NCBI RefSeq assembly: GCF_002161065.1
Contig: NZ_NFLV01000003.1
Location: 124,001 to 188,000, forward strand
Direction of reading: 5' to 3'
Length of the DNA: 64,000 bases
From: Eubacterium sp. An11
Lineage (GTDB): Bacteria > Bacillota > Clostridia > Lachnospirales > Lachnospiraceae
Position 1 is the first letter of the stretch. Each line of letters opens with the position of its first letter. A program made the translations under genes and the position numbers. The notes under the pieces are model-generated. The model was not told the origin of the DNA and ran no database searches. It was given only the letters and a program-made list of their open reading frames with translations. Shown here one piece after another: positions 1 to 64,000 of this stretch.

Positions 1-260
1 GAAAGAACATCATCCCCGGAAAGAAAACTGACACCGAAATCTCCTCTGAGGCAGCCCCGCAGCCAGTCTGCGTACTGCACCAGAAACGGCCGGTCAAGGC
101 CCAGTGCCTCTCTCTGAGCCTCCATGGCTTCCCTGGAAAGCGCCACGCCGGTCACATCCATCTGCTGCAAAACCGCATCGCTTCCGGCCATATGTATGAG
201 CGCAAACGACAAAAAAGTAATACCAAACAGCACAAATACAAAGTGCAGCAGCCGTCTCAT
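1..260 (-). CDS. ABC importer permease, NikB/DppB type (5' end only)
   Basis: The reading frame opens with ATG at 260 and runs off the left edge, so only the first 86 or so residues are visible. They show one N-terminal membrane helix (about residues 5-23), then the periplasmic stretch typical of nickel/oligopeptide permeases, including 'ALGLDRPFLVQYADWL' and 'GDFGVSF'. Such proteins form half of the membrane channel of Opp/Dpp/Nik importers. The ATG overlaps the stop of the methyltransferase gene by 4 nt (ATGA), so the two are translationally coupled. Substrate cannot be decided from this fragment; nickel, another metal-ligand complex or peptides are all possible. Confidence 0.85.
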   Translation of the reverse strand, partial: MRRLLHFVFVLFGITFLSFALIHMAGSDAVLQQMDVTGVALSREAMEAQREALGLDRPFLVQYADWLRGCLRGDFGVSFLSGDDVL

Positions 261-1012
261 TCTTTTACCGCCTTAATCCGGAATACCGGATATGGTGTGG
301 AAAACTGATCTTCATGCAGAAACAGCCTCTTTCCGATCGTTTGATCGGCCTCCACTTTGGCACATCCCAGCTGTCTGAGACAGACCGTATCCCAGTCCGG
401 CCGTTTCCAGCCACTGATAGGCAGCATACCATATATCTCCATGCACTCTTCCATCTGTCCCCGGGAAAGCATTTCATGGGCTTTTTCTCCTTCCAGACCG
501 CGGCTGAAATGATATCTGGCATGTTCCGCGTCATAATTTAGCAGCAGACCGCCCGGTTTCAATATCCGGAGCCATTCCTCATAAGCCCGCGCCGGATGAG
601 GCAGCGTCCACGTAAGATTCCGGCTCACAATCGCATCAAACGTCTCATCGGCAAAAAGAAGATTCTCTGCATCCATCTGTAAAAATGCGACCTCCATTCC
701 GCGCTGAGCCGCCATCTGCCGTCCTTCCAGGATCATATTTTCTGTCAGATCAATGCCGGTCACCCTGTAGCCGTTTTCCGCCAGAAGCAGGGAGAAAAAA
801 CCGCATCCACATCCCACATCTAATATCTTCAAACTGTCTTTCCCTGTCAGATGGGATAACAATTCCTGCTCCCATATTTTGTGCTGACCGCTTTTTAGTT
901 CTGCTTCCCGCTGCACGCGGAAACTGTCTGCTCTCTCATTCCAGTATTCTTTTACTTTTCCTTTTATGAGCGCCGGCTCTTCCCAACTGTTTCTCTCCGG
1001 ACATACCGCCAT
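257..1012 (-). CDS. Class I SAM-dependent methyltransferase heading an ABC importer operon
   Basis: A 251-residue cytosolic methyltransferase of the Methyltransf_11/25 type. SAM-binding motif I is 'ILDVGCGCGFFSLLLA' at about residues 63-78, followed by the acidic end of strand 2 ('VTGIDLTENM') and motif IV-like 'FDAIVSRNLTWTLPHP'. A ribosome site (AGAGGTGAAG) sits 5 nt before the ATG. The gene comes first and overlaps the NikB/DppB-type permease by 4 nt, so it probably acts on something related to the transported substrate, for instance a metal chelator. The acceptor substrate cannot be read from the sequence. Confidence 0.85.
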   Translation of the reverse strand: MAVCPERNSWEEPALIKGKVKEYWNERADSFRVQREAELKSGQHKIWEQELLSHLTGKDSLKILDVGCGCGFFSLLLAENGYRVTGIDLTENMILEGRQMAAQRGMEVAFLQMDAENLLFADETFDAIVSRNLTWTLPHPARAYEEWLRILKPGGLLLNYDAEHARYHFSRGLEGEKAHEMLSRGQMEECMEIYGMLPISGWKRPDWDTVCLRQLGCAKVEADQTIGKRLFLHEDQFSTPYPVFRIKAVKE

Positions 1013-1043
1013 CGTATCTTCACCTCTTATTTTTTATTTTTTC

Positions 1044-1111
1044 CCTGACATTCTGTTCCTGATGTAAGTACTGCTATTTTCCAAAAACATTTTTCCATTA
1101 GGCATGTCAGG
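1044..1111 (-). repeat. Long-range inverted repeat in the methyltransferase-permease leader
   Basis: CCTGACAT at 1044-1051 is matched by ATGTCAGG at 1104-1111, a perfect 8-bp pair spanning 52 nt. It lies 32 nt upstream of the methyltransferase start, so it could close a leader RNA structure or be two half-sites for a repressor. I recognise no riboswitch class in the enclosed sequence. Confidence 0.35.
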
Positions 1112-1127
1112 TATCCTCTCCCTATCA

Positions 1128-1160
1128 TAAAAAACCCCGGCTGTCTGCACAAGCCGGGGT
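1128..1160 (-). terminator. Rho-independent terminator of the hydrolase gene
   Basis: On the minus strand ACCCCGGCT and AGCCGGGGT form a 9-bp GC-rich stem (1134-1142 with 1152-1160), followed directly by a run of T. It lies 50 nt after the hydrolase stop. Confidence 0.85.
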
Positions 1161-1209
1161 GGGGGATATTTTTTATTATTTCAGGTATTCTTTAGAGAAT
1201 GCTTCTTTA

Positions 1210-2184
1210 TTATTTCAGATATTGTTTAAAAAACGCTTCCATTTTATCAAACGGAATGATATTCACCTGATTATACAGATCCGTATGCACAGCACCCGGA
1301 ATGATCATCAGTTCTTTGTTGTCTCCCCGCAGTTTCTGGTACGCGTCTCTGCTGAAATAACAGGAATGTGCTTCCTCACCGTGAATCAGCAGTACCGCAC
1401 TGCGGATTTCATCACTGTACTGCAGGATTGGCATGTTCAGGAAAGAAAGGGAAGATGTTACATTCCATCCGTCATTGGAATTCAAAGAACGAGGGTGATA
1501 GCCACGCTCTGTCTTATAATAAGCATGGTAATCTTTCACAAAGGATGGCACATCATCCGGCAGCGGATCCACCACTCCGCCTGCTCTCGCGTAACTGTTG
1601 TTTTTATAATCTATAGTTCTCTGAGCATTCAATGCCTCCCGCTTCTCATGACGGGCTTCCTCACTGTCCTCCGCATCAAAATATCCTTTGGCATTTACCC
1701 GGGTCATATCATACATGGTGGATGCCACCGTAGCCTTGATCCTCGTATCAATGGCCGCCGCATTCAGCGCCATGCCGCCCCATCCACAGATACCGATGAT
1801 GCCGATCTTGTCCGGATCCACATTATCCTGAACAGACAGGAAGTCAACGGCAGCCTGAAAGTCTTCCGTGTTGATATCCGGGGATGCCACATAGCGGGGA
1901 GTCCCGCCGCTCTCACCGGTAAAGGACGGGTCAAAAGCTATCGTTAAAAACCCTCTCTCCGCCATGGTCTGCGCATAGAGACCGGACGCCTGTTCCTTGA
2001 CAGCGCCAAACGGTCCGCATACGGCGATGGCCGGAAACTTTCCAGACGCATTTTTCGGCTCATATAAATCAGCCGCCAGGGTGATTCCATAGCGATTATG
2101 GAAAGTTATTTTACGGTGATTGACCGTATCACTTTTTGGAAATGTTTTATCCCACTCTGTTGTCAATGTTAATTTTTCTTCCAT
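1210..2184 (-). CDS. Alpha/beta hydrolase (YcjY/dienelactone hydrolase-like)
   Basis: A 324-residue hydrolase of the alpha/beta fold. The nucleophile elbow is 'GICGWGGMA' (in place of GxSxG the centre reads G-W-G, with Cys two residues before it), and the late acid/His region ends in 'LLIHGEEAHS' and 'PGAVHTDLYN'. No signal peptide is seen, so it is probably cytosolic. I start it at the second Met (2184) because GGAGG lies 8 nt upstream; an in-frame ATG at 2199 would sit inside that ribosome site. It is divergent from a MerR regulator and has a MerR-type promoter (separate entry), so it is very likely that regulator's target. Substrate unknown; family members are annotated as esterases or hydrolases of small carbonyl compounds. 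Confidence 0.85.
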   Translation of the reverse strand: MEEKLTLTTEWDKTFPKSDTVNHRKITFHNRYGITLAADLYEPKNASGKFPAIAVCGPFGAVKEQASGLYAQTMAERGFLTIAFDPSFTGESGGTPRYVASPDINTEDFQAAVDFLSVQDNVDPDKIGIIGICGWGGMALNAAAIDTRIKATVASTMYDMTRVNAKGYFDAEDSEEARHEKREALNAQRTIDYKNNSYARAGGVVDPLPDDVPSFVKDYHAYYKTERGYHPRSLNSNDGWNVTSSLSFLNMPILQYSDEIRSAVLLIHGEEAHSCYFSRDAYQKLRGDNKELMIIPGAVHTDLYNQVNIIPFDKMEAFFKQYLK

Positions 2185-2268
2185 TTTATCTGCCTCCATT
2201 TCAAATGCACAATATAGATGTCCAGGCCAACCGTCATGTTGACGGCGTTTTCTTTTCGTGCTAAAATC

Positions 2269-2299
2269 ATCTTAACACCTAAATCTGACTTTAGGTCAA
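2269..2299 (-). promoter_or_regulatory. MerR-type promoter/operator with 19-bp spacer
   Basis: Read on the minus strand, TTGACC (2294-2299) and TAAGAT (2269-2274) are separated by 19 bp. The spacer region is covered by a perfect dyad, ACCTAAA-N6-TTTAGGT, at 2277-2296. An overlong spacer holding a dyad is the hallmark of promoters activated by MerR-family proteins through DNA untwisting. The promoter drives the hydrolase gene; the MerR gene reads away on the plus strand 38 nt beyond it. Confidence 0.85.
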
Positions 2300-2333
2300 G
2301 CATTTTTTTGATTTTTTAACAGGAGGTTTTTGT

Positions 2334-2774
2334 ATGTATACCATTGGTCAGATATCCGAAATGTTTCACATTCCCATCTCCACCCTTCGATATTATGATA
2401 AGGAAGGCTTATTCCCCGGCATGGAACGTACTTCCGGCATCCGCCGCTTCGGCGAACAGCAGCTGGAGGCCCTCCAGGTCATCGACTGTCTGAAGCGTTC
2501 CGGCATGGAGATCAAAGATATCAAGCAGTTCATGGAATGGTGTGAAGAGGGCAGCAGCACCTATCCGCAGCGGAAAGCTCTTTTTGTCCGCCAGAAAGCC
2601 GCCGTGGAAAAAGAAATCGAAAAGCTGGAGAGAGTCCTCGATATGATACGCTTTAAATGCTGGTACTATGATGAGGCCATAAAAGACGGCAGCGAAGACC
2701 GTTTAACGGCCATGCTTCCCGATAAACTTCCGCCAAAGATCCAAAAAATGTACGACCATGCCCATGAATCATAA
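2334..2774 (+). CDS. MerR family transcriptional regulator
   Basis: A 146-residue regulator with the MerR winged helix-turn-helix at the N-terminus ('MYTIGQISEMFHIPISTLRY', then 'YDKEGLFPGMERTSGIRRF') and a long dimerisation helix at about residues 75-115. It has only one Cys in the effector part and lacks the metal-binding Cys/His pattern of metal sensors, which fits the group that senses organic or carbonyl stress. The ribosome site AGGAGG lies 8 nt before the ATG. The dyad promoter at 2269-2299 lies between it and the hydrolase, so it probably controls both directions. Confidence 0.9.
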   Translation: MYTIGQISEMFHIPISTLRYYDKEGLFPGMERTSGIRRFGEQQLEALQVIDCLKRSGMEIKDIKQFMEWCEEGSSTYPQRKALFVRQKAAVEKEIEKLERVLDMIRFKCWYYDEAIKDGSEDRLTAMLPDKLPPKIQKMYDHAHES

Positions 2775-2852
2775 AATACGATTGATCCAATATTTTGTCA
2801 CGGCATTGTCACACCGGTGGCCGCCACAGTTTAAAAGTCTCATATCTTTCCA

Positions 2853-2890
2853 CAAAAATACTGCCGCACGGAAATCCCGCGCGGCAGTAT
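2853..2890 (-). terminator. Terminator of the cytidylate-kinase-like gene
   Basis: ATACTGCCGC at about 2858-2867 pairs with GCGGCAGTAT at 2881-2890, and on the minus strand the stem is followed by TTTTTGTGG. It lies 70 nt past the stop of the minus-strand gene. The stem could also stop the MerR transcript arriving from the other side, although no plus-strand T-run follows it. Confidence 0.75.
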
Positions 2891-2959
2891 CGCATATTGT
2901 TCAATATTTGTCATTGAAATAAAATCATTTTCAGAAAGAATCCTCTCATCTGCGGCTTA

Positions 2960-3577
2960 TTATTTTGCTTCCTTTAACGCTACCGCAGACTTGATCAATT
3001 CCACAGTGCCATCAATGCCGAGGATACTGCTGTCGATAGTCATATCGTAACTCTTTAAATCGCCCCATTTTCTGGAAGTGTAGTAGTTATAATAGCTGGC
3101 CCGCTGCTTGTCAATCTTTACAGCCTCATCTTTTGCCTTCTCCAGCGGGATATTGTACTGCTCATTGATCCGGTGCTTCTTGAAAGACATCGGAGCATGG
3201 ATGAACACATTCAGCTTATTATCATAATCCTTGAGGGCATAATCGGCACAGCGTCCCACGATAACACACGGACCCTTATCCGCTACTTTTTTGATGGCGT
3301 CAAAAGCTGCCAGAAATACTTTCTGATTGAGTGGCATATCAAAGGAAGCTGCATTATATCCCAATGCGTAAGGATCCATGACCAGAGAATAGAGGAAACT
3401 GGTGGTCGGCTTCTCATCATAATTCTCGAACATCTCCTCACAGATGCCGCTCTCTTTGGCAGCCACTTTCAAAAGCTCCTTATCATAGAAAGGAATGCCG
3501 TAATAGTCTGCCAGTTTCTGGCCGATTTCTCTTCCTCCGCTTCCATACTGTCTTCCAATTGTGATAATCGTATTCAT
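2960..3577 (-). CDS. Cytidylate kinase-like protein (AAA_26 family)
   Basis: A 205-residue P-loop protein. The start at 3577 is chosen because AAAGGAGTG precedes it and the protein then begins 'MNTIITIGRQYGSGGREIG', with the phosphate-binding loop in the first 20 residues; an upstream in-frame ATG would add 58 residues unlike the family. The family resembles CMP kinase but has a Gly/Ser-rich loop (GRQYGSGG) instead of the strict GKS/T loop, plus the LID-like motif 'VIVGRCADYAL'. True (d)CMP kinase is encoded separately at 56514-57191, so this protein probably has another substrate or a regulatory role. An extended -10 (TGGTATACT, around 3639-3647) fits an own promoter. Confidence 0.8.
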   Translation of the reverse strand: MNTIITIGRQYGSGGREIGQKLADYYGIPFYDKELLKVAAKESGICEEMFENYDEKPTTSFLYSLVMDPYALGYNAASFDMPLNQKVFLAAFDAIKKVADKGPCVIVGRCADYALKDYDNKLNVFIHAPMSFKKHRINEQYNIPLEKAKDEAVKIDKQRASYYNYYTSRKWGDLKSYDMTIDSSILGIDGTVELIKSAVALKEAK

Positions 3578-3671
3578 AACATCACTCCTTTTTATGTCAT
3601 CCGGTATTTCCGGAAATGCAGTTGATGATTTGAGAATAGTATACCACAATTTTGCTAATTTGGATAGATTT

Positions 3672-4601
3672 TTATCCGTTTTTTTGAGCATATTGAACAG
3701 CGGCGTTGACATCCTTTTCCATTTGTTTCCGCAATTCATCCAAAGAGCCAAACTGCATCTCCGGACGACGGTAATGGAGCAGTTCTACTTTGATCGTTTT
3801 TCCGTAAATGTCCCGGTCAAAATCCACGATGTTCGTCTCCACATCTTTGGCAGCGTGTTCTTCCACCGTTGGCTTCACGCCCACATTGGTGATGCCATAG
3901 TGATACTCTTCTTCCCCTTCGATAAAAATCCGGGAAATGTACACGCCATTTGGCGGCATCAGTTTGTTTACATTTGCCGTCTGATTCGCCGTAGGTATCT
4001 GTATGGTCCGTCCCAGAGCCTTTCCATGGACCACTTCACCGATGACTGCATAGGGTCTTCCAAGAAGCTTCGCCGCTTCCTCCATCTCCCCCTTTTCCAG
4101 ATGGGCGCGGATTCTTGTACTGCTGACATCCTTATGTCCCATCTGAAGTTTCTCGATGACAATCAGCTCATAGCCATATTGAGGCGCCAGCTCTTTTAAG
4201 AGACTGACATCTCCGGAACGTTTCTTTCCAAACCGGAAGTCTCTGCCGACCACAATCTTTTTCGCTCCGGTTTTTTCCACCAAAACATTTTTTACAAACT
4301 CCTCCGGAGTCTGCGCGGCAAACTCTTTTGTGAACGGATGTTCAATGAGAATATCGATCTGCATTTCTTCCAGAATCAGCCGCCGCTCTTCTTTTGTGTA
4401 AATCTGCTGGTAAGATTTATCGCCGCTCAGCGCCGAGCGCGGCGGCATGTCAAAGGTAAAAACTACGCTTTTTAAACCCTCTGTCTTTTGTTTTTTTATT
4501 TCATCAAATAAAAGCTGGTGTCCCCGGTGCAGTCCCTCGAACTTTCCCAGCGCCACCGCCGTATTTTCCAACCGGAAATCCGGGTCCTTGATGTATTCCA
4601 T
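3672..4601 (-). CDS. ribF: Bifunctional riboflavin kinase / FAD synthetase
   Basis: A 309-residue enzyme converting riboflavin to FMN and FMN to FAD in the cytosol. The N-terminal nucleotidyltransferase part (about 1-185) carries the HxGH-like signature in 'GKFEGLHRGHQLL' and 'RFGKKRSGD'. The C-terminal flavokinase domain has 'GRTIQIPTANQ' and 'VKPTVEEHAAKDVETNIVDF'. Length is normal for RibF. It is the last gene of the rimP-to-ribF operon, where truB-ribF order is widespread. AGGAG lies 8 nt before the ATG. Confidence 0.95.
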   Translation of the reverse strand: MEYIKDPDFRLENTAVALGKFEGLHRGHQLLFDEIKKQKTEGLKSVVFTFDMPPRSALSGDKSYQQIYTKEERRLILEEMQIDILIEHPFTKEFAAQTPEEFVKNVLVEKTGAKKIVVGRDFRFGKKRSGDVSLLKELAPQYGYELIVIEKLQMGHKDVSSTRIRAHLEKGEMEEAAKLLGRPYAVIGEVVHGKALGRTIQIPTANQTANVNKLMPPNGVYISRIFIEGEEEYHYGITNVGVKPTVEEHAAKDVETNIVDFDRDIYGKTIKVELLHYRRPEMQFGSLDELRKQMEKDVNAAVQYAQKNG

Positions 4602-4693
4602 GTCTCGTTCTCCTAATGATGTCTCCTGTCATGCGGCATGTATCTTTTCGGCCGTTCAAAAACAAATACAGCACTGTCTCAGGGCATGATCGG

Positions 4694-5629
4694 CTATTGC
4701 GGCATATCAAAAAACAGCTTATCCGGATGCAGTGTCTGCGAACCTGCGCGTTTTCTGTATATCCCAATAAAATATCCTTCTTTATCATATACCCGGTACA
4801 GCCCGGAATCATCTGTCCCGGCAGCCAGAGGTTCCGCTTCCGGATACGGCTGCGGCACACAGGACTCCCATGGAACCGGATTACCGTTATAAAGCTTCTT
4901 TTCTTCCTTTTCCAAAACCTGCACCGGCGGATACTCCGCAAAAACAGAATCAATGGGACGGATATGCGCAGAAAGGGTTCCCGCATCCCGCAGCTGTTCC
5001 ACTTCCGCCAGAGTCACCGCATCCCGAATATCAAAAAATGCCACCTGTGTCCGGGTCAAAGCTTCCATACAGCCTCCGCAGCCTGCTTTTTCGCCGATAT
5101 CCCGGCAAAGGCTCCGGATATACGTTCCCTTGGAACAGCGGACAGAAAAGATGACCCGGGGAAGGCAGATCTCCTGAATATCCAAATCAAAAATGGTGAC
5201 GGAACAGGGCTTCCTTTCGATGACAATGCCCTCCCTTGCCAGCTCATAGAGCTTTTTTCCGCGGACCTTTTTGGCAGAATACATGGGAGGAACCTGTGCA
5301 TAGTCTCCTAAGAATGTCTCCATGATCTTCCGCACATCTTCCTCGCTGACCGTGACCGGTCTTTCCTCCAGCACAGTCCCGGAAGTATCTTCCGTATCGG
5401 TGGTCCTTCCGAGAAGCAGGGTTGCCGTATAGGTCTTCTCCCAGTCACCGATCCTGTCACAGAGCCGGGTTGCTTTTCCCAGGCAGACCGGAAGCACACC
5501 CTCTGCGTCCGGGTCCAGGGTTCCGGTGTGACCGATCTTTTTCTGGCGGAGAATGCCCCGCAGCTTTGCCACCACATCATGGGAAGTAAATCCCTTTTCT
5601 TTTTTTATATTTAAAATGCCGTTGATCAT
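4694..5629 (-). CDS. truB: tRNA pseudouridine(55) synthase
   Basis: A 311-residue enzyme that makes pseudouridine 55 in the T-loop of tRNAs. Catalytic Asp39 lies in 'HTGTLDPDAEGVLP', and the later family motif 'RCSKGTYIRSLCRDIG' is present. Its ATG overlaps the nrnA stop by 4 nt (ATGA). The C-terminal part (about 230-311) matches the PUA-like tail of Firmicute TruB. Confidence 0.95.
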   Translation of the reverse strand: MINGILNIKKEKGFTSHDVVAKLRGILRQKKIGHTGTLDPDAEGVLPVCLGKATRLCDRIGDWEKTYTATLLLGRTTDTEDTSGTVLEERPVTVSEEDVRKIMETFLGDYAQVPPMYSAKKVRGKKLYELAREGIVIERKPCSVTIFDLDIQEICLPRVIFSVRCSKGTYIRSLCRDIGEKAGCGGCMEALTRTQVAFFDIRDAVTLAEVEQLRDAGTLSAHIRPIDSVFAEYPPVQVLEKEEKKLYNGNPVPWESCVPQPYPEAEPLAAGTDDSGLYRVYDKEGYFIGIYRKRAGSQTLHPDKLFFDMPQ

Positions 5630-6624
5630 ACGCTCTTTTCCTGTTTCAGCTGCTGCTCAATAAACGGAGTGATGTTATTGACGATATCCCTTACATTTCC
5701 ATCCACCGTACAGCCGGCTGCCCGTACATGACCGCCTCCGCCGAAGTTCTCGGCAATCTTTCTCACATCGACATTTCCGTTGGAACGAAGGCTGACCTTA
5801 AACTGTCCCTCCACCTTTTCATAAAGGAACAGAGCACACTCCACGCCTTCCGTCACCCGGAGCTGGTCGATGACTCCGTCCAGGTCTCCGCTTTCAATGC
5901 CGTAGAAATCCATATCTTTTTTCTTGATGGCGGAAAAAATAATCTTGCCATCCAGAAGAAGAATACTTTCCATCAGGGCCCGGCCGAGAATCTGGTTCTG
6001 GATATATGTTTTCTTATAAAATGTCTCATCAATGATGAAATCCGGGCGTACTCCTTTTTCGATGAGGACGCCTGCGATTTCCATCACTTTTCTGGTCGTG
6101 TTGCTGTGTTTGAACACACCGGTATCATGGACGATCCCCAGATAAAGGCACTGCGCTGTATCGAAAGAGATCTCCTTCTCCTCAAAAATATCGTATAAGA
6201 TCTCACAGGTGGAAGAAGCCTCCGCATCGATGAACGTCAGGTCCCCAAATCCCTGATTACTGATATGGTGATCCACACAGATTTTAAACTCCGCTTTCTC
6301 AAATTCTTCCCGAAACGCTCCCAGACGCTCCGGATCAGAACAATCCAGTGAAAAATAAAGATCATAGGGTTCTTCGTCCGGTTTCTCCTGCAGAATCTTA
6401 TCGGCATGTTTTAAAAAGCGGAACTTCTCACTGATCGGCTCCAGAAAAATATCCACTTTTTTTGCCGGATCCAGATCCAGAATATATGTGCAGAGTCCAA
6501 GGCAGGCTCCGACACAGTCGCCGTCCGGGTTTATATGCCCGGAGATGGCGATGCGATCCGCCTCTTTTATTTTGCGGAAAAACAGACTTACCGCCTGCCT
6601 GTTTATTTTTTTACTGGAAGTCAC
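5626..6624 (-). CDS. nrnA: DHH-family oligoribonuclease / pAp phosphatase (NrnA)
   Basis: A 332-residue DHH phosphoesterase that degrades short RNA oligonucleotides and 3'-phosphoadenosine 5'-phosphate. Visible motifs are 'HINPDGDCVGA' (about 30-40), 'CVDHHISNQG' and the C-terminal DHHA1 substrate loop 'GGGGHVRAAG'. The start is GTG at 6624, with GGAGG formed by the end of rbfA 8-9 nt upstream. It sits between rbfA and truB, its usual place in this operon. Confidence 0.93.
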   Translation of the reverse strand: MTSSKKINRQAVSLFFRKIKEADRIAISGHINPDGDCVGACLGLCTYILDLDPAKKVDIFLEPISEKFRFLKHADKILQEKPDEEPYDLYFSLDCSDPERLGAFREEFEKAEFKICVDHHISNQGFGDLTFIDAEASSTCEILYDIFEEKEISFDTAQCLYLGIVHDTGVFKHSNTTRKVMEIAGVLIEKGVRPDFIIDETFYKKTYIQNQILGRALMESILLLDGKIIFSAIKKKDMDFYGIESGDLDGVIDQLRVTEGVECALFLYEKVEGQFKVSLRSNGNVDVRKIAENFGGGGHVRAAGCTVDGNVRDIVNNITPFIEQQLKQEKSV

Positions 6625-6626
6625 TG

Positions 6627-7052
6627 TCAGGCCTCCTCCCCATTTACATGCTCGTCAGATGCTTCTCCTTTTTCCTGAGCCGCTTTTTCCCTCTCATGAA
6701 GCTCCGCATTGATGATATCGATTTTTTTCGACATATTGACGCCGTAGGCGATGGACTGGTCCAGAATAAACCGGATATCCGGCGTATTGCGCAGATTAAT
6801 GCTGTGGGCCAGCTCCCTCTTGATATAGCCGTGGGCATTTCTGAGGCCTTCCAGGGTATCTGCCTGTTCTTCCTCATCTCCCAGGACACTGATATACGCC
6901 TTACAGGTCTTTAAATCAGGAGCTACCTCCACGGCTACCACGGTCGTCATGGGGGAGATTCTCGGGTCTTTGATTTCTCTTGAAATAATACGGCTCAGTT
7001 CTCGCAATACCTCTGAATTGATCCGGGTATTTTTTACACTGTTTTTTCTCAT
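6627..7052 (-). CDS. rbfA: Ribosome-binding factor A
   Basis: A 141-residue KH-type protein needed for late maturation of the 30S subunit and 16S rRNA 5' end. The family core 'EVLRELSRIISREIKDPRI' and the C-terminal 'LRNTPDIRFILDQSI' are clear. AGGAG lies 9 nt before the ATG. The C-terminus adds about 25 charged residues. It is followed 2 nt later by nrnA and preceded by infB. Confidence 0.95.
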   Translation of the reverse strand: MRKNSVKNTRINSEVLRELSRIISREIKDPRISPMTTVVAVEVAPDLKTCKAYISVLGDEEEQADTLEGLRNAHGYIKRELAHSINLRNTPDIRFILDQSIAYGVNMSKKIDIINAELHEREKAAQEKGEASDEHVNGEEA

Positions 7053-7080
7053 ATTTCAATATCTCCTGCAAATTCTGATA

Positions 7081-9741
7081 CTATCTTGGCACCTCTTCCA
7101 TTACGAATGCCTCGATCTGGTCGCCCTCTTTGACATCATTATATTTCTCAAAGACAAGGCCACATTCAAATCCGGCTTTCACTTCTTTCACGTCGTCTTT
7201 GAAACGTTTTAAGGAAGCCAGCGTTCCCTCGTAAATAACGATGCCGTCCCGGACAATTCGTGTCTGGGAAGTTCTTGAAATTTCTCCGTCTGTCACATAG
7301 CAGCCGGCGATGGTTCCCACGCCGGAAGCCTTGTAAATCTGGCGGACTTCCAGATGTCCGGTCACCTTCTCCTGATATACCGGATCCAGCATACCTTTCA
7401 TGGCCGCTTCGATATCTTCGATAGCATTATAGATGACACGGTACAGACGCATGTCGACTTTTTCTCTCTCTGCCACAGATTTGGCCATGGCGTCCGGACG
7501 AACGTTAAATCCGATGATGATGGCGTTGGATGCGGAAGCCAGCGTTACGTCAGATTCATTGATGGCACCGACGCCGCCGTGGATGACCTTGATCATAACC
7601 TCATCATTGGAAAGCTTTGTAAGACTCTGTTTCACTGCCTCCACAGAACCCTGAACATCCGCTTTTACTACCAAATTCAGCTCTTTGACATTACCAGCCT
7701 GGATCTGATCAAAGAGGTCATCCAGAGACAGTTTGCTCTTGGTCTCCTCAAGCATCTTTTCTCTGCTGTAGGCCACGAACGCTTCCGCTGTGGTACGTGC
7801 TTCCTTCTCGTTGTCATGGGCCATCATGACTTCACCGGAAAACGGCACGTCATTCAAACCGAGGATCTCCACAGGCATGGATGGTCCCGCCGCTTTGACA
7901 CGGTTACCCTTGTCGTCAAGCATGGCACGGACACGTCCGTAAGCGTGACCGATATTGATGCAGTCGCCCACATGAAGTGTACCCTTCTGAATAAGGATCG
8001 TCGCCACCGGTCCGCGGCCTTTGTCAAGCTTCGCCTCGATGACGAGACCTCTGGCCTTTCGGTTCGGATTAGCCTTAAGTTCCATCACTTCCGCTGTCAG
8101 GGAAATCATTTCCAGAAGCTCCTGAATACCTTCGCCGGTCTTTGCGGACACCGGAACAAAGACGGTGCTGCCGCCCCAGTCCTCAGCAATGAGACCGTAC
8201 TCTGTCAGCTCCTGCTTTACTCTCTCCACATTGGCGCCTTCTTTATCAATCTTGTTGACCGCCACAATGACTTCAACATCTGCAGCCTTTGCATGGTTAA
8301 TGGCCTCAACGGTCTGCGGCATCACGCCGTCATCGGCTGCAACCACCAGCACGGCGATATCTGTCGCCTGCGCACCACGAAGACGCATGGAAGTAAAGGC
8401 CTCATGTCCCGGAGTATCCAGGAAAGTGATCTTCTCATCATTGATGTTTACCACATAAGCACCGATATGCTGTGTGATTCCTCCGGCCTCTCCTTCCGTT
8501 ACATGCGTGGAACGGATGGCATCCAGAAGAGAAGTTTTACCATGGTCAACGTGACCCATAACACAGACAACCGGCGGACGTCCCACCAGTGTGCTCTCGT
8601 CATCATCTTCTTCCTTCAGCAGCTCTTCGATCACATCTACCTTCACTTCTTCTTCAGCGATGCAGTTATACTCCAGGGCAATCTCCGCTGCCTCATCAAA
8701 GGTAAACTCTGTATTGATAGTCACCATCTGACCAGCCATGAACAGCTTTTTGATGATCACTGCCGGCGTTACTTTACATGCCTCTGCCAGTTCTTTCAGT
8801 GAAACCGGATTTGGCAGGGTAATATTGCGGATTACCTCTTCCTTCGGCTCCTCATGTTTGACCGGCTGCTGAATCACCGGCTGTTTACCTTTATTTTTAT
8901 TGCGTTTCTGATTATTATTATTGTAATTATTATTGCGGTTATTATTCCGGCGATTATTCCGGCCGCCGCGGGAATCTCTGGAATCATCATTCCGGTTCTG
9001 ATTTTCACGACTGTGTTCCCGGTTAATCTCATGGCGGTTTTCTTTTCCGTTTCTGCTCTCTTTTGCATTCATCGGTGTATCCGCACCCATCATGGACTTA
9101 TTGCGGTTCCGTCTGTCGTTATTACGGTTATTGCGGTTATCGCCGCCTCTTCCGCCATCATTGCGGCGGTTTCCGTCATTCCGGTTCTGATTCCGGCTTC
9201 CGTCTCCATGATTTCTGTTTCCGTCACGGTTGTTCCGGCCACCATCATTGTTTCTTCCGCCGTCATTGCGATTAAAGTTCCGGCCGTCGTTATTGCGGTT
9301 ATTGCCGCCTCTTCCGCCGTCATTGCGGCGGTTTCCGTCGTTCCGGTTCTGGCTGCGGCCGTCTCTGTTCTGATTCCGGTTTCCGTCGCCATGGTTTCTG
9401 TTTCCATCACGGCCGCCGTCGCGGCTGCCGCGATTGCCGTCACCGCCTTTTCCACCGTCGTTGCCGCGGCCGCCGCGGTTTGACTGCGGTTTCTCTCTGT
9501 TCTCTTCTTTTTTCTTTGGCTGCTCCGCCGGCTTCTCGGCTCTGTCCTGGGACGGAGCGGCCTGTGCCTTTTTCTCTCCGCCGGCCGGCTGGAATACTCC
9601 TTTTAATTTTGAAACATTTTCTTCTGTAACTGTGCTCATATGGCTCTGTACTTCTACTCCCTGCTGCTTTAACGCAGCAATGACTTCTTTACTGCTTTTA
9701 TTATATAACTTTGCTACTTCATGTACTCTCATTTTTGGCAT
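7081..9741 (-). CDS. infB: Translation initiation factor IF-2 with a long Asn/Arg/Gly-rich N-domain
   Basis: An 886-residue GTPase that places initiator tRNA on the 30S subunit and promotes subunit joining. Order: short IF2_N helix motif (1-50), a charged linker, a very low-complexity Asn/Arg/Gly/Asp segment (about 79-290), a second IF2_N (about 303-360), the G domain with 'GHVDHGKT' at 396-403, 'DTPGHEA' and 'NKID', then domains II-IV. The low-complexity segment contains an internal duplication: residues 111-151 and 172-205 are nearly the same. It starts 3 nt after the ylxQ stop. Confidence 0.97.
8872..9507 (-). repeat. Low-complexity, internally duplicated segment of infB
   Basis: This stretch encodes IF-2 residues about 79-290, made almost only of Asn, Arg, Gly and Asp. 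Two imperfect copies of a 34-41 residue block lie at 9289-9411 and 9127-9228. Repeats are coding and in frame. On the opposite strand they create a long open frame rich in Val/Ile/Ala that I treat as an artefact. Confidence 0.8.
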
Positions 9742-9744
9742 CCG

Positions 9745-10065
9745 CTACACCTCCATATTTAGATTAATTTTTTTCAGTACTGCCTTTGCAAAACCTTCAT
9801 CTAAGATACAGATGGAAGCCCTGTATGCTTTCCCGATCCAATGCCCTAATTCCTCTTTTGTGCCAAAAACCACGAGGGGGACTTCGTAATATTTACACAT
9901 ATTGGTAAACATCTTTTTGGTATTGCCGGAGGCATCTTCCGCCACGATCACCAGCCGTCCACGGCCGGACTTTACAGCTTTCTCTGTTGAAAATTCGCCG
10001 CTCTCAATTTTGCCTGCTCTCGCGGCCATCCCCAGCATGGATAACACTCTGTCTCTCTGTGTCAA
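9745..10065 (-). CDS. ylxQ: L7Ae/L30e-family RNA-binding protein (YlxQ)
   Basis: A 106-residue L7Ae/L30e-fold protein of the YlxQ group, which binds kink-turn-like RNA. Core motifs are 'GLAARAGKIESGEF'-type sequence near the start (here GMAARAGKIESGEF) and 'VIVAEDASGNTKK'. The start appears to be TTG at 10065, preceded by AGGAG at 10 nt; no ATG fits as well. As a result the gene overlaps the upstream rnpM frame by 62 nt. It sits between rnpM and infB, the normal order in Firmicutes. Confidence 0.88.
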   Translation of the reverse strand: MTQRDRVLSMLGMAARAGKIESGEFSTEKAVKSGRGRLVIVAEDASGNTKKMFTNMCKYYEVPLVVFGTKEELGHWIGKAYRASICILDEGFAKAVLKKINLNMEV

Positions 10066-10324
10066 ATTGCTTCAACTCCTCCTCTAAGCGATGATAAATC
10101 TCTTCCGGAATGGCAATTTTCAGGGAACGCTCCAGTCCTTTTGAACGTTTTGCCTTCTGAAGACACTCGGTGGAAAAACAAAGATAAGCCCCGCGGCCGT
10201 TTGTCTTTCCGTTCACATCGAGGAGAACTTCATTTTCCGGCGTTTTAATGACGCGTATCAATTCTTTTTTCGACTTCATTTCCCGGCAGCCTACACACTG
10301 TCTTAACGGTATCTTCTTTCCCAT
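10004..10324 (-). CDS. rnpM: YlxR family protein (RNase P modulator RnpM)
   Basis: A 106-residue YlxR/DUF448 protein. The signature 'QCVGCREMKSKKELIRV' is near the N-terminus, followed by 'GKTNGRGAYLCFSTECLQKA'. In Bacillus this family was reported to bind and modulate RNase P. The C-terminus is longer than the usual 90 or so residues, because the frame runs 62 nt into ylxQ; those last 20 residues are polar and probably carry no fold. It starts 20 nt after the nusA stop. Confidence 0.92.
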   Translation of the reverse strand: MGKKIPLRQCVGCREMKSKKELIRVIKTPENEVLLDVNGKTNGRGAYLCFSTECLQKAKRSKGLERSLKIAIPEEIYHRLEEELKQFDTERQSVIHAGDGRESRQN

Positions 10325-10344
10325 AGTCTGTCACCGTTCATCCA

Positions 10345-11661
10345 TTATTCTTCAAAATTCTTCGAAGCAGATTCTTCATCATCACCGGACATTTCTGTCT
10401 CTGACTCCTCAGAAGGAACCACATCGGTCTCCGCTTCACCGGCATCTGCCGCATCAGCGTGATCGCTGTCAGACTCACCGGCGTGATCTTCTACGTCAGC
10501 ATTCTCGTCGGCGTAAACCTCTCCGAGGTTATCTGCATTCCCGCCGGCGTAGTCATCTTCAAAAGAGTCATCCTCAAAGGAATCATCCATATCGAAGGAA
10601 TCGTCAAAATCAAGCTCTTCCTGCAGCTCTGCCGCCTGACTCTCGCTCTTGATATCAATCTTGTATCCGGTTAATTTTGCCGCCAGACGAGCGTTCTGTC
10701 CTTCCTTGCCGATGGCCAGGGACAGCTGGTAATCCGGTACTACCACTCTCGCGCTCTTCTCTTCCGGATCCACGTCCACGGAGATGACGTTGGACGGACT
10801 TAAAGCGTTCTCGATGAGAACGGCCGGGTCGTCGCTCCAGGTGATGATATCGATCTTCTCGCCCTTTAAGTCATTGACAATGGCGTTGACACGGGCGCCG
10901 TTAATGCCGACGCAGGCGCCGACCGGATCCACGTTCGGATCGTTGGAAGCCACTGCGATCTTTGTACGGGAACCGGCTTCTCTGGCGATGCTCTTGATCT
11001 CCACGGTACCGTCGTAAACTTCCGCAACCTCTTTTTCGAATAGTCTCTTCACCAGTTCCGGATGGGTTCTGGATACAAGGATCTTCGGTCCCTTATTGGT
11101 ATCTTTTACTTCTATAATATATAACTTGATCCGGTCTGTCGGATGGAAAACTTCGCCTTTTACCTGCTCCTTCTCGGTCAGGACCGCATCGGTCTTGTCA
11201 TCCAGGCTGATACAGATATTCTTTCCATTATAACGCTGTACCACACCGGTCACGATATCTTTCTCCTTGTGGGAGAAATGTTCGTAGAGCACCCTGCGCT
11301 CTTCTTCTTTAATCTTCTGGACAATGACACTTCTTGCGTGCTGGGCGGCGATACGTCCGAAATTCTTCGGAGTCACTTCAATATTGACGACATCTCCCAG
11401 CTCGTAATGGATATCCCGCATCTTCGCGTCCTCAAGACTGATCTCTGTGGCGGAATCCTCCACTTCTTCCACTACTGTCTTCTCCACAAAAACGGAAATA
11501 GCTCCCGTCTCTCTGTCCATGTTCACTTTCACGATGGCATTTTTTCCGAAGTCTCTGTTACAGGCTGCCACCAGCGAATCTTCGATTGCCTGCATGATCA
11601 CTTCTTTTTCGATATTTTTCTCTTTCTGTAACTGATTGAGAGCATCGATTAATTCACTCAT
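10345..11661 (-). CDS. nusA: Transcription termination/antitermination factor NusA with acidic tail
   Basis: A 438-residue NusA: N-terminal RNA polymerase-binding domain (1-125), S1 domain ('[17 protein letters not shown]'), and two KH domains ('[16 protein letters not shown]', '[19 protein letters not shown]'). The Firmicute protein normally ends here; this one adds about 90 residues (347-438) composed mostly of Asp, Glu, Ser and Ala. The tail resembles, by charge, the acidic repeats of E. coli NusA but lacks their sequence. AGGAGG lies 9 nt before the ATG. Confidence 0.96.
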
Positions 11662-11690
11662 TTTGTCGTATCCTCCTGCTATACGTATCG

Positions 11691-12152
11691 TCAGAAATCA
11701 ATGGCCAGACGAATGGCCGCAATATCACTTCTGTTTATAACCACATCCCCGCTGTCGGCAGCAAGGGTCACTGTCTCTTCTGTGAAATCTTTTAAGATTC
11801 CCTCAAATTCTTTCTGTTTATCCACGGCTTTGTATAACTTGCACTCTACCTTTTCTCCAAGGCTGCGCTGAAAATCCTTGTCTTTTTTCAGCTGCCGTCC
11901 CAGTCCCGGGGAGCTTACTTCCAGGATGTAAGGATCCTTGATAAAGTCCTCCTCATCCAGCTTCTGCTCCAGCGCACGGCTGATGAGAACACAGTCATCA
12001 ATGGTAATGCCGCCTTCTTTGTCTGCATAGACGCGCAGATACCAGTTGGCACCTTCTTTTACATATTCTACATCGACAAGCTCAAAATCATTCGCATCAA
12101 TGATCGGCGCCGCCAGTTCTTCTGCCCTCGCAACAATCTCTGTTCTTTTCAT
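11691..12152 (-). CDS. rimP: Ribosome maturation factor RimP
   Basis: A 153-residue factor for 30S assembly. The family core includes 'FELVDVEYVKEGANWYLRVY', 'GGITIDDCVLISRALEQKLD' and 'LEVSSPGLGRQLK'. I use the ATG at 12152 because GAGGTGAG lies 8 nt upstream; the frame opens earlier at 12173 without a ribosome site. It is the first gene of the operon through ribF and has a promoter and hairpin leader of its own. Confidence 0.95.
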   Translation of the reverse strand: MKRTEIVARAEELAAPIIDANDFELVDVEYVKEGANWYLRVYADKEGGITIDDCVLISRALEQKLDEEDFIKDPYILEVSSPGLGRQLKKDKDFQRSLGEKVECKLYKAVDKQKEFEGILKDFTEETVTLAADSGDVVINRSDIAAIRLAIDF

Positions 12153-12184
12153 GTTGATCTCACCTCTTTCCACACAAACAATAA

Positions 12185-12204
12185 GAGTGGGCTTACGCCC
12201 ACTC
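12185..12204 (-). promoter_or_regulatory. rimP leader hairpin with GNRA tetraloop
   Basis: On the minus strand GAGTGGGC-GTAA-GCCCACTC forms a perfect 8-bp stem closed by a GUAA (GNRA-class) tetraloop in RNA. It begins about 18 nt after the predicted transcription start and ends 32 nt before the rimP ATG. There is no T-run after it, so it is not a normal terminator. It is placed to be a binding site in the 5' leader, for example for an operon product. Confidence 0.75.
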
Positions 12205-12228
12205 CTATCATCTACCGTTATCTTCTAT

Positions 12229-12257
12229 ACTATAACACTGATATTTTAATTAAGCAA
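12229..12257 (-). promoter_or_regulatory. Promoter of the rimP-nusA-infB operon
   Basis: TTGCTT (12252-12257) and TATAGT (12229-12234) are 17 bp apart on the minus strand. The predicted start falls near 12222, giving a leader of about 70 nt that contains the GNRA hairpin. Confidence 0.7.
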
Positions 12258-12267
12258 GTATTTTTTT

Positions 12268-15027
12268 CTATAATTTCCCTGCCTGTATCATTTCCTCCAT
12301 AGACGGCACCTCACAGCTGCCGGTGCGGATTGCCTCCCGGATCACTTCCGGAGAGGCCGGTATCCTGTTGATACGGATGCCGATGGCATTGTAAATGGCA
12401 TTCAAAATGGCCGGCGTCATGGGAACCGTCGCCACCTCAGAGATACCTTTGGCCCCGTACGGTCCCGTCGGTTCCGGATCTTCAATGAGAATCAGATCAT
12501 AGACCGGCGTATCCTCCGCCTTCGGGAGCCCCAGTTCTCTGTAGGATCTTTTCGTCGGGCAGCCGTTTTTGCTTGGATAACTTTCCGTCAGCGCATACCC
12601 CTGTCCCATGGAGCAGGAACCGTGGATTTGGCCTTCAATGATATGCGGGTTGATGGCCCGTCCCACATCGTGGGCGGCGATCACCCGGAGAAGTTTTACT
12701 TCTCCTGTCTTCTTATCCACCTCCACAATGGCCGCCTGGGTGGTATAAGCGTAAGCCGGAAAGTTCCGGTATGGAACACCTTTTTTCTTTGCTCCCTCAA
12801 AATCACCGATGGCAAAGGTAGGCGGCGTCACATAATAATACTGTGCTTTCCGGATCTCTCCCGGTTTCCAGGGATTCTTCTCCAGTTCTTTTTTGAGATT
12901 CTCGCAGGCTTCATAAACCGCTCTGCCGCCGCACAGCGTCTGCCGCTCGCTGACCGACTGTCCCGTCGGAATGGTGATATCCGTATCTCCGATGATGATA
13001 TCTATATTTTCAATATCCATATCGAGGGTTTCCGCCGCAATCTGTACCATGGCAGTGCGAAATCCCTGTCCCATATCTGTGCCGGAACAGATCATCTCCA
13101 GCCGTCCGTCTTCTTTCAGCGTCAGCCTGCAGGCGCCGTCGTCGGTAAAGATTCCCTTTCCGATGCCGACATTTTTAAAACCGCTGGCAACACCGTACCC
13201 AAGGACTTTATCACCGTCAGGATACTTTCCTTCATATTCTTCCAGAACTTCTTTTAATTTTCTCTCGCAGGCGTTGATGGTATCCACAAGCCCCACACTG
13301 TATTGGAGAAGCTCTCCGCCCACCGAATAGCTTCCAGCCCGGACAGCATTTTTCCGCCGGATCTCAAAAGGATCCATATGCAGCTTTTCCGCCATCATGT
13401 CCACCGCCGTCTCAATGGAAACCGCCGCCTGATTGATTCCATATCCCCGAAAGGCGCCGCCCAGCACATTGTTAGTCCGGATGGCGCTGCCTTCAATGCG
13501 GACGTTGTTCACCGTATACGGGCCGCCTGCCATCAGGCATCCGGTCATCAGTGTACCATAACTCTCTGTGGTGTATGGGCCGCCGTCAGAAAACATCCGG
13601 CTTTCCAGATACTCGAACGTTCCATCCTCCGTAAAACCGATCTCATAATCGGTGTGATATCCATGGCGTTTGGAGCTGGCAATCAGAGATTCCGCCCGGG
13701 TGAGCGTCACCTTGACCGGGCCGCCGCAGACATAGGCCGCCACTGCCGTCTGCGCCTCGATGACAGAATCACATTTACTGCCGAAACCGCCTCCCAGCGG
13801 AGTGGCCACCACCCGCACATCCTCTTCTTTCATGGCCAGATTGCTGGCCAGCATCCGTCGGATTTCAAAAGGAGACTGGGTGCAGGAACAGACAGTCATC
13901 TTTCCGTCCTTGTAATAGCCGATGGCGGATTCCGGTTCCATGCAGGCGTGTTCCTGCCGCTCCATCTCCTTAGAAACCCTCAGTTTGACGATGCCTTCTT
14001 TTTGCTTTGCGGCTTCCACATCGCCGGCTTCTCTTCCGGTATGGAGCAGAAAACTCTCCTTCGCATAGCCGTCGGCCATGGTATAGATACCTTCCATCTC
14101 TTCATAGTCCACCTGGACGAGGGCTGCCGCCGCCCGGGCGTGTTCTTCGGTGTCCGCCACGACCAGGGCCAGCACATCCCCCAGGAAATATACTTCCTCA
14201 TCACAAAATACTTTCTGCTCCGGCGTCCAGGTACCCACCAGAGGACTGCCGGGAACGTCCGCCGCCGTCACGATCCGGACCACGCCTTTTGACGCCTCTG
14301 CCCGCTCTGTCTTCATGGAAAGAATCTTTGCCCGGGGCGCAGGCGCCCACACAAAGGCTCCGTGAAGCATCTGCTCCTCCCCGAATTCTTCCGCCTCATA
14401 ATCATCGCAGAACTTCAGGCTGCCGGTCACCTTGGCCGGGCCGTCCACATCCCAGACCGGCTTTCCGAGAGCTTTTCCCTTCACCGGCGGAATCTCCTGA
14501 TTCTCCCCGGCCGTGATCTCCGTGTGTTCCTTCTGCCGGACGTCCTGAAGGGTGCATTCATCTCCCCGCAGCCTGGCCGCTGCCAGTTTGACTGCCTCTA
14601 TAATCTTCACATATCCCGTACAACGGCAGTAGTTATTTTTTAAGCCCTCACAGATTTCTTCCTCTGTTGGATTTAAGTTTCCGGACAGCAGCACCTTTGT
14701 GGCCATCACCATGCCCGGCGTACAGAAACCGCACTGTACCGCTCCCGCATCCAGAAATGACTTTTGAATTACGGAAAGTTCTCCGTTTTTCGCCACATTT
14801 TCTATGGTTTCCACTGTTCTTCCCTGCATATTTTGAAGCAGAGTCACACAGGAACGACACAGTTTTCCATCGATGATGACGCTGCAGGCGCCGCACTGTC
14901 CCATGCCGCAGGCCTCTTTTGTTCCTTTCAGGCACTCCACATTCCGCAAATATTTCAGCAGCGTTTCTCTGCCTGAATAGACAGCTGTCCGTTCCTCACC
15001 ATTTAAGATAAAAGTTACGCTGCCCAT
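12268..15027 (-). CDS. Xanthine dehydrogenase-type molybdoenzyme, [2Fe-2S] and Mo subunits fused
   Basis: A 919-residue molybdenum hydroxylase. Residues 1-150 bind two [2Fe-2S] clusters: Cys40/45/48/57 and Cys99/102/134/136 (CGFC and CRC). A linker with 'DGPAKVTGSLKF' leads into the molybdopterin domains, where 'GGGFGSKCD' and the late 'YGAKGISEV' (catalytic Glu) are seen. No FAD domain is present. This layout matches Desulfovibrio aldehyde oxidoreductase and the clostridial selenium-associated hydroxylase family; purines or aldehydes are likely substrates. No in-frame UGA is involved, and no selenium accessory gene is in the window. Start at 15027 follows GAGAGG; an upstream in-frame ATG (15072) lacks one. 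It lies 62 nt after a DUF1097 gene, with no terminator between. Confidence 0.9.
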   Translation of the reverse strand: MGSVTFILNGEERTAVYSGRETLLKYLRNVECLKGTKEACGMGQCGACSVIIDGKLCRSCVTLLQNMQGRTVETIENVAKNGELSVIQKSFLDAGAVQCGFCTPGMVMATKVLLSGNLNPTEEEICEGLKNNYCRCTGYVKIIEAVKLAAARLRGDECTLQDVRQKEHTEITAGENQEIPPVKGKALGKPVWDVDGPAKVTGSLKFCDDYEAEEFGEEQMLHGAFVWAPAPRAKILSMKTERAEASKGVVRIVTAADVPGSPLVGTWTPEQKVFCDEEVYFLGDVLALVVADTEEHARAAAALVQVDYEEMEGIYTMADGYAKESFLLHTGREAGDVEAAKQKEGIVKLRVSKEMERQEHACMEPESAIGYYKDGKMTVCSCTQSPFEIRRMLASNLAMKEEDVRVVATPLGGGFGSKCDSVIEAQTAVAAYVCGGPVKVTLTRAESLIASSKRHGYHTDYEIGFTEDGTFEYLESRMFSDGGPYTTESYGTLMTGCLMAGGPYTVNNVRIEGSAIRTNNVLGGAFRGYGINQAAVSIETAVDMMAEKLHMDPFEIRRKNAVRAGSYSVGGELLQYSVGLVDTINACERKLKEVLEEYEGKYPDGDKVLGYGVASGFKNVGIGKGIFTDDGACRLTLKEDGRLEMICSGTDMGQGFRTAMVQIAAETLDMDIENIDIIIGDTDITIPTGQSVSERQTLCGGRAVYEACENLKKELEKNPWKPGEIRKAQYYYVTPPTFAIGDFEGAKKKGVPYRNFPAYAYTTQAAIVEVDKKTGEVKLLRVIAAHDVGRAINPHIIEGQIHGSCSMGQGYALTESYPSKNGCPTKRSYRELGLPKAEDTPVYDLILIEDPEPTGPYGAKGISEVATVPMTPAILNAIYNAIGIRINRIPASPEVIREAIRTGSCEVPSMEEMIQAGKL

Positions 15028-15089
15028 AGCTACCTCTCCTCTCAACCATGCTCCTTCAGAATCTCCGCGCATTTTCCAAAGGAAAAATT

Positions 15090-15641
15090 CTATGCCTTGC
15101 TGCTTTCCTGTTTCTCAGACTCTGTTTTTTCTGCCGCTGGCTTTGCCATGGCATAAATCTTATCCATAATGATATTATAAATAATACAAAGTGTCATACC
15201 CGCGATCACAGAAATTCCACATTTCCATGTATTCTGCGTGCCTCCGGTGGCATAGATGCTGGCCACCGCCAGAAAACAGTAGGGAACCACATTGGCCCAG
15301 GTATTTTTCAGCAGATGCAGATGCACATACAACAGACCGGTGGTGCAGATGAATTCCCCCAGCATCAATGCGGGAATTTTCGGCATTCCGGCCGCCATGA
15401 ACCATCCGCCCAGATTCCAGTAGAAAAATGCCCAGATGTATCCGGCGATAATGCTGCACAGATAATTCAGATATTTTTTCTTATTGCCGCCCAGCGCCAC
15501 ACACAACAAAAATCCCCCGTACACACACCACTGAAAACTGGTGACAGGCGGACACAGCTGATACACAAGCACCGTGAGGGCAAAGGCAATGCCGTTGACC
15601 ACAGACCCCTTTGCCACATCGGCGTCAAACAATCGTTTCAT
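15090..15641 (-). CDS. DUF1097 membrane protein
   Basis: A 183-residue integral membrane protein of the DUF1097 (YcdZ-like) group, with about five hydrophobic helices (roughly residues 15-33, 37-50, 58-80, 90-115, 120-160) and a charged C-terminal tail. Function is unknown. A good ribosome site (GGGGAG) is 5 nt before the ATG. It is sandwiched between hisIE (44 nt upstream) and the molybdoenzyme (62 nt downstream) on the same strand, so co-transcription is likely. Transport of a substrate or product of the molybdoenzyme is a guess only. Confidence 0.75.
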   Translation of the reverse strand: MKRLFDADVAKGSVVNGIAFALTVLVYQLCPPVTSFQWCVYGGFLLCVALGGNKKKYLNYLCSIIAGYIWAFFYWNLGGWFMAAGMPKIPALMLGEFICTTGLLYVHLHLLKNTWANVVPYCFLAVASIYATGGTQNTWKCGISVIAGMTLCIIYNIIMDKIYAMAKPAAEKTESEKQESSKA

Positions 15642-15685
15642 TTTTTCTCCCCTTTTGCTGTCCGTTTCAAAATCTCCTGCTGTCC

Positions 15686-17053
15686 TTAATGTCTCTGGGC
15701 CAGCTCGTCTGTGATTTCTTTCCAGGTTACACCACGGTCTGCCATGAGCACCATCATGTGATAGAGGAAGTCACAGATCTCGTATTTCAATTCCTCCGCA
15801 TCCGGATTCTTGGAAGCGATGACAATCTCCGTTGCCTCTTCCCCGACTTTCTTCAGAATCTTGTCAATGCCTTTGTCAAAAAGATAGTTGGTATAGGAAC
15901 CTTCCTTCGGATGTTCCTTCCGGTCCAGGATAGTGGCAAACACATCCTCAAATACCGCCAGAGGATTTCTGTCATCGTATTCTTTCCTGACAAGTTCTTT
16001 AAAGAAACAGGTGCGGCTGCCGGTGTGGCAGGCGGCGCCGATCTGCGCTACCTTTGCCAGAATAGTGTCATTGTCACAGTCCAGCGTCAGGGATTTTACA
16101 TACTGATAGTGGCCGGAGGTGTCGCCCTTGGTCCAGAGTTCCTGACGGCTTCGGCTGAAATATGTCATCTTTCCGGTGGCAATGGTCTTCTCAAAAGATT
16201 CTTTTGTCATATAGGCAAGCATCAACACTTCCCCGGTCTTGTAATCCTGGGTGATGACCGGAATCATGCCGTCGCTGTTTAATTTGAAATCCTCAAAGGA
16301 AATGGCGCTCTCAAAGGTGTTGACCGGCAGTTTCTGCGCTTTTAAATACTGTTTGACTGCCATAAAGTCTAATCTTTTTTCCGATGTGCAGGCAAAGATC
16401 ATCCCCTCTGCCATGCTCATCTTCAACAGGTCGGCGGCTGCCGCCTCGTCGCCGGTTTCCGCTATGATAAAGACCGGCACATTCAGCTTCACTTTTAAGA
16501 AATCCGCCGTCTGGACATAGACATTCTCCATAAAGTCTCCGGCCAGCACGATCCCGCCAAAGCCTTCCTCCTCCACTGCCTTTCTGGCACGGAGCAGGCA
16601 GCGTTCCGGCAGACTCAACGTCCCGTTTCCCGGCTGCTCTGCCGGATCGGCGCCCGCTTCCGCAGCATTTTCTTTGGCAGAGGCGGCAGCGAGGGCATCC
16701 ATCTCCAGATAGAGATAGATTCTGTCAGCTCCGAACCGCTCGGAAGCTTCTTTCACCGCATCCAGATTCTCCTGTCCCTCTGTCTTCACAAACACTCTTT
16801 TCGCTCCGGCGTAAATCATCTTTTTGATATCTTCAAACCGTTTCACCTTCGCACAGACATTAAACGGAATATCCGCACTGCGGCAAATCGTCTGCATGGT
16901 CTTAATATCCTCTTCTTTTCCTTCTTTAAAGGACTGCCCATCGTAATAATACAGCTCGTCAGCGCCGCTGTTGTCATAATACCGGGCGGTCTCCTGCACC
17001 TGTTCTTTATCGTCATCTGACGAAATCTGCGCGATCAACTTTATATAATCCAT
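15686..17053 (-). CDS. hisIE: HisIE with an N-terminal degenerate HisF-like domain
   Basis: A 455-residue protein for steps 2 and 3 of histidine synthesis (phosphoribosyl-ATP pyrophosphohydrolase and phosphoribosyl-AMP cyclohydrolase). HisI is at about 255-360 with 'DCDND' (325-329) and Cys342/Cys349; HisE at about 365-455 with '[15 protein letters not shown]'. Residues 1-245 are extra: they align by eye with HisF ('[12 protein letters not shown]', '[19 protein letters not shown]', '[14 protein letters not shown]'), but the first catalytic Asp and the Gly-rich phosphate loops are gone. Start at 17053 has GGAGG 6 nt upstream; the open frame extends 34 codons further without one. Active HisIE and an inactive or repurposed barrel is the likeliest reading. 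Confidence 0.88.
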
Positions 17054-17078
17054 AATTTTCCTCCAAACCAGATAAAAT

Positions 17079-17669
17079 TTACAGGGAGCCTTTTGTGGAC
17101 AGCACATCAGTGATGCGGCTGTCATAGGACACCGCCTCGTCAAGGGCTTTGGCAAAGGCCTTGAACGCCGCCTCTATGATGTGATGATTGTTCACCCCGT
17201 GCATAAGTTTCAGATGCAGATTCATGGCCGCGCTGTAAGATACAGCGTAGAAAAATTCCCGCACCATCTCCGTGTCAAAGCCTCCGACCTTTTCCACCGT
17301 AAAAGGCAAGTCGCAGACCAGATACGGCCGTCCGGACAGATCCACCGCGGAAAGTACCAGCGTCTCATCCATGGGCAGGAGAAAATTACCGTAACGACGG
17401 ATGCCTTTTTTATCTCCCGCCGCCCGGGCAATGGCCTGTCCCAGCACAATGCCGGTATCCTCAATGGTGTGATGACAGTCCACCTCCAGGTCGCCTTCCA
17501 CCTGACATTTCAGATCAAAGAATCCATGGCGGGCAAAGCTGTTTAACATGTGGTCAAAAAAGCCGATACCGGTATGGATATCGGCCTGTCCGCTGCCATC
17601 GAGATCCAGATCCATGATAATCTTCGTCTCTTTCGTGATTCTCTCTATATGCGCCCGTCTCTCACTCAT
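17079..17669 (-). CDS. hisB: Imidazoleglycerol-phosphate dehydratase
   Basis: A 196-residue monofunctional HisB (step 6/7 of histidine synthesis, making imidazole-acetol phosphate). Metal-binding His clusters are visible in '[16 protein letters not shown]', '[14 protein letters not shown]' and '[14 protein letters not shown]'. No phosphatase domain is fused. The ATG at 17669 overlaps the hisD end by 8 nt and has GGGGGAAG upstream. Confidence 0.95.
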
Positions 17670-18969
17670 TGCCTTCTTCCCCCTCAAAACGGACTGCAAT
17701 GGAATTGGCATGAGCCGTCAGGTGCTCTGCCTTCGCGAAGGCCTCGATATCTTTGTGGATCGGCGCCAGCGCCTCTTTGGAATAGTAGATGATGCTTGAC
17801 TTTTTAATGAAATCATCCACACTCAGCGGAGAGAAGAACTTCGCTGTTCCGTTGGTCGGCAGCACATGGTTTGGTCCCGCAAAATAATCTCCCAGCGGCT
17901 CGGAGCTGTAAGAGCCCATGAAAATAGCGCCGGCATTCCGGATCTTTGTCATCACCTCAAATGGATTGGCGGTCACGATCTCCAGATGTTCGGAAGCGAT
18001 ATTATTTGTCACCTCAATAGCCTCTTCCAGCGTGTCTGCCAGCAGGATATAGCCGAAATTATCCAGGGACTTCCGAATAATCTCTGCCCTTGACAATGTC
18101 TTTAAAAATCCTTCGATCTCTTCCTCCACCTGCGAAGCCAAAGTCTTGCTGGTGGTCACCAGGATGGCGCTGGCCAGCTCGTCATGCTCTGCCTGAGACA
18201 GCAGATCCGCCGCCACAAACCTCGGGTTGGCCGTCTCGTCGGCCAGCACAAGAATCTCACTCGGCCCCGCGATGGAATCGATACTCACATGGCCATACAC
18301 TGCCTTTTTGGCCAGTGCCACATAAATATTTCCCGGGCCTACGATCTTATCTACTTTAGCAATGGACGAAGTCCCGTAAGCCAGCGCGCCGATGGCCTGG
18401 GCGCCTCCCACTTTGTACACATGGGTGGCTCCTGCCTCATGGGCGGCCACCAGAGTAGCCGGCGTCACTTCTCCGTTTTTATCCGGCGGTGTCACCATGA
18501 CGATCTTCTCCACGCCTGCCACCTGAGCCGGAACAATATTCATCAGCACGGAAGACGGATACGCCGCTTTTCCTCCCGGCACATAGACCCCCACGGAAGC
18601 CAGAGCCGTCACCTTCTGTCCAAGAATCGTTCCGTCCGGTTTGGAATCAAACCAGCTGTATTGTTTCTGTTTTTCATGATACTCCCGGATATTCTTTAAG
18701 GCCTTGCGGATGACCTCCACCAGATCCTGTCCCACTTTCTCGTAAGCGGCCGCAATTTCCTCTTCTGTTACCTGAACGGTCTCCGGCGTCAGCTTACATC
18801 CGTCGAACTTCTCCGTATAACCAAACAGCGCTTCATCCCCTTTTTCTTTTACTGCGTCAAGGATCTCCTGCACGCTGTCTGCATAGGAGTCATATTGATT
18901 TGGACTTCTTTTGAGCAGATCACTTAAAATATCTTTTGTTGTCTCTTTATCTATTTTTACAACTCGCAT
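17662..18969 (-). CDS. hisD: Histidinol dehydrogenase
   Basis: A 435-residue NAD-linked zinc enzyme that oxidises histidinol to histidine, the last two steps. Motifs: 'VPGGKAAYPSSVLMNIVPA', 'VDKIVGPGNIYVALAKK', 'IAGPSEILVLADE', and zinc/catalytic 'LLSQAEHD'. The ATG at 18969 is preceded by GGGAGG; the frame continues 18 codons upstream without a ribosome site. It overlaps hisB by 8 nt and follows hisG by 64 nt. Confidence 0.96.
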   Translation of the reverse strand: MRVVKIDKETTKDILSDLLKRSPNQYDSYADSVQEILDAVKEKGDEALFGYTEKFDGCKLTPETVQVTEEEIAAAYEKVGQDLVEVIRKALKNIREYHEKQKQYSWFDSKPDGTILGQKVTALASVGVYVPGGKAAYPSSVLMNIVPAQVAGVEKIVMVTPPDKNGEVTPATLVAAHEAGATHVYKVGGAQAIGALAYGTSSIAKVDKIVGPGNIYVALAKKAVYGHVSIDSIAGPSEILVLADETANPRFVAADLLSQAEHDELASAILVTTSKTLASQVEEEIEGFLKTLSRAEIIRKSLDNFGYILLADTLEEAIEVTNNIASEHLEIVTANPFEVMTKIRNAGAIFMGSYSSEPLGDYFAGPNHVLPTNGTAKFFSPLSVDDFIKKSSIIYYSKEALAPIHKDIEAFAKAEHLTAHANSIAVRFEGEEGNE

Positions 18970-19033
18970 TGTTATCCTCCCATTTTTGTTGTTTTCCCGC
19001 TTTTTTCTAATGAACCACTGCAAGATCTGTATC

Positions 19034-19687
19034 TTATTCCCCGGCCCTGGCTGCCTTTAATGCCCGCAGATCCTGGATCAGTCTGCGAATCCGCTCCTGC
19101 TCCATCTTAAGGCTCACCTGATTGACCACCATCCGGGCTGACAGCGAACAGATCTCTTCCAGTACTTCAAGGCCGTTGGCTCTGAGAGTAGAACCGGTCT
19201 CCACGATATCCACGATCACCTCGGAAAGCCCCACGATCGGCGCCAGTTCCACGGAGCCGTTCAGTTTGATGATCTCCACAGTCTGAAACTTCTTATTATA
19301 GAAGTAATCTTTGGCGATATGCGGATATTTGGATGCCACGCGGATCAGCTCCCCGTGTTTGAGCTTCTCTCTGGCAGAGGCAGGCCCGCACACGCACATA
19401 CGGCACTTTCCAAACCCCAGATCCATCACTTCATAAAGATTTCTTCCCTCTTCGAGAATCGTATCTTCTCCAACCACACCGATATCCGCTGCCCCGTATT
19501 CCACATAGGTCGGTACATCGGAAGCTTTTGCCAGGAAAAACTTAAGTTTCAGCTCCTCATTGACAAAAATCAGTTTTCTCGTATCTTTATCTTTCATGGC
19601 CTCACAGGTAATGCCCAGTTCTTCAAACATAGCCATGGTCGTTTTTGCCAGACGCCCCTTTGACAGGGCAAATGTTAAATACCGCAT
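19034..19687 (-). CDS. hisG: ATP phosphoribosyltransferase, short form
   Basis: A 217-residue short-form HisG, the first enzyme of histidine synthesis. It has the bilobal core ('[12 protein letters not shown]', '[15 protein letters not shown]', '[15 protein letters not shown]') but no C-terminal ACT-like regulatory domain. Short HisG needs HisZ for activity and feedback control, and hisZ lies 1 nt upstream. GGAGGG precedes the ATG. Confidence 0.96.
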
Positions 19688-19688
19688 T

Positions 19689-20954
19689 CTAATACTCCCT
19701 CCTGAAATTTGTCAGACCGGTCTTGATCACTCTGCCGGCGGAAAAATCATGGATGATCAGCGCATCGCCCTCCAGCACGAATACCGAACGGGCACCCTGC
19801 CCTTTCGCAAAAGAAATATATTCTCCGGCCTTCTCACCGTCTTCCATACAGATGCACTCAATCTTATCTCCGCCGCTTCGAAGATCCATAGCCAGATGAA
19901 TGGCCGCCGGCATATCTTTTCTGTTATAAAGAAGTACGGAATATTCGAATTCCCGGATGGATACCGGAATATTCTGTCTGTCCAGAGCGGAGAGCATGTC
20001 ATCCACCAGGATAGTGAAACCGATGGCCGGCGCATTTTTCCCGAACTGCCTCAGAAGATTATCATACCGTCCGCCTTTTCCGATGGCATCTCCGGTTCCA
20101 TAAGTATATCCCCGGAAAATGATACCGGTATAGTAATCGAAATGGTTCACCATACCCAGATCAAAACTGACGTATTTCTCGTATCCGTAATGGCAGATCA
20201 CCTCATACACCTGCTCCAGACGCTCGATGGCCGCCTGACATCCCGGATTGATCGTCAGCTTCTTTGCCTGCTCCAGCATGGAGGCGTCGCCGTAAAGCTC
20301 ATTATATTCCAGCAAAATGTTCCGGTAACAGTCCTTCATGGAGATATCCGACAAAAGCAGCTCCATACCCAGAGAATTCTTATTCTCTATGTACTCATGG
20401 ATCTGTGCTTTCACTTCATCAGAAACATCCAGCGCTTCCATGATAGCCCTGTAAAACTCACTCTGACCGATATCGATGCGGAAATCACTTAAACCTGCCG
20501 CCAGGAAACAGTCAATCATCATGACAATGGCCTCTGCATCGGCCTCCGGCGAATCATCATTGATGTATTCGGCACCCAGTTCCGTCTTCTCCGCAAGCTT
20601 GCCCTGGTAACTTCTGTTGTTAAGAAATGTATTGCCCACATAAGAAAGCCGCAGCGGAAAATCACAGTCGCTGTAGTACTTCGCCACGCTTCGGGCGATG
20701 GACGGCGTCATATCCGGCCGCAGCACCAATGTGTTGTTATCTCTGTCAAAAAACTTAAACATCTCCCGGGAGCTCACCGTTCCCGTGTCGCTGTTAAATA
20801 TATCAAAAAACTCGAAGGCCGGCGTCTCGATATCCTGATAACCGTAAAGGGCCAGCACCTGATGGAGCTTGCGTTCCAGTGCCGTCTTCTTTTTGCATTC
20901 AGAATTGTAAATATCTCTGACACCTTCCGGAGTATGCAGTAATTTTTCTTTCAT
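19689..20954 (-). CDS. hisZ: ATP phosphoribosyltransferase regulatory subunit
   Basis: A 421-residue class-II aminoacyl-tRNA-synthetase-like protein without tRNA charging function. It has the HisRS-type core ('[20 protein letters not shown]', '[15 protein letters not shown]', 'KGGRYDNLL', '[12 protein letters not shown]'). It partners the short HisG and gives the complex its histidine feedback. It heads the his operon, with a strong promoter 90 nt upstream; no T-box-like leader fits in that space. Confidence 0.95.
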
Positions 20955-21043
20955 AAATAAAACTCTCTCCCTGTTTTGTCATTTTCTCACGCGTACTCTG
21001 TCACTTCACCGCAACGCAGTAATAGTGTGCCGACGCAATGACG

Positions 21044-21072
21044 ATTATACCTGTATGTCTGTTATTTGTCAA
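21044..21072 (-). promoter_or_regulatory. Promoter of the his operon
   Basis: TTGACA (21067-21072) and TATAAT (21044-21049), 17 bp apart, on the minus strand: both boxes match consensus. The -35 box overlaps the stop codon of the PH-domain gene. The leader to hisZ is about 85 nt. Confidence 0.85.
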
Positions 21073-21482
21073 TCATTTTCTTCCATATCATCCAGATGGA
21101 CGGCAGCTCCGTACATATCACGGCCGACCACATGCTTCGCTTCTCTCTCTTTTTCAATAAGATTGCTGAGCATCCGTTTCACTTCCACCGAATGAGCGAT
21201 ATTCTCCAGATGTATCACCGGCGTGGACTGATCCTTTGTATTAAGTTCAATGGTTCCCGTACCGAAAATCCGCTGTGCAAGACTCCTCGTCAGACTGATA
21301 TCCGTAATCCGGTACAGAAGGCACTCGTCTTCTCTGGAAGACAGCAGCCCGGAAGTCACATACAATCTTCCGTCACCCACCGAATACTTGGTAAAACTGA
21401 TCGGGAACCACAGATGGTGCTTCCTGTCCTGCCAGATGCTGCTGCCTATCTCACGAATCTCTCCGTTTTCTATCTTGCCCAT
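21069..21482 (-). CDS. Bacterial PH-domain protein (YdbS/DUF304-like)
   Basis: A 137-residue soluble protein with a bacterial PH-like core: 'RLYVTSGLLSSREDECLLYR' followed by 'ITDISLTRSLAQRIFGTGTI' is the typical pattern of strands and the R-I-x-D motif. No transmembrane helix is seen, unlike many YdbS proteins. The ATG at 21482 has AAAGGAG 8 nt upstream; the frame continues upstream into a promoter. Function unknown. Confidence 0.8.
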   Translation of the reverse strand: MGKIENGEIREIGSSIWQDRKHHLWFPISFTKYSVGDGRLYVTSGLLSSREDECLLYRITDISLTRSLAQRIFGTGTIELNTKDQSTPVIHLENIAHSVEVKRMLSNLIEKEREAKHVVGRDMYGAAVHLDDMEEND

Positions 21483-21521
21483 TGATTTTTGCTCCTTTCT
21501 GTCCGTGCATAACATTGTTTT

Positions 21522-21550
21522 ATAGTACCACAGCCCAAAATCTATGTCAA
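21522..21550 (-). promoter_or_regulatory. Promoter of the PH-domain gene
   Basis: TTGACA (21545-21550) and TACTAT (21522-21527) with a 17-bp spacer on the minus strand. The -35 overlaps the T-run of the terminator of the preceding gene, a compact terminator-promoter arrangement. Confidence 0.75.
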
Positions 21551-21578
21551 AAAAATAGTGCCCGGTCGGGGCACTATT
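21546..21578 (-). terminator. Terminator of the sigma/anti-sigma operon
   Basis: On the minus strand AATAGTGCCC pairs with GGGCACTATT (10 bp, 21569-21578 with 21554-21563), followed by seven T. It begins 3 nt after the anti-sigma stop codon. Confidence 0.9.
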
Positions 21579-21580
21579 CC

Positions 21581-22444
21581 TTACTCCTGAAGAATCCCTG
21601 AATTTTTGATCCATCCCGCCATAATGTTCTCCGGCTGCTCTGACATGACGGTAAATATGTAACCATCCTTCTCAAAGAAGATGGAATTGCTTATTCCGTC
21701 GGAGATGGAGTAAGCCTCAACGCCGTTCAGATCAATTGTCTGCCTGTATCCTTCTTCTTCATTGCACGTGATCGTCACCGTATATACCGATGCGTCATGC
21801 TGCATGAAATGTAAATTATTTTCGTCCTTATCCTGATACCACACGGTATACATCCTGCCTTCCGGCTCCTCCGTCTCATTCACCACGTGGTATCCTTCCG
21901 GTATCTTCTCCCATTTATAAGCGTGAAACGGCGCCTTCTCCTCTGTCTGTCCGCCGGTGCCGGCCCCGGCGCCAGTCTGGCTGCTGTCTCCCTGCAGTAT
22001 GCCGTTATCCGTTCCTCCGCTGTCGTTTCCCACACCAGCTGTTCCTCCGGCATCCTTTTTCCCTTCAATACTGACCCCGTTGGAACCAAATTCAATATTC
22101 AGCTTCCGGAGACCTTCCCGTACATCTTCACTGGCGAGGGCCGCCGCGGACGCCAGAGCCATCAAAAGCACCGCCGCCAGAGCATACCGGCCCCAGGACA
22201 ATACATGTCCGCTCTTTTTCTTTGTCCTGTACCGACTGAGGGACTCCAAAAAAGAGTCATCCCCCTCCCCACGGCCTTTCAGGGAAGTTCCCTGCAGTAC
22301 ATTCTGCATCTTCTGTCGAAACTGCGGTGAAAAACTGTAATGACAGTCCTGCATGTCTCCGTCCAGTTCTCTCATCTCTCTGCGCACCGCCATACCGACC
22401 GCTTCTCTTAAAAGATCTTCATTCCATGTCTCTGTTTTCCTCAT
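21581..22444 (-). CDS. Membrane-anchored anti-sigma factor with DUF4367 domain
   Basis: A 287-residue single-pass protein: cytosolic N-terminal part (1-83), one helix at about 84-104, an extracytoplasmic Gly/Ser/Thr/Asp-rich linker (about 131-168) and a DUF4367-like domain (about 175-287). This layout is typical of anti-sigma factors of clostridial ECF sigma factors: the N-terminal part holds the sigma, the outer domain senses. Its ATG overlaps the sigma gene stop by 4 nt. I do not see a zinc-binding ZAS motif (HxxxCxxC), so binding would be by another fold. Confidence 0.8.
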   Translation of the reverse strand: MRKTETWNEDLLREAVGMAVRREMRELDGDMQDCHYSFSPQFRQKMQNVLQGTSLKGRGEGDDSFLESLSRYRTKKKSGHVLSWGRYALAAVLLMALASAAALASEDVREGLRKLNIEFGSNGVSIEGKKDAGGTAGVGNDSGGTDNGILQGDSSQTGAGAGTGGQTEEKAPFHAYKWEKIPEGYHVVNETEEPEGRMYTVWYQDKDENNLHFMQHDASVYTVTITCNEEEGYRQTIDLNGVEAYSISDGISNSIFFEKDGYIFTVMSEQPENIMAGWIKNSGILQE

Positions 22445-22986
22445 GATAAATACCCCATTTCCTCCATTTTCTTTTTCAGCTGCTTTTTTGCCCTCCGTGA
22501 TACCTGCCTGACATGATCTGGTCTCAGTTTCAGCACATCGGCAATCTCCCTGCTTTTCATTTCATTGAAATACTGAAGATACAGCACTTCCTTATAAGGG
22601 TATCTCAGCTGACCGATCAGGGCAGCGAGGGCCTCTTTTTGTTCCTGTCCGATGCATTCTTCTTCCAGCCCCTTCTCTTCCACTGCCCAGATATCGTCCT
22701 CCCTGCAGTAAGAAACCATCCGATCCTGCTTCTTCATCCAGTTAAAACAATGATGTTTCAATGCCGTAAGTACATAATTCCACGTCTGACGGCTCCCCGC
22801 ATCCGACAGTTTATCCAGATGTCCCATCAGAGATAAAAAAGTCTCATGCACCATATCTTCCGCGGCGGCACTATCGTCCACAATCCGAACGGCCGCCAGA
22901 TACATTTTCTTCGCATACATTTCATACAGTGTCTGAAACGCCGTCTTCTCCTGCGGCGTATCCAGTAATTCCAGGTAAGCAATCAT
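22441..22986 (-). CDS. ECF-type RNA polymerase sigma factor
   Basis: A 181-residue sigma factor with region 2 (about 14-80, 'AEDMVHETFLSLMGHLDKL') and region 4 (about 118-175, 'YPYKEVLYLQYFNEMKSREI' then 'ADVLKLRPDHVRQVSRRAKK'). The start at 22986 follows GAGGAG at 10 nt; the in-frame ATG three codons earlier is too close to that site. It overlaps the anti-sigma gene. A motif 127 nt upstream is repeated ahead of the VanZ-like gene, pointing to self-activation and a small regulon. Confidence 0.9.
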   Translation of the reverse strand: MIAYLELLDTPQEKTAFQTLYEMYAKKMYLAAVRIVDDSAAAEDMVHETFLSLMGHLDKLSDAGSRQTWNYVLTALKHHCFNWMKKQDRMVSYCREDDIWAVEEKGLEEECIGQEQKEALAALIGQLRYPYKEVLYLQYFNEMKSREIADVLKLRPDHVRQVSRRAKKQLKKKMEEMGYLS

Positions 22987-23083
22987 TGCTGTCATTCTCC
23001 TCTTTTTCTTGTAACTTTTTTCATATGAGTTTTTATCAAAACCATCTTTGTGGAAAACAGCGCTTCGCAGGCCTGCTTTTCTG

Positions 23084-23127
23084 ACTGTTTTCATATATGA
23101 AACAAACCAGTGGCACGTTTTGTGACA
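23084..23127 (-). promoter_or_regulatory. Putative sigma-dependent promoter, copy 1 (sigma gene)
   Basis: On the minus strand TGTCACAAAACGTGC (rc of 23113-23127) is followed after 10 nt by TTTC and then ATATG. The same parts occur at identical spacing ahead of the VanZ-like gene (23843-23885). This copy is about 100-130 nt before the sigma ATG. Confidence 0.65.
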
Positions 23128-23172
23128 AAAAAATAGTAAAACAGGGACAAAGTTCCTGAAACTTCGTCCCTG
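23128..23172 (-). terminator. Terminator of the VanZ-like gene
   Basis: CAGGGAC and GTCCCTG (23142-23148 and 23166-23172) enclose a further AAGTT/AACTT pair, making a stem of about 12 bp with one mismatch. On the minus strand it is followed by TTTTACTATTTTTTT. It starts 14 nt after the VanZ-like stop, just ahead of the sigma promoter motif. Confidence 0.85.
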
Positions 23173-23185
23173 TTCAAAAATTTTT

Positions 23186-23731
23186 CTATTCTTTATGAGA
23201 AGTATTGTTTTCCTTCGCATATCTCCCCAGCCACGCATAGGAGAGCAGACCGCCAATCACATACAAGATCACGTCATCAATATCAACGCTTCGGTACAGA
23301 TACCCAAGGCACAGACTCACCACGGCCTGCATTCCTTCCGCCATGACAGCAAAAATCAAAAGCCATATCACGTATGTGCGGAAACTATATAAGTGCATAT
23401 ACCACCCCAGTACACTCATAAAAAAGAAAAACAAAAGAACATTTCCCAAAATCTGAGAAAGCGCTGTTCCGACCATACCGTCTCTTACCGCCGAAATGAT
23501 ATAGCCTGCTATGGTCTTAAAAGGAATGATATTTACACTGGCAAATCCCGCCTCTTCCTGCGACAACGGCAGAGGAAAAAGCAATACAGTCAAAAAAATA
23601 ATAAAGGTGACTGCTGCTGCCAGAAATTTTAAGATTTCCGCCACATCCCATTTAAAATGTCTGGTCAGCGCCATTGTCAGACATATTGTCAATATAGAAA
23701 AAAACAAAATACTAAAAACAAAATTTAACAT
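23186..23731 (-). CDS. VanZ-like membrane protein
   Basis: A 181-residue VanZ-family protein with about five membrane helices. The family signature is seen in 'NIIPFKTIAGYI', 'GNVLLFFFFMSVLGW' and 'YRSVDIDDVILYVIGGLLSY'. In VanA-type enterococci VanZ lowers teicoplanin susceptibility; most chromosomal homologues have no defined role but are linked to the cell envelope. GGAG lies 8 nt before the ATG. It shares a promoter-like motif with the downstream ECF sigma gene, so it is a candidate envelope-stress regulon member. Confidence 0.85.
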   Translation of the reverse strand: MLNFVFSILFFSILTICLTMALTRHFKWDVAEILKFLAAAVTFIIFLTVLLFPLPLSQEEAGFASVNIIPFKTIAGYIISAVRDGMVGTALSQILGNVLLFFFFMSVLGWYMHLYSFRTYVIWLLIFAVMAEGMQAVVSLCLGYLYRSVDIDDVILYVIGGLLSYAWLGRYAKENNTSHKE

Positions 23732-23842
23732 GATTTTTTCTCCATAAAGTAAATACTTTCTTTTTATCTATGATTTATATGATTACCAGTTCCTTTTTTA
23801 TGTGTTCAGTGTACCATATCTCTGTCTTATTGTACATACATG

Positions 23843-23885
23843 TTCCATACATATTAGAAACCTTTTTGAAGCACGTTCTGTGACA
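23843..23885 (-). promoter_or_regulatory. Putative sigma-dependent promoter, copy 2 (VanZ-like gene)
   Basis: TGTCACAGAACGTGC (rc of 23871-23885) differs from copy 1 at a single base, and TTTC plus ATATG follow at the same distances. The rest of the spacer is unrelated, so this is shared function rather than a simple duplication. It ends about 110 nt before the VanZ-like ATG. Confidence 0.65.
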
Positions 23886-23941
23886 GCTGTTTGTTAGATC
23901 TGCAGATTTTTTATTCCGACATACATTTGCAGCGTTCTTCT

Positions 23942-23980
23942 TTGACACGCCGTCGTCCCCTGTGCTATAGTACACAGGGA
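23942..23980 (+). promoter_or_regulatory. rqcH promoter overlapped by a dyad
   Basis: TTGACA (23942-23947) and TATAGT (23966-23971) are 18 bp apart. The -10 box lies in the middle of CCCTGTG-N8-CACAGGG (about 23958-23979), so a repressor bound there would block polymerase. The same dyad could instead act only as a weak hairpin. Confidence 0.65.
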
Positions 23981-24042
23981 TTTTATGCCTTTTGGGGAAA
24001 AATCATGGAATGTCCGCACTGCGGTCTTTTTGAATCCGGCTG

Positions 24043-24122
24043 CATTGCAGCCAAATAGTCCGCTGCCCCTGTGCAGCTTTTACATTGCAGCCAAATAATC
24101 TGCTGCTTTTTTGCAGCTTTTG
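24043..24122 (+). repeat. Two-copy 40-bp tandem repeat in the rqcH leader
   Basis: Two direct copies of exactly 40 bp (24043-24082 and 24083-24122) both begin CATTGCAGCCAAATA and end GCAGCTTTT. Each contains a small stem GCTGC-N5/6-GCAGC followed by TTTT, like a weak terminator. The second copy abuts the rqcH ribosome site. Confidence 0.85.
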
Positions 24123-24137
24123 ACAGGAGGAATATAT

Positions 24138-25886
24138 ATGGCTTTTGACGGAATTGTCATTTCCAATATTGTTTATGATATGAATCGTCTGCTCACCGGC
24201 GGACGTATCTATAAAATCTATCAGCCGGAGGCCGATGAATTGCTTCTGGTTGTGAAGAACCAGAAAGACACTTACCGGCTGCTGCTCTCTGCCAGCGCCA
24301 GCCTGCCGCTGGTCTATTTTGTGCCGGATAATAAATCAAATCCGCTGACCGCCCCGAATTTCTGTATGCTTCTCCGGAAACATATCAGCAACGGACGGAT
24401 TACCGGCGTCAGCCAGCCGGGAATGGAGCGAATCATCGAGATTTCCATCGAGCACCTCAATGAGCTGGGCGATCTGTGTCAGAAGAAACTGGTCATTGAG
24501 ATCATGGGAAAACACAGTAATATCATTTTCCTTGACGATGCGGGAATGATCATCGACAGCATCAAGCATATTTCCCACCAGATCAGCTCTGTGAGGGAGG
24601 TGCTGCCGGGGCGGAGCTATGTGGCACCACCGGTACATGATAAGGTATCTCTTGACGCTGTCACTCCGGAGTGGATGGAGGAAGTACTGCTGAAAAAGGC
24701 GTCCACTGTGCAGAAAGGCATTTACACCAGCCTTTCCGGCATCAGCCCGATGTTCGCCAACGAGCTGTGCTATCGGGCGGGCATTGACGGCAGCGCCGCC
24801 ATGGCTTCTCTCTCACCGGAGGAGCAGACGGCCCTTTACGGCGAATTAATCCGCTTGCGGACACAGATTGAAGAGCATCAATATCAACCGAATATCGTCT
24901 ATCAGGGCAAGACGCCGGTGGAGTTTGCCAGCCTGCCTTTGACCATGTATCCGGACATGGAAAGCCGGGATTTTGCTTCCATCTCCGAGGTGCTTCGCAC
25001 TTTTTACGCCGAAAAGGAAGTGGTGACGCGTATCCGGCAGAAATCCACAGATCTGCGGAAGATCGTCTCCAACGCCATCGAACGGACCGCCAAAAAATAT
25101 GACCTGCAGAGGAAGCAGCTGGCGGATACCGATAAAAAAGATAAATATAAGATTTACGGAGAACTGCTCCACACCTATGGGTATGAAGCCCAGCCGGGGC
25201 AAAAGGAACTGACCTGCGTCAATTATTATGACGGACAGGAAATCACGATCCCGCTGGACCCGCAGCTGGACGCCATGGAAAATGCAAAGAAATATTTTGA
25301 CCGCTACGGCAAGCTGAAACGAACCTACGAAGCTCTGTCCACTCTCGTGGAGGAAACCCACGCGGAACTTCTTCATCTGGAATCCATCAGCAATGCTCTG
25401 GAAATCGCCCGGGATGAAAATGACCTGGCCATGATCAAAGAAGAGCTGATGGAATACAATTATGTGAAACGCCACGGCCAGAACCGGGGCAAAAAGAAAA
25501 ACAAGGCAAAAAGCAAGCCGTTTCACTATATTTCTTCGGATGGATTCCACATGTATGTGGGAAAAAATAATTTCCAGAACGATGAACTGACCTTTAAGTT
25601 TGCCAATGGCAAGGACATGTGGTTCCACGCAAAAAAAATGGCTGGTTCCCATGTTATCGTCAAACTGGAGACCGCCGCGGAACTGCCGGACCGCACCTAT
25701 GAGGAGGCCGCCCGCCTGGCCGCCTATTATTCCAAAGGCAAGGACGCTCCGAAGGTGGAGGTAGATTACACCGAACGCCGGAATCTCAAAAAACCGCCGC
25801 AGGCCAAGCCAGGATTTGTGATTTATCACACCAACTATTCCATGACCATCGAACCGGATATCAGCGGAATCCAGGAAATATCATAG
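24138..25886 (+). CDS. rqcH: NFACT family ribosome-quality-control protein RqcH
   Basis: A 582-residue Rqc2/NEMF homologue that binds stalled 50S subunits and adds C-terminal Ala tails in bacteria. NFACT-N occupies about 1-200 ('MAFDGIVISNIVYDMN', 'LRKHISNGRI'), helix-hairpin-helix and coiled-coil parts follow (about 200-450), and the NFACT-R domain is at about 460-582 ('YISSDGFHMYVGKNNFQND', 'DMWFHAKKMAGSHVIV'). Older annotations call it fibronectin-binding protein. Start at 24138 has AGGAGG 7 nt upstream. Confidence 0.93.
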   Translation: MAFDGIVISNIVYDMNRLLTGGRIYKIYQPEADELLLVVKNQKDTYRLLLSASASLPLVYFVPDNKSNPLTAPNFCMLLRKHISNGRITGVSQPGMERIIEISIEHLNELGDLCQKKLVIEIMGKHSNIIFLDDAGMIIDSIKHISHQISSVREVLPGRSYVAPPVHDKVSLDAVTPEWMEEVLLKKASTVQKGIYTSLSGISPMFANELCYRAGIDGSAAMASLSPEEQTALYGELIRLRTQIEEHQYQPNIVYQGKTPVEFASLPLTMYPDMESRDFASISEVLRTFYAEKEVVTRIRQKSTDLRKIVSNAIERTAKKYDLQRKQLADTDKKDKYKIYGELLHTYGYEAQPGQKELTCVNYYDGQEITIPLDPQLDAMENAKKYFDRYGKLKRTYEALSTLVEETHAELLHLESISNALEIARDENDLAMIKEELMEYNYVKRHGQNRGKKKNKAKSKPFHYISSDGFHMYVGKNNFQNDELTFKFANGKDMWFHAKKMAGSHVIVKLETAAELPDRTYEEAARLAAYYSKGKDAPKVEVDYTERRNLKKPPQAKPGFVIYHTNYSMTIEPDISGIQEIS

Positions 25887-25898
25887 AGAGGATTTTAC

Positions 25899-25936
25899 AA
25901 AAAAGGCAGCAGAGGATTCCCCCGCTGCCTTTTTTT
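25899..25936. terminator. Bidirectional terminator between rqcH and a small ORF
   Basis: AAAAAAGGCAGC (25899-25910) pairs with GCTGCCTTTTTT (25924-25935). T-runs are present on both strands, so it serves rqcH and the convergent minus-strand operon. Confidence 0.9.
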
Positions 25937-25942
25937 CAGGTT

Positions 25943-26164
25943 TTAATCAACAATAACTTTTTGAAGCGTTCCATCTTCGTCGATATATACTCTGTCATTC
26001 TCATTGATATTCCGCTCATAAAGCAGAGCATCTTCATGACGGAGGACAAGCTCTTTTTTCTCTTCATCTGCCAGAGTAACCACCGCCATGACCGGAGCTC
26101 CTTCCGGCCGTTCCTCACAACCGAAATCCAAATCCTCTTCTATCTTATTTACTATATAAAACAT
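25943..26164 (-). CDS. Small acidic hypothetical protein
   Basis: A 73-residue protein I do not recognise. It has many Glu/Asp and a likely all-beta pattern ('MAVVTLADEEKKELVLRHED', 'NDRVYIDEDGTLQKVIVD'), no signal peptide and no membrane segment. AGGAGG lies 5 nt before the ATG and it starts 12 nt after the radical SAM gene, so it is a real, co-transcribed gene. Confidence 0.75.
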   Translation of the reverse strand: MFYIVNKIEEDLDFGCEERPEGAPVMAVVTLADEEKKELVLRHEDALLYERNINENDRVYIDEDGTLQKVIVD

Positions 26165-26176
26165 TTTCCCCTCCTG

Positions 26177-27046
26177 TCACAGCATCCGGTATCGTTCTGA
26201 CTTATATTTTTGCTTCTTCTCCGCCTCTTCCACCTGGGCAAGCATAGCCGGAATATCCCCGTTCAAAGTACCTTTCAGCGCCAGATAGTTGGAAGCGTGG
26301 TTGGCCCGGAAAACCGTACCGTCGGAATCCACATGGGTAAGAAACAGCTTCATCTCCTCCATCACAGCATCCGGGGAAAGAAGGGTCAGCTGTCCGGCCT
26401 GAATTTCTTCCAGAATCGGGGCGCCCTTTTCCAGCATCAGCGTCAGAAATCCCAGATATTCCGGTTTCATGGCAGAAACCAGGCGGGCAGATTCCAACGC
26501 ATGTTCTCGAAGCCGCTCCTTTCCTCCAAGGCCTGATATGAGAGTGAGAGAAAGCTGGATACCGCATTTTTTCAGTTTATCTGCCGCCTGTATCATTTCT
26601 TCCACTGTCACATCTTTCTTTACGTGGGCAAGAATCACCGGATCACCGGACTCCGCCCCCACATACACCATGGAAAGGCCCTCTTTTTTGAGTGCCTGCA
26701 GCTCTTCGTCCGTTTTACGCAGGATATCTCTGGCTGTTGCGTATGCGGTCACTCTCTCACAAAAAGGAAATTTCACCCTGATAAAGGAAAGAATATCCAA
26801 TAAATCTCTGGTTTTTAACACGAGAGCATCTCCGTCAGCCAGAAAAATCCGCAGCGGAAGTTCCCCATATGCTGAAGACATCTCATCCAGATCCATAAAG
26901 ATCTCTTCTTTACTTCTGATACGAAACTTTTTGTCTTTATACATGGTACAGAAGGTGCAGGTATTATGACTGCACCCGATGGTCACCTGAATGATCAGGC
27001 TGCGCGCCTCGCTGGGCGGACGGTAAACCGTTCCTTCATATCTCAT
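26177..27046 (-). CDS. Radical SAM protein
   Basis: A 289-residue radical SAM enzyme. Three Cys for the [4Fe-4S] cluster lie in 'CSHNTCTFC' (CX4CX2C, residues about 24-32), which is wider than the usual CX3CX2C. 'FLADGDAL' and 'VYVGAESGDPVILAHVKKDV' follow the Elp3/MiaB-like radical SAM core. No extra Cys-rich, B12 or tRNA-binding domain is evident, so the substrate is unknown. AAGGAG precedes the ATG; the next gene is the 73-residue protein. Confidence 0.88.
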   Translation of the reverse strand: MRYEGTVYRPPSEARSLIIQVTIGCSHNTCTFCTMYKDKKFRIRSKEEIFMDLDEMSSAYGELPLRIFLADGDALVLKTRDLLDILSFIRVKFPFCERVTAYATARDILRKTDEELQALKKEGLSMVYVGAESGDPVILAHVKKDVTVEEMIQAADKLKKCGIQLSLTLISGLGGKERLREHALESARLVSAMKPEYLGFLTLMLEKGAPILEEIQAGQLTLLSPDAVMEEMKLFLTHVDSDGTVFRANHASNYLALKGTLNGDIPAMLAQVEEAEKKQKYKSERYRML

Positions 27047-27366
27047 TTTTGTACTCCTTATGTCTTCTTTATAATGTTTTCCTATAGTTTTTAAAAAATC
27101 CTTCCCGGCAGAATTGCTCCCGTCCGAACCGGATCGTTTCAGTCATATACAACTTTTTCTATTATATTTGACAAAGAAATTATTTTCAATATTAAAATCA
27201 GAATAAGAATATTATATAATACAAATATCAAAACTTTTTGTTAAAATTTCAACGAATATCGAGATTTTTTGTTTAAAATCCAAATAATTTCAGAAATATC
27301 TTCACCATTTTTAGTGAAAGTGTTATAATCATAACATAAATACCGTTCAAAAAGGGGGAAAAGTGA
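27047..27366. other. 320-nt AT-rich divergent gap with the hppA promoter
   Basis: No gene is visible. The part from 27160 is strongly AT-rich. For hppA, TTCACC (27301-27306) and TATAAT (27324-27329) are 17 bp apart and start transcription about 30 nt before the ATG. An upstream TTGACA at about 27172 followed by AT-rich sequence may be a second promoter. Confidence 0.65.
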
Positions 27367-29466
27367 ATGGACAATCAATTGGCTCTGTTAACATTATTTG
27401 GCTCTGTGATCGCTCTTATCTTTGCAGCGACGAGAGCAAAAAAGGTTCTGCGCTTCCCGCAGGGAAGTGACCGGATGAAAAAGATCTCCGCATCGATCCA
27501 TCAGGGCGCCATGGCTTATCTGCGGCGCCAGTATAAGATTTTGATCGCTTTCTTTGCGGGAATGTTTGTCATCCTTTTTATTATGGCAGCATTCGGATTT
27601 CTGACCTGGTTCGTGCCGTTTGCCTTCCTGACCGGAGGATTTTTCTCCGGATTGTCCGGCTTCGTGGGCATGCAGATTGCCACCCGTGCCAACGCCAGGA
27701 CGGCAGCTGCCTGCCAGGAGGGCTTGAACAAGGGATTAAATGTGGCTTTTTCCGCCGGTTCCGTTATGGGCTTTACGGTGGTTGGCCTCGGACTTCTGGA
27801 TATCTCCATCTGGTATCTGCTGCTCCGTCTCGTGTTCAAACTTCCAATTGAAGATATCACCAGCACCATGCTTACTTTCGGTATGGGTGCCTCTTCCATG
27901 GCGTTATTCGCCCGTGTGGGCGGCGGTATCTACACGAAAGCCGCTGACGTGGGCGCTGACCTGGTCGGAAAGGTCGAAGTCGGCATCCCGGAAGATGACC
28001 CTAGAAACCCGGCCGTTATCGCAGATAACGTGGGCGATAATGTCGGCGACGTGGCCGGCATGGGCGCCGACTTATATGAATCTTATGTCGGCTCCGTATT
28101 ATCTGCCTGCGCACTGGGCGTTATCGCCTTTAACCGGATCGAGGCTGTAGACCGCGTCAATGCCGTAGTCATCCCTATGATCCTCGCCGCTGTCGGCGTG
28201 CTGGCTTCGATCATCGGCTCTCTTCTCGTCAAAACAGGAGAAAGCACCGAACAGAGTACGCTTCTTAAGGCCCTCCGCCGTGGCACCAACACCAGCGCGA
28301 TCCTCATCGCCATCGTCTCTTTCCCGGTGGTATGGTTTGTACTGGGTAAAGATTTTATCGGTTTCTACTTCGCCATTCTGGCGGGTCTTCTGGCCGGTGT
28401 GCTCATTGGATTCTTCACGGAATATTTTACTTCCGATACGTATAAACCGACCCAGAATCTGGCCGGCCAGTCGGAGACAGGTTCCGCCACCATCATCATC
28501 GGAGGTCTGAGTCTCGGCATGTTGTCCACCGCAGTTCCGATCATCATCATCGCGGTCTGCGTAATGGCTGCCTATGCATTTTCCGGCGGATTCATCGACT
28601 CCACGCGCGGTCTTTACGGTATTGCTCTTGCCGCTGTCGGCATGCTGTCCACCCTGGGCATCACTCTTGCCACAGACGCCTACGGACCGATCGCAGATAA
28701 CGCCGGCGGTATCGCTGAGATGGCCGGACTGGACGCTGACGTGAGAAGACGTACCGACGCTCTTGATTCCCTTGGCAACACCACAGCCGCCACCGGTAAA
28801 GGATTTGCCATCGGTTCTGCCGCCCTGACAGCCCTGGCTTTGATCGCCTCCTATGTGGAGAAAGTACAGGAAGTCGGCGGAGCGGATATCGCCCTTGATA
28901 TGAGCGTCATGAACCCGACTGTTCTGGTGGGCATCTTTATCGGCGCCTGCCTGCCGTTTGTCTTTGCCGCTCTTACCATGCAGTCAGTGGGACGGGCTGC
29001 CCAGAGTATCGTTGTGGAAGTCCGCCGCCAGTTCAGAGAGATCACCGGTCTTATGGAAGGCAAAGCGGAAGCAGACTACACAAAATGTGTCGATATCTGT
29101 ACCAAAGCCAGCCTTCGGGAAATGATTGCCCCGACGCTTCTTGCCATTATCACCCCGGTTGTCACCGGACTGATTCTTGGCTACAACGGCGTCATCGGTC
29201 TTCTGACCGGCGCCACTGCCACCGGTTTCCTGATGGCCGTCTTCATGGCCAACGCCGGAGGCGCCTGGGATAATGCCAAAAAATACATAGAAGGCGGCGC
29301 CCATGGCGGCAAAGGCAGCGATTGCCACAAAGCAGCAGTTGTGGGAGATACCGTGGGAGATCCGTTTAAGGATACTTCCGGACCTTCCATCAACATCCTG
29401 ATCAAGCTGCTCTCCATGGTATCCATCGTGTTTGCGGCACTGGTCGTCAACTATCATATTTTCTGA
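27367..29466 (+). CDS. hppA: K+-dependent membrane-bound pyrophosphatase (ion pump)
   Basis: A 699-residue integral membrane pump with about 16 helices that couples PPi hydrolysis to H+ and/or Na+ export. Active-site motifs are '[11 protein letters not shown]', '[19 protein letters not shown]', '[16 protein letters not shown]' and '[20 protein letters not shown]'. '[10 protein letters not shown]' has Ala where K+-independent pumps carry Lys, so K+ dependence is expected. Whether H+ or Na+ is moved cannot be decided here. GGGGG lies 8 nt before the ATG. Confidence 0.95.
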
Positions 29467-29503
29467 CAGATCATGTGAATGTTCACATTTCTATTATGAA
29501 ATA

Positions 29504-29544
29504 ACAGCCCGGCGGCGAGGGGAATCCCCTCACCGCCGGGCTGT
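29504..29544. terminator. Strong hairpin terminator between hppA and glgA (convergent)
   Basis: ACAGCCCGGCGG and CCGCCGGGCTGT form the base of a stem of about 18 bp with one mismatch and a 4-nt loop. It lies 38 nt after hppA and 35 nt after the glgA stop on the other strand. The T-run on the plus side is interrupted (ATATCTTTTA). Confidence 0.8.
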
Positions 29545-29579
29545 ATATCTTTTATCAATGATTTTTCGGACAATGACAT

Positions 29580-31016
29580 CTACATGCTCTCGTACAGCTT
29601 CTCATACTCTGTACAGGAAGTATTCCAGGAATAATTCTCTCTCATGCCTCTCTCTGCAATGCCATTCCACTCTTCCGGACAGTTCTGATAGACATCAAGG
29701 GCCTGTTTCAGAGTCTCTCGCAGAGCTTCCACAGAATATTCCTCAAAACCAAATCCGGTCCCTGTGTGATAATTCTCATTATAGACACGAACCGTATCTT
29801 TCAGTCCTCCGGTCAGACGGACAATCGGTACCGTGCCATAACGAAGCGCCATCAGCTGTGACAGACCGCAGGGTTCAAACTTCGACGGCATCAGCGTAGC
29901 GTCACAGCCGGCATACATATATTTTGCCATTTCATCGGAATAATTGATGTCAAAAAATACCTGATCCGGATATCTTGTTTTTACGCTGGCGAAAATCGCC
30001 TCATATCTCTTTTCTCCTCCGCCCAGAATATAAAGCTGCACATTTTCTCTCAGGAAATTATTGATCATGGGAATCAGCAGATCCAGTCCTTTCTGTTCGG
30101 TCAGACGGGAGATAATACAGACTGTGAAAATATTTTTCCCCGTCGGAAGTCCCGCTTTATTCTGCATATAAATCTTATTTTTCTTTTTGGCCTTCCGAAA
30201 TGTGCTGATGTTATAATGATACTTGATATATTCATCCTGCGCCGGGCTGTAAATCTGATAGTCAATACCGTTGACAATACCGCTCAGATCATTTTTCCGG
30301 TAACGAAGCAGCGAATCCAGTCCCTCTCCGTACTCCGGTTCCTGAATCTCTCTGGCATAAGTGCCGCTTACCGTCGTCACCTTATCCGCAAAGGCGATGC
30401 CGCCCTTTAACATATTTCCCAGACCGTAAAACTCCAGTTTATCGAAGGCAAACAGTTCATCCGGCAGTCCGGTGATATCTTTCATGGCGCCCACATCCGT
30501 TATTCCCTGGAAACGCATGTTGTGGAGCGTCATCACCGTCTTAATGTTCCTGTAATAAGGATTTCCCCCGTAAAGGGTCTTCAGATACACAGGAATCAGC
30601 CCCGTCTGCCAGTCATGGCAGTGGATGATATCCGGCTCAAATTCCAGATAAGAAAGCATCTCCACCACTGCCACAGAAAAGAAGCAGAACTTTTCAATAT
30701 CCATCCACATTTCCGTGTAAGGGCTGTCCCCGGAAAAATAATAGTCGCAGGCCAGAAAATAACAGGTAATTCCCTGGTATTCCAGCGTATTGATGGTAAC
30801 CGGATGTCTCCGACGCCCCATATGCACCGGAAATGGCAGAGAAACATCCATCTGCTTTTTCCACTTCTCATCAATACATTCATAGGCGGGAAGTACGATG
30901 CGGACATCATGTCCCCTTTGCTTTAATTGTTTCGGCAGTGAACCGACGACAGCCCCCAGTCCCCCGGTTTTGACAAACGGAGAACACTCGGCAGATGCAT
31001 AAAGTATCTTCTTCAT
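29580..31016 (-). CDS. glgA: Glycogen synthase (ADP-glucose type)
   Basis: A 478-residue GT5 glycosyltransferase that extends alpha-1,4-glucan from ADP-glucose. ADP-glucose-binding 'FVKTGGLGAVVGSLPK' is near residue 15 and the C-terminal catalytic loop is 'PSKFEPCGLSQLMALRYGTV'. Start at 31016 has GGGAGG 6 nt upstream. It stands alone; no other glycogen gene is nearby. Confidence 0.95.
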   Translation of the reverse strand: MKKILYASAECSPFVKTGGLGAVVGSLPKQLKQRGHDVRIVLPAYECIDEKWKKQMDVSLPFPVHMGRRRHPVTINTLEYQGITCYFLACDYYFSGDSPYTEMWMDIEKFCFFSVAVVEMLSYLEFEPDIIHCHDWQTGLIPVYLKTLYGGNPYYRNIKTVMTLHNMRFQGITDVGAMKDITGLPDELFAFDKLEFYGLGNMLKGGIAFADKVTTVSGTYAREIQEPEYGEGLDSLLRYRKNDLSGIVNGIDYQIYSPAQDEYIKYHYNISTFRKAKKKNKIYMQNKAGLPTGKNIFTVCIISRLTEQKGLDLLIPMINNFLRENVQLYILGGGEKRYEAIFASVKTRYPDQVFFDINYSDEMAKYMYAGCDATLMPSKFEPCGLSQLMALRYGTVPIVRLTGGLKDTVRVYNENYHTGTGFGFEEYSVEALRETLKQALDVYQNCPEEWNGIAERGMRENYSWNTSCTEYEKLYESM

Positions 31017-31095
31017 AATTTCCTCCCGTCTTCCATACAGATTCTGTATCATTATCGCTATGTATTATATATAATAAAAACTTGCTGCTTCTATT

Positions 31096-31656
31096 CTATA
31101 ACAAAATGCCTAAATGTTCTAATAAAATTTTACATCCAAGCAAAATTAATACAACACCTCCGGCAATCTCCGCATAAGATTTATACTTTGTGCCGAAAAT
31201 ATTGCCGATCTTCACACCGATCACAGACAATAGAAAGGTGGTAACGCCGATAAAAGAAATGGCCGGCACGATCTTCACATGCAGAAAAGCGAAAGTAATG
31301 CCCACGGCCAGCGCGTCAATACTGGTGGCAACAGCCAGCGGCAGCATCGCCTTCACGGAAAAGGACGCATCCATTTCTTCCGACTCCTCTCTTGCTTCCC
31401 GGATCATATTTACACCGATGAGTGCCAGAAGCACGAAGGCGATCCAGTGATCGACGCTGGTGATCATATGACGGAAATTCACGCCCAGAAGATAGCCGAG
31501 AAGAGGCATCAGCGCCTGAAATCCTCCAAAATATAATCCTGTAATGAGAAGATGGCTTTTTTTCACCCGGGGCACGGACAGCCCCTTACAGACAGACACC
31601 GCAAAGGCATCCATAGAAAGTCCCACTGCAATGACAAACAATTCAATAATACTCAT
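31096..31656 (-). CDS. mntP: Manganese efflux pump MntP
   Basis: A 186-residue, six-helix inner membrane exporter of Mn2+. The two-fold repeat is clear, each half with a conserved Asp: '[11 protein letters not shown]' (about residue 15) and '[11 protein letters not shown]' (about residue 120). Start at 31656 has AAAGGAG 7 nt upstream; the longer frame upstream is the riboswitch leader. The manganese riboswitch confirms its job. Confidence 0.95.
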
Positions 31657-31719
31657 CTTTTTTCTCCTTTTTCTGTGGTTTTTCATTCGCAGAAAAGGCG
31701 GGACAGCGGCAGGGCATCT

Positions 31720-31832
31720 GCACAAAAAAATAAGACCCACCTGTATCTGCAGATAAGTCTCGCCATTTAAGATGAGACCAGGATAATTCCAGTATGTTGA
31801 CCTCACCACACAATATGTGCCGACTACTCCCT
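31720..31832 (-). ncRNA. yybP-ykoY manganese riboswitch with terminator
   Basis: In the leader of mntP the minus strand reads GGGAGTAG (near 31830), GGTCAACATACTGGAA (31785-31803), CCTGGTC and GGCGAGAC (about 31757-31764), the conserved parts of the yybP-ykoY aptamer. The 3' side then forms a terminator: AAGAC.. pairs within 31733-31759 and is followed by ATTTTTTTG. The expected action is that Mn2+ binding prevents the terminator and turns mntP on. Confidence 0.93.
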
Positions 31833-31846
31833 TATGTTTTGTCATT

Positions 31847-31875
31847 TTACCATAGAAAGGAAAGGGGTTCAATGC
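31847..31875 (-). promoter_or_regulatory. Promoter of mntP
   Basis: TTGAAC and TAAAAT are 17 bp apart on the minus strand (about 31847-31875), ending just before the start of the riboswitch aptamer. Confidence 0.7.
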
Positions 31876-31903
31876 TTTTATGAGAAATGTTTTCGATTAT
31901 CCG

Positions 31904-31931
31904 TTGCCTTTTCATTTTCTCATTGTATAAT
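31904..31931 (+). promoter_or_regulatory. Promoter of the TetR regulator gene
   Basis: TTGCCT (31904-31909) and TATAAT (31926-31931), spacer 16 bp. It is divergent from the mntP promoter. Confidence 0.65.
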
Positions 31932-31963
31932 ATCGGGTAGAAAGATGAAAGGAGGCGGCACCC

Positions 31964-32563
31964 ATGACTCACGCGGAAAATTCTTTCCAGACCAAAACAA
32001 AACTGGCGGAATCTCTAAAGAAGCTTATGACACAGAAACCCTTTTCCAAGATTACCATCAGCGAGATCATCCGGGAAAGCGGTGTCAACCGCAAGACTTT
32101 TTACTATCATTTCGGAGATATGACCGGACTGCTGCGCTGGATGTTTGAGCAAAGCGCTGTCAACGTAGTCAAACAGTATAAACTCCCCCAGGAGTACAAA
32201 AAGGCTCTTTCCTTTGTCATGGATTACATTGAGAAGAATTCTTTTATTCTGAACAGCATCTATGACTCAGTCGGACTGGAAGAGATGAAGCTCTTTTTAT
32301 ATCCGGATATCCAAAAAATCATCCGAACCTGCATAGACAGTAAAGAAAAAGAACTGCACCTTCATGTGAAAGAAGAATTTAAATCTTTTATCTGCAATCT
32401 CTACACGGAAGGCTTCACCGGCACTCTGCTTCGTCAGATCAAAAGTCCGGAAAAACTGAGCCGGGAGGAAGCGATCTCTTATTACTCTCTGATCTTAAAT
32501 GTCTCTCTTCCCACCATTTTAAAAAGCGCTCCCGGGCAGAAACATACACAGCCGGAAACATGA
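31964..32563 (+). CDS. TetR/AcrR family regulator (DhaS-like)
   Basis: A 199-residue regulator. The helix-turn-helix spans about residues 13-60 ('FSKITISEIIRESGVNRKTF' then 'YYHFGDMTGLLRWMF'), the pattern typical of the group that includes DhaS. The C-terminal ligand-binding part is all-helical. AAAGGAGG lies 8 nt before the ATG. The divergent mntP is under a riboswitch, so its own target may be elsewhere. Confidence 0.88.
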   Translation: MTHAENSFQTKTKLAESLKKLMTQKPFSKITISEIIRESGVNRKTFYYHFGDMTGLLRWMFEQSAVNVVKQYKLPQEYKKALSFVMDYIEKNSFILNSIYDSVGLEEMKLFLYPDIQKIIRTCIDSKEKELHLHVKEEFKSFICNLYTEGFTGTLLRQIKSPEKLSREEAISYYSLILNVSLPTILKSAPGQKHTQPET

Positions 32564-32590
32564 TGCGATTTCCCGGCTGTGTGTGTTTGC
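32546..32590 (+). terminator. Possible terminator over the TetR gene end
   Basis: ACACAGCCGG (32546-32555) pairs with CCGGCTGTGT (32573-32582), a 10-bp stem that overlaps the TetR stop codon. The following bases are GTGTTTG, a poor T-run. Confidence 0.5.
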
Positions 32591-32631
32591 AGTCCTCTTT
32601 CACAATCCGCTCTTGCCGGCTTTTGTCATGA

Positions 32632-33453
32632 CTATGCATGCATCCGGTACTCAAGACGGAGCTTGTCTGCAATGAGGGCGATAAACTCCGAGTTGGTCGG
32701 TTTTCCTTTCCCGGCGCTGACCGTATAGCCGAAGAGATCTTCCAGCACATCAATCCGCCCCCTGTTCCATGCCACCTCAATGGCGTGCCGGATGGCCCGC
32801 TCCACGCTGCTTGACGTGGTTTTATATTTTTTTGCGATGGTAGGATACAAAAGCTTTGTGATATAGTTCAGCAGATTGATATCGTTGACCGTCATCATGA
32901 TAGCCTCACGAATGTACTGATACCCCTTGATGTGGGCGGGAATGCCGATTTCCCGGATGATATTGGTGATATCCGCTTCCAGGCTGTTTTCCACATATCC
33001 GGTGGTGGAAAGCACCGGCGTCTCTCTTTTTCCCGCTTCTTCTTCCACTTTTTTCTGACGGAGACTTTCTTCCCGGGCAGCGGCAATCTGCAGGATCCTC
33101 CTGGCCAGATTCTCCGTGCTAAACGGTTTCAGTATGTAATAGGCAACCCCCAGTTTGCAGGCACACTCGATCATGGACTGATTGCCTATGGATGAGATGA
33201 TGATAAATGACGGCGCGTGAGCGACACCTGGATCGCTGTTGATTCTCTCTATGACAGAGAATCCGTCCATCACCGGCAGCACCACGTCAAGAAGTACCAG
33301 ATCCGGCTGTTTATGGATAATGCTCTCGCAGGCGTCCTGTCCGTTATCCACGCTGTCCACAAGATTCATATCTTTTCTCTTGTCAAAAAATTCAGCAAGT
33401 TCTTTTCTTGAGGTTTCTGAATGATCTGCGACTAAAATATTGATTGTTTTCAT
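32632..33453 (-). CDS. Spo0A-like response regulator with altered acidic pocket
   Basis: A 273-residue Spo0A paralogue: receiver domain (1-120) and Spo0A DNA-binding domain (about 160-273). The phospho-acceptor Asp56 ('[13 protein letters not shown]') and Lys109 ('LKPF') remain. The acidic pair reads Asp10-His11 ('VADHSE') instead of Asp-Asp, and the switch residue is Ser87 rather than Thr. The recognition-helix region '[17 protein letters not shown]' matches the neighbour. GGAGG is 8 nt before the ATG. It lies 120 nt downstream of the canonical copy with no clear terminator between, so it may be co-transcribed. Loss of one pocket acid should weaken Mg2+ binding and phosphorylation. Confidence 0.88.
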
Positions 33454-33573
33454 ATGCTATGTCCTCCGTAATTTTTATACTGTCACTCTGTTGTTCAGCC
33501 CGGGATTTTATAACGTTATCTTTTCATCTATGGCTTTTCTCTGCGATCACCGGGTATGTCTTTTCGCCATATT

Positions 33574-34407
33574 TCAGGATACATTTCCCTGCAGTTTATC
33601 AAAATCAATGGCATTTTTGTATTCCAGACGGATCTTATCGGAAATCAGCGCGATAAATTCCGAATTGGTCGGCTTTCCCTTTCCGGACTGGATGGTATAG
33701 CCGAACAGCTCATGAATGGTGTCCATTTTTCCACGGTTCCACGCCACCTCAATGGCATGGCGGATGGCCCGTTCCACCCTGGAAGGAGTTGTCTTATGCA
33801 TCTTCGCAATTGTTGGATACAGCTGTTTTGTGATGGAATTCAGAATATCCATATCCGTCACCGCCATCTTAATGGAGTCCCTGAGATACTGATATCCTTT
33901 GATATGGGCCGGGACACCGATTTCATGGATGATATTGGTGACGATCACCTCCAGCTGATATTCCATATCGGTATCTGTCTGTTCTTTTTCCATGGAAATG
34001 AACGTTCCACCGTCTTCTCTGGTTCTTTTTCCGCTTTTTACCTGCCGTATTTTTTTCATAAGTGAATTCTGATCAAAGGGTTTCAGAATCACATACCAGG
34101 CGCCCAGTTCCAGCGCTTCCCTCGTAATCATCTCCTGCTCCATGGCAGTCAGCACGATAAATGCCGGTTTCTTTTCCATTTCCTTATCTTTCTGTATCTC
34201 TTCCAGTACTCCGAGGCCGTCCATCCTTGGCATAATGATATCCAGAAGCACCACGTCCGGATGGGTCCGGCGGATCATTGACACCGCATCCACGCCGTCG
34301 GCGGCGCTTCCGACAATCGTCATGTCCTGCTCCTTTGATACAAGATCCTTCAGATTATGACGGATTCTCTCGTTATCATCCGCAATTGCTACATTAATGT
34401 TTGACAT
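33574..34407 (-). CDS. spo0A: Sporulation transcription factor Spo0A
   Basis: A 277-residue master regulator of sporulation. The receiver domain (1-120) has the full set Asp10-Asp11 ('IADDNE'), Asp56 ('[11 protein letters not shown]'), Thr87 and Lys109. The C-terminal domain (about 165-277) has '[19 protein letters not shown]' and the closing '[20 protein letters not shown]'. Start at 34407 follows AGGAGG. spo0A usually sits after spoIVB in Firmicutes; here it is followed instead by a second spo0A. Confidence 0.93.
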
Positions 34408-34445
34408 ATAACATCCTCCTGTAAATTGCAATGCTTTGTACCATC

Positions 34446-34474
34446 ATTATACTTTTCCAGACAGCTGAATACAA
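34446..34474 (-). promoter_or_regulatory. Promoter of spo0A
   Basis: TTGTAT (34469-34474) and TATAAT (34446-34451), 17 bp apart on the minus strand, about 40 nt before the spo0A ATG. A sigma-H-type promoter was not recognised. Confidence 0.65.
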
Positions 34475-34672
34475 TTTTATTTTATCGCAATTGTTTATGA
34501 TATTTATTATAATATGAGCCCCTGCGCTCTAATATGCCTTTTTTCCCAACATTTTTCTTCTTTTCTGCTCGGGAAAAATCGTTTTCACTCCCATTTTTTT
34601 ATAACAATTCAGCCTTATATCCGTCATGAACAGAAAGAACGTCGAAAGTTCATCCCCCATATACAACATTTA

Positions 34673-34701
34673 TTGACTTTTTGAGTTTTATGTGTTAAAG
34701 T
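34673..34701 (+). promoter_or_regulatory. Promoter of the sodium symporter gene
   Basis: TTGACT (34673-34678) and TAAAGT (34696-34701) with a 17-bp spacer. Confidence 0.6.
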
Positions 34702-34715
34702 TTTTATAGTTTTTA

Positions 34716-34772
34716 CCGTTAAAGTGACGAAGTGAATATTCTTTTTATCTTCACTTTTGTATGATTTAACGG
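34716..34772 (+). promoter_or_regulatory. Nested hairpin in the symporter leader
   Basis: CCGTTAAA (34716-34723) pairs with TTTAACGG (34765-34772), and inside it AAGTGAA (34730-34736) pairs with TTCACTT (34750-34756). Together they form a two-part stem-loop that ends 19 nt before the ribosome-site region. No T-run follows, so it is not a terminator. It resembles no riboswitch I know. Confidence 0.6.
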
Positions 34773-34798
34773 AAATAAAAAAAAGAAAGGGAGAAATT

Positions 34799-36331
34799 AT
34801 GAAACTCATTGTCCTGATTATCTACTTTGCTATCTTGATTGGCATCGGATTTTACTGCCGAAAACACGCAACTGATGTCAATGGATTTGTCCTGGGAGGT
34901 CGTTCCGTAGGCCCGTGGCTGACGGCTTTCGCTTACGGCACCTCCTATTTTTCTGCTGTGGTGTTCGTCGGTTACGCCGGACAGTTCGGCTGGCGTTTCG
35001 GCATCGCCGCCACCTGGGCCGGTATTGGAAATGCCATCCTCGGCTCTCTTCTGGCCTGGATGATCCTGGGCCGGCGGACGAGGGTCATGTCACAGCATCT
35101 GGATTCTGCCACCATGCCGCAGTTTTTCGGACAGCGGTTTGACAGTCCGTCCTTAAAAATTGCAGCGTCCGCCATTATTTTCGTATTTCTGATTCCCTAT
35201 ACGGCATCCCTGTACAATGGACTGTCCCGCCTTTTCGGAATGGCCTTCCATATTGATTATTCTGTCTGCATCATCATCATGGCTGTGCTTACCGCCATCT
35301 ACGTGATTGCCGGCGGATATATGGCCACCGCCATCAATGATTTCATCCAGGGAATTATCATGCTGGTGGGGATCGTTGCCATCGTGGCGGCTGTGATCAG
35401 CAGCAAAGGCGGTTTTACCGCTGCCCTTGACGGACTGGCGCGGGTCACGGACGAGAGCGTCTCCACCACGCCGGGCATCTTTGCTTCCTTCTTCGGCCCT
35501 GAGCCGCTGAACCTGATGTTCGTGGTGATCCTCACATCCCTTGGTACCTGGGGGCTTCCGCAGATGGTCCAGAAGTTCTACGCCATCCGGGATGAAGATT
35601 CGATCAAAAAGGGAACCTTTATCTCCACTATTTTTGCTCTGATCGTGGCCGGCGGATGCTATTTTCTCGGCGGATTCGGCCGTCTGTTCTCTGATCAGAT
35701 TGACATTGCGACTGGCGGATACGATTCCATCATTCCGACTATGCTGGAAAATTTAAGTCCGGCCCTGATCGCTCTGACGGTGATCCTTGTGTTATCCGCT
35801 TCCATGTCCACCCTCTCCTCCCTGGTCATCGCGTCCAGTTCCACACTGACCATTGACTTTATCCGGGACATTTTCTTTAAGAAAATGAGAGACGAGCGGC
35901 AGGTGCTGATCATCCGGGTGCTCATCGTGGTCTTCATTGCCATCTCTGCCATCCTGGCTCTCGTTCAGTATAAGAGCAATGTCACCTTTATCGCACAGCT
36001 CATGGGGATTTCCTGGGGAGCTCTCGCCGGTGCTTTTCTGGCGCCATTCCTGTACTCCCTGTACTGGAAGCGCACCACCAAAGCAGCCTGCTGGGTATCT
36101 TTCCTTTGCGGCTGTATCCTGATGGTCGTGGATATGGTTGTCCCGTCTGTCCTGCCGGCCTTCATGCAGTCGCCGATCAACTGCGGTTCCATCGCCATGC
36201 TGGCCGGACTCATCCTCGTTCCGGTAGTCAGCCTTCTGACGCCGAAACCAGAGGAAAAGCTGATGGAAGAAATCTTCTCCTGCTATGAGAAAACAAATGT
36301 GGTAGAGCAGAAAACTGCTCTTGGAAAATAG
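34799..36331 (+). CDS. Sodium:solute symporter (SSS family)
   Basis: A 510-residue membrane protein with about 13 helices, driven by the Na+ gradient. Family features are 'VNGFVLGGRSVGPWLTAFAY' and 'GTSYFSAVVFVGYAGQFGW' in the first helices, and 'LSASMSTLSSLVIASSSTL' in helix 8, the Na+ site region. It resembles the PutP/pantothenate branch; the solute is not decided. The start at 34799 follows AAAGGGAG. Confidence 0.9.
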   Translation: MKLIVLIIYFAILIGIGFYCRKHATDVNGFVLGGRSVGPWLTAFAYGTSYFSAVVFVGYAGQFGWRFGIAATWAGIGNAILGSLLAWMILGRRTRVMSQHLDSATMPQFFGQRFDSPSLKIAASAIIFVFLIPYTASLYNGLSRLFGMAFHIDYSVCIIIMAVLTAIYVIAGGYMATAINDFIQGIIMLVGIVAIVAAVISSKGGFTAALDGLARVTDESVSTTPGIFASFFGPEPLNLMFVVILTSLGTWGLPQMVQKFYAIRDEDSIKKGTFISTIFALIVAGGCYFLGGFGRLFSDQIDIATGGYDSIIPTMLENLSPALIALTVILVLSASMSTLSSLVIASSSTLTIDFIRDIFFKKMRDERQVLIIRVLIVVFIAISAILALVQYKSNVTFIAQLMGISWGALAGAFLAPFLYSLYWKRTTKAACWVSFLCGCILMVVDMVVPSVLPAFMQSPINCGSIAMLAGLILVPVVSLLTPKPEEKLMEEIFSCYEKTNVVEQKTALGK

Positions 36332-36378
36332 GCAGATACAGCAATAAAATACTGAACAATAAGACACTTAACAGATAA

Positions 36379-36418
36379 GGGGCGAAACCGATATTGGTTT
36401 CGCCCCTGTCATTTTTTA
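36379..36418 (+). terminator. Terminator of the symporter gene
   Basis: GGGGCGAAACC (36379-36389) and GGTTTCGCCCC (36396-36406) form an 11-bp stem, followed by TGTCATTTTTT. The convergent acyl-CoA synthetase gene ends 22 nt beyond. Confidence 0.88.
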
Positions 36419-36427
36419 TGATATTTC

Positions 36428-38062
36428 TTATCCCCGGTTCTGCTGCGCTACCAGATGCTCCGCACCGTATTTTTTGCGAAGAGCCGGTTTTTCAATCTTG
36501 CCGGTGGCGTTTCTCGGCACATCGGCAAAGATAATCTTCTTCGGACGTTTGTACCGCGGCAGTTTCTTGCAATAATCATCAATCTCTTCCTGGGTGCATT
36601 CCATACCATCTTTTACGGAAATAATGGCGCCGGTTATCTCTCCCAGCCGTTTGTCCGGCAGACCGATGACTGCCACATCTTTCACCTTATCATAGGCGCT
36701 TAAGAAGTTCTCAATCTGTACCGGATAAATGTTCTCTCCACCGCTGACGATAACGTCTTTCTTTCTGTCTACCAGAAAATAAAATCCGTCTTCATCCTGC
36801 ATAGCCATATCTCCGGTAAACAGCCAGCCGTCCCTAAGCGTCTGGGCTGTGGCCTCCGGATCGTTGTAATAGCAGGTCATCAGTCCAGGACCCTTCACAC
36901 AGAGCTCGCCGACCTCTCCCTGTCTGACCGGATTGCCATCCTCGTCCACGATCCTGCATTCCCATCGGTACCCCGGAACACCGATGGCACCCACCTTGTC
37001 AATATTCTCCACGCCCAGGTGCACACATCCCGGACCGGTGGATTCGGAAAGACCGTAGTTGGTATCATACTGATGATTCGGGAAATATTCTTTCCAGTGC
37101 TTGATCAGAGATGGCGGCACCGGCTGCGCACCGATGTGCATCAGTCTCCACTGGTCAAGCTCATAGTCAGAGAGCTTGATCTCTCCCCGGTCCAGGCTGT
37201 CCAGAATATCCTGAGCCCACGGAACCAGCAGCCAGACGATGGTGCAGTGTTCCTTGGACACCGCATCCAGAATAATCTCCGGTGTCGTTCCTTTTAAGAG
37301 GACCGCCTTGCTTCCCGCGTAGAGGCTTCCCATCCAGTGGAACTTCGCCCCGGTGTGATACAGCGGCGGAATACATAAGAAAACGTCATCCCGGCTGGTG
37401 CCATGATGCTTCTGTTCCATCTGCGCTGCCTGCATCAGACTCTCATGATTATGTAAAATCGCCTTTGGGAATCCGGTGGTTCCGGAAGAAAAGTAGATGG
37501 CAGCGTCGTCATCATCCTCCAGACGGATAAGCGGCGGCTGGCTGGAACAGTCTGCCACCAGCTCCATATAGCTCTCAGCGAAGGTCGGACAACCGTCTCC
37601 CACATAAATGAGAAGGCGTCCCTTGCTCAGTTCCTCCTCGATGGATTCGATTCGTCCGATAAATTCCGGTCCGAAAAATAAAATGTGAACTTCCGCCAGG
37701 TCGGCGCAGTACTGTATCTCTTCTGCGGAAAAACGGAAGTTAAACGGCACCGCAATGGCTCCCGTCTTTAAAATGCCAAAATAAATCGGCAACCATTCCA
37801 GACAGTTGAACATGAGGATCGCCACACGGTCTCCCTTCTGAATGCCGCGGCTTAAAAGCATGTTAGCTACCCGGTTCGCCTTCTCGTCAAAAATACTCCA
37901 TGTAATCTCTCTCCGGTACGGCATCGGAGAAGTCTGCTGTACCAGATCATATTCTTTCCAGGTGGTCTTTCTCGTGTCTTTCATTGTCGGATTCAGCTCT
38001 ACCAGCGCCACCTCATCTCCGTAAAGCTTGTGATTCCGTTCCAGTAAATCCGTAACAGGCAT
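36428..38062 (-). CDS. AMP-dependent acyl-CoA synthetase/ligase
   Basis: A 544-residue adenylate-forming enzyme. Motifs: 'IYFSSGTTGFPKAILHNHES' (P-loop), 'YGLSESTGPGCVHLG', 'GWLFTGDMAMQDEDGFYFLV', and the C-terminal catalytic Lys in 'RNATGKIEKPALRKKYG'. It activates a carboxylic acid as acyl-AMP and joins it to CoA; a medium or long-chain acid is most likely. AGAGGG precedes the ATG. It is convergent with the symporter and divergent from an aminotransferase. Confidence 0.88.
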   Translation of the reverse strand: MPVTDLLERNHKLYGDEVALVELNPTMKDTRKTTWKEYDLVQQTSPMPYRREITWSIFDEKANRVANMLLSRGIQKGDRVAILMFNCLEWLPIYFGILKTGAIAVPFNFRFSAEEIQYCADLAEVHILFFGPEFIGRIESIEEELSKGRLLIYVGDGCPTFAESYMELVADCSSQPPLIRLEDDDDAAIYFSSGTTGFPKAILHNHESLMQAAQMEQKHHGTSRDDVFLCIPPLYHTGAKFHWMGSLYAGSKAVLLKGTTPEIILDAVSKEHCTIVWLLVPWAQDILDSLDRGEIKLSDYELDQWRLMHIGAQPVPPSLIKHWKEYFPNHQYDTNYGLSESTGPGCVHLGVENIDKVGAIGVPGYRWECRIVDEDGNPVRQGEVGELCVKGPGLMTCYYNDPEATAQTLRDGWLFTGDMAMQDEDGFYFLVDRKKDVIVSGGENIYPVQIENFLSAYDKVKDVAVIGLPDKRLGEITGAIISVKDGMECTQEEIDDYCKKLPRYKRPKKIIFADVPRNATGKIEKPALRKKYGAEHLVAQQNRG

Positions 38063-38180
38063 GTTCTTTCCCTCTTTATCGCTTTAAATTTCAATACTTT
38101 TTCAATTTTATTTGTTAAAGTATTTCACTTATGTTAAAATAACATATCGGGCATGAAAAGTCAACCGCAGCACCCTCTCG

Positions 38181-38209
38181 TTGACAGATTCTGCTTTTTC
38201 CACTATCAT
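38181..38209 (+). promoter_or_regulatory. Promoter of the aminotransferase-amidohydrolase operon
   Basis: TTGACA (38181-38186) and TATCAT (38204-38209), spacer 17 bp, transcription start near 38217. Confidence 0.75.
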
Positions 38210-38220
38210 AAAATAAACAT

Positions 38221-38252
38221 AACAGTTCTGGCAGGCGCATGGCTGAACTGTT
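38221..38252 (+). repeat. Inverted repeat at the start of the aminotransferase leader
   Basis: AACAGTTC (38221-38228) and GAACTGTT (38245-38252) are perfect inverted copies 16 nt apart, beginning about 4 nt after the predicted transcription start. The position suits either a repressor operator or a 5' RNA stem that protects the transcript. Confidence 0.6.
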
Positions 38253-38284
38253 ACAAACAAACTATAGAAAAGAGGTACAGTTTT

Positions 38285-39469
38285 ATGTTAAACGAAAGAA
38301 TGGTCGAACTGGGAACACAGCGTTCCGTTATTCGTGAACTTTTTGAATTTGGTAAAATGCGCGCCGCTGAAATCGGTGCTGAAAATGTTTTTGATTTCTC
38401 CATCGGTAATCCGAGTGTTCCGGCACCGGACGCTGTCAATGAAACAGCCATGAAGCTCATCAAAGAAATGGATCCTGTTGTTCTTCACGGCTATACCAGC
38501 GCCCAGGGTGACGCCGGCGTCCGTCAGATGATTGCAGATTCCATCAACCGACGGTTCGGAACTGCCTTTGGCGCCGACAACCTTTACATGACCGTAGGCG
38601 CCGCTGCAGCCCTCTGCTGCTGCCTGAACGGTATATGCAATCCGAAGGATGAAGTGATCGTTTTCGCTCCGTATTTCCCGGAATATAAGGTATTCATTGA
38701 GGGAGCCGGTGCATCCATGACACTGATCCCGGCTGATACCGAGGCCTTCCAGATTGATTTTGACGCTTTCGGGGCAGCTTTAAATCCAAACACCAAAGCA
38801 GTCATCATCAACTCCCCGAATAACCCGAGCGGCGCTGTTTATTCTGAAGAGACCATCCAAAAACTTTCCGCCATGCTCACCGCCAAATCCGAAGAATACG
38901 GTCATCCGATTTATCTGATCACCGATGAACCTTACAGAGAGATCGTATTCGGAGGCACTGTGGTTCCATATGTGCCAAAATATTATAAAAATACGCTGGT
39001 ATGCTATTCCTGGTCCAAATCCCTCTCCCTCCCTGGCGAACGTATGGGATATATTGTCGTTCCGGATGAGATGGACGACCATGAGCTGGTTTACGCTGCC
39101 ATCGCCGGAGCCGGACGTTCTCTCGGCTACGTCAACGCTCCTGGTCTGTTCCAGAGAGTCTGCGCCATGTGCGCGGATCTGACCGCCGATACTTCTGTTT
39201 ATGAAACCAATAAAAATATTCTCATGACGGGCCTCCGTGATCTGGGCTTCCATGTGGTTGAGCCGGGCGGAACTTTCTATATGTTCCCCCGCACCTTAGA
39301 AGAGGACGACGTGGCCTTCTGTGAGCGTGCCAAAGAATACAATCTGCTGATCGTTCCGGGCGTTGGTTTCGGCTGTCCTGGACACGCCCGCGTCTCCTAC
39401 TGTGTACAGACAGAGATGGTCAAACGTTCTCTGGACGCCTTCGAAAAACTGGCTAAAACCTATCGCTAG
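38285..39469 (+). CDS. PLP-dependent aminotransferase, class I
   Basis: A 394-residue fold-type I aminotransferase. The PLP lysine lies in 'YSWSKSLSLPGERMG', with 'INSPNNPSGAVYSEE' and 'LITDEPYREIVFGG' upstream. It resembles aspartate/aromatic aminotransferases; substrate not decided. Start at 38285 has AGAGG 9 nt upstream. The amidohydrolase begins 11 nt after its stop, so they form an operon. Confidence 0.9.
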   Translation: MLNERMVELGTQRSVIRELFEFGKMRAAEIGAENVFDFSIGNPSVPAPDAVNETAMKLIKEMDPVVLHGYTSAQGDAGVRQMIADSINRRFGTAFGADNLYMTVGAAAALCCCLNGICNPKDEVIVFAPYFPEYKVFIEGAGASMTLIPADTEAFQIDFDAFGAALNPNTKAVIINSPNNPSGAVYSEETIQKLSAMLTAKSEEYGHPIYLITDEPYREIVFGGTVVPYVPKYYKNTLVCYSWSKSLSLPGERMGYIVVPDEMDDHELVYAAIAGAGRSLGYVNAPGLFQRVCAMCADLTADTSVYETNKNILMTGLRDLGFHVVEPGGTFYMFPRTLEEDDVAFCERAKEYNLLIVPGVGFGCPGHARVSYCVQTEMVKRSLDAFEKLAKTYR

Positions 39470-39480
39470 GAGATGACCAC

Positions 39481-40341
39481 ATGATAATCGACTTTCACAC
39501 ACACACTTTTCCGGAAAAGATTTCTTCCAGAGTCGTAAAAAAGCTGGGAATCACCGCCCACATTAAGGCGTACACGGACGGTTCCATAGAGAATCTCGCC
39601 GCTTCCATGAAGAAAGCCGGTGTCAGTTATTCCGTCAATCTCCCGGTGATGACCAGTCCGGAACAGGTAGAGAAAATCAACAGTTCCATGATCGAAGACC
39701 GGGAAGCACTTCTTGCCAGAGGCATCATCGCCTTTGGCGGGCTGCACCCGGACTATACCGATTACAAAAAAGAAATCCGGCGTCTCCGGGAGCATCACAT
39801 CGCAGGCATCAAACTGCATCCGGCTTATCAGAACATCAATCTGGATGACATCCGCATGCTTCGCATCATCGACTGTGCTTCTGAGGAAGGCCTTATCGTT
39901 CTCACCCACGCCGGTATTGATATCGGTATCTATGACCGCAACTACTGCAGTGTGGCACATATTTTAAAGGTTATCGACGAAGTTCATCCGGAAAAGTTCG
40001 TTCTGGCCCATATGGGCAACTGGGACTGCTGGCAGGACGTGGAACGGGATCTGGCCGGTGCGCCGGTCTGGCTGGACACGGCTTTCTCCATCGGCCCCAT
40101 TGCCAAAAATCCGGCCACCGATGAGCCTCCATATGAAGAGATGAATCTCCGCGACGAAGACTTCATCCGGCTCTGCCGCAGGCACGGCACCGACCGTATT
40201 CTTTTCGCCACCGATTCTCCATGGCAGGATCAGGCCGACTATATCGGACGCATCAAAGCCATGGATTTTAGTGATGCAGAAAAAGAGCAGATCTTCGGAG
40301 GAAATGCAGTGGCGCTTCTTGGACAGGAAGCGTTCCGGTAA
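39481..40341 (+). CDS. Amidohydrolase-family protein (Amidohydro_2 type)
   Basis: A 286-residue TIM-barrel metal hydrolase or decarboxylase. Metal ligands are in 'MIIDFHTHTFPEK' (HxH), 'GIKLHPAYQNINL', 'LTHAGIDIG', 'VLAHMGNWD' and 'ILFATDSPW'. This set is typical of Amidohydro_2 proteins such as ACMSD-like decarboxylases. TAGGAG lies 6-7 nt before the ATG. Confidence 0.85.
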   Translation: MIIDFHTHTFPEKISSRVVKKLGITAHIKAYTDGSIENLAASMKKAGVSYSVNLPVMTSPEQVEKINSSMIEDREALLARGIIAFGGLHPDYTDYKKEIRRLREHHIAGIKLHPAYQNINLDDIRMLRIIDCASEEGLIVLTHAGIDIGIYDRNYCSVAHILKVIDEVHPEKFVLAHMGNWDCWQDVERDLAGAPVWLDTAFSIGPIAKNPATDEPPYEEMNLRDEDFIRLCRRHGTDRILFATDSPWQDQADYIGRIKAMDFSDAEKEQIFGGNAVALLGQEAFR

Positions 40342-40345
40342 ACAA

Positions 40346-40440
40346 AAAACTGCTGCAAAACATATCGTCAGTGCAAAATACAAGAGATTCCATTTCTCTT
40401 CGTATTTTGTCTGATGGACAAGTTTTGCAGCAGTTCTTTT
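40346..40440. terminator. Very long bidirectional hairpin between amidohydrolase and upp
   Basis: AACTGCTGCAAAAC (40348-40361) pairs with GTTTTGCAGCAGTT (40422-40435). Inside, CAAAATAC (40374-40381) pairs with GTATTTTG (40402-40409) and AAGAGA (40382-40387) with TCTCTT (40395-40400). The stem has A-runs before it and T-runs after it, so it can end both convergent transcripts. At nearly 90 nt it is far longer than a normal terminator. Confidence 0.85.
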
Positions 40441-40451
40441 ATTATTGATCC

Positions 40452-41081
40452 TTACTCCGTTCCGAAAATCCGGTCGCCGGCATCTCCCAGACCCGGACAG
40501 ATGTAGGCGGCTTCATTTAATTCCCGGTCCAGATGTCCCACATAGATTTCCACGTCGGGATGAGCCTCCTGAAGCGCCTTCAGCCCTTCCGGCGCAGCAA
40601 TGATGAAAAGACATTTGATATTCTTTCCGCCTCTCTGCTTAATGAAATCTACGGCCGCCACGGCGGAACCGCCGGTGGCCAGCATCGGATCCACCATGAC
40701 TACCAGCCGCTCTCCAATGGATTCCGGCAGCTTGCAATAGTACTCGTGGGGCTTATGGGTCTCCGGATCCCGGTAAAGGCCGATGTGACCAATCTTTGCC
40801 GTCGGCACCAACGTAGTGATTCCGTTGACCATGCCAAGGCCGGCCCGCAGTACTGGTACCACTGCCAGCTTTCTTCCGGAAATCACCGGACTTTTGCATT
40901 TCTCAATGGGCGTCTCAATCTCGACATCTTCCAGCGGAAGATCGCGGAGCGCCTCATACCCCATCAAAATAGCAATCTCCTCCACTATCTTGCGAAATTC
41001 ACTGGTTCCGGTATGTTTATCCCGCAGGCGGGTAATCTTGTGCTGAATTAACGGATGATTCATTATATATACATTTTTCAT
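40452..41081 (-). CDS. upp: Uracil phosphoribosyltransferase
   Basis: A 209-residue salvage enzyme making UMP from uracil and PRPP. The PRPP loop '[16 protein letters not shown]' and the uracil-binding C-terminus '[17 protein letters not shown]' are clear. No pyrR-like leader is seen. A hairpin TGCCGGC-N8-GCCGGCA lies 20 nt upstream of the ATG in its leader (41103-41124). Confidence 0.96.
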
Positions 41082-41194
41082 ATATTTTTCCCTTTTGTCT
41101 GTGCCGGCGGAACTCTGCCGGCATCTTTTGATATCATAACTGATTGACAGGTTCCTCGCGGAAGACCTTCCGGCCCGGCATGCATCAGAAAATC

Positions 41195-42181
41195 CTACAG
41201 CATAGAAGCCCGAAGTTCTTCACCGCTCTTGCTGCTCAGGTACGCAGGCGCAATGTCAAAGACTGTCTTGCAGCCGCTCTGTCCTTCTTTGTGCAGGCGG
41301 TATGCCGCTCTGGCGTAAGCGATCAGCACGCTGGACGTAAATTCCGGATTGGAATCCAGCTTCAGGCTGTACTCGATGAGGTGGCTGTGTTCACCCTCCC
41401 ACCCGGTCTTTCCGCTGCGAAGTACAAAGCCGCCATGCGGGATACCACTGTGATTCTTATCAAGCTCTTCCTGGCTGATGAAATGTACAGTCGTATCATA
41501 ATCTGAGAAATAGTTTGGCATATTTTTGATCTCTGCCTCCACCTTTGCGGCATCTGCTCCTTCTTCCAGAACCACAAAACATTCACGGGTGTGTTTCTCT
41601 CTGGTGGTCAGCTCCGGGTTCTCTCCGTTTCTTACTGCGTCAAGAGCAGCCTCCACCGGGATCGTGTACTGCTTGGCATCTTTCACACCTTCCACTCTGC
41701 GGATCGCGTCAGAATGTCCCTGGCTGACACCTTTCCCCCAGAAAGTATAGTCTTTTCCGTCCGGAAGAATGGCATTGGCATAGAGACGATTTAAAGAGAA
41801 CATACCCGGGTCCCAGCCCACAGAAATAATACCTGTCTTCCCGCTCTGTTTTGCGGCGGCATCTACGTTGGCAAAATGCTCCGGAATCCGTGCGTGGGTA
41901 TCAAAACTGTCCACCACATTGAACATGGACGCATATTTCGGAGTCTGCTCCGGCAAATCTGTGGCACTTCCACCGCAAAGGATCATAACGTCGATTTTAT
42001 CTTTCCAATCTTCTGCTTCAGAAACACTGCACACTGCCGCACCGTCTGTGAGAATGGAGACCGTTTTCGGATCACGTCTCGTGAAGACCGCTGCCAGCTC
42101 CATGTCCGGATTCTGGCGGAGGGCACATTCAATGCCTCTTCCCAGGTTACCATATCCCATGATTCCAATTCGAATACTCAT
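41195..42181 (-). CDS. ddh: meso-Diaminopimelate dehydrogenase
   Basis: A 328-residue NADPH enzyme that makes meso-diaminopimelate from tetrahydrodipicolinate in one step, for lysine and peptidoglycan. The Rossmann motif is '[13 protein letters not shown]' at the N-terminus, and '[15 protein letters not shown]', '[15 protein letters not shown]' and '[19 protein letters not shown]' are family-specific. It stands alone on the minus strand. Confidence 0.93.
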
Positions 42182-42340
42182 TTTTTCTTTCCTTTCTTTC
42201 CCACAATATCTTGCTGTATTTTCAATCGTTTTCCATTATAACATAAGAAAAATAACCTGTGTTTTTCAATTTTATTAATTATACCGTTAAAATAATTAAC
42301 AAAAGAAACAAAGAAACCACTGTCCATGTTTTCACCCAAC

Positions 42341-42416
42341 AAAAAAGAGGATCTCCTGCATGGCATCGTTCACGAATCTTTCTCGCACTTTGACAGCACA
42401 TGCAGTGTCCTCCTCT
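42341..42416 (-). terminator. Terminator of the ior-paaK operon
   Basis: On the minus strand AGAGGA and CTGCATG pair with CATGCAG and TCCTCT, closing a stem of about 13 matched pairs with an internal mismatch around a long loop that itself contains short pairs. TTTTTTG follows. It lies 40 nt after the paaK stop. Confidence 0.7.
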
Positions 42417-42455
42417 CCCATAACCGGTCCGCCAAAGACCAGTTACGTACATTTT

Positions 42456-43760
42456 TTATTTGTACAGATCACGTTTATCAATGACGCGGACTGCCTTTCC
42501 TTCACTTCTTGTGATGCTCTTTGGCTCAACTACCTTCACATCCACCTTGATTCCGAGCATAGATTTCAGTCCTTTGACTACCTTCTTCTCTCTGTCCTCG
42601 ATGGATACAGTATTGTCGGCGGCCATCTCCGGTGTCAGTTCCACCTGTACCTCACAGGTATCGTTATTACCGATACGGTCAACAACAATCTGATAGTTTG
42701 CCTGATAACCCTGATTGAGAAGAACGGACTCAATCTGGGACGGCCATACATTGACACCTTTGATAACCATCATATCATCGCTTCTTCCCATCGGTTTATG
42801 CATACGGATATGGGTACGTCCGCAGGAACATGGTTTTCTGGTCAGATAGCAAAGATCACGGGTACGGTATCGGATCAGCGGGAATGCCTTCTTTGTAATA
42901 CAGGTAAATACCAATTCACCGATCTCTCCCTCCGGCAGGACTTCCCCTGTCTCCGGATTGATGATCTCAGGAATAAAGTGATCTTCCTGGATGTGCATTC
43001 CTGCCTGTTCCTCACATTCAAAAGATACACCAGGACCGGAAATCTCTGTGAGACCGTAGATATCATACGCTTTGATTCCAAGCATATCTTCGATATTATG
43101 ACGCATTTCCTCTGTCCATGGCTCTGCGCCAAAGATACCTGCTTTCAGCTTGATCTTATCGCGAAGTCCTCTCTCGTTGATGGCCTCCGCGAGGTTTGCC
43201 GCGTAAGATGGCGTACAGCAGATAATGGTAGATCCCAGGTCTGTCATAAACTGCAGCTGTCTCTCCGTATTACCGGAGGACATCGGCAGCGTCAGACAAC
43301 CCACCTTATGGGAACCGCCGTTAAGTCCCGGACCACCGGTAAACAGACCATAACCATAGCAGACATGGCAGACATCCTCATTTGTTCCGCCGGCTGCCAC
43401 AATGGCTCTCGCACAGCACTCATCCCAGATATCAATATCTTCCTGGGTATAGAACGCAACCACGCGACGTCCTGTGGTACCGCTGGTGGACTGAATACGA
43501 ACACAGTCTTTTAACGGCACACCCAAAAGTCCGTACGGATACTGATCACGAAGGTCATCCTTGGTGATAAACGGCAGCTTGTGCAGATCTTCAATACCAT
43601 GGATGTCTTCCGGCTTCACCCCGGCTTCATCCATACGGTTACGGTAGAACTCCACATTATCATAGACAAATTTCACCTGTTTTACCAGTCTTTCGCTCTG
43701 GAGCGCCTGAATCTGCTCCACAGGCATAGTCTCAATTTCCGGCTGATAATATCTCTTCAT
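42456..43760 (-). CDS. paaK: Phenylacetate--CoA ligase
   Basis: A 434-residue aryl-CoA ligase. The ATP motif is 'RIQSTSGTTGRRVVAFYTQ', with 'YGLTEISGPGVSFECEE' and C-terminal 'RSEGKAVRVIDKRDLYK'. In anaerobes that carry ior genes it makes aryl-acetyl-CoA from products of aromatic amino acids and may run towards ATP formation. AGGAG lies 9 nt before the ATG; iorB ends 75 nt upstream. Confidence 0.93.
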   Translation of the reverse strand: MKRYYQPEIETMPVEQIQALQSERLVKQVKFVYDNVEFYRNRMDEAGVKPEDIHGIEDLHKLPFITKDDLRDQYPYGLLGVPLKDCVRIQSTSGTTGRRVVAFYTQEDIDIWDECCARAIVAAGGTNEDVCHVCYGYGLFTGGPGLNGGSHKVGCLTLPMSSGNTERQLQFMTDLGSTIICCTPSYAANLAEAINERGLRDKIKLKAGIFGAEPWTEEMRHNIEDMLGIKAYDIYGLTEISGPGVSFECEEQAGMHIQEDHFIPEIINPETGEVLPEGEIGELVFTCITKKAFPLIRYRTRDLCYLTRKPCSCGRTHIRMHKPMGRSDDMMVIKGVNVWPSQIESVLLNQGYQANYQIVVDRIGNNDTCEVQVELTPEMAADNTVSIEDREKKVVKGLKSMLGIKVDVKVVEPKSITRSEGKAVRVIDKRDLYK

Positions 43761-43835
43761 TTTTTAACTTCTCCTAATCTGTTTCATTTATTTGCTGTCT
43801 CCGGAACTCTTCACTTATAGAATCCCGGAAACTTT

Positions 43836-44405
43836 TCACTCTCCCCGACCTAATTCAAATGCTTTCAAATTCACATCCACAAACTTTTCCGGAACACATG
43901 CGGCAATGGCTTTCTCCCATTTTTCCACAGGAATATCAAAGTATCTGGACAGGCGTCCCATCAGCACGATGTTGACTGCTTTGGAGGAACCTGCTTCATT
44001 GGCTAAAGTCAGGCAGTCCATAGCATCCACTTTAATGCCGAGATCTTCCATCTTCTCCACCAGATTCTCCGGATATTCTGCCGCTCCGGTGATAACCGGC
44101 ATCGGATCCACTTCCTGAGTATTGGTCACGATTCTTCCGTCTTCTTTCAGATAAGGAATGTAACGGGCAGCTTCCAGTTTCTCAAAAGACACGATGAAAT
44201 CTGCTTCTCCCTTATCAATGATCGGAGAATACACCTTATCTCCGAATCTTACATATGTAACAACGCTTCCGCCCCTCTGGCTCATACCATGAACTTCAGA
44301 GACCTTCACGTCATATCCTTCTGTTAATAATAAATGTCCAAGCAGCTTGCTGGCAAGCAGGGAACCCTGTCCGCCTACGCCGACAATCATAATATTCTTT
44401 GTCAT
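43836..44405 (-). CDS. iorB: Indolepyruvate ferredoxin oxidoreductase, beta subunit
   Basis: A 189-residue small subunit of the pyruvate/ketoisovalerate oxidoreductase gamma type. It starts 'NIMIVGVGGQGSLLASKLLG' and has 'EVHGMSQRGGSVVTYVRFG', both typical. It joins IorA in oxidising aryl pyruvates to aryl-acetyl-CoA with ferredoxin. iorA ends 11 nt upstream. Confidence 0.95.
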   Translation of the reverse strand: MTKNIMIVGVGGQGSLLASKLLGHLLLTEGYDVKVSEVHGMSQRGGSVVTYVRFGDKVYSPIIDKGEADFIVSFEKLEAARYIPYLKEDGRIVTNTQEVDPMPVITGAAEYPENLVEKMEDLGIKVDAMDCLTLANEAGSSKAVNIVLMGRLSRYFDIPVEKWEKAIAACVPEKFVDVNLKAFELGRGE

Positions 44406-44416
44406 TTCACACCCTC

Positions 44417-46144
44417 CTATGACTGTAATGCATCAAATTTACATAACTGCTGACAGACACCACATCCCACACATAAGGTCTCGTCAATGACAGCCTTTTT
44501 GTTCTTAATGCTGATGGCCGGACAGCCCAGACGCATACAGGATTTACAGCCGACACAATTCTTCTCTTCCACTTTAAGCGGCGGATTGTGTTTCACATAT
44601 TTTAAGAGTGCGCAAGGACGACGGCTGATGATCACAGATGGCTCATCCGCAGCCAGTTCTTCCTTGATGACTTTATCACAGGCAGCCAGATCATACGGAT
44701 CTACCACAACCACACGATTAAATCCCATGGAACGGCATAAACTTTCCAGATCGATCTTTCCTGCCGGATCTCCCTTGATATTGTAACCGGTAGTCGGATT
44801 CTGCTGATGTCCTGTCATACCGGTGATGGAGTTATCCAGAATGATCACGGTGGAATTACTCTGGTTATAAGCGATATTGGCAAGTCCTGTCATACCGGAA
44901 TGCATGAAGGTGGAATCACCGATGACAGCCACGGTCTTCCCTTCGCTTTCTTTGCCCAGGGCCTTATTAAATCCGTGAATGGAGCTTACGGAAGCGCCCA
45001 TACAGAGTGTCATCTCCATGGCGGAAAGCGGAGCGACAGCGCCCAGGGTATAACATCCGATATCGCCGAGAACGGTACATTTATTCTTGGCAAGACTGTA
45101 GAACATACCTCTGTGCGGACATCCGGCACACATCACCGGAGGTCTTCCCGGCAGAGCCTCTTCCAGATCTTTATGGGCAGGAACCGGCACGCCCAGCTTC
45201 TCAGCGATCAGATTCTGGGAGAACTCACCTTCCATCGGAAGCACATCCTTACCAGTTACGGTAAGACCCAGCTGCTTACAATGGTTCTCGATGATCGGGT
45301 CCAGCTCTTCGATGATCACAAGCTTCTCCACCTTAGATGCAAAGTCCAAAATCAGCTTCTCCGGAAGCGGATTGACCATACCCAGTTTTAAAATGCAGGC
45401 GTTATCTCCAAATACTTCCTTGGCATACTGGTAGCTGGTAGAAGAAGTGATCACGCCAATCTTTGTATCTCCCATCTCCACACGGTTAAACTCACAGTTT
45501 TCCGCATAGGCAATGAGCTTTCTGGTACGCTCCTCAACAAACGGATGACGGCGGATGGCATTGCCCGGCATCATAACGTACTTGGCAATGTTCTTCACAT
45601 AAGGCTTCGGCTCCGGCATTACTCTCTCGCCCGGCTCCACCACACTCTGGGAATGTGCCACACGGGTACACATCTTAATGATGACCGGTGTGTCAAACTC
45701 CTCGGAAAGCTCAAAAGCTTTCTTGGCAAATTCGTACGCCTCACCGGAATCAGACGGCTCCAGCATCGGCACTTTCGATGCAATGGCGTGATGACGGGAA
45801 TCCTGCTCATTCTGAGAAGAATGCATACCCGCATCATCGGCCACACAGATGACCATACCTGCGTTTACGCCTGTATAAGAACAGGTATACAGCGGGTCTG
45901 CCGCCACATTTAATCCCACGTGCTTCATGCCGCAGAAACTTCTCTTGCCTGCTAAAGATGCACCGAAAGCCACTTCCATGGCTACCTTTTCATTGGGTGC
46001 CCACTCACAGTATATCTCGTCATACTTTGCCGCTTCCTCTGTCACCTCGGTACTCGGCGTACCCGGATAACTGGAAACAACGCTGCATCCGGCTTCATAC
46101 AATCCTCTGGCAAAAGCCTTATTACCCAGCATTAATTCTTTCAT
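44417..46144 (-). CDS. iorA: Indolepyruvate ferredoxin oxidoreductase, alpha subunit
   Basis: A 575-residue TPP enzyme. The N-terminal part holds the pyrimidine-binding half ('GNKAFARGLYEAGCSVVSSY'), the middle the TPP diphosphate site ('GDIGCYTLG' and 'GDSTFMHSGMTGL'), and the C-terminus two [4Fe-4S] clusters ('CVGCKSCMRLGC', 'CVGCGVCQQLC'). It ferments tryptophan, phenylalanine and tyrosine keto acids. It lies 78 nt after the TrpR-like gene. Confidence 0.95.
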   Translation of the reverse strand: MKELMLGNKAFARGLYEAGCSVVSSYPGTPSTEVTEEAAKYDEIYCEWAPNEKVAMEVAFGASLAGKRSFCGMKHVGLNVAADPLYTCSYTGVNAGMVICVADDAGMHSSQNEQDSRHHAIASKVPMLEPSDSGEAYEFAKKAFELSEEFDTPVIIKMCTRVAHSQSVVEPGERVMPEPKPYVKNIAKYVMMPGNAIRRHPFVEERTRKLIAYAENCEFNRVEMGDTKIGVITSSTSYQYAKEVFGDNACILKLGMVNPLPEKLILDFASKVEKLVIIEELDPIIENHCKQLGLTVTGKDVLPMEGEFSQNLIAEKLGVPVPAHKDLEEALPGRPPVMCAGCPHRGMFYSLAKNKCTVLGDIGCYTLGAVAPLSAMEMTLCMGASVSSIHGFNKALGKESEGKTVAVIGDSTFMHSGMTGLANIAYNQSNSTVIILDNSITGMTGHQQNPTTGYNIKGDPAGKIDLESLCRSMGFNRVVVVDPYDLAACDKVIKEELAADEPSVIISRRPCALLKYVKHNPPLKVEEKNCVGCKSCMRLGCPAISIKNKKAVIDETLCVGCGVCQQLCKFDALQS

Positions 46145-46172
46145 ACTTATATCCTTTCTGTTACATAAATTT

Positions 46173-46191
46173 GCAGCGATAAAATCGCTGC
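46173..46191 (-). other. Short hairpin between the TrpR-like gene and iorA
   Basis: GCAGCGAT-TTT-ATCGCTGC on the minus strand, a perfect 8-bp stem with a 3-nt loop, 29 nt before the iorA ATG. It lacks a T-run. It could be an attenuator, a transcript-stability element or a TrpR-like operator, since it is a compact dyad. Confidence 0.55.
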
Positions 46192-46221
46192 ATGTGTGTA
46201 AAGGGAATCTCTGGAATTATT

Positions 46222-46527
46222 CTATTCTTCTTCATCCTCATCGTCGGGTAGCCTGTCCAGAACCGCTCCCAGACATCCCGTACCGTAATTCATCATACGA
46301 TTCACCCGGCTGATCGTCGCTGAGCTGGCGTTGGTCTTCTGCATGATCTCCGTGTAGACCTTCTCCTGCTTAAGCATTCTCGCCACCTCAAACCGCTGCT
46401 CCATGGAGCGAAGCTCTGTCACTGCACAGATATCCTCGAAAAAGTTACAGCATTCTTCCAGGTCCTTTAACTCTAAAATCGCCTTATACATGCCAATCTT
46501 CCGCTCTTTCGGAGCTCTTTTCCCCAT
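46222..46527 (-). CDS. TrpR-like (YerC/YecD family) regulator
   Basis: A 101-residue protein of the TrpR superfamily. The helix-turn-helix is within 'FEVARMLKQEKVYTEIMQKT' and 'NASSATISRVNRMMNYGTG', the YerC/YecD signature. AAGGAAGG precedes the ATG. It lies directly upstream of iorA on the same strand, so control of aromatic amino acid catabolism is an attractive inference; TrpR itself binds tryptophan, but this family's ligand is not established. Confidence 0.88.
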   Translation of the reverse strand: MGKRAPKERKIGMYKAILELKDLEECCNFFEDICAVTELRSMEQRFEVARMLKQEKVYTEIMQKTNASSATISRVNRMMNYGTGCLGAVLDRLPDDEDEEE

Positions 46528-46625
46528 AGAAATCCCTTCCTTTTGCGTAATATATGTCTATTGTAACATTTTTTTGTGATTTCGTAAATCATAAATTAAA
46601 AGTTTAAAGGGGTGAAGAGGTCAGA

Positions 46626-46678
46626 AGCCCGGAGAATAGAGGCAAACGTTATTCACCGTTTACAGCCCGGAGAATAGA
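46626..46678 (+). repeat. 15-bp direct repeat upstream of the TrpR-like gene
   Basis: AGCCCGGAGAATAGA occurs at 46626-46640 and 46664-46678, 38 bp apart, with AAACG-N8-CGTTT between the copies. A related GAGCCCGGAAG is in the terminator at 46717-46740. The role is not known. Confidence 0.7.
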
Positions 46679-46716
46679 AATGTATTGGAAATGGAGTAAG
46701 CGGGGTGCAAATGGAA

Positions 46717-46740
46717 AGAGTGAGCCCGGAAGCTCACTCT
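46717..46740 (-). terminator. Terminator of the small coiled-coil gene
   Basis: AGAGTGAGC (46717-46725) and GCTCACTCT (46732-46740) form a 9-bp stem; on the minus strand TTTCCATTTG follows. It is 38 nt after the coiled-coil gene's stop. Confidence 0.7.
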
Positions 46741-46778
46741 GTAGTGGATATAATATACGCACTATATGATGCCGTTCA

Positions 46779-47048
46779 TTATGATATGGCCTGATTCAGT
46801 TTTTCACTGTGTTCGGCCACGACCCTTTTTAACAGTTCCACATCCAACGCCACGATCTCCATCTTGTCAGCAGAATTTTGATAACGCTCGTAGGTGGCGA
46901 CATAACAGGATTCTATGTTCTGCATGCGAGGCAACATATTATTCTCAAACGTTGCTTCCATTCGTTTTAATCGGTTCTCGATTGGTTTTAATTTTGAATC
47001 CATCATATTTGATATGGCTATTAATAGCTCATCATCTGACATTCGCAT
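46779..47048 (-). CDS. Small coiled-coil hypothetical protein
   Basis: An 89-residue protein, predicted almost entirely helical with heptad-like spacing ('LKPIENRLKRMEATFENNML', 'VELLKRVVAEHSEKLNQAI'). No signal peptide or catalytic motif. GAGAGGGGG precedes the ATG and a good promoter lies 145 nt upstream, so it is expressed as its own unit. Similar short coiled-coil proteins are common in this group; the function is unknown to me. Confidence 0.7.
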   Translation of the reverse strand: MRMSDDELLIAISNMMDSKLKPIENRLKRMEATFENNMLPRMQNIESCYVATYERYQNSADKMEIVALDVELLKRVVAEHSEKLNQAIS

Positions 47049-47192
47049 TTCCTACCCCCTCTCTTTGCATTTTCTTACCTTCTATTACACGAATTCTTTG
47101 TTCTTGCGTATTTCTGTTAAAGATTTTCGCTTGTTCTGTAAATAAAATTCATCTATTGCGCACGCTATATATGGTATCAATTTATATTGTTT

Positions 47193-47220
47193 ATTATAAC
47201 AAATATTGCAGAATCGTCAA
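47193..47220 (-). promoter_or_regulatory. Promoter of the small coiled-coil gene
   Basis: TTGACG (47215-47220) and TATAAT (47193-47198), spacer 16 bp, on the minus strand. Confidence 0.65.
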
Positions 47221-47294
47221 TGGTAAAAATTTTTCAATTCATTTTAGCAAAAAATCGAGTATAGATGTAATAATACAATCTCACACTTTTGCTC

Positions 47295-48428
47295 CTATCT
47301 TACACGCCAAATACAGTGATCACCAAAATGAATACTTAAACTTTTTACATTGTTATCGCCCAATATTTTATATGTTATTTTCTCAGTATAAAATGGCATT
47401 TTCTCTTTTATTTCCTCTATTCTTCGTTTTATTTCATCACAATCGGGACTTTTTCCATCTCCGTTCAAATTAATTTTATATCCTATGTAGTTTGAATTTG
47501 AATTATCTTCTATTATTTCAAAAGGTAATAATGCAATAAAATAATTATAGTAAGCAGGAAGAAACAAACTATCCAAATCATCAGGATTATTTAAGTTTAT
47601 TATCTTTTCATCTTTCATCCATTCTTTAATTAAGAAAAAATTTATACTATTTGTATCTGAATGATACATTAAAAAAGCACTTTCATATCGACTTTGAGAA
47701 ATAAGCAAAGCTGATAAAGCCGTACATATATCTACAGAACTAAAAATTGACAATTTTAAAACTTTCTGTATGGGATTTTTAGCAGAATCGTTTCCTAAAG
47801 ACACTGCCTTCCACCATAATTCGAAAGCTTTATCTAAATCTCTTTTTATTCCACCTTTCCCAGCATAATATTGTATACCAGCATTCAACATCGCAGTATC
47901 ATTACCTAATTCTACAGCTTCTAAATAGTATTTCTGTGCCTTTTTATAATTTTGCTCAACTCCTATTCCCTTGTCATAATAGTATCCGAGATCGCAAATG
48001 GCATTTGAATAACCCTGCTCAACAGCTTTTTTCATATAATAAATTCCTTCTTTAGGATTAATCTTAACGTGGTTCATTCCTTTCATACATGCATTCGCGT
48101 AAAAGTATTGTGATTCTGCCACTCCCGCATCGGCAGCTCTTTTGAGCCAATACATTGCTTGATTTATATCGTGTGAAATATTTTCACCGTATTCATATAA
48201 CCAAGCAGTATTCTGCATCGCTGCAAGCTTTCCCATATTAGCTGATTTTTCCATATAAATCAGAGCTTTCTGATGATTTCTCATTACACCCTGTCCATGA
48301 AGATAGCAGTATCCTATATTATAATATCCATCAGGATCACCTACTTTTCCAGCTTTATCAAAATAATAAAATGCTTTTTCACCGGAAGAAGATGACGAAG
48401 AACCAAAAATAGAGTGAGCAATATCTAC
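47295..48428 (-). pseudogene. Sel1-repeat protein gene missing its 5' end
   Basis: The frame encodes Sel1-like repeats ('AMYWLKRAADAGVAESQYFY', 'GYYYDKGIGVEQNYKKAQKY') in at least six units, then a C-terminal part of no known type. The first ATG (48284) falls inside a repeat and lacks a ribosome site. Repeat sequence continues 30 or more residues upstream ('KAFYYFDKAGKVGDPDGYYN', 'IGYCYLHGQGV') until a stop at 48429-48431, with no ATG, GTG or TTG in that stretch. The frame then runs straight into the terminator hairpin of the ATPase gene, so there is no room for a promoter. I read this as a gene truncated by recombination. It is much richer in AT than the core genes. Sel1 proteins act as scaffolds for protein contacts. 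Confidence 0.75.
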
Positions 48429-48435
48429 TCACTCT
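48404..48435 (-). terminator. Terminator of the ATPase gene
   Basis: AGAGTGAG (48411-48418) and CTCACTCT (48428-48435) with a 9-nt loop; ATTTTTGG follows on the minus strand. It lies about 65 nt after the ATPase stop and overlaps the upstream end of the Sel1 frame. Confidence 0.75.
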
Positions 48436-48446
48436 ACATTTTTCAT

Positions 48447-48494
48447 AATCTGATACTTAAAATATTTATTAATCTGATACTTAAGATATTTATC
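48447..48494 (+). repeat. 24-bp tandem repeat at the end of the ATPase gene
   Basis: Two adjacent 24-bp copies (48447-48470, 48471-48494) begin AATCTGATACTTAA and differ at two positions. They end 5 nt before the ATPase stop codon and may mark a recombination junction. Confidence 0.85.
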
Positions 48495-48499
48495 TCGGA

Positions 48500-49690
48500 C
48501 TATTGTTCATCGCACCATTGCTGATATTCATCCAGTCTTTTTATAAAACCATCGAATTCCGGGACAGTAAAATCCAGTTCTTTATATCTGACCGGATATA
48601 TTATACCTTTACTGATAAGTTGTGCTCGTATTGTTGAGATAGAAGAAACTTTTTTGTCCATATTTTTCGCTACATCAGATATAGTACAAGGCAGTTCTCC
48701 ACATTTTATCATGGCAAAAATAAAAATCTTGTCCTTTTCTGAGCAGCGTTCATACCTCACCCTAAAAAAGCCCGTATCCAAAGTATCAAAAAATTCATTG
48801 ATGTTATCGTCAACGTCTTTTTTATTGATCGGACTATGATCCACATTTTGAAATACAATTTGACACAGCTGCTGAATAAAAAATGGATATCCTTTCGTAA
48901 TATCCGTTATTGTATCGACAGCCTCATGTGTATAATCTATATTCATTTGCTGTGCGGGAATCTTGATGGCACGCTCTGACTGTTCCCGATTTAATGATCC
49001 AACAATTTTATACATGAACAATCTTTCGGAATATGATTTCTCGTCGGATAACATTTTATATATTTTTGGCAGTCCTGCACCAATAATCATAATCGGATAT
49101 CCTAACTGGTTTGTACGATGCAATGCGGCAATCAAAGAACCTAGTTCTTTTTGTTTCATATACTGCATTTCATCGATAAAAAAGCACAATGGCGTTTTTG
49201 CTTTGTATGCTGTCTCGCCAATCGCTGTAAACACTTCTGTCATACTCTGCGTAAGATTATTTGTCTGATACAATTCTCTCTCCTGAACTGATAAAGAAAA
49301 TGTATTTTCATTCGGATCAAAAGATACAACCAATGACTTCAATGCATCCAGCGGTTTTTGAATAAGATTTTTAAACTTTTCTTTGGCGCTTACTTTTCTT
49401 AAAAATAATTGAGAACACGCAGCAATTTTTGAAATAAAATCATTGGAATCTTCTATTTCTATATATTGACAAAACACACCTTTGTCTTCCGCAATACGCT
49501 GCAGCTTATTTAATAAAACTGTTTTTCCCACACCGCGCAATCCACTAAACACGATAGATTGTGTCGGAATATTCATATTTAATGCGTCAAAAATCTGACT
49601 TACATTCTCAATTTCTTCGTCTCTTCCTGCTAAATATATTGGAGCCAGCCCTGCTCCAGGCCTGTAAGGATTGACTTTAAATTTAAACAA
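48500..49690 (-). CDS. Orc1/STAND-like AAA ATPase with C-terminal winged helix
   Basis: A 396-residue ATPase. It opens 'KVNPYRPGAGLAPIYLAGRD', followed by Walker A 'SGLRGVGKTVLL' (about 49-60), Walker B 'LCFFIDEMQYM' (about 170) and 'LGYPIMIIGAGLPKIYKML' (sensor 1 area). A winged-helix DNA-binding part follows at about 310-390 ('CTISDVAKNMDKKVSSISTI'). This is the 'archaeal ATPase' group found sporadically in bacteria; function unknown. The start is probably TTG at 49690, 8 nt after GGTGG; GTG at 49702 lies inside that site. It is AT-rich compared with its neighbours, a sign of transfer. Confidence 0.8.
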   Translation of the reverse strand: MFKFKVNPYRPGAGLAPIYLAGRDEEIENVSQIFDALNMNIPTQSIVFSGLRGVGKTVLLNKLQRIAEDKGVFCQYIEIEDSNDFISKIAACSQLFLRKVSAKEKFKNLIQKPLDALKSLVVSFDPNENTFSLSVQERELYQTNNLTQSMTEVFTAIGETAYKAKTPLCFFIDEMQYMKQKELGSLIAALHRTNQLGYPIMIIGAGLPKIYKMLSDEKSYSERLFMYKIVGSLNREQSERAIKIPAQQMNIDYTHEAVDTITDITKGYPFFIQQLCQIVFQNVDHSPINKKDVDDNINEFFDTLDTGFFRVRYERCSEKDKIFIFAMIKCGELPCTISDVAKNMDKKVSSISTIRAQLISKGIIYPVRYKELDFTVPEFDGFIKRLDEYQQWCDEQ

Positions 49691-49789
49691 TGATATCACC
49701 ACCTTTGTACCTACTATCCCATGTTTTCACGCATATGTCAACTAATTTAAGCTTATTCACGCATTTTTCCGTAAAAAAATCCCTATAAC

Positions 49790-49836
49790 TTTTTATAAAA
49801 AGATAAAGGCAGAAGAAAATTATTTCCTCTGCCTTC
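49790..49836 (-). terminator. Terminator of the hydrogenase gene
   Basis: AAGGCAGA (49806-49813) pairs with TCTGCCTT (49828-49835); the stem continues inside with GAAA/TTTC. On the minus strand TATCTTTTTAT follows. It lies 39 nt after the gene. Confidence 0.85.
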
Positions 49837-49874
49837 AAAATCAAATACATATCCGTTTTTTACCAGGAAATTTC

Positions 49875-51407
49875 CTACTCCTCTTCTCCCACCAGATGCT
49901 TCAGCTCTTTCACGCTCTCGGTCTGGTCGGCGGTCTGGTGGCTGGCTTTGCCGGCATAGTTTTTCACAAAGGCCTGAGCTTTGTTTACCGGCTGTCTGGT
50001 ACCGGCGCCGGCGACACAGCCGCCCGGGCAGGCCATGCCTTCCAGAAGGTAACCCTGGTAGCGGCCGGCTTTGGCAAGGGCCATGAGTTTTTTACATTCT
50101 TTTAAACCTTCGGCGCTGGCCACCTGCATTTTGTGTTCCGGATATTTCTCGGCGATGACATCGGCAACAGCGCGGGCCACACCGCCGGATACGGCAAAAC
50201 CACGTCCGTCAGCGGAGGAGTCGTTGACGCCTCCCGGGAGGTCTTCAATAGTGTTAAGGTCGATACCGCGGGCAGCGAAGATTCCGGTCATCTCCTCGAA
50301 GGTCAGGACAAAGTCCACTTCACTGCGGACAGCAGGGTCCATGGCTTCCAGCTTCTTGGCAGAACATGGTCCGATGAAGACCACCTTGGAACCCGGACGG
50401 GTATGTTTGATCAGACGGGCAGTCAGAGTCATCGGGGTGAGGGCCATGGACACGCAGTCGGCGTAGTCCGGGAATTCTTTTTTCGCCATGGCAGACCAGG
50501 CCGGACAGCAGGAAGTTGCCATGAACGGCAGACGCTCCGGCACATTTTCCATGAAGTCATCGGCTTCCTGCACGGCGCAGAGGTCGGCGCCGATGGCTAC
50601 CTCGAAGACATCAGTGAAGCCCAGCTGTTTGATGGCGGCACGGAGTTTTCCGGAGGTGACTTTCGGTCCGAACTGTCCCACGAAGGCCGGGGCGATGGCT
50701 GCGTAAATGTGCTCGCCGGCCTGGATACCACGGATGACCTGGAATATCTGGGATTTGTCTGAGATGGCTCCAAACGGGCAGTTCACCAGACACATACCGC
50801 AGGAAACGCATTTATCATAGTCGATTTCCGCCTTGCCCTGTGAGTCGGAATGGATGGCGTCCATGCCGCAGGCCGCCGCGCACGGGCGTTCCTGAGTGAT
50901 GATGGCGTTATAGCTGCAGGCCGTCGCACAGCGGCCGCATTTGATACATTTATCCTGGTCGATGCTGGCTCTGCCGATGGTGCGGTCCAGATGCACCGCG
51001 TCTTTCGGGCAGACTTCCATACACGGATGAGCGAGACAGCCCATGCAGCCCTCGGTGACGATGAGACGCTTCTCCGGGCAGGCGTTGCAGGCAAACTTGA
51101 TAATATTGATCAGCGGAGGTGTGTAGTAAGTCTCCGGGCGGTCCGCTGCTTCCACGTCCTCGGATATCGGCGCCTGATTGCCGGCGTCGCGGCACGGCAG
51201 ACCCATGGCAAGGCGCACTCTCTCTCCTACGATGGCTCTCTCCAGGAATACATCGTTTCGGAAATTCGCAACGTCTCCCGGGATGATCTCGTAAGGGATT
51301 TTCTCAATATGCTTTTCCACAGACGCCTCTTCCTGATAGGCCATTTTGGCTACCTCTGTAAAAACCATATGACGGATATCCTGAATTCTTGTTTCTATTC
51401 CTCTCAT
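49875..51407 (-). CDS. Monomeric [FeFe] hydrogenase, group-B-like
   Basis: A 510-residue iron-sulfur protein. N-terminal ferredoxin-like motifs include 'CIKCGRCATAC' (154-164) and 'CVSCGMCLVNCP' (200-211), plus 'CMGCLAHPCMEVCP' (121-134). H-cluster signatures are 'TSCCPAW' (298-304), 'FIGPCSAKKLE' (344-354) and 'EGMACPGGCVAGAG' near 470. The extra Cys in the first and 'GPC' in the second are the group-B variants of TSCxPxW and MPCxxKxxE. It probably makes or uses H2 with ferredoxin; some group-B enzymes are suspected sensors. Start at 51407 follows AAAGGAGG. Confidence 0.9.
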   Translation of the reverse strand: MRGIETRIQDIRHMVFTEVAKMAYQEEASVEKHIEKIPYEIIPGDVANFRNDVFLERAIVGERVRLAMGLPCRDAGNQAPISEDVEAADRPETYYTPPLINIIKFACNACPEKRLIVTEGCMGCLAHPCMEVCPKDAVHLDRTIGRASIDQDKCIKCGRCATACSYNAIITQERPCAAACGMDAIHSDSQGKAEIDYDKCVSCGMCLVNCPFGAISDKSQIFQVIRGIQAGEHIYAAIAPAFVGQFGPKVTSGKLRAAIKQLGFTDVFEVAIGADLCAVQEADDFMENVPERLPFMATSCCPAWSAMAKKEFPDYADCVSMALTPMTLTARLIKHTRPGSKVVFIGPCSAKKLEAMDPAVRSEVDFVLTFEEMTGIFAARGIDLNTIEDLPGGVNDSSADGRGFAVSGGVARAVADVIAEKYPEHKMQVASAEGLKECKKLMALAKAGRYQGYLLEGMACPGGCVAGAGTRQPVNKAQAFVKNYAGKASHQTADQTESVKELKHLVGEEE

Positions 51408-51785
51408 ATTATTCTGTCCTCCTTTTCTTATCAGGCGTTCCTTTTCTTCATTCACATTTCGTTCCTTTGCAGAGAATGTTACCATGATCCGGCGCGCCTT
51501 ATTTTTCAGCTGCTATAATAATACCCTGTTTCATGCATTTTTGAAAGCTTTTTATTGTTTATTTTTTCACATTTTTCTTCCGCAGCAGGCTTTTTTAATG
51601 CCATACCGTTATGACTGAGAAACTATTTTCTCAGAATATATTTTATAAGAAGAAATATAATAATCTCCCGGGGGTCGGATTTTGTGCATTCTGCTAATTG
51701 ATGATTAATTTTCAGAAGTATATAATAGACAAGACTTTATTATATACGATAAAAACATATCTTACAATGATTATGGAGAACTCAC
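51408..51785. other. 378-nt divergent gap between hydrogenase and PAP2 genes
   Basis: No gene. For PAP2, TTGATG (51698-51703) and TATAAT (51721-51726) are 17 bp apart. For the hydrogenase, a weaker TTTCAA and TATTAT pair lies around 51525-51555 on the minus strand. A hairpin CTGAGAAA-N4-TTTCTCAG is at 51615-51634. Confidence 0.6.
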
Positions 51786-52286
51786 ATGCATTCTGAATTT
51801 TACGAAAAAATAATGCGCCCCTTCCGGACGCACCCACAATATGTTTCTGTTTTAAATCTTTTCAACCGCTTCCTCACCCTGGCGGGTTTTCTTTTATATC
51901 CGGTTCTGCTGGGCTGGACTGCAGTTCTGGAGGATAAACGCTTTTTCGCGTTTTTGTTCGTCCCGGCCTTTTTCTTTCTGGCCATGAGCCGGATCCGGAA
52001 AATCCTCAACAGTCCCCGGCCATATGAAGTATATGACATGGAACCGCTGATTGCCAGAGACGGCGGCGGACAGTCTTTTCCCAGCCGCCATGTATTTTCT
52101 ATCTTTCTGATCGGCACCCTCTGGTGCGGCGTACTTCTGCCTGTCGGTATACTCCTTCTTCTGTGCGGCGTACTGCTGGCCCTGATCCGCGTCGTGGCGG
52201 GTGTACATTTTCCAAAAGATGTTCTCTGGGGAGCAGCCCTCGGACTTCTCTGCGGAGCAGCTGCTCTGTTTATCAGCACGCTCTGA
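51786..52286 (+). CDS. PAP2-family membrane phosphatase
   Basis: A 166-residue protein with about five membrane helices and the three PAP2 motifs: 'RKILNSPRP' (KxxxxxxRP variant), 'SFPSRHVFS' (PSGH replaced by PSRH) and 'RVVAGVHFPKDV' (SRxxxxxHxxxD variant). It likely removes phosphate from a lipid phosphate such as undecaprenyl or phosphatidylglycerol phosphate. The Gly-to-Arg change in motif 2 is common in part of the family. GGAG precedes the ATG. Confidence 0.85.
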   Translation: MHSEFYEKIMRPFRTHPQYVSVLNLFNRFLTLAGFLLYPVLLGWTAVLEDKRFFAFLFVPAFFFLAMSRIRKILNSPRPYEVYDMEPLIARDGGGQSFPSRHVFSIFLIGTLWCGVLLPVGILLLLCGVLLALIRVVAGVHFPKDVLWGAALGLLCGAAALFISTL

Positions 52287-52323
52287 CCTCTGCCCTTATG
52301 GAAACCTTCGCAGAGATTGACGT

Positions 52324-54552
52324 TCACATTTTTTTCTTTTTATTTTCATACATGCGGGAGTCTGCCCGGCTTATCATGGTATTGAGAAAACTTTTGGTTT
52401 TTTCAAAATCTTCAGTATAGGATATTCCAAAATCTGCCGTGATATGTCTGGATCCCTTCTCTCCATAGACAATCTGCGCCAGCAGTGTGCAGATTTCTTC
52501 CATCCGGCTGTAGACACGCTTTTCCGGACAGTTCAGGAATATCACCAGAAATTCATCGCCGCCATAGCGGATAACGGAATCACTGTCCCTCACCGAAGTC
52601 TTCAGCACAGAGGCCACCTTTACCAGCACTTCGTCCCCTTCCAGATGGCCATAGGTGTCATTGATTTCTTTAAAACTACGGATATCCATGAGAATCATCG
52701 CCACACTCCGCAGCTCTTCCCCCGGACGCATCCGGTCCAGGAACATCCATTCATTGAGAAACCGTCGATTATACAGCCCTGTCAGCTCATCGGCATATAT
52801 TTTTTCATAAATATCCTGCGACATATACACGGCGTTTTGCTGCTGCAATGTCAGATCCTCAATATCCGGATTCTTCTCAATGAGCGGTATGATTTTTTCT
52901 TCGTATTCTGAAACAGGCATCGGACGCGAAAAATAATAGCCCTGCACATAATCGCACTGGATTCTCTTTAAAAAATCAAACTGTTCTTCTGTCTCCACGC
53001 CCTCGGCGATCACTTTAAGGCGAAGCCATTTTGCCATGGAAACTACTGAAGACAGGATCCTCTTGCTCTTAAAATCATCCGAGTGAGAAAACAGGAACTT
53101 CATATCCAGTTTCAGGTAATCCACCTGAATGTCCTTTAAAGTATTCAAGGAAGAAAAACCGCTGCCAAAATCATCCATCATAATCCGGAACCCCCTTTTC
53201 CGAAGTTCACAGATCATGTTGTTGACAAAATCCGGATTATCCATATAGGCACTCTCTGTCAGTTCCAGCTGCAGCAGTCCCGGAGAAATATCGTATTTTC
53301 TTACCAGACGGGTAAGTTTATCCGGAAGACCGGCATTGGAACAGTCCACTCTGGACATATTCACTGAAATCGGCGCCGGAGTCAATCCCTGATCTTTCCA
53401 TTTTTTTATGTACTGGCAAACCTTCTCCCAGACATAATAGTCAAGCTTCTCGATAAAACCGTTTTTTTCGAGAACCGGGATAAACTGTGCGGGAGCAATG
53501 AGCCCCTTTTTCGGGTGATTCCACCGAATCAGCGCTTCCGCTCCATAGGGAAGCTGCGTGTATCCGTCATATTTTGGCTGAAAGTAGATGACGAACTCTT
53601 CCTTCTCCAGAGCCGGCCGCATGTCATTAAACACTTCCTGTTCCTGCATGATCTGCTGTCCCAGCTTTTCATCATAAATGCCAACATAATCCTGATAACG
53701 GTTTTTTATCTTGCGGTTGGCCATGGTGGCTAAAATAAACATATTCTCCACCGGCGTACTGTTATCCTCAATGCGGTAAATACCAAAAGACGGCTCCAGA
53801 GCGAAGCTGGTACTGTAGCTTAAAATCTTCTGAATCAGAAAATAAACCATGTTTTCACAGTTTCTTCTTTCATATGGAATGCAGATACCGAAAATATCCG
53901 ACTCAATTCTTCCAAAGGCACAATACGGATACCAGCCGGAAATTTTCCGGAGAAGATCTGCCATGAAACACAGAATGCGATTGCCGCCTTCTTCTCCCCA
54001 GTAAGAATTGATCAGACGGAACCGTTTGATATCCATACGGATAAATACAAAAGGCTCTGTTGGATATTTCCTGAGCATTTCTTCCGTCTTTTTAAAAAAC
54101 TGCACACGGTTATAAAGTCCTGTCACCGAATCATGCTCTGCCATATGTTTCATTTGCTTCAAATATCCCATACGGCTTCTGGCAATGGCATTTTTCAGGC
54201 GGGTCATGAGAATCCGCTCTTTATACGGCTTGATAATAAAATCCCATGCTCCCAGTTCCAGGGTGCGCTCTTCCGTGGAGATATCATTATCTCCGGTCAT
54301 GGCTATAATGGGAATACTATCCCAGGAAGACCCCTTGATTTTTCTCAGAAACTCATAACCATCCATAACAGGCATAACGATATCCAGAAGTATGGCGATA
54401 ATCTCCTCGTTCTTTTGTTCAAGAATCTTCCATGCCTCCGCACCATTTTCCGCCTCCAGCACGTCATAATCTTTTTGAATCATATAGCGCAGAATGGTTC
54501 TGTTGATTTTCTGATCCTCCACTATCAATATAGTATTCCTATCTTCCTTCAT
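52324..54552 (-). CDS. Response regulator with REC, degenerate GGDEF, EAL and intact GGDEF domains
   Basis: A 742-residue cyclic-di-GMP protein. Receiver domain (about 7-122) with 'LIVEDQ', phospho-acceptor 'AILLDIVMPVMDG', Thr and Lys ('IIKPYK') intact. First GGDEF (about 150-290) reads 'ESDIF' at the active loop and cannot be a cyclase. EAL (about 315-555) has 'YGAEALIRW', 'MMDDFGSGFSS' and 'IAEGVETEEQ', so it should cut c-di-GMP. The second GGDEF (about 590-735) has intact 'RYGGDEFLVIF'. EAL before the active GGDEF reverses the common order. Start at 54552 (ATG) or 54558 (GTG); no strong ribosome site. No kinase is adjacent. Confidence 0.9.
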   Translation of the reverse strand: MKEDRNTILIVEDQKINRTILRYMIQKDYDVLEAENGAEAWKILEQKNEEIIAILLDIVMPVMDGYEFLRKIKGSSWDSIPIIAMTGDNDISTEERTLELGAWDFIIKPYKERILMTRLKNAIARSRMGYLKQMKHMAEHDSVTGLYNRVQFFKKTEEMLRKYPTEPFVFIRMDIKRFRLINSYWGEEGGNRILCFMADLLRKISGWYPYCAFGRIESDIFGICIPYERRNCENMVYFLIQKILSYSTSFALEPSFGIYRIEDNSTPVENMFILATMANRKIKNRYQDYVGIYDEKLGQQIMQEQEVFNDMRPALEKEEFVIYFQPKYDGYTQLPYGAEALIRWNHPKKGLIAPAQFIPVLEKNGFIEKLDYYVWEKVCQYIKKWKDQGLTPAPISVNMSRVDCSNAGLPDKLTRLVRKYDISPGLLQLELTESAYMDNPDFVNNMICELRKRGFRIMMDDFGSGFSSLNTLKDIQVDYLKLDMKFLFSHSDDFKSKRILSSVVSMAKWLRLKVIAEGVETEEQFDFLKRIQCDYVQGYYFSRPMPVSEYEEKIIPLIEKNPDIEDLTLQQQNAVYMSQDIYEKIYADELTGLYNRRFLNEWMFLDRMRPGEELRSVAMILMDIRSFKEINDTYGHLEGDEVLVKVASVLKTSVRDSDSVIRYGGDEFLVIFLNCPEKRVYSRMEEICTLLAQIVYGEKGSRHITADFGISYTEDFEKTKSFLNTMISRADSRMYENKKKKM

Positions 54553-54568
54553 TCCCACACCCCATTAT

Positions 54569-54601
54569 AAAAAAAAGGTGCTGTAGTCATACAACACCTT
54601 T
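54569..54601 (-). terminator. Terminator of ispH-S1
   Basis: AAAGGTG and CACCTTT (54574-54580, 54595-54601) with a TGTA/TACA continuation and a 4-nt loop; T-run on the minus strand. It is 16 nt after the ispH-S1 stop. Confidence 0.88.
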
Positions 54602-54617
54602 CTTAATTACAGATTGA

Positions 54618-56510
54618 TTAGTCTTCTTTTGGAGTATCCAGAGCTTTGATACTCAGGCTGATTTTTCTCTCATCTTTCTTGAAATCTACAACCTTAGCAG
54701 TGATTTCCTCACCAACCTTTAATACATCGGAAGGCTTCTCGATATGCTCTTTTGCAATCTGAGAAACGTGAAGAAGAGCGTCAACGCCCGGCTCCAGCTC
54801 AATAAACGCACCGAAATCTGTCATACGGGCAACCTTGCCGGTTACGACATTGCCGACAGCGTATTTTTCATCTGCAGTAAGCCAAGGATTTGTCTCCGGG
54901 AACTTCAGAGATAACGCAATCTTCTCACCCTGGATGTCTTTGATAAGAACCTTAACCTGCTCGCCTACAGTGAAGACCTTCTTTGGATTCTCCACACGAC
55001 CCCAGCTCATCTCAGAGATGTGCAGAAGTCCGTCAGCGCCGCCCAGATCAATGAACGCACCGAAATCTGTGACATTCTTTACAGTTCCTTCCACTGTCAT
55101 GCCCGGCTCGATTCTTGCAAATAATGCTTCCTGTTTTGCTTTTTTCTCAGCAACCAGAAGCTGTTTGCGGTCACCGATGATTCTTCTCTTGCGAGGATTG
55201 AACTCAGTGATCACAAATTCGATCTCCTGACCGTCATATTTCTTTAAGTTCTTCTCATAAGTATCAGATACGAGGCTTGCCGGGATGAATACTCTTGTAT
55301 CTTCCACAACAACACTTAAACCACCGTCTAATACTTTGGCAACTTTTGCCTTTAACACTTCTTTGTTATTGAAGGCTTCCTCTAATCTCTTGTTGCCTTT
55401 CTCGGCTTTCAGTCTCTTGTAAGTTAAGAGAACCTGTCCCTCGCCGTCATTCACTTTCAGAACCTTAGCCTCCATCTCATCGCCAACCTTGGCAACTGTG
55501 GTCAGGTCTAAGTTCTGGTCGTTGGAATATTCGTTTCTTGTAATGATACCGTCAGATTTATATCCAATATTTAAGATGATCTCATCCTCTTTTACATCGA
55601 TAATAGTACCCTGAACAACCTCTCCATTTCTGATTGTCTTAAAACTTTCTTCCAGCATCTGGTCAAAACTCATTTCCGCCATGCTTTCATGAACCTCCTT
55701 GATAATATTGTTTGGGGTCGATGCCCCTGCAGTAATACCGAGTATCCCGATATTATGAAAATCCTCCATATTCAAATCATTTTTTGTTTGTATATAAAAA
55801 GTATTACTACATTCTTTTTTACTTATCTCAAAAAGTTTTTGAGTGTTCGAACTGTGTCTGCCGCCGATGACGATCATCGCGTCGGAACGCATAGCCAGTT
55901 CTCTGGTCTCCTTCTGCCGCTCCTCCGTGGCATTACAAATCGTATTAAAAACATTTATATCATAACCCTTTTCTGAGATAATTTCAACTAGATATTGAAA
56001 CTTATTGTAGTTAAATGTCGTCTGTGATACAATAGATAGTTTTGTATCCGCATCAACTGCAATCGCTTCTGCCTGCTCCCGATTCTCAATGACAATCGGC
56101 CTGATATGGCACCAGCCCATGATCCCTTCCACTTCCGGATGATGGTTGTTGCCCACAATAATAACTACTCTGCCTTCCCTGCTCTCTCTCTCCACAATCC
56201 GGTGAATCTTCCGGACAAAAGGACAGGTTGCATCGACCAGATCGAGACCTGCTTCTGCAATCTCATCGTAAATCGCCTTAGGTACTCCATGGGAACGGAT
56301 GATGATGGTTCCTTCTCCTAAGGAACGAAACTCCCTGCTGTCGTAGATAACTCCGACTCCCTGCCTCTCAAGGTCAGCCACAACTTCATCGTTGTGAATG
56401 ATGGGGCCATAAGTATAAACATTCTTCTTTCCAGATTCTTTATAAACTGTATCGACAGCTCTTCGAACCCCAAAACAAAAGCCAGCAGACTTTGCTATAT
56501 TGATTTCCAT
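54618..56510 (-). CDS. ispH: IspH fused to ribosomal protein S1-like repeats
   Basis: A 630-residue fusion. Residues 1-285 are IspH, the last enzyme of the MEP isoprenoid pathway, with cluster Cys12 ('SAGFCFGVRRAV'), 'DATCPFVRKIH' and 'NTICNATEERQ'. Residues about 300-630 hold four S1 RNA-binding domains, for example 'VEGTVKNVTDFGAFIDLGGA' and 'VTGKVARMTDFGAFIELEPG'. The IspH-S1 fusion is common in Clostridia, and these often lack a separate rpsA. It follows cmk by 3 nt. Confidence 0.96.
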   Translation of the reverse strand: MEINIAKSAGFCFGVRRAVDTVYKESGKKNVYTYGPIIHNDEVVADLERQGVGVIYDSREFRSLGEGTIIIRSHGVPKAIYDEIAEAGLDLVDATCPFVRKIHRIVERESREGRVVIIVGNNHHPEVEGIMGWCHIRPIVIENREQAEAIAVDADTKLSIVSQTTFNYNKFQYLVEIISEKGYDINVFNTICNATEERQKETRELAMRSDAMIVIGGRHSSNTQKLFEISKKECSNTFYIQTKNDLNMEDFHNIGILGITAGASTPNNIIKEVHESMAEMSFDQMLEESFKTIRNGEVVQGTIIDVKEDEIILNIGYKSDGIITRNEYSNDQNLDLTTVAKVGDEMEAKVLKVNDGEGQVLLTYKRLKAEKGNKRLEEAFNNKEVLKAKVAKVLDGGLSVVVEDTRVFIPASLVSDTYEKNLKKYDGQEIEFVITEFNPRKRRIIGDRKQLLVAEKKAKQEALFARIEPGMTVEGTVKNVTDFGAFIDLGGADGLLHISEMSWGRVENPKKVFTVGEQVKVLIKDIQGEKIALSLKFPETNPWLTADEKYAVGNVVTGKVARMTDFGAFIELEPGVDALLHVSQIAKEHIEKPSDVLKVGEEITAKVVDFKKDERKISLSIKALDTPKED

Positions 56511-56513
56511 TCT

Positions 56514-57191
56514 TTACTCCGGCAAAATTATTTTATTATATTCGGCAATCACCGTGTCGACCACCTCGTCGATGGACATGTCTGAGGAATCCACCAGCAC
56601 GGCGTCGTCCGCCTTCTTAAGCGGGGCAATCTCCCGGTTCATATCCTGCTTGTCCCTCTCTATGATATCTTTCTCTATCTGAGACAGATCACAATCTGTC
56701 CCCTTCGCCCGCAGCTCATCGTAGCGTCTCTTCGCCCGGACAGCCGGCGAGGCGGTGAGATAAATCTTGAGGGATGCATCCGGAAGCACGTTGGTCCCGA
56801 TATCTCTGCCATCCATCAAAATGCTGGATGTGAGGGCCATATTCCTCTGCAGATCAAGCAGAGCAGCTCTCACGGCAGGAATCGCCGCTGTAAGGGATGC
56901 CATCTTGCCAACCTCTTCTGTGCGGATAAACGGTGTCACATTCTCACCATTCAGAAAAACCTGCTGCTTCCCTTCCTCGTCATACCCGAGACTCACCTGT
57001 ATCTTCGGACACTCCGCGGAAATCTTCTCCGTGTCATGACCGTCAATCCCTTTTCGAAGAAAATAAAGGGCAATCGCCCGGTACATGGCGCCGGTATCCA
57101 CATATATAAAATGAATCTTCTTCGCAATCTCTTTCGCAATGGTACTCTTCCCGGCACCTGCCGGACCATCAATCGCAATACTGTAATACAT
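56514..57191 (-). CDS. cmk: (d)CMP kinase
   Basis: A 225-residue nucleoside monophosphate kinase making (d)CDP. P-loop 'IDGPAGAGKSTIAK' (about 7-20), 'VDTGAMYRAIALYFL' and 'LMDGRDIGTNVLPDA' are the family signatures. It precedes ispH-S1, the usual order. Confidence 0.96.
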   Translation of the reverse strand: MYYSIAIDGPAGAGKSTIAKEIAKKIHFIYVDTGAMYRAIALYFLRKGIDGHDTEKISAECPKIQVSLGYDEEGKQQVFLNGENVTPFIRTEEVGKMASLTAAIPAVRAALLDLQRNMALTSSILMDGRDIGTNVLPDASLKIYLTASPAVRAKRRYDELRAKGTDCDLSQIEKDIIERDKQDMNREIAPLKKADDAVLVDSSDMSIDEVVDTVIAEYNKIILPE

Positions 57192-57280
57192 GGATACTGC
57201 CTCCTGTCTCTGGTATTCATCTGTTCTATGTCTACTGACACAGCATTGCCTACACTAAACCATTCTAACACAAACGAAAC

Positions 57281-57300
57281 AAAAAAGGAACCCCTTTTTT
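57281..57300. terminator. Weak AT-rich hairpin after the flavoprotein gene
   Basis: AAAAAAGG-N4-CCTTTTTT is a perfect 8-bp stem 76 nt beyond the minus-strand flavoprotein stop. T-runs are present on both strands but the stem is AT-rich. Confidence 0.45.
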
Positions 57301-57375
57301 ACGCAAAAAATTCCCTAAAATATTCTGGCTGTCAATCAGTCTCCGGAAAACTGTTCGTCTTTTTCCCGTAAAACA

Positions 57376-58638
57376 TCAGGCGGAGTACCCTGCCGTATAC
57401 CCGGTAGACCAGGCAATCTGCAGATTGAAGCCGCCCGTCACCGCGTCCACATCCAGAATTTCCCCGGCAAAGAAAACATGGTCCACCAGTTTGGATTCCA
57501 TGGTCGTCGGTGAGACTTCCTTCACATTGACACCGCCTCTGGTAACAATGGCTTCCTCAAATCCACGCACGCCGGTGATGTGCATTTCCATGCCCTTCAT
57601 GAGCTCTTCCATACGGCGACGCTCTTTTTTGGTGATATCCCGCACCTTTTTGTCTTCCGGCACGCCGGCTTCCCGAAGGAAAACCGGAACCATCTTCCTC
57701 GGAAGCATTCTCTCGATCACATTGGAAATGTTTTTGTTGCGATAAGTGTCAAACTCCCGCAGGTAACGTTTTTCCAGCTGTTCCATGGTAAGAGACGGCT
57801 TTAAGTCAAGCAGCAGCGTAAGCTGCCCGGCTTCCAGTGCCTTCTGATACTTTCCAAGGCAGGTGCTGGCTGTCAGCACCAGAGGACCGCTGACACCAAA
57901 ATGAGTAAACAAAAACTCCCCGAACCCCTCGTAGATGACTTTTTTTCCGTTTTTAACCCGGATGGAGATATTTTTGAGCGTAAGTCCCATGAGATCTCTG
58001 CACCACGTTTCTTTCATAATAAAAGGAACCAGGGACGGGTACACCGGCCGGATACTGTGTCCCAGCTCCCTGGCCAGACGGTATCCGTCCCCGTCAGAGC
58101 CTGTGGAAGTATAGGAACATCCGCCGGTGGCAATGATGAGGGAATCTCCCTGAATCACCCTGCCGTCCGAAAGCTGTACACCGGAAAAGGAACGGTTCTT
58201 CTCACCGGACACCCCTTCATGATCATGCAGCAGAATTTTCTCCACCTTTGCATGATAAAGAATCTCCACGTGATTCCGGTCACAGAGCCTTTTTAACGTT
58301 CCGATCACATCCGAAGAATGGTCGGACTGCGGAAATACCCTCTGTCCCCTCTCCACTTTAGTCTTAAGCCCCGCATCATTCAAGAGTCTGACCACATCGT
58401 GGTTATTAAAACGGGAAAAGGAGCTGTAAAGAAACCGGGAATTGGTGGCCACATGGTTTAAAAACTCATCGGGATCACAGGCGCTGGTAATATTACAGCG
58501 TCCTTTGCCGGTGATAAACAGTTTTTTTCCCAGTTTTTCATTTTTTTCTAAAAGAAGGACTTTTTTTCCTTCTTTTGAGGCAGAAATAGCAGCCATCATA
58601 CCGGCTGCCCCTCCGCCGATGATAATCACTTTTCTCAT
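57376..58638 (-). CDS. HI0933/YhiN-family NAD(P)/FAD-dependent oxidoreductase
   Basis: A 420-residue flavoprotein of the HI0933 (YhiN, BaiN-like) family. It has the FAD-binding 'VIIGGGAAGMMAAISAS' at the N-terminus, 'KLGKKLFITGKGRCNITSAC' and C-terminal 'FAGEILDVDAVTGGFNLQIA'. Substrate not known; some relatives act on bile acids, but most are uncharacterised. It starts 2 nt after the RpiR-family gene. Cmk and ispH-S1 commonly follow it. Confidence 0.88.
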   Translation of the reverse strand: MRKVIIIGGGAAGMMAAISASKEGKKVLLLEKNEKLGKKLFITGKGRCNITSACDPDEFLNHVATNSRFLYSSFSRFNNHDVVRLLNDAGLKTKVERGQRVFPQSDHSSDVIGTLKRLCDRNHVEILYHAKVEKILLHDHEGVSGEKNRSFSGVQLSDGRVIQGDSLIIATGGCSYTSTGSDGDGYRLARELGHSIRPVYPSLVPFIMKETWCRDLMGLTLKNISIRVKNGKKVIYEGFGEFLFTHFGVSGPLVLTASTCLGKYQKALEAGQLTLLLDLKPSLTMEQLEKRYLREFDTYRNKNISNVIERMLPRKMVPVFLREAGVPEDKKVRDITKKERRRMEELMKGMEMHITGVRGFEEAIVTRGGVNVKEVSPTTMESKLVDHVFFAGEILDVDAVTGGFNLQIAWSTGYTAGYSA

Positions 58639-58640
58639 AT

Positions 58641-59510
58641 TCAGTCGGCGCTCCTGTTATATACATCGTATTCATTCCATATCTCTTCCAGAGCCATGAG
58701 ACGCTTCTCCACATCATCTTTCCGCAGAAGAGCGATGGCAGTCACCAGCGCATTGACCACACTCAGCGCACAGACCAGAGAATCCACGATGGTCATCACA
58801 TCACTCTTGGCAAACAGGCTGCAGTCAGCGAATTCCACGATCGGCGACTGCGCGTTATCCGTGAGAGCGATGGTCTTTGCCCCGTGGTCTTTGGCAAACT
58901 GTAAAGCTACCATAGTTCTCTTGGAATACCTTGGAAACGTGATACCGATCATCACATCGTTCGGCTGCATATTATAAATCTGCTCCAGGGTTTCCGAAGT
59001 GCTGTTGGCATCCACCACGATCACGTTGTCAAAAAGCATCTTAAAATAGTAGCCCATGAGACCAGCCAGGTGGGCCGCACTTCTTGTTCCCAATATATAT
59101 AATCTTCGGCCCTCGTTGATAAACTTGACAGCCTTGTTGAATTCTTCTTCATCAATTCCGTTCTGCATGGTATCCCGCAGACGTTCACAGTCCGTAGACA
59201 AAATGCTTTTCAGCACGCCCTTTTCCTGATACCGTTTGGAAGAGAGGGACATCCTCTGTATGGAATTGGAGTTGGTTTTTACGATTACCTGGATCGCTTT
59301 CTGAAGTTCCGGATAACCGTCATAATCCAGCTGATAGGCAAAGCGGACCACCGTGGATTCGCTGACGCCCGCCTCTTTTCCCAGCTTGGAAGCGGTCAGA
59401 TATGCCGCTGTATCAAAATTATCGGTAATATACTGTGCCAGACGCTTCTGTCCCTTACTGAAGCTTGCTGACTTATTTTCAATTCGCTGTAATAAATTCA
59501 AATGTTCCAA
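58641..59510 (-). CDS. MurR/RpiR family transcriptional regulator
   Basis: A 289-residue regulator: N-terminal helix-turn-helix (about 1-75, 'YLTASKLGKEAGVSESTVVR') and a SIS sugar-phosphate-binding domain (about 120-250). It probably senses a phosphosugar. The start is likely TTG at 59510, 10 nt after AGGTGG; another TTG at 59519 is only 1 nt from that site. The neighbouring genes give no sugar pathway, so its target is unclear. Confidence 0.85.
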   Translation of the reverse strand: MEHLNLLQRIENKSASFSKGQKRLAQYITDNFDTAAYLTASKLGKEAGVSESTVVRFAYQLDYDGYPELQKAIQVIVKTNSNSIQRMSLSSKRYQEKGVLKSILSTDCERLRDTMQNGIDEEEFNKAVKFINEGRRLYILGTRSAAHLAGLMGYYFKMLFDNVIVVDANSTSETLEQIYNMQPNDVMIGITFPRYSKRTMVALQFAKDHGAKTIALTDNAQSPIVEFADCSLFAKSDVMTIVDSLVCALSVVNALVTAIALLRKDDVEKRLMALEEIWNEYDVYNRSAD

Positions 59511-59556
59511 ATCTAACAATCCACCTATTCTGTATACTTTATCTCTGTATCACAAA

Positions 59557-59619
59557 GAAATCCCCGTGCGGAAGTACCGCACAGGGAAACGCCGTTCCCG
59601 CCGGCGGTCGTCCGCCGGC
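59557..59619 (-). terminator. Double hairpin terminator of apt
   Basis: Going with apt transcription: first GCCGGCGG/CCGCCGGC (59600-59607 with 59612-59619), then CCCTGTGCGG/CCGCACGGGG (59577-59586 with 59562-59571), then ATTTCTTTG. Both stems are very GC-rich. Confidence 0.8.
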
Positions 59620-59637
59620 AGAAACAGCACGCTTTTA

Positions 59638-60162
59638 TTATTTACCCGGATACACTATGACAGAATCCACATCGTAGCCTTCCAGCTCTTTTCTTCCTTC
59701 CAGGCCGGCCAGTTCCATCAAAAACAGCACCTTGACAACCTTTCCTCCCAGCCGCTCGATCATCTTGATGGCAGCAGCGGCCGTTCCTCCTGTTGCCAGC
59801 AGATCGTCCACCAGAACTACTCTCTGGCCCGGGAAGATGGCATCCTTGTGCATCTCGATGGTTTCCGTACCGTACTCCAGGTCATATTCTTCACTGATGG
59901 TCTCCCGCGGAAGCTTTCCTTTCTTCCGGATCGGAACAAATCCCTTGCTCTTATTATAGGCAAGAGGCATGCCGAACAAAAATCCTCTGGCTTCTGCTCC
60001 GGCAACCACATCAAACTCCGTCCCTTCGAGACGTTTCATCAATTCATGGATACTCAGTTTCAATCCTTCCGGATCCTGCAGGACCGAAGTCACATCCCGG
60101 AAAATAATTCCCGGTTTCGGAAAATCCGGAATACTTTTGACATAATCTTCAAGCTTTCTCAC
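59638..60162 (-). CDS. apt: Adenine phosphoribosyltransferase
   Basis: A 174-residue purine salvage enzyme making AMP from adenine and PRPP. PRPP loop 'VVLVDDLLATGGTAAAAIKM' and 'GAEARGFLFGMPLAY' are clear. I choose GTG at 60162, since GGGTGG lies 5-6 nt upstream and the protein then begins 'MRKLEDYVKSIPDFPKPG' as in relatives; a GTG three codons earlier lies inside the ribosome site. Confidence 0.94.
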   Translation of the reverse strand: MRKLEDYVKSIPDFPKPGIIFRDVTSVLQDPEGLKLSIHELMKRLEGTEFDVVAGAEARGFLFGMPLAYNKSKGFVPIRKKGKLPRETISEEYDLEYGTETIEMHKDAIFPGQRVVLVDDLLATGGTAAAAIKMIERLGGKVVKVLFLMELAGLEGRKELEGYDVDSVIVYPGK

Positions 60163-60309
60163 TCTGCCCACCCTTTCTCTCTAACATAATGTATTTCTCC
60201 TTCAGGGACACAGCCCTGCTGCAGGAGTTCTTATGTTAAACTGCGTTTTTATTATAACAGAAATGCCATCGAAAAAACAGAAAAAACGGCAAATCCTTAT
60301 AGAAATCTT

Positions 60310-61179
60310 TTATTTAACCGGTTCTTTTAACTTAAGATCACAGAACAATTCAATAGCCCGGGCCACACCTTCCTCATCGTTGGTGGCGGTAATATAATCG
60401 GCGGCTTCTTTTACACTCTCTTCTCCATTCTCCATGGCAATGCCCACACCGGCCTCCCGGACCATTTCCAGATCATTATTGCCATCACCGCAGGCCATGA
60501 TCTCATTCATAGGAATACCCAAAATCCTTCCGAGATTCAAAAGAGCATCTCCCTTATTACAGGTGCAGTGATTAATCTCCAGGTTATTGCTCAGGGAACA
60601 GGTGACCGCCAAATCCGGAAGCTGTGAGAGTTCCCGGAACGCTTTCTGTCTGTTTTCCTCATCCTTAAAAAACATGTTGATCTTCTCCACCGGAACTTTA
60701 TGTTCTCTCACCCAGCCGCGCAGGTCATCAATTCTTGTCCTTGATTTTTTTACCATAGGCTGCAGATAATGCTCAATACCGAAGGCATCCAGATCATCAT
60801 AGAACCGTCCCTCGCACCAGCCGTTGCCCATGGCATAGGCATCATAAAAGGTGTCGTATTCCTCCAGCAGATCAAAAATCTCCAGCGCTCTCTCCCAGCC
60901 TATACCGTTGGTGTAGACTGCCTTTCCTGTGGCCAGTTCCACCACAGCTGCACCGTTTGATGAGATTACATAGCGGACTCCCTCAATATCCGTCAGTTCT
61001 TTCGGAATTCCCGACCAGACTCTTCCCGTCGCCGGAAGCACCTCGATTCCCTGACGGATACATGCCTCCAGCACCTCTTTTGTGTGGGGCGTCAGTCTCT
61101 TATCTGTCGTCAGAGTAGTCCCGTCCAGATCAAGCCCGATCAGACGGATCTTCTTTTTCTCTATTTTCTTTACTGTCAT
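60310..61179 (-). CDS. Cof-type HAD-IIB phosphatase
   Basis: A 289-residue HAD-superfamily phosphatase. Motif I 'GLDLDGTTLTTDKRLTP' (Asp17, Asp19) and C-terminal motif 'MACGDGNNDLEMVREAGVG' are intact, with a C2-type cap domain between. Members act on sugar phosphates or flavin mononucleotide; specificity unknown. It begins 41 nt after recJ. Confidence 0.9.
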   Translation of the reverse strand: MTVKKIEKKKIRLIGLDLDGTTLTTDKRLTPHTKEVLEACIRQGIEVLPATGRVWSGIPKELTDIEGVRYVISSNGAAVVELATGKAVYTNGIGWERALEIFDLLEEYDTFYDAYAMGNGWCEGRFYDDLDAFGIEHYLQPMVKKSRTRIDDLRGWVREHKVPVEKINMFFKDEENRQKAFRELSQLPDLAVTCSLSNNLEINHCTCNKGDALLNLGRILGIPMNEIMACGDGNNDLEMVREAGVGIAMENGEESVKEAADYITATNDEEGVARAIELFCDLKLKEPVK

Positions 61180-61220
61180 TGACCATCCCTCATTTACTTT
61201 CTTCTTTGTCTTTTATGATT

Positions 61221-63044
61221 TTATCTTCTATGTTCGGCATACGTACCCGTATTTTTTGTCTGTTTCTGACTGCTTCCGCAGTTGAAACGATAATTCTTCA
61301 CCACAATCTGCATGGTCTTTTGTCCTCTCCATTCATTGATTTCCGGATAGTACGTGCAGTCCATGCGGATAACGGAAGGCAGACCTTTTTTGAGGCGCTC
61401 CGTTTCCTCTTTGCCGCAGCATTCTTCCATATCCTGAAAAAAATGGGCGGTATCGCCAAAATAAATGGCATCCATGCTGTATCCTTCCTCGTCCCGCAGA
61501 AACATTTTCAAACACCGTCCCGTATTTCCGAGAATCCGGGTTCCCGTAATGTAAAATCCTTTCTGGGCAAACAGCGGTTTCTGATTCCCATTTCCAAAAG
61601 GCTCCAGCAGATCAAGCTCCGATAAAAACTCTTCTGACAGCCACGAAACCGGAAGGGCAATATCAATATGTACCTTTTTGACAAAATCCTCTTCCGTAAG
61701 CTTTGCGTTGGCATTGAGCCTCTCTCTGAGTTCCGGAAGCCTGTCCTCTTCCATGGAAAGCCCCGCCGCCATAGGATGACCGCCAAACTTGGTAAAGCAG
61801 TCCTTCACTTTCACCATCTCGTTATACATGTGATAGGTCTCTATGGAACGGCCGGATCCTTTCAGTCCTTCCTTCGTCCGGGTAATGACGAAGACCGGTT
61901 TATTATAGCACTCTCTGATTCTTCCTGCAATAATTCCTGCAATACTTTCATGACAATCCGGCAAAAAAGCCACCAGAACCTTATCATGGATATACCCGGT
62001 GGACTCCAGATACGCATGGGCATCCTCCTCCCCTTTCCGGGTCATCTCTTTTCTTTCGGCATTGAGTTCCAGCAGCTCCTCCGCCATATCTCTGCAGCGG
62101 GATATATCGGTGCAAAGCAGTAAATCCAGGGCTTTTTTCGCTGTTGTAAGTCTGCCTGAAGCATTGATGCAGGGTCCCAGAACAAAGCCCAGGTGATAAG
62201 CCGTCAGTTTTTTCTCCTCCAGATGATTGGCGGCAATGAGTGCCCGAAGTCCGGGAATCCTTGTATGATTCATCCGTCGCAGGCCCTCTTTTACAAGAAT
62301 CCTATTCTCATCCTGCAAAATCATCACATCACAGACCGTTGCCATGGCTGTGATCTCCAGGAATTCTTCTGTCTCCCGCCGGTCAACTCCAAAGGCATCA
62401 TACAAAAGCTGTATAAATTTATAGACGACCACCGCCCCGCAGATATTTTTAAAAGGGTACGGGCAGTCCGCCTGCTTTGGATTGATCACCGCAGATGCCT
62501 CCGGAAGAATCTCCCGGCGGACGCCATCCTCTTCTGTAAACGGAACGTCATGGTGATCCGTCACCACAAAGGTCATTCCCAGGCTGTTGCCGTAAGCAAT
62601 CTGCGGCGCAGCGGCAATCCCGTTATCACAGGTGATCACCGTATCGACACCATCTTCATACGCCTGATCAATGAGATGTTCATTGATGCCGTAACCATCG
62701 GCAATCCGGTCAGGAATCCGGTAATCCACCTGAGCGCCGCATCTGGAAAGTCCTTTATACAAAATATAGTTGGAAGATACGCCGTCCACATCGTAGTCAG
62801 AGATAATGCGGATTCTTTTCCCCTCTGTAATTTTTTTCTTTATGATCGCAACGCCTTTTTCGGCATCCTTAAGCAGCGAAGGATCATACAGATCCTCCAG
62901 AGAACCATAAAGATACCGCTGCATCTCTTCCTCTGTGGTCAGATCCCGGTTCCGCATGAGTCTCGCCAGCACCGGACTGATGTGAAACCTTCTGGCGATT
63001 CCGTTAAAATCCGCCCTCTTGGCGGAAATAAACCACTGCTCCAC
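61221..63044 (-). CDS. recJ: Single-stranded-DNA-specific exonuclease RecJ
   Basis: A 607-residue 5'-3' exonuclease for repair and recombination. DHH-type motifs: 'ISDYDVDGVSSNYILYK' and 'VTDHHDVPF', and the DHHA1 motif 'FGGHPMAAGLS'. I start it at GTG 63044, 6 nt after GGGAGG, giving 'MEQWFISAKRADFN' as in relatives; the frame stays open 71 codons further upstream. It normally neighbours secDF and apt, and does so here with a HAD gene inserted. Confidence 0.93.
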   Translation of the reverse strand: MEQWFISAKRADFNGIARRFHISPVLARLMRNRDLTTEEEMQRYLYGSLEDLYDPSLLKDAEKGVAIIKKKITEGKRIRIISDYDVDGVSSNYILYKGLSRCGAQVDYRIPDRIADGYGINEHLIDQAYEDGVDTVITCDNGIAAAPQIAYGNSLGMTFVVTDHHDVPFTEEDGVRREILPEASAVINPKQADCPYPFKNICGAVVVYKFIQLLYDAFGVDRRETEEFLEITAMATVCDVMILQDENRILVKEGLRRMNHTRIPGLRALIAANHLEEKKLTAYHLGFVLGPCINASGRLTTAKKALDLLLCTDISRCRDMAEELLELNAERKEMTRKGEEDAHAYLESTGYIHDKVLVAFLPDCHESIAGIIAGRIRECYNKPVFVITRTKEGLKGSGRSIETYHMYNEMVKVKDCFTKFGGHPMAAGLSMEEDRLPELRERLNANAKLTEEDFVKKVHIDIALPVSWLSEEFLSELDLLEPFGNGNQKPLFAQKGFYITGTRILGNTGRCLKMFLRDEEGYSMDAIYFGDTAHFFQDMEECCGKEETERLKKGLPSVIRMDCTYYPEINEWRGQKTMQIVVKNYRFNCGSSQKQTKNTGTYAEHRR

Positions 63045-63212
63045 CTGATTCCTCCCTTCTGTCATCCTTTGAAAAACTGTATCAGAAGACGATCTCCGCT
63101 GTAAGTCCTCTGTTGTAAAAACTTCGTCGAAATCTCTTCCAACACAAAAAGAAGGAGGCGCCAAACCCACGGCGTTCTTTCCTCCCGGCTGCAGGTTCTC
63201 CATTTCCTGCCG

Positions 63213-63245
63213 CCCGGAAGAAGCCCGCCGCCCCCGGCAGCCCCC
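63213..63245 (-). other. G-rich tract after secF, possible G-quadruplex
   Basis: On the minus strand four G-tracts of 5, 5, 3 and 3 are separated by loops of 5, 4 and 8 nt, starting 15 nt after the secF stop. One loop slightly exceeds the usual limit of 7. It could fold in the transcript between secF and recJ. Confidence 0.4.
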
Positions 63246-63259
63246 TGAATGATACATTT

Positions 63260-64000
63260 CTATTTTTTCTTCTTTTTGGATGTCTTTTTCGGTTCATCCT
63301 TCTTTATCTCGTCCTGCTGTGCCGCCTTCTTCTTGCCAGCCTTTCTTCTGTCAGAAAACATCTTCATGCGGTACCACAGCGGTCCCGTAATACATACGGA
63401 AGAATATGCTCCGAAAACAACACCGCACATCAATGTCAGTGAGAACTCTTTAATAGCCGCAACACCTACAATATACAAAATGGTGATGGTGATAAAGGTT
63501 GTCAGCGATGTATTGATGGAACGGGTCAGTGTCTGGCTGATACTGGTGTTGACCACCACATCCAGACCCTGTTTGGTCAGCTGAGTATCTTTCAGATTCT
63601 CACGGATACGGTCAAAAATAACGATCGTCGCATTGATCGAGTATCCGAGAATGGTCAGCATACATGCGATAAATGTACTGCCCACCGACAGTCTGGCAAC
63701 GGAATATACCGTAAAGACACAGAGCACATCATGAAGCAGAGCAAGCACCGCACTGACGCCAAACTTAACATCTTTAAACCGGAACGCCACATAAATGAGC
63801 ATGCAGATCGACGCGATTGCCACCGCAATGACGGCATCCTGACGCATTTCACTGGAAACACTTCCTGTAATCTGCTGTACCTGATAATCCGAAATCGAAT
63901 AGCTGTCTTTCAGAGCAGTTTCCAGAGCCTCTCTCTTATCCAGAGAAAGCTCGCCGGTCTTCACCACCAGCTCATTGGCTCCCTGCACTTTCTGACTCTG
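63260..64000 (-). CDS. secF: Protein translocase subunit SecF (C-terminal part)
   Basis: The frame is open to the right edge; at least 246 residues are visible. It shows the SecF core with five or more helices, including 'LGYSINATIVIFDRIRENLK' and 'NTSISQTLTRSINTSLTTF', and ends in a Lys-rich tail. SecDF uses the proton motive force to help export proteins. Whether it is separate or fused to SecD cannot be seen. It is directly upstream of recJ. Confidence 0.93.
   Translation of the reverse strand, partial: QSQKVQGANELVVKTGELSLDKREALETALKDSYSISDYQVQQITGSVSSEMRQDAVIAVAIASICMLIYVAFRFKDVKFGVSAVLALLHDVLCVFTVYSVARLSVGSTFIACMLTILGYSINATIVIFDRIRENLKDTQLTKQGLDVVVNTSISQTLTRSINTSLTTFITITILYIVGVAAIKEFSLTLMCGVVFGAYSSVCITGPLWYRMKMFSDRRKAGKKKAAQQDEIKKDEPKKTSKKKKK

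Follow-up and report, generated by a model that had tools for sequence, protein, structure and literature searches.

What does a motif that stands ahead of both an ECF sigma factor gene and a VanZ-like gene tell about the control of the two genes? The original prediction took it to be a promoter read by the locus's own sigma factor. We investigated this in the 64-kb stretch of DNA that carries the locus (the window, 64,000 nucleotides), in the rest of the genome and in relatives.

An ECF sigma locus with two copies of one motif

On the minus strand, the VanZ-like gene is followed by a terminator-like hairpin, the promoter of the sigma operon, the ECF sigma gene, a DUF4367 gene, a gene for a bacterial PH-domain protein, and a gene that we take, by eye, to be hisZ-like. 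The sigma factor (22441..22986, minus strand) matches Pfam above cut-off in regions 2 and 4 only (PF04542 and PF08281), the domain content of an ECF sigma factor, and its family profile found SigW as the best match among solved structures (E 4.6e-20). SigW is an autoregulated sigma factor of Bacillus subtilis. The DUF4367 gene (21581..22444, minus strand; PF14285) shares 4 nt with the sigma gene, and its product has a hydrophobic stretch recognised by eye. With DUF4367 neighbours present in relatives as well, it is a putative membrane anti-sigma gene. A profile search of solved structures with its protein gave a best match of only E 0.038, and our literature search found no paper joining DUF4367 with a sigma factor.

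The VanZ-like membrane protein gene (23186..23731, minus strand) scored 51.7 bits against the VanZ profile PF04892, whose cut-off is 30.1 (E 1.8e-13), and has an orthologue in Eubacteriaceae bacterium CHKCI004. An excerpt of PMC12419801 gives DxDDxxxN in helix 4 as the motif of VanZ-1 in the lipocone superfamily; here DxDD is present and the N is replaced by Y (DIDDVILY, and DIDDMILY in CHKCI004). Between the VanZ-like gene and the sigma promoter lies an intrinsic terminator-like hairpin (23175-23139) with its T tail (23129..23175 in all, minus strand). A 17-nt half of this terminator is found again, with 2 mismatches, at 20959-20975, between the PH-domain and hisZ-like genes. On the other side of the locus, an imperfect 39-nt tandem duplication (24043-24121) lies just upstream of a divergent gene, presumably NFACT-like.

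The two copies of the motif were found as claimed, as exact 36-nt matches on the minus strand, with no third in the window. The sigma-operon promoter (23092..23127) consists of a predicted −35 element TGTCAC (23127-23122), an 18-nt spacer and a predicted −10 element GTTTC (23103-23099), with a T-tract directly upstream. The VanZ promoter (23850..23885) has the same −35 (23885-23880), spacing and GTTTC (23861-23857), without an upstream A/T tract. From the 5′ end of the motif to the likely start codon we computed 141 nt for sigma (ATG 22986, picked because homologues start MIxYLxxL) and 154 nt for VanZ (ATG 23731), close to the 130-150 nt that had been given.

The full two-part pattern was absent from 100 dinucleotide shuffles, and the reduced core TGTC[A/C]C-N17/18-GTT[T/A] matched only the same two sites on both strands of the window. 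Across the 3.9-Mb genome, the 15-mer TGTCACANAACGTGC had two exact matches, both of them the window sites. With up to 2 mismatches it had 19 matches including the two sites, against 13 for a reversed-pattern control; the other 17 thus look like background, and we rejected a wider use of the 15-mer. The pattern TGTCACN{16,18}GTTTCNNAT again found the two window sites and nothing else in the genome (reversed control, 0), while a looser form added two GTTTC matches (C19:32644 and C43:5442), both within predicted ORFs. With this stricter pattern, the genome-wide search that had been proposed as a check pairs only the sigma and VanZ sites. Elsewhere, TGTCAC-N16..18-GTTTC-N2-AT was found at the sigma promoter and one other place in CHKCI004 and once in genome G022, with no match in three further genomes searched.

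The predicted promoter element defined by comparison

Regions upstream of sigma homologues were collected from 41 genomes and a family sample of 397. Of 61 input loci, the count took in 44 distinct upstreams that had a tblastn match, one of them (L027) without upstream sequence; weak homologues were sampled, more sigma matches being listed than loci taken. The core TGTC[A/C]C-N17/18-GTT[T/A] was present in all nine of the nearest sigma upstreams (the window's own and eight others) and in none of the nine on the antisense strand, the pattern and the group limit (nearest nine, at least 162 bits) having been chosen with the sequences in view. The stricter TGTCAC form occurred in 8/9, compared with a mean of 0.017/9 over 1000 rounds of dinucleotide shuffles; the ninth reads TGTCCC. 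The core was found in one (L094) of 35 more distant upstreams. The next homologues, at 154 bits or less and 41-43% identical, lack it, so that the limit separating the near group from the distant one (162 vs 154 bits) falls where the motif ends and was set with the result in view.

In 14 lined-up sites, a table that omits two sites of the same form (C62:2992 of this genome, with GTTTA, and the distant sigma L094), the spacer between TGTC[A/C]C and GTT[T/A] was always 17 or 18 nt, and an A/T tract directly preceded the −35 in all except the VanZ site (13/14). The −10 element reads GTTTC at all three sites of this sigma clade, namely its own promoter, that of the CHKCI004 orthologue and the VanZ site. 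None of the 11 other sites has GTTTC; they read GTTTA (7), GTTAT (3) or GTTAC (1). AAC and CGT are named as boxes in the original ECF definition, as quoted in the consulted part of PMC8103513. These canonical boxes are absent from the two window sites, where the −35 has CAC and the −10s read TGTT and GGTT; CGTT occurs at 8/14 lined-up sites, the CHKCI004 orthologue included. PMC3397946 was rejected as a source linking TGTCAC with ECF promoters, the hexamer occurring only in a primer in the text available from it.

Alignment with the CHKCI004 sigma promoter left TGTCACAAAACG and GTTTCATATATGAAA invariant and the intervening spacer diverged; blocks of the downstream leader, such as GCAGGCCTGCGAA, were also kept. 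Because of this alignment and the nine nearest upstreams, we assign the predicted −35 to TGTCAC(A) and the predicted −10, 18 nt away, to GTTTC, followed by an A/T-rich stretch. Most of the common AACGTGC then belongs to the predicted spacer. The original prediction was thus right about a two-part element, of which its TTTC forms part of the −10, and wrong in treating the 15-mer as a whole unit: the orthologous promoter does not keep GTGC, and we rejected the 15-mer as a single binding unit. By our own arithmetic, the identity of AACGTGC at both window sites has a chance of about 6e-5 in fixed register, more than coincidence would give, and it probably reflects common descent.

Two further features of the leaders were inspected. 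A perfect palindrome, TTTCATATATGAAA, covers the sigma −10 within 23060-23105, with GCAGGCCTGC downstream, and is kept in two genomes. A search for riboswitches or structured leaders gave no Rfam match at gathering score, and leader RNA folding energies were ordinary (z −0.06, −0.49 and 1.03).

The VanZ-like gene as a candidate target of the local sigma factor

A clue to a VanZ link came from CHKCI004 (G020), which is named among chicken-ceca isolates in the consulted section of PMC4882955. There the locus runs from a terminator copy and the promoter through sigma, anti-sigma and VanZ to a terminator and the PH gene. VanZ comes third in the operon, after sigma and anti-sigma, and no separate copy of the promoter precedes it. 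Between the window and CHKCI004, identity is 80% for the VanZ proteins and 64% for the anti-sigma proteins. The record of the CHKCI004 sigma gene (L038, G020:C52) has a frame change at about 2904-2916, from sequencing error or decay.

Among the 23 other genomes of the genus that were searched, CHKCI004 alone yielded a close VanZ orthologue; in the set of 24, 11 genomes reach 90% completeness or more with no more than 5% contamination. The VanZ link therefore rests on two genomes. The other 22 contained no VanZ relative above 31% identity. Matches at E 1e-10 or better were present in 5/396 other genomes of the family sample, at 27-38% identity, and no sigma gene was seen among the neighbouring ORFs of these distant relatives, judged by eye from the printed starts. 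An expectation that the motif should precede the orthologous genes in relatives was borne out for sigma; it could not be tested literally for VanZ, whose orthologue lies inside the CHKCI004 operon. Since the two share GTTTC and VanZ lies within the CHKCI004 sigma operon, it is very probable that the local sigma factor also transcribes VanZ. The promoter reading of the original prediction is supported by this gene order together with the core in nine upstreams and the CHKCI004 alignment.

Other sites of the class were searched with a relaxed pattern, which gave 19 matches against 4 for the control in this genome (G000) and 12 against 8 in CHKCI004. A locus was available for 30 matches, and in 11 of these (7 in this genome and 4 in CHKCI004) a gene starts no more than 210 nt downstream, the sites of this sigma, of VanZ and of contig C61 being counted by known start codons because mechanical ORFs misplace them. 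Among the rest, 17 fall wholly or partly inside an ORF of at least 80 aa and 2 lie between ORFs with no gene after. In each of the two genomes, one site (G000 C28:56169; G020 C60:152958) precedes the gene for a small secreted or membrane protein; the two proteins are homologous, with 51% identity, and neither (L137 2061-2492, L138 3008-3442) had a Pfam match above cut-off. Another site precedes an LRR-type secreted protein, judged by its start, on CHKCI004 contig C72, and the GTTTA site at C62:2992 lies 90 nt before a gene for a DeoR-like regulator, also judged by its start. As the sites outside the sigma modules carry GTTTA, they probably belong to paralogues. GTTTC with a loosened −35 yielded the two window sites and one more in this genome, and the sigma operon and one more in CHKCI004, against one control match in all. 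No further target of this sigma ahead of a gene was found in these two genomes.

The explanation that we hold with considerable confidence is that both sites are ECF promoters of one class, that the local sigma factor reads its own operon and VanZ, and that the DUF4367 protein restrains it until an envelope signal arrives. As long as the cell is at rest, the DUF4367 protein in the membrane would hold the sigma factor. An envelope signal would release sigma, which would then transcribe VanZ from the second site and, by positive autoregulation, its own gene and the anti-sigma gene from the first, so that the three products would rise together. Sigma binding, the anti-sigma role, the signal and the part played by VanZ are proposed here from sequence.

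A paralogous sigma factor, encoded on contig C39 or C1, might instead read the sites, alone or through cross-talk. The paralogues are 46-48% identical to the local sigma factor, and their own promoters have the same −35 and nearly the same spacing. However, their −10 is GTTTA, whereas the sigma site and its CHKCI004 orthologue have GTTTC, which makes such a reader unlikely; we infer that the local sigma factor is the one that reads both sites. More improbable still is that the 15-mer is an operator through which another regulator controls both genes, their promoters being ordinary. AACGTGC, identical after the −35 at both sites, does exceed what this ECF promoter class needs, and the palindrome over the sigma −10 is perfect in both genomes. 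Yet GTGC is absent from the orthologous promoter and from the 11 other sites, the VanZ site does not keep the palindrome intact, and neither site coincides on the minus strand with any part of a sigma-70-like promoter. That the resemblance arose by chance is barely conceivable: although the window has just two sites and the loose pattern is common in both genomes, the shuffles, the genome-wide pairing, the frequency of core and strict form in the nine upstreams and the conservation in CHKCI004 all speak against it.

Apparently split operons and known systems

On the basis of the CHKCI004 operon, the window order (promoter, VanZ, terminator, promoter, sigma, anti-sigma) has the appearance of that operon divided in two, each half having kept a promoter. 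The 33-nt terminator hairpin, allowing up to 3 mismatches, occurs in one place in the window's genome (both strands) and in two in CHKCI004, where the copies flank the promoter-sigma-anti-sigma-VanZ block and are identical over 41 nt. The full hairpin being found at this locus only in the two genomes, we rejected it as a dispersed repeat. Tandem duplication followed by different losses could give both gene orders. The window order would follow if sigma and anti-sigma were lost from the left copy and VanZ from the right one; the CHKCI004 order would follow if the left copy lost all except its terminator, and the duplicate terminator there fits such a course. The perfect identity of the two CHKCI004 copies could be a later event. 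Homology of the VanZ leader to the CHKCI004 anti-sigma/VanZ spacer, which would mark the deletion point, was rejected as weak (69/300 shuffles as good in local alignment, 5/500 in global).

A second module presented a similar picture. Contig C61 of CHKCI004 carries promoter-sigma-anti-sigma-LRR protein between two genes that we take from their sequences to be spoIIIAH and nusB. In G022, promoter-sigma-anti-sigma lies beside the same presumed spoIIIAH, on a contig (C32) that ends before nusB. At the same place in the window's genome (C39; L134, 2450-6795), the order is promoter-anti-sigma-LRR protein-LRR protein-promoter-sigma. Both C39 promoters are of the same class, C39 and C61 share 78% identity in their anti-sigma proteins, and the relatedness of the two C39 LRR genes shows in 69% nucleotide identity over 841 nt. 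The third module of the genome, on C1, has the usual gene order. Two modules of this genome are thus split, with a promoter on each piece.

A scar of a lost sigma gene before the C39 anti-sigma gene is suggestive only. Compared with the end of the C61 sigma gene, the putative relic was equalled by 4/1000 shuffles with the ribosome-binding region kept and by 265/1000 without it; compared with the end of C39's own sigma gene, by 97/1000; and at the protein level, with the frame picked by eye, by 22/1000. At a further locus (L039, G005:C1, 3186-5899), transposase-like genes divide the anti-sigma frame in two, an insert that by eye we presume to be of IS200/IS605 type. Whether autoregulated sigma/anti-sigma/cargo operons of this lineage came apart more than once through tandem duplication with complementary loss, each piece keeping a promoter copy and the cargo coming to lie before sigma under unchanged sigma control, is a proposal on which we are evenly divided. 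Our literature search found no paper joining tandem duplication and random loss with a bacterial operon and its promoter.

The locus resembles SigW-type operons in its sigma2 and sigma4 regions, its overlapping downstream membrane-protein gene and the two-part promoter before sigma; it differs in the TGTCAC −35, the GTTTC −10 and a putative anti-sigma with DUF4367. The available part of PMC6767563 counts sco4904, which encodes a VanZ-family membrane protein, among the sigma-E regulon genes of Streptomyces coelicolor and lists it with an ECF promoter. By analogy, this offers a precedent for a VanZ gene under an ECF sigma factor, although in another phylum and with another promoter sequence. VanZ orthologues are also described outside van clusters, including in Clostridium, in the section consulted of PMC7146870. 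The present locus has the Pfam VanZ domain in common with glycopeptide-resistance clusters but no van gene among three other Pfam-scanned neighbours.

The kind of system is therefore known; what is new is the predicted promoter family, the candidate VanZ target in this lineage and the apparent repeated splitting of the operon. With these, a little-described group of envelope-type sigma factors partnered with DUF4367 gains a concrete promoter and its first candidate targets, a VanZ-like protein included, and the locus would offer a natural example of an operon dismantled with its regulation retained.
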